Source: Gemmatimonadaceae bacterium (lineage in GTDB: Bacteria > Gemmatimonadota > Gemmatimonadetes > Gemmatimonadales > Gemmatimonadaceae). Taken from it: DNA of 64,000 bases. The position numbers were made by a program, and so were the translations under genes. The notes under the pieces were generated by a model that worked only from the letters and a program-made list of their open reading frames with translations, was not told the origin of the DNA and ran no database searches. Location of the stretch: positions 1 through 64,000 of the forward strand of contig DASYSS010000033.1 of assembly GCA_036003045.1 (NCBI GenBank), in the 5' to 3' direction. Below are positions 1 through 64,000 of this stretch, one piece after another (position 1 is the first letter of the stretch; each line of letters opens with the position of its first letter).

Positions 1-1
1 A

Positions 2-328
2 GCGAGCGGCATACGCCTCGGGCGCGTCCAGGACGGCCGTCGGCAGCGTCCCGACGGCGTGATGCTCTCATGGCGCTACACCGATCCCGCGACAGTCGTC
101 GCGGACGGGTTGATTCCATTCTTCATCGACTGGGGACAGTCGCCGAATCCGGCTGCGAATGCACCGCAGGGTGCGAGACTCGTCGAGCTGCGCGCCGAAC
201 ATCCGAACGCGGCGGCGATGCGTGATCAGTTGGAGTCGCTCGGGATCGGGTTGCGCGTCACTTCCGGGCCCCGAGCGGCGTTGATCGCAACGATAGATGG
301 CGATCAAGGCCGGGTCGAGCTCCGTTAG
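2..328 (+). CDS. Glyoxalase-like (VOC) domain protein, C-terminal part, cut by window edge
   Basis: The frame is open from the first complete codon to the TAG at 326-328, so the true start lies outside the window. The visible 108 residues carry DGVMLSWRYTDP, then IPFFIDWG, an HP-containing helix and a closing GDQGRVEL strand. This order is typical of the glyoxalase-like domain family (PF13468 type), whose substrates are mostly unknown. The GTG at 59 is internal, because the domain match extends upstream of it. It converges on the GH43 gene, leaving 88 bp between the two stops. Family assignment is fairly safe; no activity can be assigned. Confidence 0.72.
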   Translation, partial: ASGIRLGRVQDGRRQRPDGVMLSWRYTDPATVVADGLIPFFIDWGQSPNPAANAPQGARLVELRAEHPNAAAMRDQLESLGIGLRVTSGPRAALIATIDGDQGRVELR

Positions 329-416
329 CGGATCCCGGCGACCGGTGGCGAGTCCCGACCAAGGAACGTCGATAGTTTGATCGAGTGCAGCACGACGACC
401 GCGAGCGCGCACGACT

Positions 417-1442
417 CTATGGACTGCGCCGGCCGGTGTCTGGCGTCTTCGCACCGATCGGATCCGCGCTGACACCGCCCGTGGTGATCTTCACGGGTTG
501 AATCATCCCGCGATCGTCGAACCGCAGCTCGTCGATGCTCACCACACGATGGTTGCGATCCGTTTCTCCGAGCGGCCGACGATGGTAGACGATGTACCAC
601 TTTCCCGACGCCGGCGACTGAACCACCGAGTGGTGCCCGGCGCCCGTCGCGACGGTGGAGTCCTGCTGAAGGATCTTACCCACACGCTCGAATGGCCCGA
701 ACGGCGATGAGCCAACGGCGTACGCGACGGCGTAGTTTGGTCCGGTCCATCCGCCTTCGGACCACATGAAGTAGTACTTGTCGTTCTTGAGGAGCATGAA
801 CGCCCCCTCGACGTATCCCGCCGGCGTGATCTCCTTGAACGTGCTTCCGTCGGGAAGCGGGACGAATCCGGTGAAGTCGGCGTTCAGCTTCGCGATGTTG
901 CAGTGACGCCAACCGCCGTAGACGATGTAGTACGACCCGTCGCGATCCTTGAACACCATCTGGTCGATCGGCTGCGCGCCATTGTGGAACCGGTCGATGA
1001 GTGGCTTGCCGAGGTAATCCGTGAACGGCCCTTCCGGCGTTCGCGAACGCGCGACGCCGATGCCGCCGACCTGCTGGTCGTTCTGGATGTCGTTGGCGCC
1101 GAAGAAGAGGTAGTACCAGCCGTCCTTCTCGACGATCGACGGTGCCCACACCGCTCGTTTCGCCCACGACACGTTCGCGACGTCGAGCACGCGCGGGTGC
1201 TTGGCCCACGTGATGAGATCGCGCGAGGAGAACGCGTCGAGGAACGTCTGCTGATCGTACGGCGCGGAGTACGTCGGGAAGATCCAGTACTGTCCGTCGA
1301 AGACGTGCGCTTCGGGGTCGGCGTACCAGCCCGGAAGAATCGGGTTACCGGATGTCTGTGATGGCGCGGCGGCGGGCAGCGCCAGCGCCGCGAGAAGGCA
1401 CGAGACGCGAAGCGACCACCCAAGCTCGGCAAGACGAGGCAT
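417..1442 (-). CDS. Secreted glycoside hydrolase family 43 protein
   Basis: Predicted exported five-bladed propeller glycosidase of the arabinanase/xylosidase type, acting on plant polysaccharide side chains outside the cytoplasm. From the ATG at 1442 the first ~28 residues form a signal peptide (LLAALALPAAAPSQ). The three GH43 acidic residues are placed as expected: D42 in WYADPE (base), D160 in PIDQM (pKa modulator) and E212 in VEGAF (acid). The 341-residue length suits a single catalytic domain with no binding module. An ATG at 1466 is also in frame but would give a long charged n-region. No sugar transporter or regulator lies next to it. GH43 is well supported; the exact substrate is not. 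Confidence 0.9.
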   Translation of the reverse strand: MPRLAELGWSLRVSCLLAALALPAAAPSQTSGNPILPGWYADPEAHVFDGQYWIFPTYSAPYDQQTFLDAFSSRDLITWAKHPRVLDVANVSWAKRAVWAPSIVEKDGWYYLFFGANDIQNDQQVGGIGVARSRTPEGPFTDYLGKPLIDRFHNGAQPIDQMVFKDRDGSYYIVYGGWRHCNIAKLNADFTGFVPLPDGSTFKEITPAGYVEGAFMLLKNDKYYFMWSEGGWTGPNYAVAYAVGSSPFGPFERVGKILQQDSTVATGAGHHSVVQSPASGKWYIVYHRRPLGETDRNHRVVSIDELRFDDRGMIQPVKITTGGVSADPIGAKTPDTGRRSP

Positions 1443-1685
1443 GCCCTGAAGTTGGGACCGTCGCACCGGTTCGACAACCGGAGATGATTCGTGCGTTCAG
1501 GCGCGCGATTTTCCGTGGCGTGCCAGGCGATTGGAAAGTTTTTTTACAGATCCACGCCCTTCTATATGAGAGTTCTCGCTGTGTCGTCTCGCACAGGCGA
1601 GAGACCGTGGCGCGACGCATTCTGAAGCGTCTTTGATTGACAAACGTGATTGGCACGAGCCGCACACCAATCTGGAGAAGCTTCG
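1443..1685. other. Divergent intergenic region between the GH43 gene and bactofilin
   Basis: About 240 bp of noticeably A+T-richer sequence, including a run of seven T near 1540 and TATATGA near 1564. It must carry the promoters of the two divergent genes. A TTGACA hexamer sits at 1637-1642, but no convincing -10 box follows at 17 bp. No RNA gene is seen. Confidence 0.4.
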
Positions 1686-2126
1686 ATGAGTCTATTCGCC
1701 CGCCGCCGCCGCGCCCCTGTGGCGCCCGCCGTATCAGACGGCTACTCAGTGATCGATGCCCGTCTGTCGATTCAAGGCGACATCTCGACCGACGGCACCG
1801 TCCGCGTGGACGGCCGCATCGACGGCACGCTGCACCGAGCGGACACGCTCATCATCGGCGCCGGCGGCGCCGTGATCGGCAACATCGAAGCGCGTGAGGT
1901 CGTGATCGGCGGCGAGCTGACCGGCGACCTCTCGGTGCGCGGCCGCGTGGAAATTCAGAAGACCGCGACGGTGCGCGGCGACATTCGCGCCGCGGCGGTC
2001 GGCCTCGAAGAGGGCGGCACGATCCACGGTCACGTCGTCGTGCACGCGCTCGACACCGACGTGCCGGTGATCGGCGAACGGCGCCTCATGCTCACCCCCA
2101 GCCGCTCGATGGCGGCGCAAGGCTAG
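1686..2126 (+). CDS. Bactofilin-family cytoskeletal protein
   Basis: 146-residue protein with the bactofilin beta-helix core: a short basic N-terminus (MSLFARRRR, possible membrane-contact segment) followed by repeating strands such as DGTVRVDGRIDG, GAGGAVIGNI and VIGGELTGDL. Bactofilins polymerise without nucleotide and recruit peptidoglycan enzymes to shape or divide cells. The ATG at 1686 is chosen over an upstream in-frame ATG (1650) because GGAGAAG at 1674-1680 sits 5 bp before it and families start at this point. The next gene, 16 bp downstream, is an M23 peptidase, a partner seen with bactofilins in other bacteria. Confidence 0.92.
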   Translation: MSLFARRRRAPVAPAVSDGYSVIDARLSIQGDISTDGTVRVDGRIDGTLHRADTLIIGAGGAVIGNIEAREVVIGGELTGDLSVRGRVEIQKTATVRGDIRAAAVGLEEGGTIHGHVVVHALDTDVPVIGERRLMLTPSRSMAAQG

Positions 2127-2142
2127 CCGCGGCGGCTGACCA

Positions 2143-2850
2143 ATGCAGAACAACGCGACGCCGGCGTGGACGCTGATTCTCGTCCCGCCGTCGCCGAGGG
2201 CAGCGCCCCGCCGCGTCGGCGTGAAGATGCGCACCGTGCGCATGTTCGCGATGCTGACGGCCGGCCTCTTCGCCGTGCTCGCGAGCTGGATGCTCGCGAC
2301 TTCTGACACGGCTGTAGGCCTCGCCGACCGACTCGCCGAAGAGCAGCGGCTCACCGCGGCACTCGACGACACGGTGCAGTCGATGCGGATGGCGGCGCTC
2401 GCCGCGGAGGTGGCGAAGCTTCCGCCGGTCGGCATGATGATGCCGATCAACGGAGAGATCACGAGCCGCTTCTCACGCTCGCGCTTTCACCCGATCCTCG
2501 AGGTCTTCCGCGCGCACCGCGGCGTGGACCTCGCCGCGCCGGAGGGCACCCCGGTCAGCGCGCCCGCCGCGGGCCGCGTCGCGTCGGTCGGCCGGCGCCT
2601 CGGCTATGGATTGGTCGTCGAAGTCGTTCACTCCGGCGGCGTGGTGACTCGCTTTGCCCACTTGCAATCGTCGCTCGTACATGCGGGCGATTCCGTGACG
2701 ATGGGACAGCAGATCGCCCGAGTCGGTGAAAGCGGACTCGCGACGGCACCGCATCTGCACTTCGAGGTGTGGCTCAAGGGAACGGCCGTGGATCCTGTGA
2801 AGTTCGTTGCGGCGACGCGTTTGGCGACGCCGGTGGGGACGGTGCACTGA
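2143..2850 (+). CDS. Membrane-anchored M23 (LytM-type) peptidoglycan peptidase
   Basis: 235 residues: a cytoplasmic N-terminus, one membrane segment at about 33-53, a short coiled-coil-like stretch (60-90) and a periplasmic M23 domain (100-225). The zinc and catalytic residues are present: H125 and D129 in HRGVD, H172 in RFAHL, H203 and H205 in PHLHFE. It should therefore be an active endopeptidase cutting peptidoglycan cross-links, unlike degenerate EnvC/NlpD-type activators. It lies 16 bp after the bactofilin gene and is very likely co-transcribed, suggesting a cell-shape module in which the bactofilin positions the peptidase. Confidence 0.92.
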   Translation: MQNNATPAWTLILVPPSPRAAPRRVGVKMRTVRMFAMLTAGLFAVLASWMLATSDTAVGLADRLAEEQRLTAALDDTVQSMRMAALAAEVAKLPPVGMMMPINGEITSRFSRSRFHPILEVFRAHRGVDLAAPEGTPVSAPAAGRVASVGRRLGYGLVVEVVHSGGVVTRFAHLQSSLVHAGDSVTMGQQIARVGESGLATAPHLHFEVWLKGTAVDPVKFVAATRLATPVGTVH

Positions 2851-2854
2851 CGGT

Positions 2855-2890
2855 TGGGCCGGGAGACCGGTGACCGGTGGACCGGTTCGG
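2855..2890. repeat. Short GC-rich tandem repeat built on GACCGGTG
   Basis: Immediately after the peptidase stop the sequence reads as near-repeats of GACCGGTG and GGACCGGT. Similar ACCGGT-type strings occur just after other genes in this window (52364-52388 and 62146-62173). Confidence 0.5.
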
Positions 2891-3031
2891 ATCTTCGCGA
2901 TCGCGTGCCGTGGGGTCGGGAGCCGAAGACCGCGACGCATGCACGGCTGCTGCGTTGGTGCCCGCGAGCTTGCGAGCTGGCGCCAGGCATGGTCTCGTAA
3001 GAGCGTACCGCTCACGAACGCGGAGGCCTCA

Positions 3032-3337
3032 ATGGGCTCTCAGGCTGCAACAGCCGTCGTGGACTCGAATCGACGCTCGCGTATCTGGCTCGGGCTTCTG
3101 CTTCTTGCCGCCGGGCTCTCGGGCCACCTCTTCGCGGCCCAAGCCATCGGCGGCAGATACGTCGCGTACAAGGATCACATCGAAGGATTCTTGATTCTCA
3201 CGCTCGCGTCGTTGGTCGTCGTCGGGCTGCTGCAGTGGCGCTTCTGGAAGGGCCGCCGCGATCTGACGATCCTCATCGTCGGCGCGGTGCAAGCTGTCTT
3301 CGGCCTCGTGATCTACATCGAGCGATTTCACGTGTGA
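3032..3337 (+). CDS. Small integral membrane protein of unknown function
   Basis: 101 residues starting at ATG 3032, with GGAGG at 3023-3027 upstream. Hydrophobic segments are visible at about 17-36 (IWLGLLLLAAGLSGHLFAAQ), 49-66 and 78-96, so three membrane spans are likely. The frame is open further upstream, but that part has no SD and no protein-like composition. I do not recognise a family. It stands alone, 24 bp before a lipoprotein gene on the same strand. Confidence 0.6.
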   Translation: MGSQAATAVVDSNRRSRIWLGLLLLAAGLSGHLFAAQAIGGRYVAYKDHIEGFLILTLASLVVVGLLQWRFWKGRRDLTILIVGAVQAVFGLVIYIERFHV

Positions 3338-3361
3338 CGTTCGCGAACAGTTGTGTGTGCC

Positions 3362-4183
3362 ATGCTAGAGGCTAAAGGCGGAACGGCGCTTCTCATCGCC
3401 GCGTGCCTCACGGCGTGCGCGAGCGGGGGCGAGGGAGCTCGCCAAGCGGGTCTGCCCGCGGTTGACTCCGTAGCACTGGCTGCCGCCAACGCCGGCGACA
3501 CGGACGTCGTTCGCGGACTCGGCGTTCCGACCGACCGCGACGACACACTTGGTACGCGATACGGCAAGCACGAGGCGCCGAGAGAAGTGGCGGCGCCGGA
3601 TTGCCGCCCCGGCGGCATCGCGCTTTGCGTGACCGACACCGCGACGACGGTTCGATCCGTCGAGTGCTGCATGGCCGATCAGCGCGAAACGCGATGGCTG
3701 GTGTTCGCGGCGGCCGGCGACTCTATGCAGCTGTTCTTATATCCGGACGGAAGCTATCTGGACATGGACCCGCCCAGCGCCGGCCACTATGGCGCGGAGC
3801 ATTCGCGCGGCGTCGACGCCTCGTGGATACGTCCACGTTTTGCGCACCGTGGGGCGTACGTGTTCACCGTCGGCATACAATCGGACGATCCCATCGAGTA
3901 CGACCTCCGCGTCGCGCCGGTCATCGCGAGGGGCGCGTCGCGGCCCGTCGGCAAATCGGCGACGCTCACGATCACCGGGAAACCCTCGTCGAAAGTCGTG
4001 ATCGCGCCGGCCTCGCTGGTCGCCTTGACCGACACCGCTGCACTGCGGTCCTTTGCCGTGACCGCGGGGACTTACCGCGTCCTGCTCGTGCGCGACACGT
4101 CGTATTTGGGATGTAGACTTCCCTGCTCCGCACCTCGGCGCTTCTCCATGCGACCCGGCCAGGCGGTCACGTACACTCCATAA
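3362..4183 (+). CDS. Predicted lipoprotein of unknown function
   Basis: 273 residues. The N-terminus ends in a lipobox (LLIAACLTAC), indicating signal peptidase II processing and membrane anchoring. The mature part is rich in beta-strand-like segments and has a central Cys cluster (CRPGGIALC, VECCMADQR) that could form disulfides in the periplasm. A second region (SATLTITGKPSSKVVIAP) resembles an Ig-like or PPC-type beta sandwich, but no family can be named. An in-frame ATG 9 bp upstream (3353) is a possible alternative start. Confidence 0.6.
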   Translation: MLEAKGGTALLIAACLTACASGGEGARQAGLPAVDSVALAAANAGDTDVVRGLGVPTDRDDTLGTRYGKHEAPREVAAPDCRPGGIALCVTDTATTVRSVECCMADQRETRWLVFAAAGDSMQLFLYPDGSYLDMDPPSAGHYGAEHSRGVDASWIRPRFAHRGAYVFTVGIQSDDPIEYDLRVAPVIARGASRPVGKSATLTITGKPSSKVVIAPASLVALTDTAALRSFAVTAGTYRVLLVRDTSYLGCRLPCSAPRRFSMRPGQAVTYTP

Positions 4184-4226
4184 GCACGAGCGAGAATGCG
4201 ATCGGCCGGTTCGAGGGCGCAGGCGT

Positions 4227-4343
4227 GGCGGATCATCCTCCTGGGTGCTGTTCGCGGCGTTCATGCTCGCTGCCGCCCTCAACATGCTCCATCTGCGAGC
4301 CGGGTTTCTCACGAACAGCTCTGTCCTGACGCTCCCAAATTGA
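4227..4343 (+). pseudogene. Possible truncated membrane-protein gene fragment
   Basis: The intergenic stretch between two lipoprotein genes contains a stop-terminated frame encoding WVLFAAFMLAAALNMLHLRA followed by GFLTN. This looks like the N-terminal transmembrane part of a small membrane protein. No ATG precedes it in frame, and it stops about 15 residues later. It could be a decayed remnant or coincidence. No full-length homologue can be identified from the sequence alone. Confidence 0.35.
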
Positions 4344-4385
4344 AGGCCTCTAGCTGCACGCTCCGAAGCGACGCAGCTTGAGTGA

Positions 4386-6047
4386 ATGATCCGGGCTTCG
4401 CGCGCAATCATCCGTGCGTCGGGAGCGGCCGCGCTCGTCGCTTGCGGTGGCGCCAGCACCGCGTCCGTGTCGAGCACCCCGGCGTCGGGCGTGCCCGCCG
4501 GCGACTGGCCGAGTTACAATCGTACGCTCGCCGGCGATCGCTTCTCGCCGCTCGCCGAGATCGACCGGTCGAACGTGGCGTCGATGCGCGAGGTGTGTAC
4601 GTACACGCTGCCGGAGGTGGCCGCGTTGCAGGCCGGCCCGGTCGTGATCGGCGGCGCGATGTACTTCTCGACCGACACGATGACGTACGCGATCGACGCG
4701 GCGACGTGTGCCGAGAAGTGGAAGCGATCGCGACACGTCGCGACGCCGGGCGGCGGACCGGCGGTGAATCGCGGCGTGGCGTATCTCGACGGACGAGTCT
4801 TTCGCGGCACCTCCGACACGCACGTGCTCGCGCTCGACGCCGCCGACGGCCACACGGTTTGGGATGTGCCACTCGACGTCGCCGGGCCTGGAGTCCAATT
4901 GCCGATGGCGCCGATTGCATGGAAAGGAATGGTGTTCATCGGCAACGCCGGGGGCGATCGCGCGGGAGTGATCGGCCACGTGTACGCGCTCGACGCGGCG
5001 ACCGGCCAGGTCACATGGAAGTTCGACGTCATACCGGCGAGCGGGCCGGCGCACGACACGTGGGGACACGGCGCGGCCGCGACCTACCCGATTTCCGGCG
5101 GCGCGTTCTGGACGTCATTCACGCTGGACGAGACGGCCGGGGTTCTGTTCGTCTCGTCGGGCAATCCGGCGCCGGACTTCGACAGCGCGATGCGTGACGG
5201 TGAGAACCTCTATGCCAATTCTCTCATCGCGCTCGACGCGACGTCGGGGCGGATGCTGGCGTTCAACCAGCTCGTCAAGCACGACTTCCACGACTGGGAC
5301 GTCGACAGCCCGTCGCCGGCCGTCACGATTCGATCGGGGCGCGCCGTCGTCGCGTCGGCCAACAAGGACGGTCTGTTGTCGGTCGTCGACCGCACCCGTG
5401 TCGCTTCGCGCGCCGCGGCCAACGGGATCTCCGGCGCGCCGTCGCAGCTTCCCGTGCTGTACCAGGTAGCCACGACGACGCGCGAGAACGTCGACGTTCC
5501 CCTGTCGCGCGACCGCGCGACTCGCTTCTGCCCAGGCATCCTCGGGGGCGCCGAATGGAATGGAGCGGCGTACGACCCTACGCGAAACACGTTCTTCGTG
5601 GGCGCGAACGACTGGTGTTCCACCGTGCAGCTTCAGCGCGAGAACTCGCCCGTGCCGCGAATCGGAGCGGCGTGGTTCGGCAATGCGCAGGGCGGCCAGC
5701 GAATGGACTCGGCGACCGCGGCGAAGGGTTGGCTCACGGCGTTCGACGCCGAGAACGGCAACGTGCGCTGGAAATTCCAGGCGCCGAAGCCTGTCCTCGC
5801 CGGCGTCACTCCCACCGCGGGCGGGCTCGTGTTCACGGCGGATCTCGGAGGCGACGTCTACGCGTTCGACGCCGACAACGGACAGGCCCGGTGGCAGGTG
5901 TCGGCCGGGCAATCGATCGGCGGCGGTGTCGTGAGCTACGTCGCCGGCGGACACCAGCGTATCGGCGTGGCGTCCGGGATGCGCTCGCCGATTTGGCCAG
6001 GCGGGTCGCAGTCGAGCCACGTCGTGGTGTACGGCGTCCTGCGTTGA
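4386..6047 (+). CDS. PQQ-type beta-propeller lipoprotein (quinoprotein dehydrogenase-like)
   Basis: 553 residues with a lipoprotein signal (AALVACGG). The body carries the propeller repeats of quinoprotein alcohol dehydrogenases: DWPSYNRTLAGDRFSPL at the start, repeated A-x-D-A-x-(T/N)-G-x-x-x-W strands such as ALDAADGHTVWD and AFDAENGNVRWKF, and a central FHDWDVDSP motif that resembles the Asp-containing active-site loop. It has no fused cytochrome c domain and no adjacent PQQ synthesis genes, so it may be a dehydrogenase or only a structural PQQ-fold propeller. Location would be the periplasmic face of a membrane. Confidence 0.82.
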   Translation: MIRASRAIIRASGAAALVACGGASTASVSSTPASGVPAGDWPSYNRTLAGDRFSPLAEIDRSNVASMREVCTYTLPEVAALQAGPVVIGGAMYFSTDTMTYAIDAATCAEKWKRSRHVATPGGGPAVNRGVAYLDGRVFRGTSDTHVLALDAADGHTVWDVPLDVAGPGVQLPMAPIAWKGMVFIGNAGGDRAGVIGHVYALDAATGQVTWKFDVIPASGPAHDTWGHGAAATYPISGGAFWTSFTLDETAGVLFVSSGNPAPDFDSAMRDGENLYANSLIALDATSGRMLAFNQLVKHDFHDWDVDSPSPAVTIRSGRAVVASANKDGLLSVVDRTRVASRAAANGISGAPSQLPVLYQVATTTRENVDVPLSRDRATRFCPGILGGAEWNGAAYDPTRNTFFVGANDWCSTVQLQRENSPVPRIGAAWFGNAQGGQRMDSATAAKGWLTAFDAENGNVRWKFQAPKPVLAGVTPTAGGLVFTADLGGDVYAFDADNGQARWQVSAGQSIGGGVVSYVAGGHQRIGVASGMRSPIWPGGSQSSHVVVYGVLR

Positions 6048-6121
6048 CGGGTCGGCCCTGAGCCTGTTGCGCGCCTCGCCGCCCGCTATCGCTCCAGAGT
6101 TGAGGCGGTAGAATTGGGCGC

Positions 6122-8134
6122 ATGAAACCCAAAGAACTTACGATCCGCGGCCTGATTCTCGGCGCGCTGATCACGACCGTCTTCACCGCCGCGAACGTTT
6201 ATCTCGGCCTCAAGGTCGGGCTCACGTTCGCGTCCTCGATTCCCGCCGCGGTGATCTCGATGGCCGTGCTGAGCGCGGTCAAGGACTCGTCGATTCTCGA
6301 GAACAACATCGTGCAGACCGTCGCGTCGGCGGCGGGCACGCTCTCGGCGATCATCTTCGTGCTGCCGGGACTCGTGATCATCGGGTGGTGGACCGGGTTT
6401 CCCTTCTGGCAATCGTTCTTGATTTGCGTGTCTGGAGGCGTGCTCGGCGTGCTGTTCACGATTCCACTGCGCCGCGCGCTCGTCACGACCTCCGACCTTC
6501 CTTATCCCGAGGGCGTCGCCGCCGCGGAAGTGTTGCGTGTCGGATCCGGCACGCGCGGCGAGACGAAGGACGATACGGGCGAAGCACGCGAAGGACTCGT
6601 CGCCGTGATCCTCGGGTCGGTGGCTTCGGCCGGGTTGGCGATCATCGCGGCGACGCGTATCGCGGCGGCGGAAGTGACCGGGTTTTTCCGGCTCGGCACG
6701 ATGGCGTCGAGCGGATACAACGTCGCGTGGTCGCTCGCCCTGCTCGGCGCGGGGCACCTCGTCGGATTGTCCGTCGGGATGGCGATGCTCACGGGACTCA
6801 TCATCGCGTGGGTGATCGCCGTACCGATTTTGACTTCGATCACGCCGGCGGCGGCGGGCGTCGCACTCGCCGCGCACACCTCGACCATCTGGCGTACGGA
6901 GGTGCGGTTCATCGGCGCCGGCGCGATCGCGATCGCGGCGATCTACACGCTGGCCAAGCTGGCGAAGCCGGTGGTCGGTGGACTCGTGAGCACGCTGGCG
7001 GCGTCGAAAGCGCGAGGCGCCGGAGACGACCTCGATCGCGATCTGTCGCCGGGCTGGATTTACATGCTCACCGCGGGCTGTCTGGTCATCGCCGCGTATT
7101 TGGCGTACACGTTCGCCAAGTCGACGGCGCTCGCGCCCAACGCGGCGATGCTCACGGCGATCGCGGTGCCGTTCGTTCTACTCGGTGGCTTTCTCATCGC
7201 CGGCATTTGCGGCTACATGGCCGGACTGATCGGGGCGTCGAACAGCCCGATTTCGGGTGTCGGCATTCTGTCGATCGTGCTCTGCGCGTCGGCGCTGGTC
7301 GTCGCGCTGCATCCGAATCAAGACCTGCGACCGCCGCTCGTCGCGTTCGCGCTCTTCATCACGGCGATCGTGTTCGCGTGCGCGACGATTTCGAACGACA
7401 ACTTGCAGGACCTCAAGACCGGCCAGCTCGTCGGCGCGTCGCCGATGCGGCAGCAGATCGCCCTCATCGTCGGCGTGGGCGCCGGCGCGTCGGTCATTCC
7501 GTTCGTTCTCAACCTGCTCGCGAAGGCGTACGGGTTCGCGGGCGCGGCAAACGTCGGTGTCGTCGCGCCGAATCCGCTGCCGGCGCCGCAAGCGACGCTC
7601 ATCTCGGCACTCGCGCAGGGCGTGATCGGCGGGAATCTCGCGTGGAAGATGCTCGGCATCGGCGCGCTGGTCGGCGTCGGACTCATCCTGCTCGACGAAG
7701 CGCTCGGCGCCGCGGGCAAGCTGCGCATTCCGCCGCTCGCCGTGGGCATCGGCATCTACCTGCCGATGTCGGCCACGTTCGCGGTGGTCGTCGGCTCGAT
7801 CCTGGGCCATTGGTACGACAGGCGCGCGCGCGCGACGCCGAATCCGGAACGCGCCGAGCGATTGGGCACGCTGGTGGCGTCGGGCTTGATCGTCGGCGAA
7901 AGCATTTGGGGCGTGATCAACGCGGGGTTGATCGTCGCGTTCTCGAAGGACGCGCCGATCGGGCTCGTGCCCGAGGACTTCGCGCCCGCACCATGGCTTG
8001 GCTTGCTGTTGTTCGTGGGGGCGATCGTGTGGCTCTACGGCTGGATGCTCCGAACGTCGCGCCGGAATCCGCCGCCGGCCAATCGGGCGCCAATTCTGCC
8101 CACTCCCGAATCGGAGAAATTGACGCACAGATGA
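6122..8134 (+). CDS. OPT-family oligopeptide transporter
   Basis: 670-residue polytopic membrane protein with about 14-16 hydrophobic segments. Family hallmarks are the opening KELTIRGLILGALITTVFTA with NVYLGLKVGLTFASSIPAA, the SDLPYPEGVAAAEVL motif, and ICGYMAGLIGASNSPISG. OPT proteins import oligopeptides or metal-chelator complexes with the proton gradient. Length and topology match complete members. It is the last plus-strand gene before a convergent PadR locus. A second, shorter OPT protein is encoded at 55995-57755, so two substrates or conditions are probable. Confidence 0.93.
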   Translation: MKPKELTIRGLILGALITTVFTAANVYLGLKVGLTFASSIPAAVISMAVLSAVKDSSILENNIVQTVASAAGTLSAIIFVLPGLVIIGWWTGFPFWQSFLICVSGGVLGVLFTIPLRRALVTTSDLPYPEGVAAAEVLRVGSGTRGETKDDTGEAREGLVAVILGSVASAGLAIIAATRIAAAEVTGFFRLGTMASSGYNVAWSLALLGAGHLVGLSVGMAMLTGLIIAWVIAVPILTSITPAAAGVALAAHTSTIWRTEVRFIGAGAIAIAAIYTLAKLAKPVVGGLVSTLAASKARGAGDDLDRDLSPGWIYMLTAGCLVIAAYLAYTFAKSTALAPNAAMLTAIAVPFVLLGGFLIAGICGYMAGLIGASNSPISGVGILSIVLCASALVVALHPNQDLRPPLVAFALFITAIVFACATISNDNLQDLKTGQLVGASPMRQQIALIVGVGAGASVIPFVLNLLAKAYGFAGAANVGVVAPNPLPAPQATLISALAQGVIGGNLAWKMLGIGALVGVGLILLDEALGAAGKLRIPPLAVGIGIYLPMSATFAVVVGSILGHWYDRRARATPNPERAERLGTLVASGLIVGESIWGVINAGLIVAFSKDAPIGLVPEDFAPAPWLGLLLFVGAIVWLYGWMLRTSRRNPPPANRAPILPTPESEKLTHR

Positions 8135-8149
8135 CGCCGATGTGAACGA

Positions 8150-8415
8150 CACAGTTTGCTTCCAGAACGCGCCGACGGATTCGAAGGCCTCCACCCGATC
8201 GCGGAGGATCGCGTAGGTGCTGTAGCCGACGGTGGAGTACGGCTCGCGACGCCGTCGGGCCCGGGTGTCGCGAAATAGACGCGGCGAATTCGAGATGCGT
8301 CTACGACGTGCGCCGGCGTGCGGAGGAGGAGCGTGTCGATCGCGCCGAACGTCGTCGTGTTGGCGCCGATGCCGATGCAGTTGTCGGAGCGGCGACGCAT
8401 CCATCGCTCCCACCA
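8150..8415 (-). pseudogene. Decayed ADOP-type (MacB/FtsX) permease fragment
   Basis: Directly after the PadR stop on the minus strand, one frame encodes GIGANTTTFGAIDTLLLR and RVYFATPGPDGVA, exactly the first-membrane-helix and periplasmic start of ADOP permeases. Near 8245 the homology jumps to another frame, EPYSTVGYSTYAILRDRVEA followed by FESVGAFW. The N-terminal prefix (about 100 residues) and the remaining ~700 residues are missing, and the remnant ends against the OPT stop. The two intact PadR genes in this window overlap a full-length permease, so this was probably a third such operon. Confidence 0.8.
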
Positions 8416-8431
8416 ACTCCACGGCATTGCG

Positions 8432-8797
8432 CTACCCTCCGCTGAGCTCCGGTCCGAGGACGAGCCGCACCGCGTCGGCGAGCCGCCGCCATTCGCCGAC
8501 TTCCCTCGCCAACTGTTTGCGTCCCGCGGCCGTGAGGTCGTAGAAGCGCGCGCGACGATTGTTGTCGGAGACGCCCCACTCGCCGCGCACCCAGCCGGAC
8601 GCCTCGAGGCGTTGGAGCGCGGGATAGAGCGAACCGTGATCGACGAGAAGCGCACCCTGCGACGAATGCTGGATCGCGAGCGCGATGCCATGTCCGTGGT
8701 GCGGTCCGAGCGACAGCGTTCGCAGCACGAGAAGGTCGAGCGTCCCCTGAAGGAGCGCGGCGCGGTCGGAGGACTCGGAGGCTTTTCTAGTAGGCAT
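8432..8797 (-). CDS. PadR-family transcriptional regulator
   Basis: 121 residues: winged helix typical of PadR ([20 protein letters not shown], then [16 protein letters not shown] and [17 protein letters not shown]) with a short C-terminal dimerisation helix. It is closely related in pattern to the PadR at 48906-49238. Members of this subgroup usually repress the permease gene they overlap. Here the downstream permease is a frameshifted remnant, leaving a regulator that may now control only itself. An inverted repeat lies just upstream of the start. Confidence 0.9.
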
Positions 8798-8798
8798 T

Positions 8799-8826
8799 CT
8801 ACCAGATGGTATGGCGACTCTGGTAG
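8799..8826 (-). promoter_or_regulatory. Candidate PadR operator upstream of the PadR gene
   Basis: CTACCAGA at 8799-8806 and TCTGGTAG at 8819-8826 form a perfect 8-bp inverted repeat with a 12-bp spacer. A nested dyad TACCAgaTGGTA lies at 8800-8811. The site begins 2 bp upstream of the ATG, where a bound autorepressor would block RNA polymerase or translation initiation. PadR autoregulation is well known; the assignment here is inference from position and symmetry. Confidence 0.5.
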
Positions 8827-9005
8827 GGAGTCAACTGGAGGTCGGACCTACAAAACCCGTTTCTCCGCGAAATGGCCGCGGTGGGTGATTCCTAGAGCTC
8901 GCCAGGCGCGCCTGGCCGCACAGCGCGTCAAGAATCCGCCGGCAGATTCGACCGTTGGCACGCCGCCCGCATTACCGAATGCCCATACATGAACCGGGGG
9001 GACAA

Positions 9006-9281
9006 TTGGCTGACATCATTCAGACACCGGGCCCGACCAATACCGGTGGCGGCGGCGGCTCGGCCGCCGGATGGGCCGTGGCAGTAATCATTTTGCTGGC
9101 CGTCGTCGCGTGGTTCGTGTTCGGCGGCGGACTGAATCGAACGACGACGTATCGCGCCGACGTCAAGGTCACGCCGCCGACGTTGGACACGTCTCACACG
9201 AGCCCTCGGCCGCAGGGGAGCGCGCGGACACCCGACAGCGCAGGCGGATCGGTCGCAATTCCGTCGAGCCCGCGTCCATAA
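9006..9281 (+). CDS. Small single-span membrane protein
   Basis: 91 residues from a TTG at 9006 with a G-rich SD (8996-9001); an ATG at 8979 is in frame but lacks an SD. The protein starts with a Gly/Thr/Pro-rich segment (TPGPTNTGGGGG), then one strong transmembrane helix (AAGWAVAVIILLAVVAWFVF), and a short polar Pro/Ser/Thr-rich C-terminus. Family unknown. It stands alone between the PadR locus and the kinase terminator. Confidence 0.55.
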   Translation: MADIIQTPGPTNTGGGGGSAAGWAVAVIILLAVVAWFVFGGGLNRTTTYRADVKVTPPTLDTSHTSPRPQGSARTPDSAGGSVAIPSSPRP

Positions 9282-9470
9282 CGCGGTCGCTCGGCTCGAA
9301 GATGCGTTACGCGCGGACGCCGCTCAGCGGCGCCGCGCGTTCGCGTGCGTACGGCGTGAACGCGGAAGAATCGGGCATGCGCCCCAACACCCGGACGCAT
9401 ACCCGACCCTACTCCGCTCTTGCAACTTCCTTCGCCTTTCCGTCTCCCCAATCCACTACCCCTCCCACGG

Positions 9471-9503
9471 AAAAACGAAGAGCCCCGAACTTCAGGGCTC
9501 TTT
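9471..9503 (-). terminator. Intrinsic terminator for the sigma/kinase operon
   Basis: Arms AAGAGCCC (9478-9485) and GGGCTCTT (9495-9502) form an 8-bp perfect stem with a 9-nt loop. On the minus strand it is followed by a run of five T (complement of 9471-9475). It lies 46 bp beyond the stop of the kinase gene, on the correct side. Confidence 0.7.
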
Positions 9504-9548
9504 GAAAACGAATCCGCCGCGTGCAAGCGGACATCATTGACACGAACA

Positions 9549-12500
9549 TCAATGGGATCTCGGATCGCGTGGACCGCGCCGCGTGGCGAGCGCCTTGCGC
9601 GCTTCGCGCACGATGGGCTGGAGCTCGGGATCGGCGTTGCGCCACGCGGCGGCGACCACCGCGTAATTCGCCATCGCTTCGTCGGTGCGGCCCAACTGCG
9701 ACGCGACACGCGCGCGAGCGAGCGTCCACATCACATCGTCGAACCCGTTGCTGCAGCCGCTCGTCCCCGGCCAGTGCCGCTCGAGCCGCGCCGACGCATC
9801 CTTGAACCGGCGCTTGGCGATGAGCAACTGGACGAGTTGAAGACGGCTGTCGTACCAGCACTCGTGGAGCGTGTCGCTCGCGAACATGAGCTGGCGGAGC
9901 GCGGCCATCGTGTCGCGCCTGGCAAGTGAGAGATACGCGTTGCCCGCGGTGATGTTGGCGCGGATGTTGGCAGCCGTCGACGGCGTGGCGGGACGCGTGA
10001 GCCGGTTCTCGTAGAAATCGATGTAGCGCTGGATCGAAGCCGTGTCACCGTCGCTCGCCCACCAGCCGTAGAGCTTCGTGAACTGCGTGCCGGGCAACAG
10101 GTCGAGAACGCGCTTGAACTCGACGCGGGCGCTATCGGCCGACACCATACCGGCGCGGGCCATGTTGTAACGAACGGTCGATCGCTGCCAATGCGCGTGC
10201 GTCGTCGTCATCGCTTCCGCTTCGCGCAGGTGCCCGCGGAACTGGAGTCCCTGCACCGCTTGCTCGACGGCGCACGACGGATGCTGTCCCTCGGTCAGTG
10301 TCTCCGGCGGCCGGTTGTACAACGCGCGCGCGATGCGCACGATCGTCTCGGCCGAATCGGTGACGTGCCCTAGGAGGCGCGACGCGACGCACAATTGGTT
10401 CGCCGGCAGCGTATCCACCAGTCGCGGAACGTCGAGCGTCGCCGCGCGATCCGGGTCGAGCAGCACGTCGGCGAGACGGATGAAGTCCGAGCGTGGGCCC
10501 GACGGCGCGAGCGAGAGGTACGCGCGCGCGTACCGGCGTCCCATGTGCGCGCCGTCGAGATACGTCGCGAGGCGGATCGGCGTGAGGTAGGCGGGCGCGA
10601 ACGAGGAATCGAGCTCGATGGCGTGCTCGTAGTGCTCGAGGATCGACCGCTCGTCCACTTCGCCGAGCGCGATGTCGCCCTGATACCGCATCATCGCTTC
10701 CGCGTACAGGAAGCAGACTTCGGCGTCGTTCGGATAGCGCGTGAATGCGTCGCCCAACAGCGCGAGCAGGCGCCGCGCGATCGCTTCCTCCTGACCGTAG
10801 TTGCCGGTCTGGATCGCGCTGCGCCACGCGAAGTAGCCGGCGCCGAACAGCGAGTCGGCGGTCGCGAACAGACGCTCACGGGGACCGAGCCCGCGCTGAA
10901 ACCGGCTGGCTTGGAGCAGCAGCTCGAACGTCGTCGAGTCGGGGATGCCCTTTTGATCGCGCCAGAAGCGAACGGTCGCGAGACGATGGTAGGCCAGCGC
11001 GAACGTCGAATCGCCGGTCAGGGCGTTCTCGAAGTGCGTTTGCGCGGAATCCCATTGCGCCGCGCGGTAGAACTGCTCGCCGCGCAGGTATTCCTTGAGC
11101 GCCGAGAGCGAGACCGTCGGCGATGACGTCGCGTGCGCGAGATCGATGTTGCGGGATCGGCCGATCTCGCGAAGAACGGCGACGGTCAGGGAATCCGAGA
11201 GACGATCCATCCGGTCCGCGGCGTCCACGTACTGGATGTCGGCGACCGTGCGGCCGGAGGCGACGTCGAGCATGCTGAGCGTCACCCGCGCGGAGTCGCC
11301 CGCCGCGAGCAGTCCGCCGAAGATGACGAACCGCGCTCCCGTCGCGCGTCCGAGCTCTTGCGCCGACTTCGGGTCGGCGCGTCCGTGCCACCGGTGAATC
11401 ACCTGCGACGCGGGCACGGCGCGGATCGGCCCCGCACCGTCGAGGCCGCGCGACAGGACGTCGACGAGGCCCTCCTTCCATATTGACAGCGACGGCGACG
11501 CGACGTCCAGCGGCGCAACCGCGACGAGATCCTGATCCAGCATCGACGTCTTGCCCGCTTTCATCGCGGCAAAGGCGATGAGGCCGGCCGTGAGGCCCGC
11601 GACGAGAAGGCCGACGACGATCGGCGCCTTATTGATGCGCCCCGCGTCCTTCAACGCCGAGGCAAGCTCGCCGGCCGTGGCGAATCGCTCCTCGCGCAGC
11701 GGCGACATCGCCCGCGTGACCACGGCCGCCAGCCGCCGCGAGACGAATCGGGACAGGACTGCCGGATCGACGCCGACGCGGCCGGGGTCCCGACCGTCGG
11801 CGGCGCGCATCATGGGACGCTGCCCCGTGAGCATTTCATAAAGGACGCAGCCGAGCGAGTAGACGTCGCTGCGTCCGTCGATGTCGGGCAGTCCGACGAC
11901 CTGCTCCGGGCTCATGTACGACGGAGTGCCGGCGACCGGCGTGTTGCCGGTCGTCTCCTCGTCGCCGTTCGAGATCGCGCGCGCGATGCCGAAGTCGGCG
12001 ACGAGCGCATGCCCTTCCTGGAGAAGGATGTTGGCGGGCTTGATGTCGAGATGGACGACGCCCCGGCGATGCGCGTAGTCGAGCGCCATCGCCACCTCGC
12101 GGCCCAGACGCACGGCCTCTTCACGCAGCAACCGGCGGTCGCGCTTCAAGCGCTCGCGAAGCGATTCTCCGGTCGCCAACGGCGACACGAAGTAGACGAA
12201 GGCCGGATCGCGCTCGCCGTCGACGCAGACTTCGCCCGAATCGTGCAGCGGAAGGATGTGCGGGTGCGACAAGCTCGCCGCGATCTCGATCTCGCGCTCG
12301 AATCGGGCGCGGTCGATCGCGCGCGCCACACTCGAGTGGATGGCCTTGACCGCGACCTGGCGCCCGTGGCGGAGATCGTCGGCGAGATAGACGGTTCCCA
12401 TCCCGCCGCGGCCGATCTCGCGGACGATGCGGTAGCGCCCCGCCAATTCCCTCGGCAGCTCCGGTTCGGCGAGCAGCGGCGCGTAGGCGACGGCGGCCGG

Positions 12501-12689
12501 CGCCTCGAGGAAGTCGTCGGTCAGCTCGCACGCCGCGAGCAACGACATGAGCTCGGCGGCGAGATCGGCGTCGCCGCCGCACGCGCGTTCGACCCACTCT
12601 TCCCGCTCGTCCGGACAAATCTCGAGCGCCGCATCGAGCAACGGATCGAGCTGGTTCCATTGCTCACGGGACAGCGGTGGACGGCTCAT
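9549..12689 (-). CDS. Transmembrane Ser/Thr protein kinase with TPR-like C-terminal half
   Basis: 1046 residues. After an ~80-residue helical N-terminal region comes a kinase domain (about 86-350): GRGGMG 93-98, catalytic K115 in VAVKAIH, D232 in ADFGIAR, and [10 protein letters not shown]. One membrane helix follows at 356-376, then a ~670-residue extracytoplasmic half with helical TPR-like repeats (for example [20 protein letters not shown]). The catalytic loop reads HLDIKPAN, so the Arg of the usual HRD is Leu (non-RD type). The ATG overlaps the TGA of the upstream sigma gene (ATGA), implying coupled translation. Output is probably phosphorylation linked to that sigma factor or its targets; this is inference. 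Confidence 0.92.
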
Positions 12690-13318
12690 CGTCCGGCGGT
12701 CGCGAAGCTCCGATGTTGTCCGGTGTGCGACGGGGGATCGTTCAGCGCTCGATAGAGGATCGCGCGCGCCTTGGTCCAGTCGCGCCGAACGGTGCGCGCG
12801 GTGATGCCGAGGCTCTCGGCGGTCTCCTCTTCCGTCATGCCGCCGAAGAACCGGCACTCGACGACGCGCGCGAGACGCTCGTCGATCTTCGCGAGGTCGT
12901 TCAGCGCCTCGTCGAGCTCGAGCAGCGACTCCGGATTGTTCGCGCCGTCGACGAGTCCGTCGTCGAGCGTGATCGGACGCTGCGTCCCGCCGCGCTTTTC
13001 AGCGGTGCGACGCCGCGCGCGATCGACGAGGATGTGGCGCATGGCGATCGCCGCGACGCTCAGAAAGTGCGCGCGGTTCTGCCAGCCCGACCCGTCGGAG
13101 CGCGAGAACTTGAGGTACAACTCGTGGACGAGTCCCGTCGCGGAGAGCGTGTCGCTCGGGCGGACCGCGAGCTCGCGGCGCGCGGTTCGGCGGAGCTCGT
13201 CGTAGACGAGCGGGAGTATTTCGTCGAGCGCCTCGGTGCGCCCGGCACGCAGCTCATCCCGAAGCTGGGAAACGGTCGCCGGCGGCGACCACTGGGGGGA
13301 CTGCTTCGGCCTGATCAC
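12686..13318 (-). CDS. ECF-type RNA polymerase sigma factor
   Basis: 210 residues with region 2 ([19 protein letters not shown], then [20 protein letters not shown]) and region 4 with a helix-turn-helix ([20 protein letters not shown]). The pattern matches the large ECF subgroup of Acidobacteriota, Planctomycetota and Gemmatimonadota (Sigma70_ECF/TIGR02999 type) that is usually encoded next to a Ser/Thr kinase rather than an anti-sigma factor. Its stop overlaps the kinase start by 4 nt. No anti-sigma gene is present, which suggests control through the adjacent kinase. Confidence 0.92.
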
Positions 13319-13825
13319 AGTATCGCTATCAAAGAGTTGACAATAACAGCCTATCCGCCGACTTCGGCGGTTCGTTCACTGCTGACGGGTGGTTGCGTGT
13401 CCTGGATCCGGGGAGACCGCGCCGGCATGCGTCGCCGGCGTCTGTCGCGCGTCGCTCGATTATGCCGGAGCGGTCGTGAGTCGCGACGAAGTGGAGGTCG
13501 AACCGAGCACTGAAACGGCGTCCGTCATAAATGAATAGTTGCTGCGTCGACCATCATTGTAGATGGGTCGGCCGCAAAAAACCACTCCATCCCCCGCTTT
13601 CCAACCTCAGACTTACAGAAACCGAACGGGCACCGTGACTTGCATCGCTCGTGTCCGCATTCGGGGGGAAAGTGCGTAATGGGCCAAGTCGCGTCGCCCG
13701 ACGGGGTGCTCGCGTCGCGCCACTCCGCGCGGTCCGTCTGGACCGGGCGTCCGGCGTGCCGCAAGATTCTCGACCCGTTTCGGAGCGCCGCCCCTGCACG
13801 AAAACCGTCGAGCGCCGAATCCATC
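13319..13825. other. Intergenic region upstream of the sigma factor and DUF983 genes
   Basis: About 500 bp with no convincing gene. It must contain the promoter of the minus-strand sigma/kinase operon and of the plus-strand DUF983 operon. The DUF983 reading frame stays open through 13640-13825, with an ATG at 13679 preceded by a G-rich stretch, but the encoded sequence is Arg/Ser-rich and unlike the family. A long minus-strand open frame crosses the region and is judged to be antisense noise. Confidence 0.4.
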
Positions 13826-14218
13826 GTGAGCTCGCTCGGCCTGAAGCTCCACCGAGCACTGCGCCTTCGGTGCCCGCGATGCGGCGCGCCGGGCATGTGG
13901 GTCTCCTGGTTGAAGATGGCCCCGCGCTGCGCCTCGTGCGGTCTCGCCTTCGATCGGGGCGAACCCGACCACTGGCTCGGCGCCTTCGCGATCAATTGGG
14001 TCGCCGGTGAGGGGATCGCGGCGGTCGTAGCGATTGTCGTTCTGGCCGTCTGGTGGCCGAACGTCGTGCCGGGCATGCTCGTCGGCATCGCGCTCGCGCT
14101 GCTCATGCCACTTCTCTTCTTTCCATTCTCACGAACGATCTGGCTCGCGTTCGATCTCCACTTTCGCCCGGTGGAACCCGGCGACGGTTCGACTTCCCCT
14201 CCGGCACGCGACGCATGA
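13826..14218 (+). CDS. DUF983 zinc-ribbon membrane protein
   Basis: From the GTG at 13826 the protein is 130 residues, the usual DUF983 length. It has two CxxC pairs near the N-terminus (CPRCG and CASCG, likely a zinc ribbon), the family segment EPDHWLGAFAINW, and two hydrophobic helices (VVAIVVLAVWW and MLVGIALALLMPLLFFPF). In-frame ATGs at 13640 and 13679 would add about 50-60 residues with no family resemblance. The stop overlaps the next ATG (ATGA), so it is translationally coupled to the acyl-CoA synthetase. Function unknown. Confidence 0.72.
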   Translation: MSSLGLKLHRALRLRCPRCGAPGMWVSWLKMAPRCASCGLAFDRGEPDHWLGAFAINWVAGEGIAAVVAIVVLAVWWPNVVPGMLVGIALALLMPLLFFPFSRTIWLAFDLHFRPVEPGDGSTSPPARDA

Positions 14219-15705
14219 CGCTCACCGCGCTGTTCGACCAATCGCTGCGCGGGCGGGCCGATCGCGTCGCGCTCGACTACGCCGACGGCGGCGCCGCGCT
14301 CCGCACGTTGACCTTTGGCGAAATCGACGCGCGCGCGAATCGCATGGCGAACGAATTGGCGGCGCGCGGGCTCACGCGTGGCGACCGCCTCTGCCTTCAT
14401 CTCGCGAATCGCGTCGACTTCATCGACGTGTTCCTCGCGTGCGCGCGGCTCGGCGTCGTTCTCGTGCCAATCAACATTCTCTATCGCGAGCGCGAACTGC
14501 GTCACATCGCGACGGACGCCGAACCGAGGGCGATCGTCGTCGAGTCCAACGCGGACGCTGCGTATCCGGAGGCAGCGACTCTCTGGAACGTTGCCGAGTT
14601 GAGCGCGTCGGCCGCATCGCGCGACGCCGGGCGGCCGGAGATCGCGTTGAACGGGAGAGATCCGGCGCTCATCGTGTACACGTCGGGCACCACCGGGACG
14701 GCCAAGGGTGCGGTACTCTCGCACGACAACCTCGCCGCCAACGGAAACACGCTCGTCTCGGCGTGGCGAATCACCGACGCCGACCGCTATCTGGCGATGT
14801 TGCCGCTGTTCCACGTGCACGGCCTGGCGAACGGGCTTCACAGTTGGCTCATCAGCGGATGTCGAATGCGGTTGCTCGAGCGATTCGACCATCGCGCGAC
14901 GCCGCGCGTGATGACGGAGTTCAAGCCGACGCTGGTGTTCGGCGTGCCGACGGTGTACGTCCGGCTGCTCGATCCCGCGGTCGTGAGCGACGACGCGGCT
15001 CGAGCCATCGGAGCGGCGGCGCGGCTTTTCGTGTCGGGTTCGGCGCCGCTCCCGGCTCACGTCCACGAGGCGTTTCGCGCGCGATTCGGGCACACGATTC
15101 TCGAGCGCTACGGCATGAGCGAGGCGCTCATGATTACCAGCAACCCCCTCGATGGCGAGCGGCGCCCCGGGTCGGTCGGCCCGCCGCTTCCCGGTGTCTC
15201 GGTCCGCATCGTCGCCGAGGACGGCGAATCGCTCGGTGACGACGAGGTGGGCGAAGTCGAGATGCGATCGCCGCACCTGTTCGCCGAGTATTGGCGGCGC
15301 CCCGACGCGACCGCCGCGGCGTTCCACGACGGATGGTTTCGCACCGGCGACGTCGGCGTGCGCTCCACCGACGGCTACTACACGCTGCGCGGCAGGCGCG
15401 GCGACCTGATCATCAGCGGCGGGTTCAACATTTACCCGCGTGAGATCGAGGACGTGCTGCTCGAGAATTCCGGCGTGCGCGAAGCCGCGGTGGTCGGCGC
15501 CCCCGACGCGCTGCGCGGCGAGGTACCGGTCGCGTACATCGTGAGCGACGAAGAACCGGATGTCCCCGCGCTCGAGGCGGTATGCCGCGCCCAGCTCGCG
15601 TCGTTCAAGGTGCCGCGTGCGTTCGTGCGGATCGATGCCCTGCCGCGCACGGCTCTCGGGAAGGTGCAGAAACACCTGCTCCCGGCGTGGAAGGACGGTA
15701 GCTGA
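14215..15705 (+). CDS. AMP-forming acyl-CoA synthetase (malonyl-CoA-synthetase-like)
   Basis: 496 residues of the ANL superfamily. The P-loop YTSGTTGTAKGA lies at 155-166, the adenine-binding region gives ERYGMSE, then GWFRTGDVG, the hinge motif GRRGDLIISGGFNIYPREIE, and the catalytic Lys region ALGKVQK near the C-terminus. It activates a carboxylic acid as acyl-AMP and transfers it to CoA in the cytoplasm. Short length and sequence style resemble malonyl/methylmalonyl-CoA synthetases, but the substrate cannot be fixed. The ATG (14215) overlaps the DUF983 stop; a longer frame upstream is a shadow of that gene. Confidence 0.9.
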   Translation: MTLTALFDQSLRGRADRVALDYADGGAALRTLTFGEIDARANRMANELAARGLTRGDRLCLHLANRVDFIDVFLACARLGVVLVPINILYRERELRHIATDAEPRAIVVESNADAAYPEAATLWNVAELSASAASRDAGRPEIALNGRDPALIVYTSGTTGTAKGAVLSHDNLAANGNTLVSAWRITDADRYLAMLPLFHVHGLANGLHSWLISGCRMRLLERFDHRATPRVMTEFKPTLVFGVPTVYVRLLDPAVVSDDAARAIGAAARLFVSGSAPLPAHVHEAFRARFGHTILERYGMSEALMITSNPLDGERRPGSVGPPLPGVSVRIVAEDGESLGDDEVGEVEMRSPHLFAEYWRRPDATAAAFHDGWFRTGDVGVRSTDGYYTLRGRRGDLIISGGFNIYPREIEDVLLENSGVREAAVVGAPDALRGEVPVAYIVSDEEPDVPALEAVCRAQLASFKVPRAFVRIDALPRTALGKVQKHLLPAWKDGS

Positions 15706-15755
15706 TCGGCGGCGCCCGATCTATGTTCTCAGCGCCTCGAACAACCCTCCGCCAT

Positions 15756-17633
15756 ATGCGACGTCTTCGATGGGCGCTCGTCCTCCCGCTGGCGATCATC
15801 CTGCCGTCGCCGGTCCGATCGCAGGAAGCGTCCGGTCCATTGTTCAGTTTCGAAGAGGTGATGATCCCGGTGCGCGATGGTGCGCATCTCCAAACGGTGA
15901 TCATGCGCCCAATGGGCCACTCCGAGCCGCTGCCGATCCTGCTCAGGCGCACGCCGTACGGCGTGCCGAACGGGCCGCCGCCCGCCGTGGCAGTCAGTCA
16001 GAACTGGATCTGGACCGACGGATACATCATCGTCATTCAGAACCTTCGCGGCCGTTTCAAGTCGGAGGGCACGTTCCTGCTCTCGTCGGCGGTCAACTTG
16101 GCGGACAAGTCGCCGAAGAACGTCAATGAGACGACCGACGCGTACGACACCATCGACTGGCTCGTGAAGAACGTGCCCAACAACAGCGGCAAGGTCGGGA
16201 TGCTCGGCGTGTCGTACGACGGACTGACCTCCGCGATGACCTTGCTCATGCCGCATCCGGCGCTCAAGGCGATCAGCGAGCAGGCGTCGCCGGCCGACCA
16301 GTGGATGAACGACGACAACCATCGCTACGGCGCGCTGCGCGAGAGTTACACGTTCGAGTACTCGGTGATGGAGCAGGCGAGCAAGACCGCCAACACGCAC
16401 TTCGACTTCGGCACGTACGACTCCTATGAGTGGTATCTGAAGCTCGGCCCGCTCTCGAACATCAACGCGAAGTATCTGCACAACTCCATTCCCGCGTGGA
16501 ACGAGATCGCCGAGCATCCGAACTACGACGCCTACAACAAACGCGAGGCGTGGTATACGCAGATCAGAGGCTCGACGGTCCCGAACCTGAACGTCGCCGG
16601 CTTCTGGGATCAGGAGGATCCGAGGGGCCCGTGGGCGATCTTCCACCAAGCGGAGAAGAACGACCCCGATCACACCAACTTCATCGTGGCAGGACCCTGG
16701 TACCACGGCTCGTGGCACTCCCCGAAGAACGACAGCATCGGCATCATTCCGCTCGGTGGCCACGCGACGGCGCGCGAGTTCCGCGACAACATCGAAGCGC
16801 CGTTCTTCCGCTATTACCTCCAGGGAAAGGGTACGAAGCCCGGCTGGCGCGCGACGACGTTTCAAACGGGCTCGAATTCATGGAAGACGTACGATGCGTG
16901 GCCGCCGCGCGTCGCGAAGCCCACGGACCTGTATCTCCACGCCGACGGCACGCTCTCATTCGACAAGCCGACGAGTGGAGCGACGTACCGCGAATACATC
17001 TCCGATCCGGCGAATCCGGTGCCCTACCGCCAGCGCCCAATCTCACCGACGTATCCGGGCGGCGACTGGCGTCTCTGGGAGGTGGCCGACCAGCGCTTTG
17101 TCGACGGACGACCGGACGTCCTCACCTACACGAGCGCGCGGCTCGAACACGACGTTACCGTCACGGGCGCGCTTTCCGCGACGCTGTTCGCGTCGACGTC
17201 GGGCACGGACGCCGACTTCGTCGTGAAACTGATCGACGTCTACCCGGACAGCGCGCAGAGCAACGCGTGGAACCCTGATTTCGGTCCCGCACCGAACGCG
17301 TATGCGCGTTCGCTCAACGGCTACGAGCTGCCGATCGCGATGGAAGTTCGGCGTGGGCGCTTCCTGCAAAGCTTCGAGACGCCGCGCCCGCTCGTCGCGA
17401 ACCAGGCGACCGAGTGGTCGATCCCGCTCCGCGAGCACGACCACGTGTTCCTCAAAGGACATCGCATCATGGTGCAGGTGCAGTCGTCGTGGTTCCCGAT
17501 CATCGATCGCAACCCGCAGAAGTTCATGCCGAGCATTTTCGACGCGAAGGCGAGCGATTTTGTGAAAGCGTCGCAACGCGTCTACAGCTCGGCCACGTTC
17601 CCCTCGCACGTCACGCTGCCAGTCGTTCCCTGA
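15756..17633 (+). CDS. Secreted CocE/NonD-family alpha/beta hydrolase (S15-like)
   Basis: 625 residues with a signal peptide (LRWALVLPLAIILPSPVRSQ). The hydrolase core has the nucleophile elbow GVSYDG (S153), the acid in AGFWDQED (about D285) and the His in GPWYHGSW (H317). A C-terminal jelly-roll domain follows (GALSATLFASTSGTDADFVV), as in cocaine esterase, glutaryl acylase and alpha-amino-acid ester hydrolases. It probably hydrolyses esters or amides of amino acids or peptides in the periplasm or outside. The upstream ATG at 15723 is less likely because the signal peptide starts best at 15756. An MFS gene follows after 20 bp. Confidence 0.9.
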   Translation: MRRLRWALVLPLAIILPSPVRSQEASGPLFSFEEVMIPVRDGAHLQTVIMRPMGHSEPLPILLRRTPYGVPNGPPPAVAVSQNWIWTDGYIIVIQNLRGRFKSEGTFLLSSAVNLADKSPKNVNETTDAYDTIDWLVKNVPNNSGKVGMLGVSYDGLTSAMTLLMPHPALKAISEQASPADQWMNDDNHRYGALRESYTFEYSVMEQASKTANTHFDFGTYDSYEWYLKLGPLSNINAKYLHNSIPAWNEIAEHPNYDAYNKREAWYTQIRGSTVPNLNVAGFWDQEDPRGPWAIFHQAEKNDPDHTNFIVAGPWYHGSWHSPKNDSIGIIPLGGHATAREFRDNIEAPFFRYYLQGKGTKPGWRATTFQTGSNSWKTYDAWPPRVAKPTDLYLHADGTLSFDKPTSGATYREYISDPANPVPYRQRPISPTYPGGDWRLWEVADQRFVDGRPDVLTYTSARLEHDVTVTGALSATLFASTSGTDADFVVKLIDVYPDSAQSNAWNPDFGPAPNAYARSLNGYELPIAMEVRRGRFLQSFETPRPLVANQATEWSIPLREHDHVFLKGHRIMVQVQSSWFPIIDRNPQKFMPSIFDAKASDFVKASQRVYSSATFPSHVTLPVVP

Positions 17634-17653
17634 CGCCCCCCCCCGCCGCCCCG

Positions 17654-18952
17654 ATGGCTACCCAAAGCGTCGCGATCGACGCAACCGCGACCAGAACGAA
17701 ACTGAACCGCCAGCAGATCGTCGGCTTTTGGGCCGCGTGGACTGGATGGCTGCTCGACGGCATGGATTCGGTGATCTACGCGCTCGTGCTCGCGCCGGCG
17801 CTCACCGAGTTGCTTCCGCGTTCGGGGATCGAGGCGACGCCCGCGAAGATCGGATTCGTCGGATCGATTCTGTTCGCGATGTTTCTCGCCGGTTGGGGAC
17901 TGTCGTTCATCTGGGGACCGATCGCCGACCGTTTTGGTCGTACTCGATCGCTGGCCGCGACGATCGCGGTCTATGCGCTCTTCACGGGCGCCGCCGCGTT
18001 CGCGCAGAACGTGTGGCAGCTGGGCGTGTTTCGTCTGCTCGCCGGGATCGGCGTGGGCGGCGAATGGGCGATGGCGGGAACGTACGTCGCCGAGGCCTGG
18101 CCGGAGGACCGTCGAAAGATGGGCGCGGGCTACCTGCAGACGGGCTACTACTTCGGCTTCTTCTTCGCCGCGGCGCTCAACTATACGGTCGGCGCGCGCT
18201 TCGGTTGGCGCGCGATGTTCCTGTGCGGATTCATCCCGGTCGTCGTCTCCGTGCTCACGTTGCGCCGCGTGAAAGAGCCCGAACGTTGGAGGCGGCACGA
18301 GTCCGAAGCGAAACGCACGCATCCACTCGCCGAGATCTTTAACGCGAAGTATCGGAAGCGCACGCTCGTGAACTCGGCGCTGCTCACGGTCGCGATCATC
18401 GGCCTGTGGGCGGGAGCGGTCTACGAGCCGGCGGCGATCACGACGCTCGCGAAGAAGGCGGGCATCGTCGGAGCGGCCGCGGCGAAACGCGTCTCAGTCG
18501 GCACCGGCGTTCTGTCGATCGGCACGATCCTCGGCTGCATCTGCCTGCCCGTCTTCGCCGAACGGTGGGGCCGCAAGACGACGGTCGCGCTGTACTTCGC
18601 GGGCATGATGCTGACCATTCCGCTCGCCTTCGGCTGGGCGTTTTATCTGGACAACGGGCTTTCACCGTTCATCGTCATCCTGTTCTTCATGGGATTCGCG
18701 GGGGGGAGCTTCGCCGCGTTCAGCCTGTGGCTGCCGGAGCAGTACGACACGCGCGTACGCGCGACCGCGTTCGCATTCTCAACGAGCGTCGGCCGGTTCG
18801 TCGGCGCGGGCGTGAACTTCCTGATCGCGTCGATGGTGCTGCGCATGGGCACACTTGGCACGCCGGTCGCGCTCACGGCCATCGCGTTCGGGCTCGGGAT
18901 CCTGATCATTCCGCTGGCCATCGAGACGACGGGACAGGCTCTGCCGGAGTAG
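17654..18952 (+). CDS. MFS transporter (sugar/aromatic-acid carrier type)
   Basis: 432 residues with 12 predicted membrane helices. Family signatures are GPIADRFGRTRSL after helix 2, RLLAGIGVGGEWAMAGTYVAE in helices 4-5, and the half-repeat PVFAERWGRK after helix 8. This matches the metabolite:H+ symporter/aromatic acid group, which imports organic acids or sugars. The start at 17654 is preceded by a run of nine C (17636-17644) instead of a clear SD. It lies 20 bp after the secreted hydrolase and could import its product; this is inference from proximity. Confidence 0.9.
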   Translation: MATQSVAIDATATRTKLNRQQIVGFWAAWTGWLLDGMDSVIYALVLAPALTELLPRSGIEATPAKIGFVGSILFAMFLAGWGLSFIWGPIADRFGRTRSLAATIAVYALFTGAAAFAQNVWQLGVFRLLAGIGVGGEWAMAGTYVAEAWPEDRRKMGAGYLQTGYYFGFFFAAALNYTVGARFGWRAMFLCGFIPVVVSVLTLRRVKEPERWRRHESEAKRTHPLAEIFNAKYRKRTLVNSALLTVAIIGLWAGAVYEPAAITTLAKKAGIVGAAAAKRVSVGTGVLSIGTILGCICLPVFAERWGRKTTVALYFAGMMLTIPLAFGWAFYLDNGLSPFIVILFFMGFAGGSFAAFSLWLPEQYDTRVRATAFAFSTSVGRFVGAGVNFLIASMVLRMGTLGTPVALTAIAFGLGILIIPLAIETTGQALPE

Positions 18953-18953
18953 A

Positions 18954-18976
18954 GCGTGCCGAGCGGGGCGGCACGC
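18954..18976 (+). terminator. Hairpin after the MFS gene, possible terminator
   Basis: GCGTGCCG (18954-18961) and CGGCACGC (18969-18976) form a perfect 8-bp GC-rich stem with a 7-nt loop, starting 2 bp after the MFS stop. No T-run follows, so it may attenuate or protect the transcript rather than terminate it. Confidence 0.4.
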
Positions 18977-18996
18977 GGCTTGACCTTAGTGGCTCC

Positions 18997-19725
18997 ATGA
19001 CTTCGGCAGACCTTCGCCGTGTGTCGGCGTTGCCGCCCCGCAGACAACGAGCGACTTGGCGAGACTGGGTTCGGCTCGCGATCCCCGTCGTGCTGCTCGC
19101 GGGCCTCGTCGTCGCCGGATGGCAACTCGGCTATTTCGATCTCACCGAACACGACGCCCTGCATGAAGCGGCGACGCGAGCGAGCGGAATTCCATGGCTC
19201 GCGCCAATGTTCGTTGCCGTCTACGCGGGATTGGCTGCGCTGGCGGCACCGGTGTCGCCGCTCGCCTACGGCGCGGGCGCCGTCTTCGGAGTCGTCGAGG
19301 GATCGATCCTCGTGTGGACGGCGTCGATGATCGGAAGCGCGGCGGGATACACGCTCGCGCGAACCGTATGGTCGGAGTCCGCGCGCCGCTTGCTCGGGCG
19401 GCACGAAGCCAGGCTTCGGAAACTCCGGGATGGAAATACGTTTTTGACGGTGCTCCGCATTCAACTCTTGCCTGTCGTCCCGTTCGGGCTGCTCACGTAC
19501 GCGGCCGGAACGGCGCGACTGAACTTCGTTCCGTATTGGCTCGGCAGCGGGGTCGGAATCATCCCGTCCACCATCGCGGCGGTGTACGTCGGGGACCGGT
19601 TGCGCGCGGGGGTACGAGGGGGCGGTGGACATCCGTTTCTGGTGGCCGGTCTGGTCATGGCCGGGGTGCTGATCCTGTCCTTCCTTCCGACGCTCATCGC
19701 GAAGCGCAACGAGCGCTCGGACTGA
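18997..19725 (+). CDS. TVP38/TMEM64 (VTT/DedA) family membrane protein
   Basis: 242 residues with about five hydrophobic segments. The VTT core is recognisable: APVSPLAYGAGAVFGVVEGS, MIGSAAGYTLAR, and the loop LRIQLLPVVPFGLLTYAAGT with the conserved Arg and Pro residues. Such proteins act as lipid scramblases or membrane-homeostasis factors. The ATG at 18997 is chosen because the frame upstream overlaps the MFS gene as a shadow. It is encoded between an MFS carrier and a kinase, with no clear functional link. Confidence 0.85.
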   Translation: MTSADLRRVSALPPRRQRATWRDWVRLAIPVVLLAGLVVAGWQLGYFDLTEHDALHEAATRASGIPWLAPMFVAVYAGLAALAAPVSPLAYGAGAVFGVVEGSILVWTASMIGSAAGYTLARTVWSESARRLLGRHEARLRKLRDGNTFLTVLRIQLLPVVPFGLLTYAAGTARLNFVPYWLGSGVGIIPSTIAAVYVGDRLRAGVRGGGGHPFLVAGLVMAGVLILSFLPTLIAKRNERSD

Positions 19726-19763
19726 CTCTCGCGGCGCGGCCGAGCCCGCCGCATCTTAGGTTC

Positions 19764-22406
19764 GTGCCAGCCGACACGGAACGCCTCTCCGCGGCGCTCG
19801 CCGACCGCTATGCGATCGAGCACGCGTTGGGCCAGGGCGGGATGGCAACCGTTTACCTCGCGCGCGATCTCAAGCACGACCGCGGCGTCGCCATCAAGGT
19901 CTTGAAGCCGGAGCTCGCGGCGGTGCTCGGCGCCGAACGCTTTGTCGTCGAGATCAAGACGACGGCGGCGCTTCAGCATCCACACATCCTCCCGCTCTTC
20001 GACTCCGGAACGGCCGACGGATTCCTGTACTATGTCATGCCGTACGTCGAAGGCGAGACGATTCGCCAGAAGCTCAACCGCGAAACGCAGTTCGGGATCG
20101 ACGACTCGGTTCGAATCGCGCGCGAGGTCGCCGACGCCCTCGACTACGCACACCGGCATGGCGTGATCCACCGCGACATCAAGCCGGAAAACGTCTTGCT
20201 GCACGACGGCCGCGCCATGGTGATGGACTTCGGCATCGCGCTCGCCGTGAGCGCGGCGGCGGGCGGCCGAATGACCGAGACGGGGCTGTCGCTCGGCACG
20301 CCGCACTACATGAGTCCCGAGCAGGCGACCGCGGACAAGGATATCACACCGCGGTCCGACATCTACTCGCTCGGCACAGTGCTCTACGAGATGCTCGCCG
20401 GCGAGCCGCCGCACGTCGGCGGATCGGCGCAGGCCGTGATCATGAAGATCATCGCCGACGAGGCGCGGCCCGTGCAGGAATTGCGTCGGTCCGTTCCTCC
20501 GAACGTCGCGGCGGCCGTCGCCAGGGCGATCGAAAAGGTTCCGGCGGACCGATTCGAGAACGCGAAAGCGTTCGCCGATGCACTGGCCAACCCGGCGTTC
20601 ACGACCGTCATGGCGGCGCGCGGAAACGCGCCGCGTGCGGCCGGCGTATCGCCCGCTTTGTTCTGGTCCGCGGCGGCGATCGCGTTGGTGTCCCTCGCCG
20701 GCGCCGCCTGGAGTTGGCGTCGCCCAACACCCCCGCACGCCGTCACACGCGTGAGCATGGGTTTTCCCGACAACCAGCGTCTCACGGACCTCGCGTCGTT
20801 CTTTCGCGTGTCGTTGTCACCCGATGGACGGACCTTGGTCTACGTGGGGGCCGGCACCACGCTGTCGGCTTCGAGACTCTGGATTAGACACCTCGATGAG
20901 CTGACGGCCACGCCGCTCGCGGGCACCGACGGCGCCATCAATCCCTCGTTTTCGCCGGATGGAAGGCGCCTCGCGTTCGTGAGCTCGAACGACATGGCGC
21001 TGCGCGTCGTCGCGGTGAGTGGAGGAGCGACGACCGTACTCGTCGACTCCCTGGTGGATCGCGGCGGCGTCTCGTGGGGCACGGACGGCTACATCTATTA
21101 CGACGGGCACCTTCCCGGAGACGGACTGGCGCGGGTCCCCGAGACCGGCGGAAAGGCGGAGGCGGCGACGAGCAGCGACTCGACCAGCGAACGATTTCAC
21201 ATGAATCCGTCGGCCCTGCCGAACGCGCGTGGAGTGCTCTTCACGATCGCTCGTCCCAGCGGCCTGCCCACGTACGACATCGGCGTCCTCGATTCAAGAA
21301 CTGGAAAGTACAAAGTCCTGGTGCGCGGAGCGATTGGCCGCTACGCCGAGTCCGGACACCTGATCTACGTCACGGCCGACGGGACCATGATGGCGGCGCC
21401 GTTCGACCTCGAGCATCTCCGAATCACCGGCGAAGCATTTTCGCTCGCGCAGGGCGTGGCGGTTCGCGCCCTATCCCGCGGCGACGTTTCGATCTCGGCC
21501 AGCGGCACGATGGTGTATGCGGCGGGATCGACGGGCGGAGGACTGGGCGATTTGGCGTGGGTCACCCGCGACGGGAAGATCACGCCGGTCGATTCACAGT
21601 TCGCGCGTTACTTCATCGGCCCGCTCCACCTGTCACCGGACGGACGCCAGGCCGCCGTCACGACCCTCGACCTCGATGCGCAGCGCAGCGTTTGGGTGAA
21701 GCAGCTCGATCACGGGCCCGCGACCCGAGTGATGAACGCCGGGTCGCCCGCATGGTCGCCCGATGGGAAGACGCTGATCGCCACGACCAATTCGAAGCTC
21801 GCCCTCGGCCCGGCGGACGGCAGCAGCCCTCCGCGCGAGATCGACGTGGGGCACGTGGCGCCGGCGACGCCCGTCGTTTCACCCGACGGAAAATGGTTCA
21901 TCTACATCCAGCAGGGTGCCATCTATGCGCGGAGCGCGGTGCCGGGGGACTCGGCGACGAAACTTCTCGTCTCGGGTCTACATCAGAGCGCCCCGGCCAT
22001 TTCCCCCGATGGCCGCTGGCTCGCGTATTCGTCCGACGAGAGCGGAAGAGAGGAGATCTACGTTCGACCGCTCCCCGACGCGAAGGCATCCAAGCAGCAA
22101 GTCTCGGTTGCCGGCGGAATCTCACCGCATTGGTCGCGCACCGGACGCGAGCTGTACTTCGTCGACGAGTCGCGTCACATGGTGGCGGTTCCCGTCACGC
22201 CCGGTCCGACGTTCATCGCCGGCGAGCCGAAACAGTTGTTCGATGTCTCGATGGGATACACGCCGACAAGCGGAGTTCCGTTCGACATCGCCGCCGACGG
22301 CCGATTTCTTGTCGCGCGCGTGCCGGGAATAGGCTCCGGAACCCGGGACGAGGTGATCCTCGTCGAAAACCTCTTCGACGATCTCAAGGCGAAGACCAAG
22401 CGTTGA
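19764..22406 (+). CDS. Ser/Thr protein kinase with C-terminal PD40/WD40-like propeller
   Basis: 880 residues from a GTG at 19764 (AGG about 5 bp upstream). The kinase domain (14-275) has GQGGMA 23-28, K45 in VAIKVLK, HRDIKPEN (H136-D138), MDFGIA (D155) and GTPHYMSPEQ. One membrane helix at about 298-318 leads to an extracytoplasmic TolB-like propeller with repeated SPDGR motifs (VSLSPDGRTLVYV, SFSPDGRRLAFV, AISPDGRWLAYS). Unlike the kinase at 9549-12689 it keeps a canonical HRD. The architecture is a transmembrane sensor kinase; ligand and targets are unknown. The upstream part of the open frame is a shadow of the VTT gene. Confidence 0.93.
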   Translation: MPADTERLSAALADRYAIEHALGQGGMATVYLARDLKHDRGVAIKVLKPELAAVLGAERFVVEIKTTAALQHPHILPLFDSGTADGFLYYVMPYVEGETIRQKLNRETQFGIDDSVRIAREVADALDYAHRHGVIHRDIKPENVLLHDGRAMVMDFGIALAVSAAAGGRMTETGLSLGTPHYMSPEQATADKDITPRSDIYSLGTVLYEMLAGEPPHVGGSAQAVIMKIIADEARPVQELRRSVPPNVAAAVARAIEKVPADRFENAKAFADALANPAFTTVMAARGNAPRAAGVSPALFWSAAAIALVSLAGAAWSWRRPTPPHAVTRVSMGFPDNQRLTDLASFFRVSLSPDGRTLVYVGAGTTLSASRLWIRHLDELTATPLAGTDGAINPSFSPDGRRLAFVSSNDMALRVVAVSGGATTVLVDSLVDRGGVSWGTDGYIYYDGHLPGDGLARVPETGGKAEAATSSDSTSERFHMNPSALPNARGVLFTIARPSGLPTYDIGVLDSRTGKYKVLVRGAIGRYAESGHLIYVTADGTMMAAPFDLEHLRITGEAFSLAQGVAVRALSRGDVSISASGTMVYAAGSTGGGLGDLAWVTRDGKITPVDSQFARYFIGPLHLSPDGRQAAVTTLDLDAQRSVWVKQLDHGPATRVMNAGSPAWSPDGKTLIATTNSKLALGPADGSSPPREIDVGHVAPATPVVSPDGKWFIYIQQGAIYARSAVPGDSATKLLVSGLHQSAPAISPDGRWLAYSSDESGREEIYVRPLPDAKASKQQVSVAGGISPHWSRTGRELYFVDESRHMVAVPVTPGPTFIAGEPKQLFDVSMGYTPTSGVPFDIAADGRFLVARVPGIGSGTRDEVILVENLFDDLKAKTKR

Positions 22407-22433
22407 TTCCGGTCCGCGTTAGCAGATCATTCT

Positions 22434-25106
22434 TCACTCGCGAAGCGCCTCCATCGGGTCGACGCGAATCGCTCGACGTGCCGGGACGAGACACGCCGCC
22501 GCCGCAACGACGAGCAGAATTGCGGCCGCGCCGCCCAGCATGAGCGGATCCATGGGGCCGACGCCGAACAACAGCGCGCGCAAGTAGCGCGTCGTGGCAA
22601 GCGCGCCGACCAAACCGAGGATCACTCCGATCGCGGCCAAGCCAAGCCCGCGAGAGAGCACCATGCGCAGCAGGTTGCCGGGCGTCGCGCCGAGGGCGCT
22701 GCGCAAACCGATCTCGCGCGTTCGTTCGGCGACGCTGCCCGCCAACACACCATAAATGCCCGCGGCCGAGAGCAGCAGCGCCAGCGCGGCGAACGTGCCG
22801 AACAGCGTGAGCGCAAGCGAACGTTGCGCGGCGGACGATGCTACGACGACGTCCATCGTACGGACGTCGGTGACCGGCTGCGATGGATCGACCGCCGACA
22901 CCGCGGCGCGTACCTGGCGCACAAGCGCCCCGGACGACGAGCGCGTACGCACGACGAGCACGCCGCTGCCATTCGCCCACCCCCAGGCCGACTCGGGGAC
23001 GTAAAACGCTCGGCGATCGTCGGCGTCGAGCGACTGGTGATGCACGTCGGCGGACACACCGATGACCGTGGACCAGTGGTGTCGCGCGTTCGGAATGAAG
23101 ATCTGTCTTCCGAGAACGTTCCGATCGGCCGCGCCCCACAACGCTTTGGCAAGCGACGCGCTGATGACGGCGACCGATGACGATGTGTCCCGCGCATCCT
23201 GATCGGTGAAATCGCGGCCGGCGACGAGATGAATGCGCATCGTCTTCAAGTAGTCGCCGACGACGCGATATCCGGTCGCGTACGGCGACAACTCAGGGTT
23301 CGTGAGGGGTCTGTCCTGCGCGATGATGCCGTACATGTCGAAGTTGCCGCCCAACGGGACCGACGTGGTCACCGCTGCGCCGATCACGCCCGGCACGGCC
23401 AAGGCCGCGTCGATCGTACGCTGCCGGAAGTCGATCACCGCTTCGTTCGCGGCGTACCGAGGTCCCGACGCCTCGATCTGCATCGTGATCAAGTCGCTCG
23501 GGTCGAACCCGGGATCGACGGCGAGCAAACGAACGAGGCTGCGCGCCAAGAGCCCCGCGCTGGCGAGCAACAACAGTGCGAGCGCCATCTCCGCGACCAC
23601 GAGTGTCGAGCGCGTGCGGTGATGGTCCCCGCCGCGCACTCGGCTCGCGCCGCGCAGCGCGCCGGAGTAGAGCACGCGCCGGCGCGCGCCTCGCGCGGGC
23701 ACGATGCCGAGCACGATCGCCAACGGGATGACGATCGCCGCGACCAACGCGAGAGCCGCCGGATCGAAATGGATCGCGTCGATCCTCGGGAACGAACGCG
23801 GCAGCTTGGCGACGAGGACGGGAAGCGTGGCCCAGCCAAGCGCGACGCCCAACAGTCCGCCGGCCGCCGCGATGACGAGTCCTTCGGCCGCGAGCTGCTG
23901 CGCCAATCGACCCGTTCCCGCACCAAGCGCCAACCGCACGCCGAACTCGGCGTCGCGTCGCACTGCTCGCGCGAGTTGCAAGTTGACGACGTTCGCGATG
24001 GCGATGAGCAGCACCAACACCACCGCACCGGCGATCGCGTAAAGCGCCGGACGGACGGCTCGCGTCACCTGTTCCTGCATCGGCTTCAAGAAGACTCCGG
24101 CGGCCGAATACTCTTTAGGGTTCGCAGCGACGATCCGCGCCGAGACTTGATCGAGCTCGACGTTCGCGCGTTCGCGGGACACACCGGCGCGAATGCGCGC
24201 GATCGCTGTGAGATGCCGGCACGAGCGGCAGGCCCACGGCTGGCCTACGGCGTAACCCAGCGGCGAGTAGATCTGCGCGCCCGATTGGTGAACGTCCTCG
24301 TAGGACTTCGGGAGGACGCCGATCACCGTCCACGGCGTTCCGCCCAGCTGAATCGTGCGCCCGACGATCGCTGAATCCGCCGCGAAGCGTCGCATCCACA
24401 ATCCATAGGAAAGGAGGACTACCTTTGCGCCGCCGAACGCGTTCAGTTGAGTGGGTTTGTCCTCGTCGCTCGCGAAGTCGCGGCCGAGCATCGGACGCAC
24501 GCCGAGCGTATGGAAGTAGTTCCAGGTGACGCGCGAGCCACTGAGGCGCTCGGGAGCGGTCGGGTCGGAGAGGGTCGGGATCCACGACGAGACCGCGGCC
24601 AACGATTCGAGCGTCGTCGCGTTGGCGCGAATGTCTTGCACCGTCGCGAAGCCGGTGGTGAGCTGGCGCCCGGTTTGGTCGCGCTCCCAGACGTAGACGA
24701 GCCGGTCCGGATGGGCGTACGGAAGCGACCGTATGAGCAACGGGTCGACGACGCTGAAGATTGCCGTCGTCGGGCCGATCGCGAGCGCGAGCGTGACCGC
24801 GCAGAGTGTCGCGAACGCCGGTGCGCGACGCAGCAGGCGGGCGCCATGACGGAGGTCGGCGAAGAACGATGACATGAGATCCTCGTGGTGTCGTGCGCGC
24901 CGAAGAGCGGAGAGAGAACCGAAATGACGAATGGCGACGAGTGCCTCCCACCAGAAGCGCGATCGGGCGAACGCCGAGCGGCGCGCGACGTCCTCGCGAT
25001 ACCGCTCGACCAGGTCACCGACGATCGCATTCCGCGCGTCTGGACGGATGACGCGGTCGAGGAGCCAAATGCCGAGGGCAGGCGGGTCGCGATCGCTGTT
25101 CGTCAT
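22434..25106 (-). CDS. ADOP-type ABC transporter permease (MacB_PCD/FtsX domains, prefix-domain-2 type)
   Basis: 890 residues. An N-terminal cytoplasmic prefix (IVGDLVERYREDVARRS), distinct from the prefix at 49235, is followed by helix 1 (VTLALAIGPTTAIFSVVDPL), a large periplasmic domain, three central helices with FtsX motif LARAVRRDAEFGVRLALGAG, a second periplasmic domain, and a terminal FtsX set ending RAIRVDPMEALRE. No ATPase gene is adjacent, as usual for this orphan permease group. The ATG overlaps the PadR stop (ATGA), so the regulator and permease form one coupled operon. Likely role: efflux or mechanotransmission of an unknown compound. Confidence 0.92.
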   Translation of the reverse strand: MTNSDRDPPALGIWLLDRVIRPDARNAIVGDLVERYREDVARRSAFARSRFWWEALVAIRHFGSLSALRRARHHEDLMSSFFADLRHGARLLRRAPAFATLCAVTLALAIGPTTAIFSVVDPLLIRSLPYAHPDRLVYVWERDQTGRQLTTGFATVQDIRANATTLESLAAVSSWIPTLSDPTAPERLSGSRVTWNYFHTLGVRPMLGRDFASDEDKPTQLNAFGGAKVVLLSYGLWMRRFAADSAIVGRTIQLGGTPWTVIGVLPKSYEDVHQSGAQIYSPLGYAVGQPWACRSCRHLTAIARIRAGVSRERANVELDQVSARIVAANPKEYSAAGVFLKPMQEQVTRAVRPALYAIAGAVVLVLLIAIANVVNLQLARAVRRDAEFGVRLALGAGTGRLAQQLAAEGLVIAAAGGLLGVALGWATLPVLVAKLPRSFPRIDAIHFDPAALALVAAIVIPLAIVLGIVPARGARRRVLYSGALRGASRVRGGDHHRTRSTLVVAEMALALLLLASAGLLARSLVRLLAVDPGFDPSDLITMQIEASGPRYAANEAVIDFRQRTIDAALAVPGVIGAAVTTSVPLGGNFDMYGIIAQDRPLTNPELSPYATGYRVVGDYLKTMRIHLVAGRDFTDQDARDTSSSVAVISASLAKALWGAADRNVLGRQIFIPNARHHWSTVIGVSADVHHQSLDADDRRAFYVPESAWGWANGSGVLVVRTRSSSGALVRQVRAAVSAVDPSQPVTDVRTMDVVVASSAAQRSLALTLFGTFAALALLLSAAGIYGVLAGSVAERTREIGLRSALGATPGNLLRMVLSRGLGLAAIGVILGLVGALATTRYLRALLFGVGPMDPLMLGGAAAILLVVAAAACLVPARRAIRVDPMEALRE

Positions 25107-25426
25107 GGGGTATCGAGTCCCACATCGAGTCCTGCTGCCATACGACGAAGCGCGAACAGATTGTCCTTCAGCGCACGTCTACCCGCCGCGGTCACCGAGT
25201 AGTACCTCTTCGCGCGGCCCCCGCGCTCGGAGGTCGGCTCACCGACGCGCGACCCGACGAGCCCCTTCGCCTCGAGACGAGAGAGCGCCTTGTAGATCGT
25301 GCCAAGCGTGAGATCACGCCGTGCGCGCAGCCGGACCTCCCGCTGCACCGGCACGCCATAGGCCTCGTCACCCGATTGGAGGACGGCAAGGAGAACGATC
25401 TGCTCGAGGTCGCCGAGGGGTTCCAT
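25103..25426 (-). CDS. PadR-family transcriptional regulator
   Basis: 107 residues: winged helix with LGDLEQIVLLAVLQSGDEAY, the recognition segment LTLGTIYKALSRLEAKGLV, and the wing RAKRYYSVTAAGRRALKDN. It differs in pattern from the two other PadR proteins in the window (no [14 protein letters not shown] motif). Its stop overlaps the permease start by 4 nt, so it almost certainly regulates that gene. A TTGT/ACAA dyad lies just upstream of the ATG. Confidence 0.9.
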   Translation of the reverse strand: MEPLGDLEQIVLLAVLQSGDEAYGVPVQREVRLRARRDLTLGTIYKALSRLEAKGLVGSRVGEPTSERGGRAKRYYSVTAAGRRALKDNLFALRRMAAGLDVGLDTP

Positions 25427-25432
25427 TTTGGT

Positions 25433-25443
25433 TTGTTAGACAA
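25433..25443 (-). promoter_or_regulatory. Candidate PadR operator, TTGT-N3-ACAA
   Basis: TTGTTAGACAA is a perfect 4-bp inverted repeat with a 3-bp spacer, 6 bp upstream of the PadR start. No SD is visible on the minus strand here, so the dyad may overlap the promoter or initiation region. Position suggests autoregulation; short palindromes of this size also occur by chance. Confidence 0.4.
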
Positions 25444-25499
25444 TGCCGGGGAAATAAAGGTTGGCTCCTGTGTCGATGTCGAGCTGGACCTCCGAACTG

Positions 25500-25750
25500 C
25501 TCACCGCAGAGACGCCGCGGACCGCAGCGGGCCGCAGAGGACTGCCCTAACGACCGGAATCTTCGCTCAACGAGCGAATTTTTTCGGTTGACTGCCGCTC
25601 GGGAGACTTCGATTGGGCGCGCGTGAGCTCGGTTCTCATGAGTGGTATCCCGAGCGGCTGTCCCCAAGAAATCCGGCTCGTTGCGCGAGGAACTCAACTT
25701 GGGAGGTTGTCCTCTGCGGACCTTTGCGTCCTCTGCGTCCGCTGCGGTGG
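25500..25750. repeat. Inverted intergenic repeat pair (CTCTGCGGACC / CTCTGCGTCC type)
   Basis: The right arm at about 25709-25750 is built of CCTCTGCGG, TTTGCGTCC and CTCTGCGTCC units. The reverse complement of 25500-25545 reads very similarly, beginning CCTCTGCGG and ending CTGCGGTGAG. The arms flank about 165 bp with no recognisable gene. The whole 25427-25817 interval holds this pair plus the promoters of the divergent PadR and metallopeptidase genes. Confidence 0.6.
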
Positions 25751-25817
25751 GTAGTTGCAGTTTCAGTTCGCTCCCCACGGGTGGCCAAATCGAGATGCGC
25801 GCGCGTAAACTCCGCGT

Positions 25818-26762
25818 GTGCGCCGATTCCTTACACTTGCGATGCTTCTCGTGATCGGGGGCCTGGTTTCGTACCAGGCCTACCGGTCGCGCGGCGTCAT
25901 ACCGGGCGAGGTGAGCGATGCCGACGTGCACCGCTTCGTCGGCGCGATGCATCGGATATCGGCGAGCGATTCGGCGTGTGCCGCGCTCGAAGATTATTTC
26001 AGGGGGGCGTCGCGGGGGTTGCGGGCGTACGAGAGCAAGTTGGGACTGAACCGGAAAACGCTGTGCGCGGCGATCCGGCGGTCGCCGGCTCGGTACGCGT
26101 CGATCGAAGGGAAAGTGAGCACGCTCGACTCCGCGGTGACGCGGGTCGATTCGATCTTCGCGCGCTTTCGAGAGATTTACCCGGCGGGGCGACAGCCCGG
26201 CGTGTACTTCGTCGTCGGCGCGGGCATGGCGCTGGGCACGACGACGCACACCAGCGATCCGGTCGTCCTCATCGGCGTGGAGCGCGCGGGAGATCCGGCG
26301 CGCCTCGCGTCGGTCGTCGCGCACGAGTTCGTGCACACCCAGCAGGACTATCCGTGGATCGGCATCCTCACGGGCGGGCCGTCATTTTTGCGGGGCACCC
26401 TGCTCCGCCAATCGATCATGGAGGGGTCGGCCAATCTGGTCGCCGAGTTGGTGACCGGCGTTCCCAACCGGAACGAGTACGCGGAGGCGCACGAGGCAGA
26501 GCTTTGGTCCGAGTTCTCGCGCGAGATGCACGGCAAGGACTACAGCAGGTGGCTCTGGAACGGCGGCAATCCGCGGCGGGGCGATCGCCCCGCGGATCTC
26601 GGATATTGGATCGGATATCGAATCACGAAGTCGTACTACGACCGCGCCGCCGACAAGCCCCGTGCAATCCATGATATTCTGACCATCCGGGACTTCGATC
26701 GTTTTCTTACGGCGAGCGGGTACGCCCCCGTCCCCCCACCACACGCTCCGGGAGCGCACTAG
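25818..26762 (+). CDS. Membrane-anchored or secreted zinc metallopeptidase (DUF2268-like)
   Basis: 314 residues from a GTG. An N-terminal hydrophobic segment (FLTLAMLLVIGGLVSYQAY) acts as signal or anchor. The catalytic region has HExxH as VVAHEFVHTQQ (H169, E170, H173) and, about 30 residues on, IMEGSANLVAEL with a probable third ligand Glu, the gluzincin arrangement seen in DUF2268 proteases. A helical region precedes it and a short C-terminal helical domain follows. Its TAG directly abuts the GTG of the DUF3179 gene, so the two are co-transcribed. Confidence 0.8.
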   Translation: MRRFLTLAMLLVIGGLVSYQAYRSRGVIPGEVSDADVHRFVGAMHRISASDSACAALEDYFRGASRGLRAYESKLGLNRKTLCAAIRRSPARYASIEGKVSTLDSAVTRVDSIFARFREIYPAGRQPGVYFVVGAGMALGTTTHTSDPVVLIGVERAGDPARLASVVAHEFVHTQQDYPWIGILTGGPSFLRGTLLRQSIMEGSANLVAELVTGVPNRNEYAEAHEAELWSEFSREMHGKDYSRWLWNGGNPRRGDRPADLGYWIGYRITKSYYDRAADKPRAIHDILTIRDFDRFLTASGYAPVPPPHAPGAH

Positions 26763-27899
26763 GTGAAGAAGCTGTTCTACGCCGGATTGCTGCTGCTGGT
26801 GCTGTTCGAGCTGGCGAACGTGTACTTCATCATGCCGCTCCCCTACAGCCAGCGCGTGCGCAGCATCGACGTCGCCTATTTCCTCTACCAACGGCGCTGG
26901 TGGATTCGCGGCGGACTCGGTCTTGTTATGCTGGTCGGACTGTTCAGCGTAGCCCGGACTCCCGGATGGCGGCGATGGCTGGCAATCCCGGCGCTCGGTG
27001 CGGCGGGATACGTCGCCTACGTGACGAATTTCGTGATGTCGGCCGACCACATCTTTCTCCCGCCGAACCACGTCGCGCTGGCGCGGCTCGACAAGAACAC
27101 CGTCGAACCCGGCCGGCTGGTCGTCGGAGTTGACTTGGGCGGCGAGGCGCGCGCGTATCCCGTGCGTTTCGTCGGCTATCACCATCAGGTGCGCGACACG
27201 GTCGACGGCATTCCGATTCTCGTGACCTTCTGTACGGTCTGCCGGACGGGCCGCGTGTTCAGCCCGACGATCGATGGAAAGAGCGAGTCGTTCCGTCTGG
27301 TCGGCATGGACCACTTCAATGCGATGTTCGAGGACCGGACGACGGGCAGCTGGTGGCGGCAGGCGACCGGCGAAGCCGTGGCGGGGCCGCGAAAAGGGCG
27401 CGCGCTCCGTCAGATCCCGAGCATGCAGGTCACGCTGTCGCGGTGGCTCGCGATGCATCCGCGGTCGCTCATCATGCAGCCCGACTCCGCGTTCATCGAC
27501 CGCTACGCGGAAAGCTTCGACTACGAGAAAGGATTGAGCCGTTCGCCGCTCACCGGAACGGACACGGTGTCATGGCACGACAAGGCGTGGGTCGTCGGCG
27601 TCACGATGAAGGGCGAGAGCAAAGCGTACGACTGGAATCGTCTCCGCCGCGAGGGTGTGGTGAATGACGTCGTGGGCGGACAGCCGATCGTCGTCGCTCT
27701 CTCGCGCGACAGCACCAACTTCTTCGCGTTTCAGCGCCCGGACACGAACCGCTTCAAACTCCGCGGCGACTCGCTCGTCTCGCGCGGCGGCATCTACTCA
27801 CTCGCCGGCACCGGGTCGATCGCTCTCAAACCGATCTTCGCGTCGCAGGAGTTCTGGCACAGCTGGCGGACGTTCCACCCCGACACGAAGACCTACTGA
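26763..27899 (+). CDS. DUF3179 domain protein with N-terminal membrane segments
   Basis: 378 residues. Three hydrophobic stretches at the N-terminus (LFYAGLLLLVLFELANVYF, GGLGLVMLVGLFSVA, AIPALGAAGYVAYVTNFV) precede a DUF3179 domain with the signature region VTFCTVCRTGRVF, DHFNAMFEDRTTGSWW and TGEAVAGP. The two Cys in FCTVC resemble a metal or thiol site, and SWWRQATGEA is a typical family block. The family has no assigned function. GTG start immediately after the metallopeptidase stop, with GGGAG about 10 bp upstream inside that gene. Confidence 0.85.
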   Translation: MKKLFYAGLLLLVLFELANVYFIMPLPYSQRVRSIDVAYFLYQRRWWIRGGLGLVMLVGLFSVARTPGWRRWLAIPALGAAGYVAYVTNFVMSADHIFLPPNHVALARLDKNTVEPGRLVVGVDLGGEARAYPVRFVGYHHQVRDTVDGIPILVTFCTVCRTGRVFSPTIDGKSESFRLVGMDHFNAMFEDRTTGSWWRQATGEAVAGPRKGRALRQIPSMQVTLSRWLAMHPRSLIMQPDSAFIDRYAESFDYEKGLSRSPLTGTDTVSWHDKAWVVGVTMKGESKAYDWNRLRREGVVNDVVGGQPIVVALSRDSTNFFAFQRPDTNRFKLRGDSLVSRGGIYSLAGTGSIALKPIFASQEFWHSWRTFHPDTKTY

Positions 27900-27903
27900 G
27901 TCG

Positions 27904-28344
27904 TCAGGACGACCGCGCCTCCGGGCGGTCGCGCACCAGATCTTGGTATTCAGGGTGGCGCGCGATGTACTCGGTCACGAACGGACACCGCACGATCACC
28001 TTGGCACCGCGCGCTCGCGCTAGATCGAGCGCTGTGCGCGCCAGGCGCGACGCGAGCCCCTTGCCGGCGAGCTCGGCGGGCACTTCCGTGTGAACCAGGA
28101 TGAAGGTGCCGTCACGAGTGACGCGATACGTGAGATAGGCGAGCCCATCGAGCGTCGACACCTCGAAACGCGATTCCTTTTCGTTGTTGACGACCTCGAC
28201 GGTCTCCGACGCGGCCGGCGGATCGACCGCGCCGTGCGCACCGGTCACCGCCGTCCAGCTCGGCGCGTCGCTTGCCGGAAAGGACTCGCGGGAGGTCTCG
28301 TCGACGTCGTCGGGAGGGATGGGAGAGGATCCGGTATCATTCAT
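27904..28344 (-). CDS. GNAT-type N-acetyltransferase with SFPASDAP-motif N-terminus
   Basis: 146 residues from ATG 28344. The C-terminal ~95 residues match the small YidJ-like GNAT group: a FILVHTEVPAELAGKGLASR acetyl-CoA loop, LARARGAKVIVRCPFV, and YIARHPEYQDLV. The N-terminal ~45 residues carry DDVDETSRESFPASDAPSWT, a motif usually met in separate tiny proteins. The frame is open far upstream, but that region is antisense or out of frame to the LVIVD gene and is not coding. The substrate is unknown. It is convergent with DUF3179, with 4 bp between the stops. Confidence 0.82.
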   Translation of the reverse strand: MNDTGSSPIPPDDVDETSRESFPASDAPSWTAVTGAHGAVDPPAASETVEVVNNEKESRFEVSTLDGLAYLTYRVTRDGTFILVHTEVPAELAGKGLASRLARTALDLARARGAKVIVRCPFVTEYIARHPEYQDLVRDRPEARSS

Positions 28345-28488
28345 GTGATGCTCCGTTTTTGTGTTGCATCTCCCGTTCGCGCTCGCGGCCGTCACTTTGA
28401 CGAAACCGTTACCTGACGCGACCTGCGCGGGCGCGTCCCAGTGAGCATCGATAAAGATGTGCCGATGCAGAAGTCGGGAGGTATACCA

Positions 28489-28698
28489 GTGGACGTTGTC
28501 ATCGTTTCGACCACGTGTCCGTATTGCGGCGGCACCGAGCCCTTGATGCGATCGGAGACGTCGCTCTCGGACGCCGCCCTTACCAAGCAATTTCGCGGCG
28601 CAACGATCCGCTGCATCCACGTTGGCTGCGAAAAATCCTACGCGATTCGCAAGGGCGACCTCAAGATCCGGCACGAGGCGGCCACGACGGCGTCCTAG
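28489..28698 (+). CDS. Small Cys-rich (zinc-ribbon-like) protein
   Basis: 69 residues from GTG 28489, which is preceded by GGGAGG at 28476-28481; an upstream GTG at 28441 lacks an SD. It contains CPYCGG and, after a basic linker, CIHVGCEKSY, so a Cys4-type zinc site is plausible. The remainder is charged (YAIRKGDLKIRHE). I do not recognise a family. It is an isolated gene between the GNAT gene and the convergent LVIVD operon. Confidence 0.55.
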   Translation: MDVVIVSTTCPYCGGTEPLMRSETSLSDAALTKQFRGATIRCIHVGCEKSYAIRKGDLKIRHEAATTAS

Positions 28699-28797
28699 CG
28701 CGAGCTCGAGGCGAGCCGTTCCGAGATCCAGGATGGGACGAGGAGGTCGTCGCCGATACGGACGATTTCTGTCGGATCCTTGGTTCCGGTTGAACGC

Positions 28798-28834
28798 AAA
28801 AAAAACGGCGCCAGTCCGAAGACTGGCGCCGTTT
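28798..28834 (-). terminator. Strong intrinsic terminator of the LVIVD/DUF305 operon
   Basis: A perfect 14-bp stem, AAACGGCGCCAGTC (28803-28816) paired with GACTGGCGCCGTTT (28821-28834), closed by a CGAA tetraloop. On the minus strand it runs into eight consecutive T (complement of 28798-28805). It lies 32 bp past the stop of the LVIVD gene. Confidence 0.88.
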
Positions 28835-28865
28835 GGGTGTCGCGTTGCTCGTCGACAGGACGCGA

Positions 28866-31064
28866 TCAGTTGGCCTTCGCTAAATCGCTGATCGACGTCG
28901 CGAGCCACTGCACGCGCTGCGGATCGCTCGAGCCGCTTACGTAGCCGCGCACCTGGCCGGCCAATGCGTTGAGCGCGTCGCGCCGCCCCGCTCCGCTCGC
29001 CGACTGAGCGCTCGAGAGCGCAGTGCGCACGGCGGAGACCTTGTCGGCGCTCAGACCCTTCCATCGCTCCAGCTGGTCCGTGTACGCGCGGGACAGCGCG
29101 AACGACGCCGGCCAGACAAACTTCGGCTGGTCCTGTACGTTCAGGAAATCCTGATGGATCGTCTTGGCCGCGTCGATCTCGTTCTGCGAGATCGCGGCGC
29201 TGGGCGTCAGGTCGAACACATCGAGTCCACGTTCCATCTCCGACCCATAGATGTGCCCGTTGTACCAGTACACCGACCAGAAACCGCCGCCGACCAGGCG
29301 CGTCCCGTCGTTCGGACCGCGGTCGAAGAACGCCAGCTCGTGCGGGTGCTTCGGATCGGTCCACTCGAAGATGGACAGTCCGCCCTGATACCACGCCTGC
29401 ACCATGATCGTGCGGCCGGGGATCGGAATCAGCGAGCCGTTGTGCGCGACGCAGTTCTCGTACTGCGTCTGCGGCGCCGACAGCTTGTAGTAGCTCTGAA
29501 ACACCATCTGCCCTTCGACAATCTTGAAGATCGCGTCGGCGCCCCAGTTTTTCGGATCGCCCGCGCGGCAGTACGCCGCGCCGCCGCCGCCCCACTCGTC
29601 GCTGAACAGCACCATCGAGCCGTCGTTGCTGAACGTGGCCGAGTGCCAGAACGAGAAGTTGGAGTCCGCTACCTGGGCGAGACGCGTCGGATGCGGCGTG
29701 TCCTTGATGTCGAGGAGTAAGCCCATGCCGGCGCACGCGCCGCCGGCCATACCGACCGACGGGTACACCGTGATGTCGTGGCACTGCGTCAGCGTACGCG
29801 GCGCGAACGGCGACGCGACGCCGTACTTCTTCGCGAGATCGTTGACTTGGGCGCGATACGAGGTCGTGTCGGCCTTGCTCGATGTCGCGGACAGCTTCGT
29901 CAACGCGCCGACGGCACGGTTGAACTCGACGCGCGCCGTGTCTTCGCGCGTCACGGGAATCGAGTCGGCCGCGCCTCCACGTCCTCGACCGCCGCGACCG
30001 CCGCCGGCGGCGCGTCCGCAGCCCCCACCCGGCAGCCCGCCGCGGCCACCACCACGGCCCGCCGCGAGATTGACGTCGTGCTGTTTCGCCAGCGCCTCGA
30101 CCTCGGCGATGCATCGAGCGGTGTCCGCCGCGGTCGGCTGGACGGGAGCGAGTCTCACGCGAGCGGAATCGAACTCCGCGCGACGGCGATTGTTCGCCGT
30201 GTCGAGCGGCGACGCGGCGTGGGCGGTCGGATAGAGCAGCGCGTTGGCGACGCCGTTCGTCGGATCGGCGAAGATCGCCGGCGAGCTCACGACGGCCGCC
30301 TGTTCCGGGTGCGCGAGCGGGATCTTGATGACTTCGATGCGGAAATTCGAGTTTTGCGGGTCCCAGGGGTTGTCGTTGCAACGCGCCAATTCTTCCGACG
30401 GACGAATGCCCGAGGTGCCCGAGATGTAGACGTAGATGTTGTCCTTGTCGCGCGGATCGTCGACGACCGTGTGCGTGTGCGAGCCACGGCACGTCTGCAC
30501 GTTCGCCAGATACTTCGGATTGTTGATGTCCGTGATGTCGAAGATGCGGAGACCGCGGATCCGGTCCCGGCTCACGACTTCACGCGGCGCGTCTTTGCCG
30601 CAATCCAGTCGAGCGGTCGGCGCTTCGGCCGAGACGAAGAGCAGATTCTTCCACACGGACACGTCGCTCTGCGACGCCGGACAGAGCTTTCCTTCGCGAA
30701 GGCGCGGCGCGGCCGGATTCGAGACGTCCCACACCTGGAAGCCGTTGTAGTTGCCCTGGATCACGTTCTGTCCGTAGAACGCGAGGTCCGAGTTCGTGAC
30801 GCCGACGAATCCTTCCGGCGACGGCGTATGCGAGACCTTCTGCAGGTTCCAGATCGCCTCACCGGCGTCCTGGAGTCCTGCTTTTAAGCCGACGCGCGGA
30901 TCGGGCGACGGAACGTTGACGAGCGGCGCCGACATGTCCGGCGTGCCCTGCTGCATCGGCGACGCGGATGTCGAACCGGATTGGGTCGAACCGCACCCCG
31001 CGGCGATGATCGACGCGATCAGCGCGGAGAGGGCGGCGTACTGGGTCTTGCGAACTGCGACCAT
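28866..31064 (-). CDS. LVIVD-repeat lipoprotein with Gly/Arg-rich insert
   Basis: 732 residues. A lipoprotein signal with lipobox AAGC (C24) anchors it to a membrane. Propeller-type LVIVD repeats follow, each with the W-DVSNP or FDITD signature (GFQVWDVSNPAAPRL, LRIFDITDINNPKYL, GLLLDIKDTPHPTRL, LSIFEWTDPKHPHEL). A low-complexity segment of Gly and Arg (about 335-366) splits the propeller, with a helical region on each side. The C-terminal ~80 residues are helical. LVIVD proteins are surface proteins of unknown ligand. The DUF305 gene lies 57 bp upstream on the same strand, and a strong terminator follows. Confidence 0.85.
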   Translation of the reverse strand: MVAVRKTQYAALSALIASIIAAGCGSTQSGSTSASPMQQGTPDMSAPLVNVPSPDPRVGLKAGLQDAGEAIWNLQKVSHTPSPEGFVGVTNSDLAFYGQNVIQGNYNGFQVWDVSNPAAPRLREGKLCPASQSDVSVWKNLLFVSAEAPTARLDCGKDAPREVVSRDRIRGLRIFDITDINNPKYLANVQTCRGSHTHTVVDDPRDKDNIYVYISGTSGIRPSEELARCNDNPWDPQNSNFRIEVIKIPLAHPEQAAVVSSPAIFADPTNGVANALLYPTAHAASPLDTANNRRRAEFDSARVRLAPVQPTAADTARCIAEVEALAKQHDVNLAAGRGGGRGGLPGGGCGRAAGGGRGGRGRGGAADSIPVTREDTARVEFNRAVGALTKLSATSSKADTTSYRAQVNDLAKKYGVASPFAPRTLTQCHDITVYPSVGMAGGACAGMGLLLDIKDTPHPTRLAQVADSNFSFWHSATFSNDGSMVLFSDEWGGGGAAYCRAGDPKNWGADAIFKIVEGQMVFQSYYKLSAPQTQYENCVAHNGSLIPIPGRTIMVQAWYQGGLSIFEWTDPKHPHELAFFDRGPNDGTRLVGGGFWSVYWYNGHIYGSEMERGLDVFDLTPSAAISQNEIDAAKTIHQDFLNVQDQPKFVWPASFALSRAYTDQLERWKGLSADKVSAVRTALSSAQSASGAGRRDALNALAGQVRGYVSGSSDPQRVQWLATSISDLAKAN

Positions 31065-31121
31065 GGCGAAGGTCCGGTGAGTGTTGTGTGAAACCGAACG
31101 GGGGGCGGAGAGAGACGACGA

Positions 31122-31781
31122 CTATTCGTGACGCGCGCCGGAGGCGGGCAGCGCGTCGAGCATCTGCTGCATGCGGTCGATCTCCGTGCTCTGATCGGCC
31201 TGCACGTCGTTCGCGAACTTGAAAACGATTTCGTCCTGGCCGGCGCCGGGCGTGTTGAACAGGGTGTCGACCATCGTGATCGCGCCCCTGTGGTGCTGGA
31301 TCATGAACGTGAGAAAGAGCCGGTCGAAGTCGACGCCGCGCGCCGCGTCGAGCTGCTTCATCTGCTCTTCGGTGAGCATGCCGGGCATCATCATGAACAT
31401 GTCCTGCCCGTTCATCTTCATCTTCATGCCGCGCGGATCGGGGTCGGGCACGGGCTGGTTGCGGTCCTTGAGCCACGCGCTCATCAAGCCGATCTCCGCG
31501 GTTTGCGCCATCGCCACGCGTCCGCAGAAGATCTGGAGCGACTTGCTCGCACCATGCGACTCGGCCCAACCGGCCATCTTCACCGCCTGCGCGTGGTGGC
31601 CGATCATTCCCGACATGAACTCGATGTCGGCGGCCGTGTACGGACGACGGATACTATCGATGCGGGCTTGCTCGATCGCCGAGACGGGCTGCCCAGCCTG
31701 CGCTTGCGCGCGCGCGAAACCGGGCCGCGCGACGCCGAGCAAGGCGGTTGCGGCCGCGGAAAGAAGAACGAATCGGGTCAT
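31122..31781 (-). CDS. Exported DUF305 protein (putative copper/metal-binding)
   Basis: 219 residues with a signal peptide (LLSAAATALLGVARPGFARAQ). Two DUF305 repeats are visible: EFMSGMIGHHAQAVKMA with H62-H63, and TFMIQHHRGAITMVDTL with H163-H164. Between them lies a Met-rich stretch (MKMKMNGQDMFMMMPGM, 119-135). The ferritin-like helical fold with His pairs and Met clusters suggests periplasmic metal handling, probably copper; this is inference from residue content. The start at 31781 is chosen for the signal peptide; an earlier in-frame start (31880) adds 33 residues unlike the family. Confidence 0.88.
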   Translation of the reverse strand: MTRFVLLSAAATALLGVARPGFARAQAQAGQPVSAIEQARIDSIRRPYTAADIEFMSGMIGHHAQAVKMAGWAESHGASKSLQIFCGRVAMAQTAEIGLMSAWLKDRNQPVPDPDPRGMKMKMNGQDMFMMMPGMLTEEQMKQLDAARGVDFDRLFLTFMIQHHRGAITMVDTLFNTPGAGQDEIVFKFANDVQADQSTEIDRMQQMLDALPASGARHE

Positions 31782-31929
31782 GCCGGATGCTCCGAGAGCG
31801 GGTCGAACGGGTCGAGCTTGGCGATAATATGGACCCGGACCGCGCCGATGGTAGGGCTCGACGGTTACGGACTCAGCCACGAGGCACGTCGGTTGCAGGA
31901 AGCAATGCTGTCATAGATAATCAGGTATC

Positions 31930-33555
31930 GTGCAGCCTCCTCGTAAGGCGCCCCTCGCCGCGGATGGCGATGGTGGTGAGCAAGATCGACCGCGTCGGCG
32001 TGCCATCCTCGAGCAGGGCGATCTCTATCGCCTGCTCGTCGAGAGCGTGCGCGACTACGCCATCTTCGCGCTGGATCCCGACGGGTACATCCTGAGCTGG
32101 AACGCGGGGGCTGAACGTTTCAAGGGCTACAAGGCGTCCGAGATCATCGGAAAACACTTCTCGATCTTTTATCCTCGGGAGCTGGTCGCCGGAGGATTTC
32201 CCGAGTTCGAGCTGCGGACCGCGGCGAACACCGGACGGTTCGAGGACGAGGGCTGGCGCATCCGCAAGGACGGCTCGAGATTCTGGGCGAACGTCGTGAT
32301 CACCGCGCTCCGCAACGAACGGGGCGAGCTCACGGGATTCGCCAAGGTCACGCGAGATCTCACCGAGCGACGCGAGTCCGAAGAGGCGCTGCGCGAAAGC
32401 GAAGAGCGTCTCCGACTCATCGTCGAAGGGGTGCGCGAGTACGCGATCTTCATGCTCGATCCGACCGGCCGCGTCGCGACCTGGAACGCCGGCGCGGAGC
32501 GGATCGAGGGCTATCGTGCGAAGGAGATCATCGGCTCGAACTTCTCGAAGTTCTATCCGCCGGCCGACGTCGCGTCGCGCAAGCCGGAGCGCGAGCTCGA
32601 GATCGCGTCGCTCGTCGGAAAGTACGAGGAAGACGGTTGGCGCATCCGGAAGGACCGGACGACGTTCTGGGCGAACGTGCTGATCACCGCGCTGCACGAC
32701 CGCAGCGGAAAGTTGATCGGCTTCGTGAAGGTCACGCGGGATCTCACCGAACGACGCGCCGCCGAGCGACGCGCGAGCGACGCCGCCGCCAAGGCGCGGG
32801 CCGAGGAAGCGGCGCGGCGCGCCGCGGACGAAGCGCGTAGCCGCGCGGACGAGGCCAATTCGGCAAAGAGCCAGTTCCTGGCGGCGATGTCGCACGAACT
32901 GCGGACGCCGCTCAACGCCATCGGCGGCTATACGGACCTGATCTCGATGGGCCTCGACGGCCCTGTGACGACCCAGCAGCAAGAACATCTGAACCGGATC
33001 AAGCGAAGCCAGGAGCATCTGCTGGGCATCATCAACGACATCTTGAATTTCAGCCGGGTGGAGGCGGGCCAGCTGACCTACGAGCTCGGTCCCCTGGCCG
33101 TGCGCGACGTCGTGCACACGGTCCTGCTCATGATTTCGCCACAGGCCCAGACGAAGGGGATCCGGCTTTCGGACGAACCGTGCGAGGATCCGCTCACGGT
33201 GTGGGGGGATCGCGCGAAGGTCGACCAGATTCTGCTCAACCTCGTGTCGAACGCGGTCAAATTCACCGCGCGCGGCGGAGAAATCGTGATCTCCTGCACC
33301 GCGTATGGACCGACGCAGGTCGCGATCCGCGTCCGGGACAACGGCTGCGGCATTCCCTCGCAGCAGCTCACCTCGATCTTCGAGCCCTTCGTCCAAGTCG
33401 GACGATCGCTGACCGATACCCGGGAGGGCACGGGGCTGGGGTTGGCGATCAGCCGGGATCTCGCGCGGGGAATGCGAGGCGACATCCTCGTGACGAGCAC
33501 GGTCGACGTGGGATCTGAGTTTACCTTAGTGCTCCCGACCAGCGCCGACGTGTGA
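31930..33555 (+). CDS. Orphan PAS-PAS sensor histidine kinase
   Basis: 541 residues from GTG 31930, cytoplasmic (no membrane helix). Two closely similar PAS domains (about 33-148 and 160-272) share WNAGAER, DGWRIRKD and the exit GF-x-KVTRDLTERR. An Ala-rich coiled coil (275-312) leads to HisKA with AAMSHELRTPLNA (H322) and a HATPase_c domain with N-box LNLVSNAVKF, GCGIP and GTGLGLAISRDLARGM. Duplicate PAS modules suggest redox or light/oxygen sensing. No response regulator is encoded nearby. Its stop overlaps a GTG start of the DUF1800 gene. Confidence 0.93.
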   Translation: MQPPRKAPLAADGDGGEQDRPRRRAILEQGDLYRLLVESVRDYAIFALDPDGYILSWNAGAERFKGYKASEIIGKHFSIFYPRELVAGGFPEFELRTAANTGRFEDEGWRIRKDGSRFWANVVITALRNERGELTGFAKVTRDLTERRESEEALRESEERLRLIVEGVREYAIFMLDPTGRVATWNAGAERIEGYRAKEIIGSNFSKFYPPADVASRKPERELEIASLVGKYEEDGWRIRKDRTTFWANVLITALHDRSGKLIGFVKVTRDLTERRAAERRASDAAAKARAEEAARRAADEARSRADEANSAKSQFLAAMSHELRTPLNAIGGYTDLISMGLDGPVTTQQQEHLNRIKRSQEHLLGIINDILNFSRVEAGQLTYELGPLAVRDVVHTVLLMISPQAQTKGIRLSDEPCEDPLTVWGDRAKVDQILLNLVSNAVKFTARGGEIVISCTAYGPTQVAIRVRDNGCGIPSQQLTSIFEPFVQVGRSLTDTREGTGLGLAISRDLARGMRGDILVTSTVDVGSEFTLVLPTSADV

Positions 33556-35345
33556 CGCGGCGCCGGAATCCGAGGTGGTTCCGGCAGATGCGCATCGATC
33601 GCCAGTTGTTGCCCGTCTTCGCCTGCGTCATCGCGGCGTGTGCCGGGCCCAAACCCCGGACGACCCCCGCGGCCGCCGCCTCGCCGGCCGACGGACAGCT
33701 GGACGACGCGGGCCGAGCCCGCCAGGTGCTGAACCGCCTTACCTTCGGCGCGCGCGACAACGACGTCGCGGAGATTCAGCGCGTCGGCGTTTCGACCTGG
33801 ATCGAACGCCAACTGCATCCCGAGCGACTCCCCGATCCGGTCGCCGACAGCGTGCTCGGCCTGCTCGAGATCACGCATAAAACGGAGTTCGAGCTCTACG
33901 CCGATCATCCGCAGCCGAACGAATATGGCTACCCACTCGGCAGGCAGCCCGATACGGCGGAGATTCGACGCAAGGCCGCCGGCGATTCGGTTACGCCGCC
34001 GCTCGACGCGGTGACGCTGCAAGCGAAGATGGCCGAAGCGACGATGCTGATGAAGGATCTTCCGAAGCTCCTGCCGGCGCGCGCCGCGGCGATCCGCGAG
34101 CTTCAGCCCTCGATCCTGCTCCGCGCCGTCGCGAGCAATCGTCAGCTGCTCGAGGTGATGACCGACTTCTGGGAGAATCACTTCTCCGTCAGCTCGGAGA
34201 AGGTCCCCAGCCCGTTCGCCCTGGTCGAGTACGATCGGACGATCCGCGCGCACGCGCTTGGCAAGTTCCGCGATCTGCTGGGCGCCGTCGCCAAGAGCCC
34301 CGTGATGCTCGTGTACCTCGACAATTATCAGAGCGTCGTCGACAGCCTCCATCCGAACCCGATCGAATGGCGCGTCGAACAGCGCCGCCGAGAGCATCCG
34401 CCGCTCGGCGACACGCTGCTGGCCCGCACGGCCAAACGCCGTCGCGTCGGCGTGAACGAGAATTACGCGCGCGAGCTGATGGAGCTGCACACGCTCGGCG
34501 TGGACGGCGGCTATACGCAGAAGGACGTGCAGGAAGTCGCGCGCTGCCTGACCGGTTGGGGGATCGACAACTTCATCGTGAGTCCGGAGTTCGCGTTTCA
34601 CGCGGACCAGCACGACGCGGGCGTGAAGACGGTGCTCGGGGTGCGCATCGCCGGCGGACGTGGTATCGAAGACGGCGAGCAAGTGCTCGACATCCTCGCG
34701 CGTCATCCGAGCACCGCACATTTCATCGCGAAGAAGCTCGTTACGCATTTCGTGAGCGACACGCCGCCTCAAGCCCTCGTCGACCGCGCGGCGCAGACGT
34801 ACCTGCGGACCGACGGCGACATCCGCGAGGTGTTGCGCACGATCGTCGAGTCGCCGGAGTTCAACAGCCGGGCGGCGTATCGCGCCAAGGTGAAGACGCC
34901 GTTCGAGCTCGTAGCCAGCATTCTTCGCGTGATGGACGCGGCGCCCGACACGACACAACGCGCCGTGCAGATCGTCGCGCGACTCGGTCAGCCGATCTTC
35001 GGCCGTGCGACGCCCGACGGATGGCCCGATCGCGGCGACGCGTGGATGAACACAGGCGCGCTGCTGAACCGCGTGAACCTCGGGGCGCAGACCGGCGCGG
35101 GCCAAGTGCCGAACGTGGTCGTCGCTCGATGGGCGGCGAGCCGGCAGCTCGCCAATGCGTCACCCGACGAGACCGTGGACGCCGTCATTCGCGCGGCGCT
35201 CGCCGGTGATCCGTCGCCGACGACGCGCGAGGTGCTCCTCGGCGTTTCGCGTCCGGCTCCGGCTGCGACGCCACAGCAGCGACTCGCCTACGTGGCCAAC
35301 CTGGTCGGCGTGGCGATCGGCTCGTCGGATTTTCAGCGCCGCTAG
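33552..35345 (+). CDS. DUF1800 family lipoprotein
   Basis: 597 residues from a GTG overlapping the kinase TGA; an ATG at 33588 would give a tidier lipoprotein signal (VFACVIAACAG). DUF1800 hallmarks are RQVLNRLTFGAR, WIERQLHP, NHFSVSSEK, NENYARELMELHTLGVDGGY followed by TQKDVQEVARCLTGW, ARHPSTAHFIAKKLVTHFV, and PDGWPDRGDAWMNTGALLNR. Such exported proteins normally sit beside a DUF1501 gene; here none is present within the window. The function of the family is unknown. It converges on the CHAD gene with overlapping stop codons (CTAG). Confidence 0.9.
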   Translation: MTRRRNPRWFRQMRIDRQLLPVFACVIAACAGPKPRTTPAAAASPADGQLDDAGRARQVLNRLTFGARDNDVAEIQRVGVSTWIERQLHPERLPDPVADSVLGLLEITHKTEFELYADHPQPNEYGYPLGRQPDTAEIRRKAAGDSVTPPLDAVTLQAKMAEATMLMKDLPKLLPARAAAIRELQPSILLRAVASNRQLLEVMTDFWENHFSVSSEKVPSPFALVEYDRTIRAHALGKFRDLLGAVAKSPVMLVYLDNYQSVVDSLHPNPIEWRVEQRRREHPPLGDTLLARTAKRRRVGVNENYARELMELHTLGVDGGYTQKDVQEVARCLTGWGIDNFIVSPEFAFHADQHDAGVKTVLGVRIAGGRGIEDGEQVLDILARHPSTAHFIAKKLVTHFVSDTPPQALVDRAAQTYLRTDGDIREVLRTIVESPEFNSRAAYRAKVKTPFELVASILRVMDAAPDTTQRAVQIVARLGQPIFGRATPDGWPDRGDAWMNTGALLNRVNLGAQTGAGQVPNVVVARWAASRQLANASPDETVDAVIRAALAGDPSPTTREVLLGVSRPAPAATPQQRLAYVANLVGVAIGSSDFQRR

Positions 35346-36280
35346 ACCTCGCGGGGCATCGCGGCAAGTCGGTGCGCAACCGACTCGACGCCGTGGCCGA
35401 GCTTTTCGATCGCCGCCGCGTCGCTCAGCCAGCGTCGATCGATGCGGCCGAACGCTTCGGCGCGATCCGCCGCAAGCGCTCTGGCGACTGCTTCGAGGGC
35501 GAGCGTTTCCGTGCCCGGATCATTCAAGACTGCGTCCTTCACGCGTTGTCCCAGGAGGTGCGCGTCGTGTAGCTCGCCCAGGTCGTCTTGCAGCCGCTTC
35601 AGTTGCTTGATGATGGACTTGGAGCCTCGTACGTCCTCGGCGGGCTCGAGCAGATAGCGAAGTCGCTTGGCCGCGATTCTGGCGGCGTGCGCCTGGCGGT
35701 CGTCGTCGGCCGTGTGCACTAGCTCGAGCGCTTTGCGAAGAATCTCGAAATGGGCGGGAAGTCGAGCCCCAATGGCGGCGGCCAGGGTGGGCGGCGGAGC
35801 CTTAGGCCGGCGTACCGGTTCGCTGACGGTCGATAGACGCTTGGTCAGTCGAGAGCGTTCCTCTTCGAACTTGTCCAACGAACTGCCGTTCAGCGGTGCG
35901 CCGCCGCGGTCACGCTCGTCGCGGATCAGGTCGATTAGGCGCTTTGCGCCCCGTTTGAGCGGTTCATCGCCGCGCGACGACGCCCTGCGCAGCCACTCGA
36001 CCTGGACGTCTGCGTCGCGACCCCGATTGGTTGCGTCGACGATGTCGCGAAGACGATGGCGATCCTTGCGGGACACGCTGTCGTTGAGGTCCAACCGGAA
36101 CGCTCGTATCCAGCTCCGCACGCGGCGGAGCGCGACTCTCAGGTCGTGGAGCGCATCGAGAGAATGGGGATTGTTCGCCAAGCGATCAGCTTGATCGCCC
36201 GCTTGATCCAGGCGATCGAGGGCGATGAGCCTCGCGCCGCGAGCGGCCGAGAGCGCCAATGGATCGGGTTCGTTGTGCAT
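35342..36280 (-). CDS. CHAD domain protein
   Basis: 312 residues, almost entirely helical and Arg/Lys/His-rich. The CHAD signature is ALHDLRVALRRVRSWIRAF near the N-terminus, repeated in AARIAAKRLRYLLEPAED and LQDDLGELHDAHLLG. CHAD domains bind polyphosphate through these basic helices. ATG 36280 is chosen over 36328 because the upstream 16 residues are unlike the family. No CYTH triphosphatase domain is fused or adjacent. It is convergent with DUF1800, with the two stop codons overlapping. Confidence 0.88.
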   Translation of the reverse strand: MHNEPDPLALSAARGARLIALDRLDQAGDQADRLANNPHSLDALHDLRVALRRVRSWIRAFRLDLNDSVSRKDRHRLRDIVDATNRGRDADVQVEWLRRASSRGDEPLKRGAKRLIDLIRDERDRGGAPLNGSSLDKFEEERSRLTKRLSTVSEPVRRPKAPPPTLAAAIGARLPAHFEILRKALELVHTADDDRQAHAARIAAKRLRYLLEPAEDVRGSKSIIKQLKRLQDDLGELHDAHLLGQRVKDAVLNDPGTETLALEAVARALAADRAEAFGRIDRRWLSDAAAIEKLGHGVESVAHRLAAMPREV

Positions 36281-36426
36281 CGCCCAGGGCCGTCGCGATC
36301 GAAGAGTTTCGTGCACGCCGCGAGCCAACCCACGAATGGTCGAGTTCGACCTAACCCTTTGGCCCGATTGTCGCTTTCGGTAGCTCAGGCGTTGATGGTG
36401 CGCTCATTAGGTGACAGGAGATGGAC

Positions 36427-36579
36427 ATGATCCGCAAGCTCAAGGACGGCCGCTACCGACTGTACTCGCGCAAGACCGATCCGAAAACGGGTCGTCGGCG
36501 GAACCTCGGGACCTTTCGCTCGAGAGGCGCGGCGGAACGCCACGAAAGGGCCGTTCAGTTCTTCAAGCGACGCGGCTAG
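36427..36579 (+). CDS. 50-residue basic conserved small protein
   Basis: Begins MIRKLKDGRYRLYSRK and continues with DPKTGRRRNLGTFRSR and a helical end AAERHERAVQFFKRRG. AGGAG at 36416-36420 is 6 bp before ATG 36427, which decides this start over the ATG at 36421. The strand pattern K-DGRYRLYSRK-x-LGTF-R resembles a DNA-binding AP2/integrase N-terminal three-stranded sheet or a small stress protein seen in many soil bacteria. I recognise the type as recurrent but not its function. Confidence 0.72.
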   Translation: MIRKLKDGRYRLYSRKTDPKTGRRRNLGTFRSRGAAERHERAVQFFKRRG

Positions 36580-36650
36580 GGAAGAGGATTCCAACGTGAA
36601 TTCTCCGGAAAACAACGCTTCCGGCAGGCGGTTTGCGGCGTCGAAGGACG

Positions 36651-37136
36651 ATGAGTGAGCCGAAACGGGTCGGCAGCATCGGTGTTCTTAATAGAAGCGA
36701 GATGTCGCTACACACTATTGGAGAACCGGGTACTTATCCGTCGTTCCTCGACTTCGGGACGTTCATGGAACTCCGCGAAGCCGCCGCGAGGGAGTACGAA
36801 ACGGGGGACGCGGAGCCGCTGCATCGCATCGCGACCAGTCACCCGCCCGCCACGTTGTTTGGCGCGGACGGAGCCACCAGGCTCGGGCCGGACCGAGTGC
36901 TCGAGGCATACGACCGCGGCGTGACGCGCGACGGCGAGACGCACTTCGAGGTCCTCCAGAGTGCGGCGAGTGACGGCTTGGCGTATTGGGTCGGCCTTCA
37001 GCATTCGACGGTGCACGTGGCGGACAGCGATGCGCCACGGCACATCGTGCTGCGGGTGACGGAGCTCTTTCGCCGGGAAAAGGGCGAGTGGAAGCTGATC
37101 CACCGGCACGCGGACGAGTTGGAGGTAGCGCGCTGA
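36651..37136 (+). CDS. NTF2-like (SnoaL/DUF4440-type) protein
   Basis: 161 residues. The cone-shaped NTF2-like fold is suggested by FMELREAAAREYETGDAEPL, the loop TLFGADGATRLGPDRVLEAY and the closing strands VTELFRREKGEWKLIHRHAD. Such domains serve as ketosteroid-isomerase-like enzymes or small ligand binders. The start is uncertain: ATG 36651 has AAGGA very close upstream, and ATG 36702 is also possible. A tandem repeat array follows directly after the stop. Confidence 0.72.
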   Translation: MSEPKRVGSIGVLNRSEMSLHTIGEPGTYPSFLDFGTFMELREAAAREYETGDAEPLHRIATSHPPATLFGADGATRLGPDRVLEAYDRGVTRDGETHFEVLQSAASDGLAYWVGLQHSTVHVADSDAPRHIVLRVTELFRREKGEWKLIHRHADELEVAR

Positions 37137-37144
37137 GGAACGCC

Positions 37145-37290
37145 CGACTTCCGAGACTGCCGGACTCCGAGACTGCCGGACTCCGAGACTGCCGAACTCC
37201 AAGACTGCCGAAACTCCGAGACTGCGAAACTGCCGAACGCCGAAACGGCTGAACTCCGAAACGGCCGAACGCCGAAACTGCCGTACTACG
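37145..37290. repeat. 16-bp tandem repeat array, nine degenerate units
   Basis: Five units of the form CGGACTCCGAGACTGC (one with an extra base) are followed by four diverged units of the form GAAACTGCCGAACGCC. The array fills nearly the whole gap between the NTF2-like and DUF1810 genes. There are no unique spacers, so it is not CRISPR. The 16-bp unit would shift frame each copy if translated, and no gene is carried. Confidence 0.88.
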
Positions 37291-37302
37291 AGGTGACCGA
37301 CC

Positions 37303-37737
37303 ATGGCCTCACGCGACCCGTTCGGTCTGAACCGCTTCGTCGCGGCGCAAGACGGTGTGTACGACGCGGCGCTGGCCGAAATCCGCGGCGGGCGCAAGCG
37401 GACGCATTGGATGTGGTTCATCTTCCCGCAGCTCCACGGGCTGGGGTCGAGCCCCGTCTCACAGCGATTCGCGATCAGCGGTCCGGCCGAGGCGCGGGCG
37501 TATCTCGCGCATCCGATTCTCGGTCCGCGATTGATCCAGTGCTGCGAGGCATTGATGGGCGTGAACGCCGGGTCGGCGATGGACATCTTCGGATCGCCAG
37601 ACGACCTCAAGCTTCGATCGTGCGCGACGCTCTTCGCATCGGTGTCGGACGGCGGGTCGGTGTTCGAGCGGGTGCTGGAGCGCTTCTTCGACGGCGCGCC
37701 GGACGAGAAGACCAAAACCTTACTTCGACAAGAGTGA
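37303..37737 (+). CDS. DUF1810 family protein
   Basis: 144 residues. Family blocks are DPFGLNRFVAAQDGVYDAAL, AEIRGGRKRTHWMWFIFPQL, SQRFAISGPAEARAYLAHP and a C-terminal DDLKLRSCATLF region. DUF1810 proteins are small soluble proteins of unknown role, widespread in soil bacteria. ACGAGG precedes the ATG within the last repeat unit of the upstream tandem array. Assignment is secure; function is unknown. Confidence 0.9.
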   Translation: MASRDPFGLNRFVAAQDGVYDAALAEIRGGRKRTHWMWFIFPQLHGLGSSPVSQRFAISGPAEARAYLAHPILGPRLIQCCEALMGVNAGSAMDIFGSPDDLKLRSCATLFASVSDGGSVFERVLERFFDGAPDEKTKTLLRQE

Positions 37738-37795
37738 TGAGCGGCTCCTCTCGGCGGCGCGTTGCCGTGCGAGCCCGGCCGCGTGTACCTGACGT

Positions 37796-37835
37796 TTGAC
37801 TCGCCCACGTTCAGAGCATATTCTGGACGTGGGCG
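37796..37835 (+). promoter_or_regulatory. Candidate sigma-70-like promoter with a palindromic operator
   Basis: TTGACT (37796-37801) and TATTCT (37819-37824) are separated by 17 bp. CGCCCACGT (37802-37810) and ACGTGGGCG (37827-37835) form a perfect 9-bp inverted repeat with a 16-bp spacer, so one arm fills the promoter spacer and the other covers the expected start site. It points toward the ankyrin gene at 37963. The remaining ~130 bp would be an untranslated leader with no obvious structure. Confidence 0.55.
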
Positions 37836-37962
37836 CGCAGGGCGCCTCCCGTCCGCGGACAGGACTTAGTCCACCTGATCGCAGCACAGCGTCGACGACC
37901 GGTTCTCACGAACCTCCGACACGCCCGACGAGCGGACGCGGGCATCTCCACGGAGGCTCGTC

Positions 37963-39246
37963 ATGCCCGCTCGTCACCTGCCTGTCCGCCCCGACCTCGA
38001 GCATCTGAGGCACCAGGCGAAAGCTCTGCTTCGCGCGATTCACAACGGTGAATCCGAAGCCCTCCGCGATCTTGAGGAGTTCCATCCGGAGCCGCCCGAT
38101 CCGGCGAGCGCCAAGCTCGCCGACGCGCAGCTCACACTCGCGCGCAGTTACGGCGCATCGAGTTGGCCGCGTCTGGTCCTCTCGTGCGACCTGATCGACG
38201 CGATCTGGAACGACGACGTCGGCACCGTGCGCTCGCTCGTCATGAAGTATCCAAATCTCCTGGCCGAGAACGCCGGCATCGGAAACAAGAACTGGGGTCC
38301 GCCGCTCAGCTACGCCGCCAACGTCGGCCGCGATCGCGTCATCAACCTGCTCCGCGAGCTCGGTGCGACCGACATGGAGTACGGGATCGGACGCGCGGTA
38401 CTCCAGGGACGAGTCGAGACGGCCCGGATGCTCCATCGAATGATCGGCTCGCCCCGTCCGCCGGCGGGTGCGTTCGGCGGCGCTGCGTACACGCTCAACG
38501 TCGCCGGCACTGCGTTTCTCTTCGAGATCGGCGCGGAACTTGTCGACGCGAAGGGAAATCCCGACGCCCCGGTGGACGTCGTCCTACAAACCGACAGTCG
38601 CAATCGGGAAGCGAAGCACCGGATCCTCGAGATGTACGCCGACCACGGCTTTCCTCTTCCCGACACGCCGATGATGGCGGTGCACCGCGGCCGGATCGAT
38701 CTGCTCGAGAAGCATCTGGGGCGCGATCCCGACCTGCTGAAGCGAATGTTCAGGTTCGAGGAGATCTATCCGCCAGAGCTAAAATGCCAACCGCAGCCCG
38801 GACCCTACGACGAAGCGTTCCCGCGCACTCCGGTCGCCAACTCGACGCTGCTCCACGTGTGCGTAGAGTTCGAGGAGATCGAGATCGCGCGCTGGCTCGT
38901 GGCGGAGCGCGGCATGGACGTGGACGTCCGCGCCGCGGTCGACGAGAATGGGTTCGGCGGACACACGGCTCTATTCAACGCAGTCGTCGGCTATCCAAAC
39001 TTCTGGATGAACTTCACGGGCGGATGGCCGGGGTCTCAAAAGCCGCAAGAGACGCCATTCGGTGACTTATTCTTGGAGCACGGCGCCGATCCGAACGCGC
39101 GCGCGTCGCTTCGAGTGCGCGGGCGGGACGAGTTCCACGACTTCCGCGACGTGACGCCGCTCGCTTGGGGGAAGGCGTTCCCCATAAAGATCGTAGTCAG
39201 CGAACCGGCGATGCGCGCGATCGCCGCGCATGGAGGCCACGAGTGA
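37963..39246 (+). CDS. Ankyrin-repeat protein with N-terminal LEHLRHQAK/SWPRL helical domain
   Basis: 427 residues, GGAGG about 7 bp upstream. Residues ~1-70 form a helical domain (RPDLEHLRHQAKALLRAI, then ADAQLTLARSYGASSWPRL). Ankyrin-like repeats follow: GPPLSYAANVGRDRVINLLR, GIGRAVLQGRVETARMLH, NSTLLHVCVEFEEIEIARWL and GHTALFNAVVGYPN. The fold mediates protein binding. The same N-terminal domain begins the minus-strand ankyrin protein at 43218-44579. Cytoplasmic, with no signal peptide. Binding partner unknown. Confidence 0.85.
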   Translation: MPARHLPVRPDLEHLRHQAKALLRAIHNGESEALRDLEEFHPEPPDPASAKLADAQLTLARSYGASSWPRLVLSCDLIDAIWNDDVGTVRSLVMKYPNLLAENAGIGNKNWGPPLSYAANVGRDRVINLLRELGATDMEYGIGRAVLQGRVETARMLHRMIGSPRPPAGAFGGAAYTLNVAGTAFLFEIGAELVDAKGNPDAPVDVVLQTDSRNREAKHRILEMYADHGFPLPDTPMMAVHRGRIDLLEKHLGRDPDLLKRMFRFEEIYPPELKCQPQPGPYDEAFPRTPVANSTLLHVCVEFEEIEIARWLVAERGMDVDVRAAVDENGFGGHTALFNAVVGYPNFWMNFTGGWPGSQKPQETPFGDLFLEHGADPNARASLRVRGRDEFHDFRDVTPLAWGKAFPIKIVVSEPAMRAIAAHGGHE

Positions 39247-39294
39247 TTCGAGAGGTCGAAGTCTTCGGCCGTCACAGCATGCTGAGGTGGTTCG

Positions 39295-39699
39295 ATGAGA
39301 GACCAACACGCAAACGCGACACCGATCATCCGGCTGCCAGAATCGGGCGGCGGACAACCACCGGTTCGATTCGCGGCGACGGGCAGCTCGTTCTCGGTGA
39401 AGGAGTGGCGAGGCAGCGGACCCGCAACGCTTCACGTGCATCACGCCGACGATGAGGCGTGGCACGTGCTCGAAGGGATTTTGCACTTCCGCTTCGCCGA
39501 CGGAGAAGTCGACGTCCCCGCCGGCGGAACGGTCTTCGTGCCTGCCGGAATAGCGCACACGTACTGGGCGACCGACGCGCGCTACCTGATCGTGCTCACA
39601 CCGCGGCTCGAAGCCCTGATCGCCGAGCTGCAGTCGACACGCGACCCAGCCCTCCAAGCTGGCGTGTACGCCAAGTACCAGTCGACGCTTCTGGAGTGA
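39295..39699 (+). CDS. Cupin-domain protein
   Basis: 134 residues with a conserved cupin barrel: metal-site motif LHVHHADDEAWHVLEGILHF (three His and Glu), second motif PAGGTVFVPAGIAHTYW with a further His. A short helical C-terminus follows (LEALIAELQSTRDPAL). Single-domain cupins are isomerases, dioxygenases or sensors; no substrate can be named. It lies 48 bp after the ankyrin gene on the same strand and may be co-transcribed with it. Confidence 0.85.
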   Translation: MRDQHANATPIIRLPESGGGQPPVRFAATGSSFSVKEWRGSGPATLHVHHADDEAWHVLEGILHFRFADGEVDVPAGGTVFVPAGIAHTYWATDARYLIVLTPRLEALIAELQSTRDPALQAGVYAKYQSTLLE

Positions 39700-39788
39700 G
39701 CCGCCGCCGGGAGGGGGGCGTGTGACACCACCGCCGTCCTGTCTCCGTAGGGGTCAAGCGTCCACCTCGACAGCCTGGGACCCGCCCT

Positions 39789-40433
39789 ATGTTCAGCTCT
39801 CTCTTCGCCGATCCGATGCGCGCGCTCATCTTCGCGGTGGCCCACCTGGTCGGCGGCAGCTTGGGAGCCGGCATTTTCGGCGTCTCGCTGGCCGCGCGAT
39901 TCGTGTTCATGCCGCTCACGCTCTGGTTGGCGCGCCGCGCGCACGCACGACAACGGATTGTCGACGGCCTCAAGCCGGAGATCGAACGACTCAAGAAGCG
40001 GTACGCCAACCAACCCGAGAAGCTGATCGAGGCCGTTCACGCGGCTCACTTGCGCGAGGGGATTCAACCGGTCGACTCGCAGTCGCTCCTCGGCGGGCTG
40101 GCACGGCTGCCCGTAATCGGCGGCATCTATGGCGCGCTGCGCTCGATGCGACTCGGCTCCTTTGCGTGGATCGCCGATCTCGCCAAGCCGAACCTGCCGC
40201 TCGCGGTCCTGGTCGCGGCAGGCTCGGCGGCGGCCGCGTACATCGCAAGCCACGGCGGTCCGACACGCACGCTGGTCGCCGCGACGATCGTCGGATCGGC
40301 GATCAGCCTCGCGTTCCTGCTGCACATGTCGTCCGCGATCGCCCTGTCATGGGGCGCGAGCGTCGTCGGCGACGTCGTGCAGAACCTCGTGCTGCTCCGC
40401 GAACGGCGTCAGAGCCAGCGGCGACCGCACTAG
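39789..40433 (+). CDS. YidC/Oxa1-family membrane insertase-like protein
   Basis: 214 residues, about five membrane segments. Oxa1/YidC core features are an opening helix (GVSLAARFVFMPLTLWLARR) followed by the basic cytoplasmic loop HARQRIVDGLKPEIERLKKR YAN, then LLGGLARLPVIGGIYGALRS. It lacks the large periplasmic domain of Gram-negative YidC and is shorter than the usual housekeeping insertase, so it is probably a second, specialised copy. The usual neighbours (rnpA, rpmH, mnmE) are absent, which supports that view. Confidence 0.8.
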   Translation: MFSSLFADPMRALIFAVAHLVGGSLGAGIFGVSLAARFVFMPLTLWLARRAHARQRIVDGLKPEIERLKKRYANQPEKLIEAVHAAHLREGIQPVDSQSLLGGLARLPVIGGIYGALRSMRLGSFAWIADLAKPNLPLAVLVAAGSAAAAYIASHGGPTRTLVAATIVGSAISLAFLLHMSSAIALSWGASVVGDVVQNLVLLRERRQSQRRPH

Positions 40434-40470
40434 TTGCAAATCTCGGGGCCGTTGGCGAGCGCCAGCACGG

Positions 40471-41826
40471 TCACGGTAGCCAGCTCTTTGTCCACACCAG
40501 AACGACCCAAGCAAGCGGCCCGTCGCAGAGTCGTTTGCCTGAGGCCTTGTACCGGTATGGCAAACTCGCGTCGGTTCCGCGGTGCGCCTCCATCGTCGCG
40601 ATCGACAGCGGATTGCGCAGGTACAGCTCACTGGCGATGTCCCGTTGCTCCGTGAACGCGACTCCGTCGACGAAAAGAAGGCAGGGCGGGCGGTCAGCGG
40701 GCAGCATCATGCGCGTCGCGTACTGAAGGTTGTGAAGCGGAGCGACCTGTGCGGAGTCCATGAAATGACCAAGACCCAACGCCCTTCGCTCTTCCAGTTC
40801 CGCGAGCATTCGTTGACGAGCCGTCTTGGCCGTCACGACGACCGCTGGTAGCTCGACGATCTTTCGTAGCTCGACGGTCACGAATGCGGTGTCACGGAGC
40901 GGTACGTCTGCATCCACACCCACCGGCTGCGCGCCGATCGCCAGCACGTTGATCTCTCGTGTTCCGATCGGGATGCCGGGCATCACGAATCGGCCGTCGA
41001 CGCTCGTGCGAACTTCCTGCGTTCCGCTCGCCACCACTCGAGCGTCAGCGACAGGATTTCCGTCCGCGTCACGGACCAGCCCCGCCACGACTCCTCGTTT
41101 CGTCATCGCCGAATCGACCGCGGGTCCGAGCGACAGGTCGTGACGCTCGATGCGCGCGCCGGCTCGCGGCAGCAGCTCCACGAGTCCGCTCGAAGACGAA
41201 TCCTTTCGCGCGAGCAAGCGAAGCGTGGCATCGGATGGAACTCCGCACAGCGTGTAGCCGCCCGCCGAGTCGGATCGAACTTCACCGCCCCAGGCTTGCG
41301 CTGCTATCGCCGGCTTCGCTTCGCGATTTGAAGCGGAGTCGACGCCAAACGCGATCCAGCGGACGAGCACCGTCGCGCCAGCCAACGGCGTCCCACGCTC
41401 GGCGTCGCGAATCGTTCCGAACACGAAGCCCGTATCGCGGGGCGCCGGACCACGACCACAGGCCGCGTGCCAGAGAGATTCGAACGACGGGACGGCGAGC
41501 GTGACGCGCGGCGTCGCCACGGAGTTGTCGCCGACGGTCGCGCGCGTCGAGATTCCCGAAAAGCCGAGCGAATCGAGCGCGGCGTGAAGCATCGAGAACG
41601 CGTACGTGCCTGGTGGCACACTATCGAAGACGAACTCGCCACGCGCGTCGCTCGTGGCGGTGCGTGCCGGCCCGCGTCCCCCCGTCATCCGCACGAACGC
41701 TCCCTCGAGCGGAGCCGATCGCAGACTGTCGAACGCGACGCCGCGGACGGTGACGCCCTGCCCTCGCAACGATGCGACGGCCGAAAACACACCAACGACG
41801 ACGGCGACGACCATCCGGACGCGCAT
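40471..41826 (-). CDS. Exported protein with carboxypeptidase-regulatory-like domains and plug-like C-terminus
   Basis: 451 residues with a signal peptide (MVVAVVVGVFSAVASLRGQ). At least three CarboxypepD_reg-like beta sandwiches are visible, each with a G-x-V-x-D...P-x-A-x-V pattern and a GEFVFDSVPPGTY, GGYTLCGVPSDA or GRFVMPGIPIGTREI strand. The C-terminal portion (VVVTAKTARQRMLAELEERR, then LLFVDGVAF and SIATMEAHRG) resembles the TonB-plug region of SusC-like receptors, but no beta-barrel follows. This is a soluble or surface-attached relative. It is convergent with the YidC-like gene. Confidence 0.78.
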   Translation of the reverse strand: MRVRMVVAVVVGVFSAVASLRGQGVTVRGVAFDSLRSAPLEGAFVRMTGGRGPARTATSDARGEFVFDSVPPGTYAFSMLHAALDSLGFSGISTRATVGDNSVATPRVTLAVPSFESLWHAACGRGPAPRDTGFVFGTIRDAERGTPLAGATVLVRWIAFGVDSASNREAKPAIAAQAWGGEVRSDSAGGYTLCGVPSDATLRLLARKDSSSSGLVELLPRAGARIERHDLSLGPAVDSAMTKRGVVAGLVRDADGNPVADARVVASGTQEVRTSVDGRFVMPGIPIGTREINVLAIGAQPVGVDADVPLRDTAFVTVELRKIVELPAVVVTAKTARQRMLAELEERRALGLGHFMDSAQVAPLHNLQYATRMMLPADRPPCLLFVDGVAFTEQRDIASELYLRNPLSIATMEAHRGTDASLPYRYKASGKRLCDGPLAWVVLVWTKSWLP

Positions 41827-41909
41827 CGAACCTCGTCAGTTCGTCAGAACTCCGTCAGAGTGTAACCGGGGGCGGCTGTAGTCCGGGCCGCGGCGGATAC
41901 TATCCCAGC

Positions 41910-43124
41910 ATGACGACTCCCGCCACGCTGACACGCGAGCGCACGGCTGCCCCGGCAGGCGCGGGCCCACGGTCGCCGCGGACCCGAATCGACTCCGTCG
42001 ACGTCGTGCGCGGGCTCGTCATGATTCTCATGGCGCTGGACCACACGCGCGATTTCTTCGGCTCGCGCGCGGATCCCACCAACGTCGCGACCACGACGGC
42101 CGCGCTTTTCTTCACGCGATGGGTCACGCACGTCTGTGCGCCGACGTTCTTTCTGCTCACCGGCGCCGGCGCGGCGCTGTCGCTCGGCCGCAAGACGACC
42201 GCCGAGCTTTCGCGCTTCCTCGTGACGCGCGGCGTGTGGCTGGTTTTTCTCGAGCTCGTGGTCGTGCGATGTCTCGCCATGCAGTTCAACTTCGACTACC
42301 GCGTCACACTCCTCGAAGTGATCTGGGCGCTCGGCTGGTCGATGATCGCGCTTGGCGCGCTCGTCTGGCTTCCGCGGACGGCGATCGCCGCCGCCGGTCT
42401 CGCGATGATCGTCGGGCACAATTTGTTCGACGGCGTGCGTTCGCCGAATCCCTGGTGGGTGTTCCTGCACCGCCCCGGTTTCCTGCATCCCCCACCGGAC
42501 CATGTCGTGTTCGTCGCCTATCCGATCATCCCGTGGATCGGCGTCACGGCGATGGGCTTTCTGCTCGGCCAGATTTACACCTGGCACGTGGCGCGCCGAC
42601 GAGCGTTCCTGCTGCGTCTCGCCGTCGCGCTGCCGTGCGCGTTCGTCGCTATCAGGTTCGTCAACGTGTACGGCGATCCGTTCCGCTGGTCCGTACAGCC
42701 GAGCGCCACACATACGCTCATCGCCTTTCTCGACGCGACCAAGTATCCGCCGTCGCTGCTCTTCCTGCTGATGACGCTCGGCTTCACGATGCTCGGCCTC
42801 TACGCGTTCGACGCCGGCGTTCCAAAATGGCTGTCGCCCGCACTCACGTTCGGCCGCGTTCCGCTCTTCTACTTCCTCACACACCTCGCGCTCATTCACC
42901 TGGTCGTCGTCGCCTTTGGCTATGTGCGCTACGGCGCCGTCCACTGGTTCTTCAACTCGCCCTCGCTCGATAAATATCCGTTCGAGATGCCACCCGGCTG
43001 GGGCTCCTCGCTGCCGGCCATCTATGCTCTATGGGCCGGGGTTGTGATTCTGCTCTATCCCCTCTGCGCCTGGTTCGCTCGAGTCAAGGCACGCAACCGG
43101 TCAGCGTGGCTCGGCTATCTCTAG
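41910..43124 (+). CDS. Polytopic membrane acyltransferase-like protein (DUF1624/HGSNAT-type)
   Basis: 404 residues with about 9-10 membrane helices. The family signature RIDSVDVVRGLVMILMALDH with nearby TRDFFG, and THVCAPTFFLLTGAGAALSLG, matches the heparan-alpha-glucosaminide N-acetyltransferase-like catalytic domain. Such enzymes move acetyl groups across the membrane to a sugar. The long N-terminal extension in the open frame is skipped because ATG 41910 begins the conserved part. The later region (PALTFGRVPLFYFLTHLALI) is also family-typical. The exact substrate is unknown. Confidence 0.85.
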   Translation: MTTPATLTRERTAAPAGAGPRSPRTRIDSVDVVRGLVMILMALDHTRDFFGSRADPTNVATTTAALFFTRWVTHVCAPTFFLLTGAGAALSLGRKTTAELSRFLVTRGVWLVFLELVVVRCLAMQFNFDYRVTLLEVIWALGWSMIALGALVWLPRTAIAAAGLAMIVGHNLFDGVRSPNPWWVFLHRPGFLHPPPDHVVFVAYPIIPWIGVTAMGFLLGQIYTWHVARRRAFLLRLAVALPCAFVAIRFVNVYGDPFRWSVQPSATHTLIAFLDATKYPPSLLFLLMTLGFTMLGLYAFDAGVPKWLSPALTFGRVPLFYFLTHLALIHLVVVAFGYVRYGAVHWFFNSPSLDKYPFEMPPGWGSSLPAIYALWAGVVILLYPLCAWFARVKARNRSAWLGYL

Positions 43125-43217
43125 CACCCGACGTTCGTCGCGCCCTCCGCGCGGGTACCAAACGATAAAGGCCAGCCATGCGCGAGGGCGGTCATTCGGC
43201 GCGCGGAGTTTCCTGTC

Positions 43218-44579
43218 TCAGGTGACGTGCGGAAGTGGCTCGAGCAAACGGATCACTTCCTTCATGTCGAAATGCCGCGCCCAACCAAGAGCGTCGCCCT
43301 CGAAGCGGCTGTCGAGGATCGTCGTGCTGGCGCCGGCAGCGAGAAGCGCGCGAACGGTTTCGACGTGGCCGCCGCCGGCGGCGAGGTGCAGCGCGGTGAC
43401 ACGCGAGTCCCACTGAGTCCAGAGACCATTGACGTCCGCGCCATGGTCGAGCAGCCAGCGGACGCCCCGTGCGTCGTTACGCATGGACAACATGTGAAGC
43501 GCGCCCGAGCTGGCACCTTGGGCGGCGACCAGACCGGGGTTCGCCTTGACCAGCCGCTCAGCCATCGCGAAATCGGCGAGCGACAACGCGGCGACGAGGT
43601 CGACCATCGACACGTTCGCTTGGCGATGTCCCCGCTCCGCACTGTCGAGCTCCGCGACCGTCATGGCGCGGATCTTTTCGACGATCGGCCGATCGATTCC
43701 CTCGTGGTGTGCGTAGGCTGTGGGTGGATTGCCCGACCCGTCGACGGCGAGTGGATCCGCGCCGAGCTCGATGAGCAGATCGACCATCGCCGGTTTGTTC
43801 ATGCGGATGGCGAAATGCAGCGGCGACTGGTGATTCTCGTTGCGGCTCAGTCGCTGATTCAGCGCCCCGGGATTCGCCGCGACGATGCGGCGGACTTCGT
43901 CGCCGAGATTCATCGCGATCGCCGAGAAGATGTGATGGTTGGCGCCGCGACTGACGAGGAAGTCCGCGACCGCGCGGTGCGCAGCGTCGTCGCCGCCTTC
44001 CCAACACGTGGCCCACCCGATCACCTCGAGCTCATGGTCGTCGCCATGGCCGACGACGTCGCCGCCGGCGTCGGCGAGCCGACGCACGACGGGAAGATCG
44101 CCCGCGGCCGCGGCCCAGTGCATGGCGTAAGTGTTGTCGCCGCGCTCGCGTGCGTTCGGATCGAGCCCGCGATCCAACAGCAGATTCACCGCGCCCAACG
44201 CGTCTTTCGGTGCGGTGGAGTTCTGGTCTCTCGACGCCGCGGCGTGGAGTAGTGTCCACTCGTACGGCGTGTCGCGGATGAAGCGCCTGTCAGGGTGCTC
44301 GTCGAGCAGGGCTCGCAGTCGTGCGACGTCGCCCTTTTTCGCCGCGTCGAAGAGCTGGCCGTCGAGGCTCAGCGAGTCGACATGCGCCTTGAGCCCGCGC
44401 CAACTGGGGAAGCCGTACTCTTTCGCGATTTCGAACTGCGCGTCGGAGAGCTGTGCGTCGGACCGCGTCTCGCGCAGTCGGGTCAGCCGGCGCTTGGCTT
44501 CCTTGCGAAGCCACTCGAGGTTGGGCGCGCCGGGCAACGCCCTTGGCGCCGGCCCCTGGGTCGGGGTCTCGTCGGACAT
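43218..44579 (-). CDS. Ankyrin-repeat protein with N-terminal LEWLRKEAK/SWRGL helical domain
   Basis: 453 residues, with GGAGG upstream on the minus strand. The N-terminal domain (APNLEWLRKEAKRRLTRLRE, then AQFEIAKEYGFPSWRGLKAH) is followed by many ankyrin repeats: YEWTLLHAAASRDQ, NTYAMHWAAAAGDLPVVRRL, QSPLHFAIRMNKPAMVDLLI and VTALHLAAGGGHVETVRALL. It shares its domain order with the protein at 37963-39246, suggesting a paralogous pair. Cytoplasmic. The N-terminal helical unit may bind a partner; this is inference. Confidence 0.9.
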   Translation of the reverse strand: MSDETPTQGPAPRALPGAPNLEWLRKEAKRRLTRLRETRSDAQLSDAQFEIAKEYGFPSWRGLKAHVDSLSLDGQLFDAAKKGDVARLRALLDEHPDRRFIRDTPYEWTLLHAAASRDQNSTAPKDALGAVNLLLDRGLDPNARERGDNTYAMHWAAAAGDLPVVRRLADAGGDVVGHGDDHELEVIGWATCWEGGDDAAHRAVADFLVSRGANHHIFSAIAMNLGDEVRRIVAANPGALNQRLSRNENHQSPLHFAIRMNKPAMVDLLIELGADPLAVDGSGNPPTAYAHHEGIDRPIVEKIRAMTVAELDSAERGHRQANVSMVDLVAALSLADFAMAERLVKANPGLVAAQGASSGALHMLSMRNDARGVRWLLDHGADVNGLWTQWDSRVTALHLAAGGGHVETVRALLAAGASTTILDSRFEGDALGWARHFDMKEVIRLLEPLPHVT

Positions 44580-44723
44580 CGTACACCTCCATTCCTGTGA
44601 AAGGAGCGAGTCCTTTCGTGCCGCCCGGCGTCCGCGTTAAGGGCGAGGAATAGAAGGCCGATTCTCGAAAAACCGTGGGGCGGGTTGAACCCTTTACGCG
44701 GACCGTCGGCCGCCCTGTCGGCC

Positions 44724-45275
44724 ATGGCGGAACGCTACCCCCGATTGCCGATTCGAACAAGAGAGCGTTTCTTGGGCCTCATGCTCCGCTCGCTCGTGGT
44801 CCGCGCGGCGCTCTTCCTTCTGATTGTGCCGGGGACGATCGCCGGATGGCTGCCGTGGTACATCAGCGGCTGGCGACGTCCCCGCCTCGACGACGCGCTC
44901 GGCATCGTCGGGCTGGCCGTCGCCGTGTTCGGCTGGCTCGTGCTGCTCTGGTGCGCGCGCGATTTCGCGGTGCGAGGCAGCGGCACGCCGAATCCGGCCG
45001 ACCCGCCTCGCGCGCTCGTCGTCGACGGACTCTACCGCTTCGTTCGCAACCCGATGTACGTGGCCATCGTGATCTCCCTGCTTGGCCAGGCGGCGATGTA
45101 CCGGTCGAGCGACGTCCTGTGGTACGCGGTCATCGTCGCGGTGGCGTTCCATCTCAGAGTCGTCATGTACGAAGAACCCAAGCTCAACGAGTTGTTCGGC
45201 GGCGACTACTCGGAATACCGAGGGCGCGTGCCGCGTTGGGTCCCTGTCGTTGCTCTTCCGCGTCGTCGGCGGTAA
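44724..45275 (+). CDS. Isoprenylcysteine carboxylmethyltransferase-like (ICMT/PEMT-fold) membrane protein
   Basis: 183 residues from ATG 44724; ATG 44781 and TTG 44685 are alternatives and no start has a clear SD. Four to five membrane helices are visible, with the conserved SAM-binding end: DGLYRFVRNPMYVAIVISLL, then EEPKLNELFGGDYSEYRGRV and PRWVP. This is the bacterial ICMT/PEMT-like fold that methylates lipids, thiols or small alcohols in the membrane. The substrate is unknown. It lies upstream of a secreted DUF4412-like protein. Confidence 0.85.
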   Translation: MAERYPRLPIRTRERFLGLMLRSLVVRAALFLLIVPGTIAGWLPWYISGWRRPRLDDALGIVGLAVAVFGWLVLLWCARDFAVRGSGTPNPADPPRALVVDGLYRFVRNPMYVAIVISLLGQAAMYRSSDVLWYAVIVAVAFHLRVVMYEEPKLNELFGGDYSEYRGRVPRWVPVVALPRRRR

Positions 45276-45339
45276 GTCTGAAGGCGTCGCCCGGCCAGCG
45301 GCCCCCCCCGCGGCGGGCTCACCTCGTGAGGACAACGTC

Positions 45340-46131
45340 ATGAGAAACATGTTGATGCCTCTGGCCCTCTGCGCCGCAGCCGCGCCGGCCGGCGCGCAGT
45401 TCACGACCACGTACACCGGGATTCAACGCGTCGGCGACAAGGAATATCCGGCGACGGCGGTCTTCGCGATCGAGAACGGACGCATCGCGATGATCCTCAC
45501 GGGCGCGAGGCACGCTCGGATGCTCTTCGACGACAAGGCCCAGATACTTCGCCTCGTCGATGAAGACAGCAAACAATACGTCGATCTCACGAAGGACTCG
45601 CGGGCGAGCATGGACCCGAGCGGCCAGCTCGCGCAGATGCAGAAGCAGCTCGAGGCGATGCCGAAGGAACAGCGCGCGATGGCCGAGTCCATGATGCAGC
45701 AGGCGATGGCCGGCATGGCCAAGTCACAGGATCAGTTGGTGTACAACTGGACGACCGACAAGCTCAAGATCTCCGGCTACGACTGCACGCGCGTCGAGGG
45801 AATTCGCGGGCAGGAGAAGGTCACCGAGTACTGCGGGTCACCGTCGGACGACTTCAAGCTGAAGGACAGCGAGCATCAGACGGTGCTCGACATGCAGGGG
45901 TACCTGCGCAATTTCCTCATCATGGTGAAGAGCGACGACCAGTCGGTGCGCGCGTTCGCGTGGGATACGAAGACCGACGGATATCCCGTGCTCACGCGCT
46001 GCTTCGCTAACGGCAAGATGACGCTCGAGCTCACCTTGGCGACGGTCTCGCGGAAAGGCCCGAGCGACGACCAGTTCAAGGTGGACGGCTTCAAGAAGAT
46101 GGAAATGCCCAAAGCTCCGGGCGGAAGATAG
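45340..46131 (+). CDS. Exported DUF4412-like protein
   Basis: 263 residues from ATG 45340 (GAGGA about 8 bp upstream). A signal peptide (LMPLALCAAAAPAGAQ) leads to a beta-rich domain (TTTYTGIQRVGDKEYPATAV) of the DUF4412 type, a helical Gln/Met-rich middle (QMQKQLEAMPKEQRAMAES), and a C-terminal beta domain with YDCTRVEGI and TEYCGSP. Two Cys may pair after export. The family is periplasmic with unknown role. A run of eight C (45302-45309) lies in the leader. Confidence 0.75.
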   Translation: MRNMLMPLALCAAAAPAGAQFTTTYTGIQRVGDKEYPATAVFAIENGRIAMILTGARHARMLFDDKAQILRLVDEDSKQYVDLTKDSRASMDPSGQLAQMQKQLEAMPKEQRAMAESMMQQAMAGMAKSQDQLVYNWTTDKLKISGYDCTRVEGIRGQEKVTEYCGSPSDDFKLKDSEHQTVLDMQGYLRNFLIMVKSDDQSVRAFAWDTKTDGYPVLTRCFANGKMTLELTLATVSRKGPSDDQFKVDGFKKMEMPKAPGGR

Positions 46132-46135
46132 CCGA

Positions 46136-46417
46136 GTGGATCACGCTCTCGAGCCACGGCGCCGCGTCGCGCCGTATCGTTGGGCGAGGATCGCGGCGGT
46201 CGCGGTCGGCGTCATCACCTTTTTCGCATCATCGGGTGTCTCGCATCGAAGCCTGAATCACTCGCTCAGCATCGCAGTCGGCATCGCCATGGTCCTGAAC
46301 GCGCTCGCCCCTTCGCTTCGCGAGATTTCGCACTCGGCGCAGATGTGGGCCTTGAAGGGCGGCTCGATCGCGCTGGGAGTGACTTGCGGGTTTCTCTTTC
46401 GACTCTTCATCGGGTGA
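46136..46417 (+). CDS. Small membrane protein, unknown function
   Basis: 93 residues from GTG 46136, 4 bp after the previous stop. Three hydrophobic helices are visible: WARIAAVAVGVITFFASSG, LSIAVGIAMVLNALAPSL and GGSIALGVTCGFLFRLFIG. No family is recognised. Spacing suggests an operon with the DUF4412-like gene and the next small protein, which starts 4 bp after this stop. Confidence 0.6.
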   Translation: MDHALEPRRRVAPYRWARIAAVAVGVITFFASSGVSHRSLNHSLSIAVGIAMVLNALAPSLREISHSAQMWALKGGSIALGVTCGFLFRLFIG

Positions 46418-46421
46418 ACAC

Positions 46422-46742
46422 ATGGGTGCAGCCGCGGCCGCGATCATTATCAAGCGTGAGAAGGATCTCGTCGAGCATTTTCGCAACGCCGGCGCGACGA
46501 GTCCGCCGCGGGCGCAATCTCCGGGCGCACTCGGGGTCGAGGACGACAACTTGATTTGGCGCATCCTCGTCGAGCGCGCGGTGATTCGAGAGGGGGCCGC
46601 CGGCGCGTACTACCTCGATGAACCGTCGTGGGAGGCGTTGGGGCGACGGCGACGACGGATGGCAATCATTATTGGTGTCTTCGTAATCGGCTTAGCCTTG
46701 TTCTTCTTCGGGGTCACCGTGGCTGTCGGCCGGGCCCACTGA
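46422..46742 (+). CDS. Conserved small C-terminally anchored membrane protein
   Basis: 106 residues. An N-terminal amphipathic segment (IIIKREKDLVEHFRNAGA), a soluble helical part with DNLIWRILVERAVIREGAAG and YYLDEPSWEALGRRRRR, then one C-terminal transmembrane helix (MAIIIGVFVIGLALFFFGVT). The REKDLVEHFR block has the feel of a small conserved family in Gemmatimonadota, but no function is known to me. It starts 4 bp after the preceding stop. Confidence 0.62.
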   Translation: MGAAAAAIIIKREKDLVEHFRNAGATSPPRAQSPGALGVEDDNLIWRILVERAVIREGAAGAYYLDEPSWEALGRRRRRMAIIIGVFVIGLALFFFGVTVAVGRAH

Positions 46743-46803
46743 CGATGACCGGCCCACGATCGACCGTCGCCTCGGGGATGGCCGTGAGCGCGGCGGAGGC
46801 CGA

Positions 46804-47319
46804 TTGAAAAGGGCGATCGCATTCGCCGTCCTGCTCCTGTGCGGCTACCTGGCGATCTACCGGGCGCGTCCCACGCACTCCGCGCCCGCAGTGTCACCGG
46901 CGGCGACACCGGCGCCAGTACCGACATCGCCCGCTTCGACGCCCTCGACGGACGGCCCTCCTGCCGCCGCCGCCTCGCTGATCGTCGATGCGCCGACCAT
47001 CTCGCGCGCGATCACGGAGCACGCACATGACGTCACCGTCAACGCGGCCGGCGTCGTAGCGCGGATCCTGCCCGACGACCGTGCGGGCGAGCGACACCAA
47101 CGCTTCATCGTGCGATTGCCGTCGGGCACCACGGTGCTCATCGCGCACAACATCGACATCGCGCCGAGGATCGAAGGGTTGAAAGCCGGCGCGCCGATCA
47201 TCTTCGAGGGCGAGTACGTCTGGAACGCTCAGGGCGGCGTCGTTCACTGGACGCATCATGACCCGTCGGGCCGGCACAAGACCGGGTTCGTGAAGTACGA
47301 CGGTCGCACTTACCAATAA
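46804..47319 (+). CDS. DUF3465 family protein with N-terminal membrane anchor
   Basis: 171 residues from TTG 46804. An N-terminal hydrophobic helix (AIAFAVLLLCGYLAIY) and a Pro/Ala/Ser/Thr-rich linker (PAVSPAATPAPVPTSPASTP) precede a DUF3465 OB-like domain with RHQRFIVRLPSGTTVLIAHN written as VRLPSGTTVLIAHNIDIAP, EGEYVWNAQGGVVHWTHHDP and GFVKYDGRTYQ. The family resembles small nuclease-associated or cold-regulated periplasmic proteins. Assignment is good; function is unknown. Confidence 0.82.
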   Translation: MKRAIAFAVLLLCGYLAIYRARPTHSAPAVSPAATPAPVPTSPASTPSTDGPPAAAASLIVDAPTISRAITEHAHDVTVNAAGVVARILPDDRAGERHQRFIVRLPSGTTVLIAHNIDIAPRIEGLKAGAPIIFEGEYVWNAQGGVVHWTHHDPSGRHKTGFVKYDGRTYQ

Positions 47320-47332
47320 TCGGAGCGCCGAC

Positions 47333-48088
47333 GTGCGCGTCGCGGCGCTGTACGACATCCACGGCAACGCGCCGGCGCTCGGCGCGGTGCTCGACGACGT
47401 TCGGCGCGCACGCGTCGACCGCATCGTCGTCGGCGGCGACGTGCTTCCGGGACCAATGCCACGCGAGTGCCTCGACGCGCTGGCGAGCGTCGACCTGCCG
47501 GCGGATTACATCATGGGCAACGGCGACCGGGAAGTCCTCGCGCATCTGCGCGGAACGGAAAGCCTGCTTCCCGATTCCTTCCGGCACCTCATCGCGTGGA
47601 CCGGTAAGCAACTGCGACCGGCCGACGTCGAGCACATCTCGTCCTGGCCGGCCACGACCCGTGTCGCCATCGACGGACTCGGCGACGTCCTCTTTTGCCA
47701 CGCGACCCCGCGCAACGACGTCGAGATCTTCACGCGCCTCACGCCGGACGACATCGTGCTTCCCATGATGGCGGGCGCGGGCACGCCGATCGTCGTGTGC
47801 GGACACACCCACATGCAGTTCGACCGCCGATTCGGTTCGACGCGCGTCGTGAACGCCGGAAGCGTCGGCATGCCGTTCGGCGAGCGCGGCGCGTACTGGC
47901 TCCTCCTCGGCCCAACTATCGAGCTGCGACGAACGACCTACGATTTCGACGCCGCGGCTCGCGTCATCGAAGCTTCGCGCTATCCGCAGGCGAAGGAATT
48001 CGCCGCGATGAACGTCTTTTGGCCGACGCCTGAATCGGAGATGCTCGAGCGCATGACCGCCGTCTCGGCCGCCGCACCGCGACCCTGA
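47333..48088 (+). CDS. Metallophosphoesterase (YfcE/ApaH-like)
   Basis: 251 residues from GTG 47333. Calcineurin-like metal-site residues are all present: D8 and H10 in YDIHGN, D36 in VGGDVLPGP, N63 in IMGNGDRE, H123 in FCHATPR, H158 and H160 in VCGHTHMQ. The fold acts on phosphoesters with two divalent metals, commonly Mn or Fe. Cytoplasmic. No strong context, but it lies 14 bp after DUF3465 and 14 bp before the carbonic anhydrase gene, so they may be co-transcribed. Confidence 0.92.
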   Translation: MRVAALYDIHGNAPALGAVLDDVRRARVDRIVVGGDVLPGPMPRECLDALASVDLPADYIMGNGDREVLAHLRGTESLLPDSFRHLIAWTGKQLRPADVEHISSWPATTRVAIDGLGDVLFCHATPRNDVEIFTRLTPDDIVLPMMAGAGTPIVVCGHTHMQFDRRFGSTRVVNAGSVGMPFGERGAYWLLLGPTIELRRTTYDFDAAARVIEASRYPQAKEFAAMNVFWPTPESEMLERMTAVSAAAPRP

Positions 48089-48102
48089 TACCTTTGGGTC
48101 CG

Positions 48103-48702
48103 ATGACGCCGCTCCTACAGCACCTCTTCGACAACAATCGCGCGTGGTCCGCCGAGGTGACGCGGCGAGATCCAGACTTCTTTGAGCGTTTGTCGAAGCA
48201 GCAAGCACCCGAGTACTTGTGGATCGGCTGCTCCGACAGCCGCGTCCCGGCGAACGAGATCGTCGGGCTCGCGCCAGGTGAGCTGTTCGTCCACCGCAAC
48301 GTGGCGAACGTGGTCGTCCACGCGGACCTCAACTGTCTCTCCGTCATCCAGTTCGCGGTAGACGTGCTCCAGGTAAAGCACATCATCGTTTGCGGCCACC
48401 ACGGCTGCGGCGGCGTCCGCGCCGCGCTGCGCAACGACCGCATCGGTCTGGCGGACAACTGGCTACGGCACGTGCAGGACGTTCGCAACAAGCACCGCGC
48501 GGAGCTGGACCCGATCATCGACGAGAAGACGCGCGAGGACCGCCTGTGCGAGTTGAACGTCGCCGAGCAGGTGATCAACGTATGCCAGACGACGGTCGTG
48601 CGCGACGCCTGGGCGCGCGGACAACCGCTCGCGATCCACGGCTGGGTCTATGACCTGCGCGACGGACTGCTGCAGGACCTGGGGCTCACGACCGAGACGT
48701 AG
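48103..48702 (+). CDS. can: Beta-class carbonic anhydrase
   Basis: 199 residues from ATG 48103 (a TTG 9 bp upstream is also possible). Zinc ligands of the beta class are present: C43 with D45 and R47 in GCSDSR, then H99 and C102 in CGHHGCGG. The block GELFVHRNVANVV and the C-terminal IHGWVYDLRDGLLQDL are characteristic. It interconverts CO2 and bicarbonate in the cytoplasm, supplying carboxylases. Length matches standard CynT/Can proteins. Confidence 0.95.
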   Translation: MTPLLQHLFDNNRAWSAEVTRRDPDFFERLSKQQAPEYLWIGCSDSRVPANEIVGLAPGELFVHRNVANVVVHADLNCLSVIQFAVDVLQVKHIIVCGHHGCGGVRAALRNDRIGLADNWLRHVQDVRNKHRAELDPIIDEKTREDRLCELNVAEQVINVCQTTVVRDAWARGQPLAIHGWVYDLRDGLLQDLGLTTET

Positions 48703-48878
48703 TTCGGAATCGGCTTCAACGGGATCGCTGCGCGGGACGACCACTCTCGGCGTCAGGGACAGGCGGCAGCGTCAGTCGAGCGCCGGCGCTAGGTCGCGTC
48801 TACAGCCTCCCGACGCGATTTTCGGCCGGGTCGCCCTGCTGCTCTTGCCGCGGCTCATCCCCGAATTCATCTTCCCAT

Positions 48879-48887
48879 TACCTGGTA
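48879..48887 (+). promoter_or_regulatory. Candidate PadR operator, TACC-N1-GGTA
   Basis: TACCTGGTA is a perfect dyad with a 1-bp spacer. It ends 2 bp before the GGGGAG Shine-Dalgarno (48890-48895) of the PadR gene at 48906. The half-site arms (TACC/GGTA) match the dyad in front of the related PadR gene at 8432-8797. Inference from position and shared arms. Confidence 0.45.
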
Positions 48888-48905
48888 CGGGGAGATGAAC
48901 CGAAC

Positions 48906-49238
48906 GTGGCAACGCGACCGCTGGACCTTCTTCAAGGCACGCTCGACGTGCTCGTGCTGCGCACGCTCATCGTCGGACCGATGCACGGGTACGCGGTGTC
49001 GCGCTCGATTCGGCAGCGCACGGACGGGGTCATCGACATCGAGGACGCGCCGTTGTACAAAGCGCTCCATCGTCTCGAGCACGCGGGGTTCGTCGCCGCC
49101 GAGTGGGGGCTCTCGGAGAACAACCGGAAGGCGCGCTACTACGAGCTGACGGCGGCGGGCCGGCGGCATCTGCGCGCCGAGGAAGCGGTGTGGCGGCGCT
49201 ACGCGGCGGCCGTGTTCAAGGTGCTGGAGCCGACGTGA
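48906..49238 (+). CDS. PadR-family transcriptional regulator
   Basis: 110 residues from GTG 48906 with GGGGAG upstream. Winged-helix motifs are LLQGTLDVLVLRTLIVGPMH, APLYKALHRLEHAGFV, and EWGLSENNRKARYYELT. Strong pattern similarity to the PadR at 8432-8797 makes them recent paralogues. Its TGA overlaps the GTG of the downstream permease (GTGA), the standard layout of this regulator with its target. Likely a repressor released by a ligand of the permease. Confidence 0.92.
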   Translation: MATRPLDLLQGTLDVLVLRTLIVGPMHGYAVSRSIRQRTDGVIDIEDAPLYKALHRLEHAGFVAAEWGLSENNRKARYYELTAAGRRHLRAEEAVWRRYAAAVFKVLEPT

Positions 49239-51907
49239 CGCAGGGGGGAGGAGGGCGCCGCCGGTTTTTCCGTCTGCCCTGGCGCACGAGACGGCAGATC
49301 CGCGCCGACCTCGAGACGGAACTCGCGTTTCATCTCGACATGCGGGTCGACGCGCTCGTCGCGGCCGGCCTGCCGTACGACGCCGCCCGCGCGCAAGCGA
49401 TGCGCGAGTTCGGCGACATCGACGACGCGCGCCGCTACATCGGCGCCGTAGACACCGACACCGAAGCCGCGCAGCGGCGGAGCGAGTACATGCGCGATCT
49501 CTGGCAGGACGTCACCTACGCCGCGCGAACGCTTCGCGCCGCACCCGCCTTTACCGCCGCCGCGATCATCACGTTGGCACTCGGCATCGGCGCGAACACG
49601 GCGATCTTTTCCGTCGTCGACCACGTGCTGCTGCAAGCGCCGCCGTTCCCGCAGGCGAACCGCCTCGTCCGGCTGAAGTTCACGCAACAGGGGCACGGCG
49701 ACGTGGCGACGCCGATGGACATCGTCGACTATCCCACGCAGGCCAAGAGCTTCGTCGGATTCTCGATCATCGACAGCTGGACCGCCAACGTCGTGCTCGA
49801 GCACGGCGACGCCGAGCGCGTGCAGGGCGTACGAGTCGGCGCCAACATGTTCGATCTGCTGCGCGTCAAGCCGCTCCTCGGCCGCTTTTTCCGCGACGGC
49901 GAGGACAAGAACGGCGCGCCGAACGTCGTGGTGTTGAGCGAACAGCTCTGGCGCCGCGATTTCGGCGGCGACGAGCGGCTGATCGGGAAGACGGTGCGCA
50001 TCAACTCGCGTCCGTTCACCGTGATCGGCGTCGCGCCCGCGGCGGAGCGGTATCCGTTCACCGTCGAAGTGTGGGCGCCGCGAGTGTTCACGGCGCAGGA
50101 GTTGAGCGACGACTCCCGCGGAGCGCGGTGGATGAGCGTCCTCGCGCGCGTGAAGGACGACGCGTCGATCGAAGCCGCGAACAACGAGGTGCGGCTGATC
50201 TCGCAGACGATGGAGCACCGGTTCCCCGAGATGTATCGCGAGCGTCGCGCACAAATCCTGAGCGTTCAAGCGTACACCGTCGGCGATCTCGAGAAGCCGC
50301 TGTACATCATTCTGGGCGCGGTCGTGCTGGTCCTGCTCATCGCGTGCGCCAACGTCGCGAACCTACTGTTGGTCCGCGCATCCGCTCGCGAGACCGAGAT
50401 GGCCATCCGCAGCGCGCTCGGCGCGGGACGCGGACGGCTCGTCCGCCAACTCATGACCGAGAGCGTCATGCTGTCGCTCCTCGGCGCGGCGATCGGGATC
50501 GGGTTGGCGAAAATCGGAATGACGGTGCTGCTCGGACACGTTCCGCCCGGCCTCGTGCTCGTGCAGAAGGCGTCGATCGATGGACGGACGCTCGCCGTGA
50601 CCACGCTCCTTGCCGTCGGGGCCGGACTGGTTTTCGGATCGTTGCCGGCGATGCAGGTCGCCGGACGCGGTGTCGCCGACGCCCTGCGCAGCGGCGGGCG
50701 CGGTGCGCAAGGCCGCGCGATCACGAGCCGGGCGAAGCGGGTCATCGTCATCGGCGAGCTGGCGCTCGCGGTCACGCTGCTGAGCGGCGCGGGTCTGCTG
50801 CTGCGGAGCTTCAACCGGCTCATGGCCGTCGACCCGGGATTCCGCACGGAGAACGTGCTCTCGATGAAGATGACGCTGCCCGTCGCAAAGTACGATTCGA
50901 CGGGCGACCGGATCTTCGTCCGACAGCTGCTCGAGCGCGCCGCCGCCGTGCCCGGAGTGGGAAGCGCCGCGATGACGAACTTCGTCCCGCTCGACGGCGG
51001 CGGCTTCGGGTTCACGTTCACAATTCGCGGACGTTCGTACGCGCGGCCGAGCGACCAGCCCGACGCCGAAGTGCGGCAGGTCACGCCGGCGTTCTTCACG
51101 ACGCTCGGCGTTCCGGTCGTGCAGGGCCGCGCGATTCAAGACGGCGACGCGCCCGGTGCACCGTCGGTGTACCTCGTCAACAAGGCGTTCGTGAAGCGAT
51201 TCTTCCCGAACGACAATCCGATCGGCCAGTTCATCAAACTCGGATGGGGCCAAGGGGACGACGAGCCGTACTGCGAGATCGTGGGCATCGTTGGCGACGT
51301 GCACGGGGAGGGGCTCGAGAGCGCGCCCTTGCCGACCGTGTATGCGTCGCTGGCCCAACACCCGTTCTCCTCGCTCGCGCTCGTCGTGCGCACGAGCGCG
51401 TCGGCCGCGTCGCTCGCCACGCCGTTGCGCGCGATCGTGCACGACCTCGATCGCGAGGTGCCGGTGTTCTCGGTGCAGACGATGGCCGAGCGGGTCGCGT
51501 CGGCGGTCGGACGCCCGCGCTTCTTCACCACGCTCGTCGCGTTGTTCGCCCTCGTGGCGTTGGCGCTGGCGGCCGTCGGGCTGTACGGCGTGATCGCGTA
51601 CGCCGTCAGCCAGCGCACGCACGAGTTGGGGATCCGCGTCGCGCTCGGCGCGACGACGCAGCGCATCTCGGCGATGGTGATCCGCGAAGGGCTCGCGCTC
51701 ACGGCGGCCGGCGCGATGCTCGGCGTCATCGCGGCCCTCGCCGCGGGGAGCGTCGTCGCGTCGCTCTTGTTCGGCGTGACGGCACGTGACCCGGTCACGC
51801 TCGCCGGAGTCGTCGTCGTGCTGGCGGCGGTCGCGATGCTCGCGAGTTGGCTGCCGGCTCGCCGTGCGGCGCGCGTCGACCCGTTGGTGGCGATGCGCGG
51901 AGAATAG
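49235..51907 (+). CDS. ADOP-type ABC transporter permease (prefix-domain-1 type)
   Basis: 890 residues from GTG 49235. The cytoplasmic prefix (DLETELAFHLDMRVDALVAA, then QAMREFGDIDDARRYI) marks prefix domain 1, unlike the permease at 22434. Then helix 1 (TLALGIGANTAIFSVVDHVL), a MacB periplasmic domain, FtsX block LLVRASARETEMAIRSALGA, second periplasmic domain, and final FtsX segments ending ARRAARVDPLVAMRGE. No adjacent ATPase. The open frame before the GTG is a shadow of the PadR gene. It forms a coupled two-gene operon with that regulator. Confidence 0.93.
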   Translation: MTQGGGGRRRFFRLPWRTRRQIRADLETELAFHLDMRVDALVAAGLPYDAARAQAMREFGDIDDARRYIGAVDTDTEAAQRRSEYMRDLWQDVTYAARTLRAAPAFTAAAIITLALGIGANTAIFSVVDHVLLQAPPFPQANRLVRLKFTQQGHGDVATPMDIVDYPTQAKSFVGFSIIDSWTANVVLEHGDAERVQGVRVGANMFDLLRVKPLLGRFFRDGEDKNGAPNVVVLSEQLWRRDFGGDERLIGKTVRINSRPFTVIGVAPAAERYPFTVEVWAPRVFTAQELSDDSRGARWMSVLARVKDDASIEAANNEVRLISQTMEHRFPEMYRERRAQILSVQAYTVGDLEKPLYIILGAVVLVLLIACANVANLLLVRASARETEMAIRSALGAGRGRLVRQLMTESVMLSLLGAAIGIGLAKIGMTVLLGHVPPGLVLVQKASIDGRTLAVTTLLAVGAGLVFGSLPAMQVAGRGVADALRSGGRGAQGRAITSRAKRVIVIGELALAVTLLSGAGLLLRSFNRLMAVDPGFRTENVLSMKMTLPVAKYDSTGDRIFVRQLLERAAAVPGVGSAAMTNFVPLDGGGFGFTFTIRGRSYARPSDQPDAEVRQVTPAFFTTLGVPVVQGRAIQDGDAPGAPSVYLVNKAFVKRFFPNDNPIGQFIKLGWGQGDDEPYCEIVGIVGDVHGEGLESAPLPTVYASLAQHPFSSLALVVRTSASAASLATPLRAIVHDLDREVPVFSVQTMAERVASAVGRPRFFTTLVALFALVALALAAVGLYGVIAYAVSQRTHELGIRVALGATTQRISAMVIREGLALTAAGAMLGVIAALAAGSVVASLLFGVTARDPVTLAGVVVVLAAVAMLASWLPARRAARVDPLVAMRGE

Positions 51908-51975
51908 GCGGCGGATTGCCCCCGGCTGATTTGCGCGCCGCCCGGCAGCGACCCTAATTAAGACGAACACCTGGG

Positions 51976-52017
51976 GAGAAATCCGATCGGACCTCCGAGT
52001 CCGAGGTCAGATTTCTC
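51976..52017. terminator. Long imperfect hairpin after the permease gene
   Basis: Outer arms GAGAAATC (51976-51983) and GATTTCTC (52010-52017) plus inner arms GACCTC (51990-51995) and GAGGTC (52003-52008) around a 7-nt loop. It lies 68 bp after the permease stop. There is no T-run on the plus strand, so termination is uncertain; a structured leader for the next gene is an alternative. Confidence 0.45.
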
Positions 52018-52060
52018 GCGGTTCCGGCGTCGTCCGTCAAACGGGTCACCGGGAGGACCG

Positions 52061-52363
52061 ATGAAGATTCTTCAGGTCGTGCCGCGGGCTGACAGTGAGG
52101 CGAGTCTCAAGTCGCTGCTCAAGGCGAAGCTCCGCGAGCTGCGCGCGCGTCCGACGGCGTTTCGCCGCAAGGCCGAGGGAAAGCTGGCGCACGTCAAATA
52201 CCCAGGTTGGATTCGGTGGGATGAGACGATGGGCGGCATTCTCGTCGCCGAGATTCACACGAGGGACGAATCGTCGGAGTGGCTACTGCTGCGCGCGTTC
52301 GTCGGATATCTCGAGCGGCATTTGCGTGAGAACATCGACAACATCACGATTACGTACCGGTAA
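52061..52363 (+). CDS. Small basic protein of unknown function
   Basis: 100 residues, GGAGG about 4-8 bp before ATG 52061. Predicted mixed helix/strand: basic helix SLKSLLKAKLRELRARPTAF, then VKYPGWIRWDETMGGILVAE, EIHTRDESSEWLLLRAFVGY and a closing ENIDNITITYR strand. No family recognised. It is an independent gene between two intergenic structures (a hairpin upstream and an ACCGGT-type repeat downstream). Confidence 0.65.
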   Translation: MKILQVVPRADSEASLKSLLKAKLRELRARPTAFRRKAEGKLAHVKYPGWIRWDETMGGILVAEIHTRDESSEWLLLRAFVGYLERHLRENIDNITITYR

Positions 52364-52388
52364 CTCCGGTCACCGGCCACCGGTCACC
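52364..52388. repeat. Short ACCGG-type tandem repeat
   Basis: Immediately after a stop codon the sequence runs as CCGGTCACC, GGCCACC, GGTCACCG. It resembles the ACCGGT strings after genes at 2855-2890 and 62146-62173. Confidence 0.5.
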
Positions 52389-52426
52389 GTGACGATCGGC
52401 TAGCCTTCTTCCAATCGAGCCAACCA

Positions 52427-52846
52427 ATGACCCGACGCACTCTCGTCACTGCCTCCACGATCGTCGCCGCGTTCGCGCTCGGCTTGACGGTCGACCACCT
52501 CGCGTTCGCCGCGCAGCAGCAGCCGACGATCAAGCGAACGATCCTCCAGCGGCAGGACGATCCCGCCTCGTCGAAGTACGAAGCCGTGATGGGAATCTCG
52601 GAGATTCCGCCGGGCGGAACGTCCGGAAAGCACCGGCATCCGGGCATCGAGCTCTCCTACGTTCTCGACGGCTCGGTGGAGCTCACGCACGCAGGAAAAC
52701 CGCCCGTGACCATCAAGGCGGGCGAGGCGACGATGAACACGCTCGGCGGAATTCACACGGCGACGAATCGCGGTACGACGCCGGTGAAGATCCTCACCGT
52801 CTACATCGTCGAGAAGGGCAAGCCGCTCGCCGAACAGGTGCCGTAG
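52427..52846 (+). CDS. Exported cupin-domain protein
   Basis: 139 residues with a signal peptide (LVTASTIVAAFALGLTVDHL then AFAAQ). The cupin has GISEIPPGGTSGKHRHPGIE with two His and a Glu, GSVELTHAGKPPVTIKAGEA, and the second motif NTLGGIHTATNRGTTP with one His. This is a periplasmic one-domain cupin of unknown substrate. It converges on the DinB gene, 9 bp between the stops. Confidence 0.85.
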   Translation: MTRRTLVTASTIVAAFALGLTVDHLAFAAQQQPTIKRTILQRQDDPASSKYEAVMGISEIPPGGTSGKHRHPGIELSYVLDGSVELTHAGKPPVTIKAGEATMNTLGGIHTATNRGTTPVKILTVYIVEKGKPLAEQVP

Positions 52847-52855
52847 CGCGGCCGG

Positions 52856-53380
52856 TCAGGCGATCGCCGCGTCTTCCGTGATCTGCGCCGCGTGTCGCGC
52901 GGCGTGCGCGCCCGCGAACGCGATCCATCCGTAACCGGTCAGCGGACCGAGGGCCGGATGGGGCGCCGAGACCTCGTTCAACGCGAGGCCGTCCGCGGCG
53001 CGGATCACGTTCTTCAACTCGCCGCGCGTCGCCTCGAAGTCGGACCAGACGCGAGTTGCGTCGGTGTCGCGCGGTTCGCCGAGCTCCGACGTCTTGAATC
53101 GGTTGTTCCGGATCTCGATGCGATTCGGGTCGAGCAGCGTGAAGACCGACGACGTGTCCGTTTCCGGCGGAAGCGCGCGCGCCTGCTCGGCGAGCTGTTG
53201 CAGCCGTTTGACCAGTCGCTGCTCCACGATCACTACGTGATGCACCACCTCGGCGGGTGACCAGCGATCCGGGGTCGGCCGAACCGTCCGCTGGTCGGCG
53301 GGAATGGCCGAATAAGCGGCTTGCAGAACCGCGGCCTGGCGATCGATGTAGTCGAGTAATTCGGAGAGTCGTGGGTGCAT
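52856..53380 (-). CDS. DinB-family protein
   Basis: 174 residues, four-helix bundle of the DinB/YfiT type. Recognisable blocks are HPRLSELLDYIDRQAAVLQA, TPDRWSPAEVVHHVVIVEQR (first metal His) and a C-terminal IAFAGAHAARHAAQITE with two His, giving the usual three-His metal site. Many relatives use a thiol such as bacillithiol or mycothiol; which one is unclear. The frame is open upstream into the cytochrome gene, but ATG 53380 begins the family match. A perfect hairpin lies upstream. Confidence 0.85.
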   Translation of the reverse strand: MHPRLSELLDYIDRQAAVLQAAYSAIPADQRTVRPTPDRWSPAEVVHHVVIVEQRLVKRLQQLAEQARALPPETDTSSVFTLLDPNRIEIRNNRFKTSELGEPRDTDATRVWSDFEATRGELKNVIRAADGLALNEVSAPHPALGPLTGYGWIAFAGAHAARHAAQITEDAAIA

Positions 53381-53426
53381 TCGAGAAAGAAAGCAGCCCT
53401 CCGAATCGAGTGAAAGACTCGGCGGG

Positions 53427-53455
53427 GTGGGCGACAGGCTGTACCTGTCGCCCAC
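53427..53455. terminator. Perfect 12-bp hairpin between the cytochrome and DinB genes
   Basis: GTGGGCGACAGG (53427-53438) and CCTGTCGCCCAC (53444-53455) with a 5-nt loop. It lies 17 bp beyond the stop of the minus-strand cytochrome gene and 47 bp upstream of the DinB start, so it is well placed to end the upstream operon. No clear T-run is present; a REP-like element is possible. Confidence 0.55.
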
Positions 53456-53472
53456 CTGCATGACACGACCGC

Positions 53473-54681
53473 TCAGAGCGTTTTGAGATACTCGATGAGG
53501 TCGGCCCGTTGTCGCGCCGTGAGCGCGATCCCCTGCAGCTTCACATAGTGATCGACGACGGCGCCGAGATCGGCTGCGCTTCCGTCGTGGAAATACGGTC
53601 CCGTGAGCTGCGGCGGATGCCAGAGCGCGCGGAGCGGCGTGGTTCGATACAGCTTCGTCGCGCTGCGCAGCGCGTACGCCGGATCCTGCCCGTCTTCGGC
53701 CGGTGTGTGCAACACGCCTTGGTTCACATCGGTGAGCGCCGAGCCGACGTGGCAGCTCTGACATCTGGCGACGCCGTTGAAGACCATTCGCCCGCGCTTT
53801 GCAGCGTCGTCGTCGAACGTCCCGGGAATGGCGCTCGGGGTTTCGAGACTGAACTGATAGGTGCGGAGCGCCGCGAGCTTCGACGATACGAGGTCGGGCG
53901 GGTTGTTGACGTCCACGCCGATGCGCGCGTCGACGAAATGCCCGTGTCCGTGCATCTGCGTGATCGCGACATAGGCGTTCCAGTACGAGATAGTGTCGTC
54001 GCCGGTGAAGATCTCGCGTTTCACGTGGCGAAGACCGAAGGCCGGCGGTATGAAGACCGGCATGTTGATCCCGTCGAGGTTGAAGCGTGGATCGTACCGT
54101 CCCGGTCCCCACGACAAGTACGCGTCTCGCTTCGCGCCGGTGATCACCGGCGACAGCGCGATGATCTTGCCGACGTTGAGATCGCGATTGGGCCATCCGT
54201 CGAGACGATGACCGATGCCCGCGGCGAACGAGTTGTCGACGGTCGAATGGCAGAACGCGCACGTAATGCCGACGCTCGTGAGTGTATTGTGCGAATCGAC
54301 CTTTCCAATGACGCCGAGTACCGCGCCGAGCTTGAGCAGCACGACGGTGGTGGCCGGGTCGTCGAGGTCGATGGTTTTCCCGGCGATCGCGGCCTTGACG
54401 TCGGGCGGCAGGGCGTCGACGTCCACCTTGAGACCGACGCCGAGCGCCGTGTTCGGACTAACCGACGTGCGAATCACCTCGTGCAGTCCGAGCGTATCCG
54501 TCCAAAACGTTTCGTCGCCGTAGGTCTCGTTGCGGAAGATCGCCTGGCCAGCCGCGATCGCGGCCGGATCCAGCGGGCCCGCGCTCTCCAACGGCACGGC
54601 CGGCGCGTTCGACGCCGTCGTGCGATCGCCGGTACACGCCGCCAGCACAACGGCGCCGGCGACAAGGAATCCGATTTTCAT
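53473..54681 (-). CDS. Di-haem c-type cytochrome lipoprotein (cytochrome c peroxidase-like)
   Basis: 402 residues from ATG 54681. Lipobox LAAC (C16) anchors it to a membrane. Two haem sites are present: CAFCH (C141, C144, H145) and CQSCH (C307, C310, H311). Between them FRHL-like segments (FGLRHVKREIFTGDDTISYW, then MHGHGHFVDARI) provide possible axial ligands. The C-terminal haem domain ends TTPLRALWHPPQLTGPYFHD and ADLIEYLKTL, typical of the MauG/CcpA superfamily. It is the last gene of a three-gene minus-strand operon. Likely a periplasmic peroxidase or electron-transfer protein. Confidence 0.88.
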   Translation of the reverse strand: MKIGFLVAGAVVLAACTGDRTTASNAPAVPLESAGPLDPAAIAAGQAIFRNETYGDETFWTDTLGLHEVIRTSVSPNTALGVGLKVDVDALPPDVKAAIAGKTIDLDDPATTVVLLKLGAVLGVIGKVDSHNTLTSVGITCAFCHSTVDNSFAAGIGHRLDGWPNRDLNVGKIIALSPVITGAKRDAYLSWGPGRYDPRFNLDGINMPVFIPPAFGLRHVKREIFTGDDTISYWNAYVAITQMHGHGHFVDARIGVDVNNPPDLVSSKLAALRTYQFSLETPSAIPGTFDDDAAKRGRMVFNGVARCQSCHVGSALTDVNQGVLHTPAEDGQDPAYALRSATKLYRTTPLRALWHPPQLTGPYFHDGSAADLGAVVDHYVKLQGIALTARQRADLIEYLKTL

Positions 54682-54682
54682 T

Positions 54683-55120
54683 TCACGTCCCCCCTCCACG
54701 CGCCGTCGCGCGAGATCTCGGAAATGCCAGCGCGGCGATCGTCAGCCCGCCGGCGAGAACGACGAACAAGCCCGGTCCCGGCCGCGCGACGATCATCGGA
54801 TGATCCTCGAGGCGCCGCGTGGTCTCGCGCAGGCCGAGGAGAATCCACGCCGCGAACAACGAGAGCGACACGCCGATGCACGCGACCAGCGGCCGGATGA
54901 ACCACTCGTTTCGCGCGAGCATCGCGAGACCCCCCAGCGCCGCGAGCACGCCCCCGGCGAACACGAGTCGGCCGTACAACCCATGGATGCCTGGGAATCG
55001 CTGCAGCCCGGCGAAGAGCGACATCCATGGCAACAGCGAACCAAGGGAAACGAGCATGCCGCCCACGAGCGCGACCAGCGCCGCACGCCGGTCGCGCGAT
55101 GACGTTGGCTGGTTGTTCAT
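54683..55120 (-). CDS. Four-helix integral membrane protein
   Basis: 145 residues with four hydrophobic helices (VALVGGMLVSLGSLLPWMSL, LVFAGGVLAALGGLAML, PLVACIGVSLSLFAAWILLG, FVVLAGGLTIAALAF). Family not recognised. It sits between the lipoprotein and cytochrome genes: its ATG overlaps the upstream stop (ATGA), and its stop is 1 nt from the cytochrome start. The coupling suggests it belongs to the same membrane complex or process. Confidence 0.75.
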   Translation of the reverse strand: MNNQPTSSRDRRAALVALVGGMLVSLGSLLPWMSLFAGLQRFPGIHGLYGRLVFAGGVLAALGGLAMLARNEWFIRPLVACIGVSLSLFAAWILLGLRETTRRLEDHPMIVARPGPGLFVVLAGGLTIAALAFPRSRATARGGGT

Positions 55121-55770
55121 GTCTTCGGCCGAACGTTGAAGAACAGGTATGAGTTCGACTCGATGTCGGTTGTCAGATCGCTTCCCGACGCTTGGAGCGC
55201 GCGCACGGTCGCGAGGCTCTTCCCGGCGACGATCGCGTTCCACGCGGCGAGCGTCTTCACGCCGATGACGTGGATCTCCCACCACCCCGCTTGACCGCCG
55301 TCGGCCTGCGACTCGGCGAGATCCGAATCGATGATGTGGCTGTGCGGCGGCAGCAGAACGTCCGCGAAGCCGGGCCCGAGCACACGCGACAAATCGATCG
55401 TCGACGGATGGTTGATGCAGTTTCCCGCGATCGGGCACTGCAGCGTGGACACGGGAGGCGAGAAGCCCATCGGCGTCATCACGTAGAGCACGGGAATCTT
55501 TCCGGGACGCGGATCGATCGTGCCGTCTTCACCGATCTCGCATTCGCTCGGCGCGCCGCTCTCGGGCGGCTCGGCGCAGAAGAACGGTTTGCTGTAGAAG
55601 AACGAAACGGTCTTGCCGTTCTCCCATCCGTCGGTGAATCCGGTCGGTGCTCCTTGATGCGCTTCCTGCGATGCGTGGCCCGGCTCGACCGGTGTGCGTC
55701 GCTCCGAGCAGCCAACGGTGAGCGCCAGCGTCGCGAGCATGACCGGTAGAGCTCGCATCTTCGTATCCAT
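55117..55770 (-). CDS. Predicted lipoprotein, first gene of the cytochrome operon
   Basis: 217 residues, start ATG 55770 preceded by GGAGG. Lipobox LTVGC (C21) and a mature domain with FFCAEPPESGAPSECEIGED, LQCPIAGNCINHPSTIDL, and HSHIIDSDLAESQADGGQAG followed by WWEIHVIGV. Two Cys pairs could form disulfides. No family recognised; the HSHIID segment could be metal-binding. It leads a three-gene operon with a membrane protein and the di-haem cytochrome, so a redox or metal role is plausible but unproven. Confidence 0.7.
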   Translation of the reverse strand: MDTKMRALPVMLATLALTVGCSERRTPVEPGHASQEAHQGAPTGFTDGWENGKTVSFFYSKPFFCAEPPESGAPSECEIGEDGTIDPRPGKIPVLYVMTPMGFSPPVSTLQCPIAGNCINHPSTIDLSRVLGPGFADVLLPPHSHIIDSDLAESQADGGQAGWWEIHVIGVKTLAAWNAIVAGKSLATVRALQASGSDLTTDIESNSYLFFNVRPKT

Positions 55771-55994
55771 GGTTGCCTCCGCCTTTGGTTTGGGGTAGTT
55801 ACGGAAAGGCCCGGCAGGCAGATGACGTGCCGATCATGCACGCGACAACTAATTTGCCCCGAAATTTTTGCATATTCTTGCGCTTGGTGGGCGAACACTG
55901 GACGAGCCCGCTCGCTAGCGCCGATGGGCTGCCACCGATAACGTCGCCGGACTTCTTCGCGGCATTTCCCAAACACTCGACGCCGAGCTGATAC
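55771..55994. other. Divergent intergenic region with an A+T-rich core
   Basis: About 220 bp between the cytochrome operon and the second OPT gene. A notably A+T-rich block (ATTTTTGCATATTCTTG, near 55864-55880) probably carries promoter elements for one or both genes. No hairpin or RNA gene is evident. Confidence 0.4.
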
Positions 55995-57755
55995 GTGCCC
56001 GCTTCGACTCAGCAGAAACCCGCAGACGTTCGAGAGTTTTCGCCGCGCTCGATCATCGTCGGATTGGTCGTCGCGCTCGTCATCGGGGCGTCGTATCCGT
56101 ACGTCGTCCTCAAGTTCGGGTTCGGTCCCAACATCTCCGTCGTCTCGGCGTTCTTCGGCTTCCTCGCGCTGGGACTGTTCACGCGGAACTACAACCGCTG
56201 GGAGAACAACGTCGTGCAGACAGCGGGCACGACGGCGGGGCAGATCGCGTTTCTATGCTGGCTACTCGCCGCCTTCGACATCATGGGCGCCGACCCGACG
56301 AGCGGCTTCGACGTGCACCTGTCGCGCATGCAGACCTTTGTTTGGCTGTCGGCGTCAGGCTTGCTCGGTGTCTTTCTCGCCGTGCCGCTGCGCAAGCACT
56401 TTATTGAAGACGAAGACCTACCGTTCCCGGATGGCGTCGCCGCGGGCGAGACGCTGATCATGCTCGACTCGCACGGCCCGCAAGCGCGCAAGTCGGCGTT
56501 CGCGATGGTCGGCGCGCTGCTCGTCTCGGGATTCACGTTCCTCGCGACGCAGCTTCAGTGGATCGTCGACACGATTCCCGTAACGGTCAACGCGTTTTCG
56601 GCGCGCGTCGGCATCGGGTTCGGCATTTCGTTCCTGAACATCGGGTCCGGGATCATCATCGGACTGCGAATCAGCACGAGCATGTTCATCGGCGGCGTGA
56701 TCGGCTGGATTCTCGCGCCGCCGTGGCTGTTGTCGCACGGCCTCATCGCACCGGACGCGAAGCGCGTGGACATTCTGCTCACTGTGATGTGGTTCGCGGT
56801 GGGAATGCTCATCGCCGGCGGCATCGCGGGACTCGCGCTCCGTTGGCGCGTGCTCGCGAAGTCGTTCAAGGGGCTCACCGCGAAAGGCACGAGCGGCGAT
56901 CTCCCGCTGCGATGGGTGCTCATCGGTGCCGGCGCGTCCACGGTGTTCCTCATCCTCGTGCAGAGCGCGTTCTTTCACACGCCCGTGTGGCAATCCGTCG
57001 TCGCGATCGCGCTCTCCGTGCCGCTCGGTCTCGTCGCCCTACGCGTGCTCGGCGAGACGAACTGGGGGCCGATCAGCACGATGGTCAATCTCGTACAAGC
57101 GATCTTCGGCGGTCTTGCGCCGGGGGATCTGCGGGCCAGCATGGTGTCGAGCGGCATCACCGGCGCCGTCGCGGCCGAGTCCGAGGGGTTGATGCAGGAC
57201 TTCCGCGCCGGTCAGATGATCAACTCGACGCCGCGCATCCTCACCTACATGCAGCTGCTGGCGGTGCCGTTCGGCGCGATCGCGCTGGCGTACATGTATC
57301 CGCTGCTGCGCGACACCTACGGAATCATCGGCGAGCACGCGCAGCTCTTGAGTCCGACGTCGCAGCGGTGGGTCGGCTTCGCGAAGATCGTGACGCAGGA
57401 TCTCGGGGCGGCGACGCTCACGCCGGCGGCGGCGATGCGTTGGACGTGGATGAAGGAGTCATTCGGCGCGGGCGTGGTCGTCGGCACGATTCTCACGATC
57501 CTCGAGCTGAGAAAGGAATGGCACAAGTTCCTGCCGTCGCCGACGGGCATGGGCATCGCGATGTTGATTCCCTTCAGCGCGGTGACGATGATTTTTGTCG
57601 GCGCTGTCGCGGATCGAATCTGGAAGCTGGTTAGGCCGGAGAGCCACGAGCGCTACTCGATTCCGATCGCGTCGGGTTTGATCGCGGGCGAGGCGCTCGT
57701 GGCCGTCGTCATTCCGCTGCTCGTCACGCTCCGCCTGATGAAGTTGCCGTCCTAG
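55995..57755 (+). CDS. OPT-family oligopeptide transporter
   Basis: 586 residues from GTG 55995, about 13-14 hydrophobic segments. Family markers are SIIVGLVVALVIGASYPYVV, the EDLPFPDGVAAGETLIML motif, NIGSGIIIGLRISTSMFIGG, and SSGITGAVAAESEGLMQDFR. It aligns in character with the OPT protein at 6122-8134 but is ~80 residues shorter and divergent, so it is a distinct paralogue. Proton-coupled uptake of peptides or metal-peptide complexes is expected. Its TAG directly abuts the exonuclease ATG. Confidence 0.92.
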   Translation: MPASTQQKPADVREFSPRSIIVGLVVALVIGASYPYVVLKFGFGPNISVVSAFFGFLALGLFTRNYNRWENNVVQTAGTTAGQIAFLCWLLAAFDIMGADPTSGFDVHLSRMQTFVWLSASGLLGVFLAVPLRKHFIEDEDLPFPDGVAAGETLIMLDSHGPQARKSAFAMVGALLVSGFTFLATQLQWIVDTIPVTVNAFSARVGIGFGISFLNIGSGIIIGLRISTSMFIGGVIGWILAPPWLLSHGLIAPDAKRVDILLTVMWFAVGMLIAGGIAGLALRWRVLAKSFKGLTAKGTSGDLPLRWVLIGAGASTVFLILVQSAFFHTPVWQSVVAIALSVPLGLVALRVLGETNWGPISTMVNLVQAIFGGLAPGDLRASMVSSGITGAVAAESEGLMQDFRAGQMINSTPRILTYMQLLAVPFGAIALAYMYPLLRDTYGIIGEHAQLLSPTSQRWVGFAKIVTQDLGAATLTPAAAMRWTWMKESFGAGVVVGTILTILELRKEWHKFLPSPTGMGIAMLIPFSAVTMIFVGAVADRIWKLVRPESHERYSIPIASGLIAGEALVAVVIPLLVTLRLMKLPS

Positions 57756-58586
57756 ATGATCGTCCATCTCATCGACGGCACGTATGAGCTGTTCCGCCAC
57801 TTTTACGGGTTGCGGAGATTCGCCGAGGGAAAAGATCCGAAGTACGGCGCGGCCGTCGGCGTGTTGAATACCGTGCTGCAGATGATCGAGGGAGGCGCAA
57901 CGCACATCGGCGTGGCGACCGACCGCGTGATCGAGTCGTTCCGCAACGATCTCTGGCCCGGCTACAAGACAGGTGCCGGAATCGACCGCGCGCTGTGGAC
58001 CCAGTTTCGTCCGCTGGAAGACGCGCTCGAGGCGATGGGCGTCGCGACGTGGCCGATGGTCGAGCTGGAGGCCGACGACGCACTCGCATCGGCGGCGCAC
58101 ATCGCGGCGAAAGCTCCGACGGTGCTGAAGGTCTCCATTTGGACGCCCGACAAGGATCTCGCGCAGTGCGTGGTCGGCGACCGCGTCGTGCAGGTCGACC
58201 GCAAGTCGCAGAAGATTCGCGACGAAGCCGGCGTGCGTGAGAAGTTCGGCGTCGAGCCTCGTTTCATTCCCGACTATCTCGCGCTCGTCGGCGACAGCGC
58301 GGACGGTTATCCGGGTCTCCCGGGAATCGGCGCCGTGACCGCCGCGCGCTTGATCAATCGCCACGGACCGCTCGAGGATTTTCCGGCCGACGTGCTCGAA
58401 GGCGAGAAGCGTGAGCTGGCGCTGCTGTTCAAGACCCTCGCGACGCTTCGAACCGATGCACCGCTATTCAGCAACGTGTCGGCCCTACAATGGCGAGGAC
58501 CGACGCCGCAGTTTGCGGAGTTTGGAAAACGACTCGAGGATCAACGCGTGCTCAAGCGTGCCGAAGCCGCGGCGAGTGCGCTGTAG
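57756..58586 (+). CDS. 5'-3' exonuclease / flap nuclease (PolA N-terminal-type)
   Basis: 276 residues. Metal-binding acids are placed as in PolA-type nucleases: D7 in LIDGTYELFR, then RVIESFRNDLWPGYKTG, E105-D107-D108 in ELEADDALAS, D132 and D134 in TPDKDLAQ, and D180 and D183 in LVGDSADGYPGLPGIG (helix-hairpin-helix 3). It removes 5' flaps or RNA primers. Standalone exonucleases of this size complement PolA in many bacteria. It abuts the OPT gene with no gap, an unusual pairing that probably reflects only shared transcription. Confidence 0.9.
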   Translation: MIVHLIDGTYELFRHFYGLRRFAEGKDPKYGAAVGVLNTVLQMIEGGATHIGVATDRVIESFRNDLWPGYKTGAGIDRALWTQFRPLEDALEAMGVATWPMVELEADDALASAAHIAAKAPTVLKVSIWTPDKDLAQCVVGDRVVQVDRKSQKIRDEAGVREKFGVEPRFIPDYLALVGDSADGYPGLPGIGAVTAARLINRHGPLEDFPADVLEGEKRELALLFKTLATLRTDAPLFSNVSALQWRGPTPQFAEFGKRLEDQRVLKRAEAAASAL

Positions 58587-58611
58587 CCGACCGCTTTCAG
58601 AGGTGTGGCCG

Positions 58612-58678
58612 GTAGCGCCAGGACGGCATCAACAAATTGGACGCGACGGTCAACTCGCCAGTCGGAGACCGGCGCTAC
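58612..58678. repeat. Inverted intergenic element with GTAGCGCC/GGCGCTAC arms
   Basis: GTAGCGCC (58612-58619) and GGCGCTAC (58671-58678) bound a 51-bp interior containing GGCATCAACA (58625-58634). The same decamer occurs in the repeat at 60815-60824. The right arm overlaps the stop of the M28 gene. Confidence 0.5.
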
Positions 58679-60621
58679 TTGATCACCAACATGACCGTCG
58701 CCGGCTCGCTCGTTGCACCGCCGGTCGTGACTGTGTAGGTAAACGAGTCTGTTCCCGTGAACCCGGGGCTCGGCATGTAGGTGAAGCCGCCGTCCGGATT
58801 CACGGCAAGTTTTCCGTGCGCCGGTTTCGTGACGATCGCCGCGGTCAACGCCAAAGCGTTGGCGCCGCCACGTCCTTCAATCTCGACGAGTCCCGGTGCG
58901 CGCACGGTGAGCGGCTTCCCCTTCACGAGCGCGTAGACGTGCGGCACCGCGGAGGGGCCGTTGGTCCCCGCACCCCGTCCTCCTCCTCTTCCTGCTGGAA
59001 CGGCAGGCATTTCGCTCGGCGCGAACCGCGGCAGCATCTCGTCACGATTGGCGAGACCCCACATCACCGAGGCGCTTACGACGGCGTTGTGCATTACGTC
59101 CTCGGGCACGATGCGTTCGTACGTGTCGAGGTTCGTGTGCCACGTCGTGCTGTTGTACTCGATCGGATCCTGCTGCGTACCGATGCCGGGGAGCCCGGCC
59201 ACGGCGAACGCACCGTTGTCGCTGCCGCCCTCGACGCGCGCCGTCGACGGCGTCGCGCCGTAGACGCCCCAGTCCTCGAACGGCTTGAGATACTGCGCGA
59301 GGATCACCGCCGCTTGCGGCGGCCCGAAGATCGACGCGCCGCGCACGCGACCTGTGCCGTCGTCGATGTTCCAGTACGCGTCGATCTTGCCGAAGTCCTT
59401 GCCCGGCGACTCGGCGCTTCCAAAATGGTCTTTCACGTAGGCGAATGAGCCGAGCAGCCCTTCCTCTTCGCCGCTCCACAGGGCGACGCGGATCGTGCGG
59501 CGCGGCTTGGCGCCGACCGCCTCGAGGATCCGGGCCGCCTCCATCATGATCGCGCAGCCGATGGCGTTGTCGGTGGCGCCGGTCGCGCTCGTCCACGAGT
59601 CGAGGTGGCCGCCCATCATCACCACTTCGTCGGCCTTGTCGGTTCCCGGAATCTCGGCGACGGTCACGTACGACGTCTTTCCCTGCGGGAAGTACTGGTT
59701 CGACACGGTGAACTCGACGGTGACCGGAGTGCCCCCCCCGTCGGCGATGATGCGGAAGATCCGGCCGTAGTCGTCGGTGCGAAGAATGACGGCGGGCGGC
59801 TGCGGCGTCGTGTCGTCGTAGATTTGCCCCGAGCCGTTCTGCGCCACGATCACACCTGGAATTCGGCCGGGGCCCTGCGCGGTGAGGCGAAGCGCGGGAG
59901 GATTGTCGCGCAAGAACTGGCCGATCCGCTGATTGACCTGTTGGGCCGAGAGATGCCCTTCGGGTGGAGGCGCCTGGTTGCCGCGGCCGCCGCGACCGCC
60001 GCCGCCACGACCACCGCGGCCCTGTTGCGTCGGATCCTGAGGCGCGTAGCGCTCGCGCACCTGGTCGTCGGGGGTGCGCTTCGCGCGTTCGTTGAAGTTC
60101 ACGGGAACGGCCGGCGGAGCTCCGACCATGACGATGCCGCCTTTCACCCTGTGCGCGAACGGCGCGAGATAGCCGGCCAGCTCCTGCTCGGTCGGCGTCT
60201 CCGGCGGCACGAGGCTCACGACCTCTCCCTTCACGGTGCCTTTCGTCGACGGCGACCACGGCACGGCCTCGAACTTGAGGTTCGCGTGCACGGGCGACGT
60301 GATGAATCCCTCGGCGCGTCCCGGCAGCCAGCCGACGCCCCGCCAGGTGAACGGCTCGAGATGCGCGTTCTGCATGCCCCAACTCGTCATCGTCTTGACC
60401 GCCCACTTCGCCGCCGCCTCTTGATTCGGCGATCCGATCGGACGCGGGCCGTAGACGTCGGTCAAAAAGTGCTCGATCCACATGATCTTCGAGCGATCCA
60501 TCCCTTCCGCCCTGATCTTTGCGTTCATCGCGGAATCGATGCGCTCTGCCTGCTGGGCGGCCGCCGCGACGGAGAAGGATGTAAGGAAGAGAACCGCCAA
60601 CGGCGGGAAGCGAGTCGACAT
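58675..60621 (-). CDS. Exported M28-family metallopeptidase with Gly/Arg linker and Ig-like C-terminal domain
   Basis: 648 residues from ATG 60621 with a signal peptide (LAVLFLTSFSVAAAAQQ). A PA-like domain insert (about 110-320) contains a low-complexity linker of Gly and Arg (201-214). The catalytic M28 domain has H339 and D341 in MGGHLDSW, D351 in GATDNAIG, and E385-E386 in WSGEEEG. The C-terminal ~75 residues (TKPAHGKLAVNPDGGFTYMP and DSFTYTV) form an Ig/cadherin-like domain. Probably a secreted dizinc aminopeptidase. A run of eight C (59732-59739) in the plus strand lies within the coding region. Confidence 0.9.
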   Translation of the reverse strand: MSTRFPPLAVLFLTSFSVAAAAQQAERIDSAMNAKIRAEGMDRSKIMWIEHFLTDVYGPRPIGSPNQEAAAKWAVKTMTSWGMQNAHLEPFTWRGVGWLPGRAEGFITSPVHANLKFEAVPWSPSTKGTVKGEVVSLVPPETPTEQELAGYLAPFAHRVKGGIVMVGAPPAVPVNFNERAKRTPDDQVRERYAPQDPTQQGRGGRGGGGRGGRGNQAPPPEGHLSAQQVNQRIGQFLRDNPPALRLTAQGPGRIPGVIVAQNGSGQIYDDTTPQPPAVILRTDDYGRIFRIIADGGGTPVTVEFTVSNQYFPQGKTSYVTVAEIPGTDKADEVVMMGGHLDSWTSATGATDNAIGCAIMMEAARILEAVGAKPRRTIRVALWSGEEEGLLGSFAYVKDHFGSAESPGKDFGKIDAYWNIDDGTGRVRGASIFGPPQAAVILAQYLKPFEDWGVYGATPSTARVEGGSDNGAFAVAGLPGIGTQQDPIEYNSTTWHTNLDTYERIVPEDVMHNAVVSASVMWGLANRDEMLPRFAPSEMPAVPAGRGGGRGAGTNGPSAVPHVYALVKGKPLTVRAPGLVEIEGRGGANALALTAAIVTKPAHGKLAVNPDGGFTYMPSPGFTGTDSFTYTVTTGGATSEPATVMLVIK

Positions 60622-60727
60622 TGATGCCTCGGACGGAGCTGGAAGTGAGCGACTGTGCAAAAATACGCTTGTGACGGCGTCCCTGTTGAGGTCTGCTCTT
60701 TGCGCGCCGTTTCAATTCTGAAGTGCA

Positions 60728-60880
60728 GTCTCCGTTTGTTTCCGTTGGATCCGTTTGTGTCCGTGTTTCAATTGTTGATGCCCGCCTTGGCGGGCAAGTC
60801 CAAACCGCCGCGCAGGCATCAACAGGGTGTACGCGGACCAGAACGGATTTGACGAACACAAACGGATGAGATGATTGTTG
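60728..60880. repeat. Inverted intergenic element (TCCGTTTGTG / TGTTGATGCC arms)
   Basis: The left arm (about 60728-60782) reads CTCCGTTTGTTTCCG, TCCGTTTGTGTCCG, ending TGTTGATGCC (60773-60782). The right arm begins GGCATCAACA (60815-60824, a perfect 10-bp complement) and continues as an inverted version with CACAAACGGAT. The loop carries GCCCGCCTTGGCGGGC, itself a small hairpin. It lies between the divergent M28 and DUF2071 genes and reaches the DUF2071 start. Confidence 0.65.
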
Positions 60881-60886
60881 ATACAC

Positions 60887-61633
60887 ATGCCGACCGCTCA
60901 ACGCGATGTGAAGGAGGCCCCGGTATTTCTCACGGCCGAGTGGCTGAATCTCGTGCTGCTCAACTACGTGGTGCCGCGGGGCGTTCTCGAGTCCCTCGTT
61001 CCGAAAGGAACGGAGCTCCATCTCTTGCGGGGAGAGGCGTACGTGAGCGTAGTCGGCTTCATGTTCGCGAACACGCGCGTGCGCGGAATCGCGATTCCAT
61101 TTCATCGCACGTTCGAGGAAGTGAATCTTCGCTTCTACGTGCAGCGAGTCGTCCACGGCGAGGAGCGCCACGCCGTGACCTTCATTCGCGAGCTGGTGCC
61201 GCGAATCCAAATCGCGGTCGCGGCGCGGGCGATCTACAACGAGCCGTACCGAACGGTCTCGATGTCGCATTCTCTCGAGCTGAATCCCGGACAGCGGCGC
61301 GCCGAGTACCGGTGGGGACGCCACGCGCGCGCGAGCGGAGCCGTCGTCGCGGAAGGGCTCGGCCGCACGCAAATACCCGCCGCGGGCTCCGATGAGGCCT
61401 TCATGACCCAGCGACATTGGGGTTACACGAAGCAGCGGGACGGATCAACTGTGGAGTATCACGTCGCTCATCCGGTGTGGCAGGTCGGTCGAATCGAACG
61501 GGGTGCACTCGTGGGCAACGTCGCGCGCGCGTTCGGTGCGACGTTCGCGGAGACTTTCGCCGCTCAACCAGCGTCCGCGTTTTTCGCCGACGGATCCGCG
61601 GTAGCGGTCCACGATCCGATTCGGCTGCCGTAG
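60887..61633 (+). CDS. DUF2071 family protein
   Basis: 248 residues from ATG 60887; a TTG at 60875 is also in frame. Family blocks are FLTAEWLNLVLLNYVVPRGV, YVSVVGFMFANTRVRGIAIP, FEEVNLRFYVQR and HPVWQVGRIERGALVG near the C-terminus. DUF2071 (YqjF-like) proteins have an acetoacetate-decarboxylase-like fold and unproven function. Start and promoter lie at the edge of an inverted intergenic element. Followed after 29 bp by a DinB gene on the same strand. Confidence 0.87.
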   Translation: MPTAQRDVKEAPVFLTAEWLNLVLLNYVVPRGVLESLVPKGTELHLLRGEAYVSVVGFMFANTRVRGIAIPFHRTFEEVNLRFYVQRVVHGEERHAVTFIRELVPRIQIAVAARAIYNEPYRTVSMSHSLELNPGQRRAEYRWGRHARASGAVVAEGLGRTQIPAAGSDEAFMTQRHWGYTKQRDGSTVEYHVAHPVWQVGRIERGALVGNVARAFGATFAETFAAQPASAFFADGSAVAVHDPIRLP

Positions 61634-61662
61634 GTCATTTTCCGCTCTGGCAAGGAGGAACG

Positions 61663-62142
61663 GTGGCATCAACCGAAGCATGGCGCCGTATCGTCGCGTC
61701 GTCGCTCGACTGGGAGCAGGCGCATGCGTCGCTCGACCACGCGATCGAGGGGCTCGCGCCGGAACTTCGCGGCACACGTCCGCCGAACTTCCCGCACTCG
61801 GCGTGGGAGCTCCTCGACCACATTCGAGCGACGCAGCACGATTTGCTGGAGTTCTGCACGAACGAGAGGTACGAAGAGCCCAAGTGGCCGGACGACTACT
61901 GGCCGAAGTCACCCGCGCCGAAGGACGACGCCGCGTGGGCTGCCTGCGTGGCGGCTATCCATCGCGAAACCAAAGCCCTCGCCGATTTCACGATCAACGA
62001 TCCCCGCGATCTCACCACCAGAATTCCCCACGGCACCGGGCAGACGTATCTGCGTACCGTAATCGTCGCCGTCGATCATACATCGTATCACGTCGGGCAG
62101 ATCATTGCGGTCAGGCGGCTGTTGGGGGCGTGGCCGCATTGA
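61663..62142 (+). CDS. DinB-family protein
   Basis: 159 residues from GTG 61663, preceded by a strong AAGGAGG at 61652-61658 (5-bp spacing). DinB bundle motifs are HSAWELLDHIRATQHDLLEF with the first His, and a C-terminal TVIVAVDHTSYHVGQIIAVR with two His, completing a three-His metal site. It is distinct in sequence from the DinB gene at 52856-53380. Probably a thiol- or metal-dependent enzyme; it could be co-transcribed with DUF2071. Confidence 0.87.
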   Translation: MASTEAWRRIVASSLDWEQAHASLDHAIEGLAPELRGTRPPNFPHSAWELLDHIRATQHDLLEFCTNERYEEPKWPDDYWPKSPAPKDDAAWAACVAAIHRETKALADFTINDPRDLTTRIPHGTGQTYLRTVIVAVDHTSYHVGQIIAVRRLLGAWPH

Positions 62143-62145
62143 CCG

Positions 62146-62173
62146 CTGGGCCGGTGGGCCGGTGGGCCGGTAA
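62146..62173. repeat. Short GGGCCGGT tandem repeat
   Basis: Three near-identical copies of GGGCCGGT directly after the DinB stop. It resembles other ACCGGT-type 3'-flanking strings in the window. The following ~65 bp has a further short direct repeat (CCGTCCACCTGTC, twice). Confidence 0.55.
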
Positions 62174-62239
62174 AGCCTAGGTCACAAGGCGTGATATTCG
62201 TCGTGTCGTTCCCGTCCACCTGTCAACCCGTCCACCTGT

Positions 62240-63205
62240 CTACCTCCCAGCCGGCACCGGACAGTTCGCGATCACCAGCGGCGACGCTCCGCCCTCGCTG
62301 GTGAAAATGAAACGGCCGTCGTCGTCGACCCAGCTGATGCCTTCGCCCTGCGCTTCGCCGAGTGCGACGATGTTGCAGATCGACGGAGGAACGGAGTGGT
62401 TGACGCGGCCCGTGGCGGAATCAGTCGCGTAGACGAAGACTTGTTCGTATGTGCGCACGGCGAGGTGACGGCCGTTGGGTGACAGCGCCGCGTCGGTGAC
62501 CACGCGGAGCGGGGCGGAGCCGGGAACGATCGAGAGGCTGTCGGTGAGCTCGGCGATCGCTTTCGTCGAGCTCCACGCCTGCGCGGACAATCGGTACACG
62601 AGCGCGGGGCGGAGATGGCCGTCGCGGGCGCGCAGCGGCGACTTCGCGATGAGGAACATGTCGCCATTCGGCGCGACGTACATCGCTTCGACGTTGTGCG
62701 GACCGTCCGCGTAGACGTAGGTCAGCTTGTCGGCGGCGAAAGCTCCATTGAATCCCGCGGACTGCGCGGCGGTCGGCTCGGCCGCGCGGTAGACGGCGCG
62801 CGTCGGGTAGACAGATTCGTTGTCGCCCGTGTCGCCGATGTAGAGACAGGTCGACGCGTGCGCCGTGTCGCCGCACGGACCGAGTGACGCAGACTCCCAA
62901 TCGATGTTCGACGCGTTGCTCACACGCCAGAGTCCGCGATCGTTGCCCGCGGTATCGAGGGCGAAGACGAGCGGCTCGTTGTCGGAGTCGTTCATCGAGT
63001 AGAACACGCCGGGCTGGCTTCGACTCATCACTGCGACCGAGTTCTCGAGCAACTCGGGGCGGGCGTGAAGCGGGACCGTCGCAATCGCCGTCGGCTGCAC
63101 CCCCATCGAGTCGGTGTCGACGTACGCGTTCCGTTCGGTGCCTCCGTTCGCCGCGCGGTCGCACGCGGAGACGACCGCCGCCACAACGAGGGCGAAGGGT
63201 CGCAT
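62240..63205 (-). CDS. Predicted beta-propeller lipoprotein
   Basis: 321 residues from ATG 63205, which gives a short lipoprotein signal with lipobox VSAC (C15); an ATG at 63241 would extend it and overlap the divergent gene. The mature protein has propeller-like strands with dipeptide patterns such as NVEAMYVAPNGDMFLIAKSP, ALSPNGRHLAVRTYEQVFVY and GISWVDDDGRFIFTSEGGAS. No family is certain; it is of the surface or periplasmic propeller type. Divergent from the M20 peptidase gene. Confidence 0.72.
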   Translation of the reverse strand: MRPFALVVAAVVSACDRAANGGTERNAYVDTDSMGVQPTAIATVPLHARPELLENSVAVMSRSQPGVFYSMNDSDNEPLVFALDTAGNDRGLWRVSNASNIDWESASLGPCGDTAHASTCLYIGDTGDNESVYPTRAVYRAAEPTAAQSAGFNGAFAADKLTYVYADGPHNVEAMYVAPNGDMFLIAKSPLRARDGHLRPALVYRLSAQAWSSTKAIAELTDSLSIVPGSAPLRVVTDAALSPNGRHLAVRTYEQVFVYATDSATGRVNHSVPPSICNIVALGEAQGEGISWVDDDGRFIFTSEGGASPLVIANCPVPAGR

Positions 63206-63239
63206 ACGATGAACGAGAGTCTTCGATAAATTGCCCGTC

Positions 63240-64000
63240 ATGCGCCCCTTCACCGTGCGTCTGGCCCTGCTCTGGTCTACCGCGATCGCCGTGTCGCCGT
63301 TGGCTCCCTCCGGCGGTTCGGCCGACGGACAATCGTCGCTCTCGGCGACCGAACGCGCCATTGCCCGCGCCGTCGATGCCCATCGCGACGAATCGCTCGC
63401 GTTGCTCGAGCGAATCGTGAACATAAACAGCGGCACGATGAACTTCGCGGGCGTACGTCAGGTCGGCGACGCGCTTCGGGCGCAGTTCGACGCGCTGGGA
63501 TTCAAAACGCGCTGGGTCGAGGGCGCCGGGTTCAATCGCGCCGGACATCTGGTAGCCGAGCACCCGGGTCCGGGACCCAAGATCCTGCTCATCGGACACC
63601 TCGACACGGTGTTCGAGCCCTCGAGCCCGTTCCAGAAGTTCGAGCGCATCAACGACTCGACGGCCCGCGGTCCCGGCGTGATCGACATGAAGGGCGGCGA
63701 CGTCATACTCCTCTACGCGCTGCGCGCGCTCGCCGACGCGGGGCAGTTGGACAAGGCAAACGTGGCCGTCGTGTTCGACGGCGACGAAGAAGAAGCGGGT
63801 CGTCCGCTCGAGGCGGCGCGTCGCGCGCTCGTCGACGCCTCGACCGGCGCGCGATACGCCCTCGGCTTCGAGGACGGCGCAGCGGATCCGAAGACCGCGG
63901 TCATCTCTCGACGCAGCGCCGGCTCGTGGAACCTGCACACGACGGGTAACCCCGCTCACTCGTCGCAGATCTTCAAGCCGGAGGTCGGCGCCGGCGCGGT
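63240..64000 (+). CDS. Exported M20-family metallopeptidase, 5' part (cut by window edge)
   Basis: Frame open from ATG 63240 to the window end (about 253 residues). A signal peptide (LALLWSTAIAVSPLAPSGGS) leads to an M20 domain with metal ligands H120 and D122 in LIGHLDTVF, D149 in GPGVIDMKGG, and E183-E184 in DGDEEEAG. The dimerisation-domain His appears in NPAHSSQI. Pattern resembles carboxypeptidase G2 and other glutamate carboxypeptidase-type exopeptidases. Its stop is beyond the window. Convergent promoters with the lipoprotein gene lie in the 34-bp gap. Confidence 0.9.
   Translation, partial: MRPFTVRLALLWSTAIAVSPLAPSGGSADGQSSLSATERAIARAVDAHRDESLALLERIVNINSGTMNFAGVRQVGDALRAQFDALGFKTRWVEGAGFNRAGHLVAEHPGPGPKILLIGHLDTVFEPSSPFQKFERINDSTARGPGVIDMKGGDVILLYALRALADAGQLDKANVAVVFDGDEEEAGRPLEAARRALVDASTGARYALGFEDGAADPKTAVISRRSAGSWNLHTTGNPAHSSQIFKPEVGAGA

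Follow-up and report, generated by a model that had tools for sequence, protein, structure and literature searches.

An ECF sigma factor coupled to an HLD-loop transmembrane kinase in Gemmatimonadaceae, and a three-helix kinase extension that accompanies such sigma factors

In the 64,000 nucleotides of Gemmatimonadaceae DNA analysed here (the window), the gene of an ECF sigma factor overlaps that of a transmembrane Hanks-type kinase with the catalytic loop HLDIKPAN, and this HLD loop is genuine and inherited within a small kinase family. The two genes probably form a signalling unit like EcfP-PknT and EcfK-PknS, with a proposed phosphorylation of Thr61 of the sigma factor and a proposed docking through the N-terminal extension of the kinase. 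Sigma-phosphorylating kinase pairs have already been described in those two systems; the present analysis adds the HLD clade, the link in these kinases between non-RD loops and loss of activation-loop Ser/Thr, and the extension as a candidate sigma-linked module found across phyla. The pair comprises the following features.

12686..13318, minus strand: ECF sigma factor, 210 aa (TIGR02999 / PF07638), with a GTG start at 13318 and a stop ending at 12686
13136..13138, minus strand: codon of Thr61 in region 2.2 (LSATGLVHE), aligned with the phospho-Thr of EcfP/EcfK
12686..12689, minus strand: ATGA overlap of 4 nt between the sigma TGA and the kinase ATG
9549..12689, minus strand: transmembrane Hanks-type Ser/Thr kinase, 1046 aa, with its ATG at 12689
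12420..12689, minus strand: N-terminal extension of the kinase, aa 1-90, with predicted helices at 8-22, 26-36 and 41-59
12030..12053, minus strand: catalytic loop HLDIKPAN, aa 213-220, non-RD
9579..11537, minus strand: half C-terminal to the membrane segment in the AF2 model, an alpha/beta domain (about aa 385-512) and a helical TPR-like solenoid (aa 528-1037)

The sigma factor scored 195.4 bits against TIGR02999 (curated cut-off 126.15) and 155.2 bits against PF07638 (cut-off 21.1). Its region 2.2 reads SATG, which is uncharged and has no acidic motif, with the conserved Thr present. The reported ECF43 consensus in this region is QTTA, with Thr in 88% (PMC13147305), and EcfP carries STTA, again without an acidic motif, and is phosphorylated on the Thr (PMC8999054). 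The exact STTA is found in four of the six sigma factors of the HLD clade (G011, G012, G013, G109). In its uncharged motif with Thr and its adjoining Hanks-type kinase gene the sigma group looks like ECF43. A search of the PDB with the sigma sequence gave no match.

The coupling itself, described in a sequence-only reading of this DNA as an ATGA junction between an ECF sigma factor and an HLD transmembrane kinase, was found as stated. Among 187 distinct related sigmas, 172 have Thr at the EcfP/EcfK phospho-position and 136 are followed by a codirectional kinase within 1.5 kb, 124 of the latter with the Thr; ATGA-type overlaps were seen in 49 of 144 coupled kinases. The supposed link between kinase and sigma is supported. 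Genome-wide, seven matches to zf-HC2 anti-sigma genes were found and none lies near the pair, so the earlier statement that no anti-sigma factor is present holds for the zf-HC2 class.

The kinase scored 155.8 bits against Pkinase (cut-off 31.7), as expected of a Hanks-type kinase; a 1102-aa ORF in the same frame is counted from an upstream GTG. In its loop (H213-L214-D215-I-K-P-A-N) the catalytic D215 is retained and the Arg is absent, which places it among non-RD kinases as these are defined in PMC2875399, where, in the part available, PknJ is given as RD. The glycine loop GRGGMG, K115, E133, D215, N220, D232FG and S260PE are all kept. There is one prominent hydrophobic segment (19-residue windows with starts at 354-359), and the predicted model (mean pLDDT 83.7) consists of three N-terminal helices (core pLDDT 96-97), the kinase domain, one membrane segment, the alpha/beta domain and the long solenoid. 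The TPR sensor half of the sequence-only reading thus survives as a predicted solenoid, while its Pfam assignment is borderline (TPR_19, 25.3 bits against a cut-off of 25). A solo HRD kinase of the same genome (L139, G000:C58:51685-52446) resembles the window kinase (391 bits, residues 56-1030), and the sensor half is therefore common to the window kinase and a kinase without a sigma gene in its examined locus. The second kinase of the window (19194-22406) has the loop HRDIKPEN, keeping HRD as had been noted, and a PD40 beta-propeller half.

The HLD loop was followed through 179 genomes of the family, in which a DNA pattern for HxD[ILVMF]KPxN found 4467 loops and two non-Arg-codon patterns, to both of which AGY-coded Ser is invisible, found 28 and 32 loops (58 of the 60 with loci). 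HLD was found seven times, each time directly downstream of a sigma factor of the same kind. Such a position was seen for 8 of the 51 remaining non-RD loops, a set that includes 5 loops not recognised as kinases. One group with a support of 100 unites six of the seven HLD kinases, which come from four genera (G000, G011, G012, G013, G073 and G109). The HLD loops of G055 and of a Bryobacteraceae kinase (L067) are placed apart, and the tree requires three changes; L050 (G011:C96) and L051 (G109:C99) were each counted once. A one-off change or an assembly error is ruled out, as is confinement of HLD to a single gene with other catalytic residues lost: the loop is common to six orthologues and the residues are kept. 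Of the five other members of the window's genus that were examined, four lack any sigma matching that of the window at E 1e-42 or better, and the copies in the fifth (G115) come no closer than E 3.7e-52, the best with 48% identity; the sigma-kinase pair is therefore patchy.

HLD is not a hallmark of coupled kinases in general, since 125 of the 144 distinct coupled kinases have HRD. In the genome of the window, 62 Pkinase matches (about 60 Hanks kinases) include 56 HRD loops and three non-RD loops that keep the Asp: the HLD of the window, HQD on contig C100 (sigma-coupled) and HFD on C104, for which no sigma was found in the examined loci. The C100 kinase (G000:C100:5139-6607; L001, L149) has the loop HQDLKPSN, lies outside the HLD clade and has no Ser/Thr at activation-loop position -7 (defined below). 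The same genome has 19 PF07638 matches, of which seven, all at E 1e-39 or better, are strong; a profile built for this analysis also gives seven. Directly downstream of six of these seven sigmas lies a codirectional kinase. Non-RD loops were raised among coupled kinases both in this genome (2 of 6 against 1 of 54 others, p 0.024, with the solo HGA and HGC rows, which lack the catalytic Asp, placed on the RD side) and in the family (of 58 non-RD loci 15 were coupled, compared with some 370 sigmas for 4467 loops). On the tree, however, this enrichment did not hold up as a general tie between non-RD loops and coupling (0.9 independent pairs the same way and 0.6 the opposite way, of 8). The view of the whole pair as a distinct signalling design, put forward in the sequence-only reading, is not supported, both because coupled kinases are mostly HRD and because, to judge from the available parts of PMC13147305 and PMC8999054, kinase pairs that phosphorylate their sigma were already known.

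We then compared activation loops, counting positions from the GT of a GTPxYxSPE anchor; 21 of 266 kinases without the anchor were dropped (17 solo non-RD and 4 solo HRD). Position -7 aligns with what we take to be T171 of PknB. Among coupled kinases, Ser/Thr stood at -7 in 110 of 125 with HRD and in 6 of 11 with a non-RD loop other than HLD; for HLD the count was 2 of 8. The difference between non-RD and RD loops, the significance of which is inflated by related rows, was seen among coupled kinases (8/19 vs 110/125, p 2.6e-5) and among all kinases (10/41 vs 177/204, p 4e-15). In eight supported independent pairs, non-RD loops and loss at -7 went together in 4.6 and against each other in 0.1 (median p 0.0625). 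Positions -5 and -7 were both examined and the signal is at -7; at -5, HLD and coupled HRD kinases did not differ (Thr in 2/8 vs 46/125, p 0.71). Within the clade of six, only the window kinase has Ser/Thr at -7, and G012 and G109 have none anywhere from -8 to -1.

These alignments suggest that non-RD loops accompany loss of activation-loop Ser/Thr among coupled kinases, which partly supports the earlier idea of a kinase that does not need activation-loop phosphorylation. Such independence is typical of non-RD kinases, though not universal among them. The window copy itself fits that idea less well, as it has Thr at -7, -8 and -4. The change to HLD may instead be neutral or mild, with the activation loop still autophosphorylated and the kinase regulated as any RD Hanks kinase would be, a reading that we doubt but take seriously. 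The three Thr of the window loop are what it would predict, coupled kinases are mostly RD, and the plant non-RD kinase EFR is regulated through activation-loop phosphorylation according to the available part of PMC8463890. A neutral change sits less easily with the retention of HLD in six orthologues across four genera, with the bare loops of G012 and G109, and with the far more frequent loss of the -7 Ser/Thr where the loop is non-RD.

The N-terminal extension follows these sigma factors closely and corresponds to no domain of Pfam or NCBIfam. A profile was built from the 95 residues upstream of the kinase domain in 50 coupled kinases from GTDB loci, with E 1e-5 or better taken as a match and 29 of 216 test kinases excluded for having fewer than 30 residues upstream. 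All 94 held-out coupled kinases matched, against 13 of 93 uncoupled ones. Twelve of these 13 have a sigma in their locus in another arrangement, and the thirteenth (L154) lies 3.2 kb from the sigma of contig C22; where the locus has no sigma, 1 of 68 kinases matched. Counting the training rows as well, a match was seen in every one of the 143 coupled kinases that could be tested. The extension requires 22 changes on the kinase tree, at least 8 of them forced by supported branches, and in 12 pairs it went the same way as coupling in 6.8 and the other way in 0.0. On C22, the sigma (G000:C22:23190-23699; L005, L161) is of the same type and has no adjoining kinase, the next gene being a 498-codon frame with no kinase match; the kinase with the extension (C22:26881-27690) is on the other strand, and this sigma is the nearest known to it.

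The extension also occurs in the kinase PknS of Xanthomonas citri, where 83 residues precede the kinase domain and are conserved among Xanthomonadaceae; in the available part of PMC13147305 they are given no known role, are predicted to form three to four helices and are unseen in the crystal. PDB chain 9eed, whose accession appears in the same paper, matches our profile at E 8.1e-14. At nine further loci the sigma gene is followed by a frame of 65-95 codons that resembles the extension and overlaps the sigma.

L117:5636-5899: free-standing homologue of the extension, overlapping the sigma gene
L115, L116, L118, L120, L121, L124, L125 and L128: further free-standing homologues, overlapping the sigma gene

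The overlap with the sigma stop is 4 nt in six loci and 11-14 nt in three. Most of the nine are labelled as Planctomycetota kin or Phycisphaerae, and L118 (Bacteroidia) and L124 (Limnohabitans) may come from mixed bins. Three of the nine frames were recovered by the extension profile (E 1.1e-8 to 6.2e-8), and a profile of all nine aligned to the extension over 52 columns in hhalign (probability 96.4%, E 1.1e-9 for a single comparison); none of the nine has a Pfam match. A divergent kinase without the extension is present in all seven testable loci (L116, L117, L118, L120, L124, L125, L128). L122 has a similar divergent sigma-kinase pair, in which no small frame was found. Searches with the nine-sequence profile gave 12 matches in 10 of 15 genomes, and matches in 4 of 121 genomes from the order of one of those genomes. 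Of the 13 distinct matches, 12 adjoin a sigma and 11 also have a divergent kinase, including L347, L348 and L350, which were outside the profile; L349 is a 41-codon fragment with neither.

Since the helix set follows the sigma whether or not it is fused to a kinase, we read the extension as a likely sigma-binding part and propose that it is a sigma-docking module. A broader form of this proposal, which we put forward tentatively and believe nearly as readily as we doubt it, is that, in several phyla, the sigma factors that Hanks kinases switch are marked by the three-helix module, mostly fused to the front of the kinase and in some Planctomycetota encoded as a separate gene overlapping the sigma. 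It would act as the docking part, perhaps also as a built-in inhibitor, that directs one kinase among dozens to one sigma, and the window clade would thereby have been freed from the RD switch. With about 60 Hanks kinases and seven such sigmas in one genome, the pairing must be specific. We found no literature description of the extension as a sigma-linked module that recurs across phyla and at times stands alone, although the 2020 EcfP paper may have noted the extension.

The company that the extension keeps with sigma factors, fused or free-standing, would also suit an anti-sigma domain from which an active kinase frees the sigma with no activating phosphorylation. We consider this unlikely. 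No zf-HC2 gene adjoins the pair, and the extension does align with zinc anti-sigma (zf-HC2) domains over 45 columns, but this likeness by eye is not significant in hhalign (probability only 1.7%, P 0.03). Pfam and NCBIfam scans of 90 extension members gave scattered weak matches, with anti-sigma models at chance level (0.029 and 0.065), and fold searches returned a catalase tail and homeodomains (Z 5.3 or less), from which we read no kinship, and no anti-sigma domain. Moreover, such sigmas lack the acidic motif, and the available parts of the sources report that EcfP requires the charge supplied at region 2.2 (PMC8999054) and that PknS phosphorylates EcfK and thereby activates it (PMC13147305). 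It is very improbable that the kinase serves as a receptor of little or no catalytic activity and signals through docking alone; the lost RD Arg and drifting activation loop would suit this, but every catalytic residue from K115, E133, D215 and N220 to D232FG and SPE is kept.

Under the preferred reading, a two-gene unit working through phosphorylation and docking, the sigma has no acidic residues in region 2.2 with which, by analogy with the known systems, it would hold RNA polymerase. The membrane kinase would sense a signal through its extracytoplasmic alpha/beta and TPR-like half and phosphorylate Thr61, supplying the missing charge so that the sigma could join RNA polymerase. The three-helix extension, going by its distribution, would keep the sigma beside the kinase, and the ATGA coupling could hold the output of the two genes in step. 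As the catalytic loop has turned to HLD and the clade's activation loops have drifted, the kinase probably depends less on loop phosphorylation and probably relies more on sensor-driven dimerisation or sigma docking. If this is true, the way in which kinases acquire a transcriptional output would be explained by a portable sigma-docking module, which would also be a sequence marker that predicts sigma-kinase pairs even when the genes lie apart and would offer a part for switch building. The HLD clade offers a natural case in which to see whether a sensor kinase can do without the RD switch.

We found no literature on Gemmatimonadetes with an ECF sigma and kinase. Plant EFR and the Sulfolobus kinases resemble the window kinase in having no Arg before the catalytic Asp, and the parts of the literature examined give them no sigma-factor link. 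In fold, the kinase domain is closest to mycobacterial PknB, that of M. tuberculosis, with a TM-score by target of up to 0.86; PknB has HRD, and the PASTA kinase family NF033483 is not matched by the window kinase (235.1 bits, below the cut-off of 450). Closer are the two ECF43 systems, in which, as far as the available parts of PMC8999054 and PMC13147305 describe them, a signal activates the kinase, the sigma is phosphorylated on Thr and the sigma joins RNA polymerase. EcfP-PknT of Vibrio parahaemolyticus is like the window pair in the region 2.2 Thr and the absence of an acidic motif. EcfK-PknS of Xanthomonas citri shares with it the adjoining sigma and transmembrane kinase, the region 2.2 Thr and the domain order of the kinase (N-terminal extension, kinase, TM, periplasmic TPR). 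An EcfK carrying T51A still works in X. citri (PMC13147305), so that this Thr is not the sole switch there. The X. citri pair differs from the window pair in the canonical H/YRDXKXXN loop of PknS, in QATE of EcfK where the window sigma has SATG, and in belonging to another phylum.
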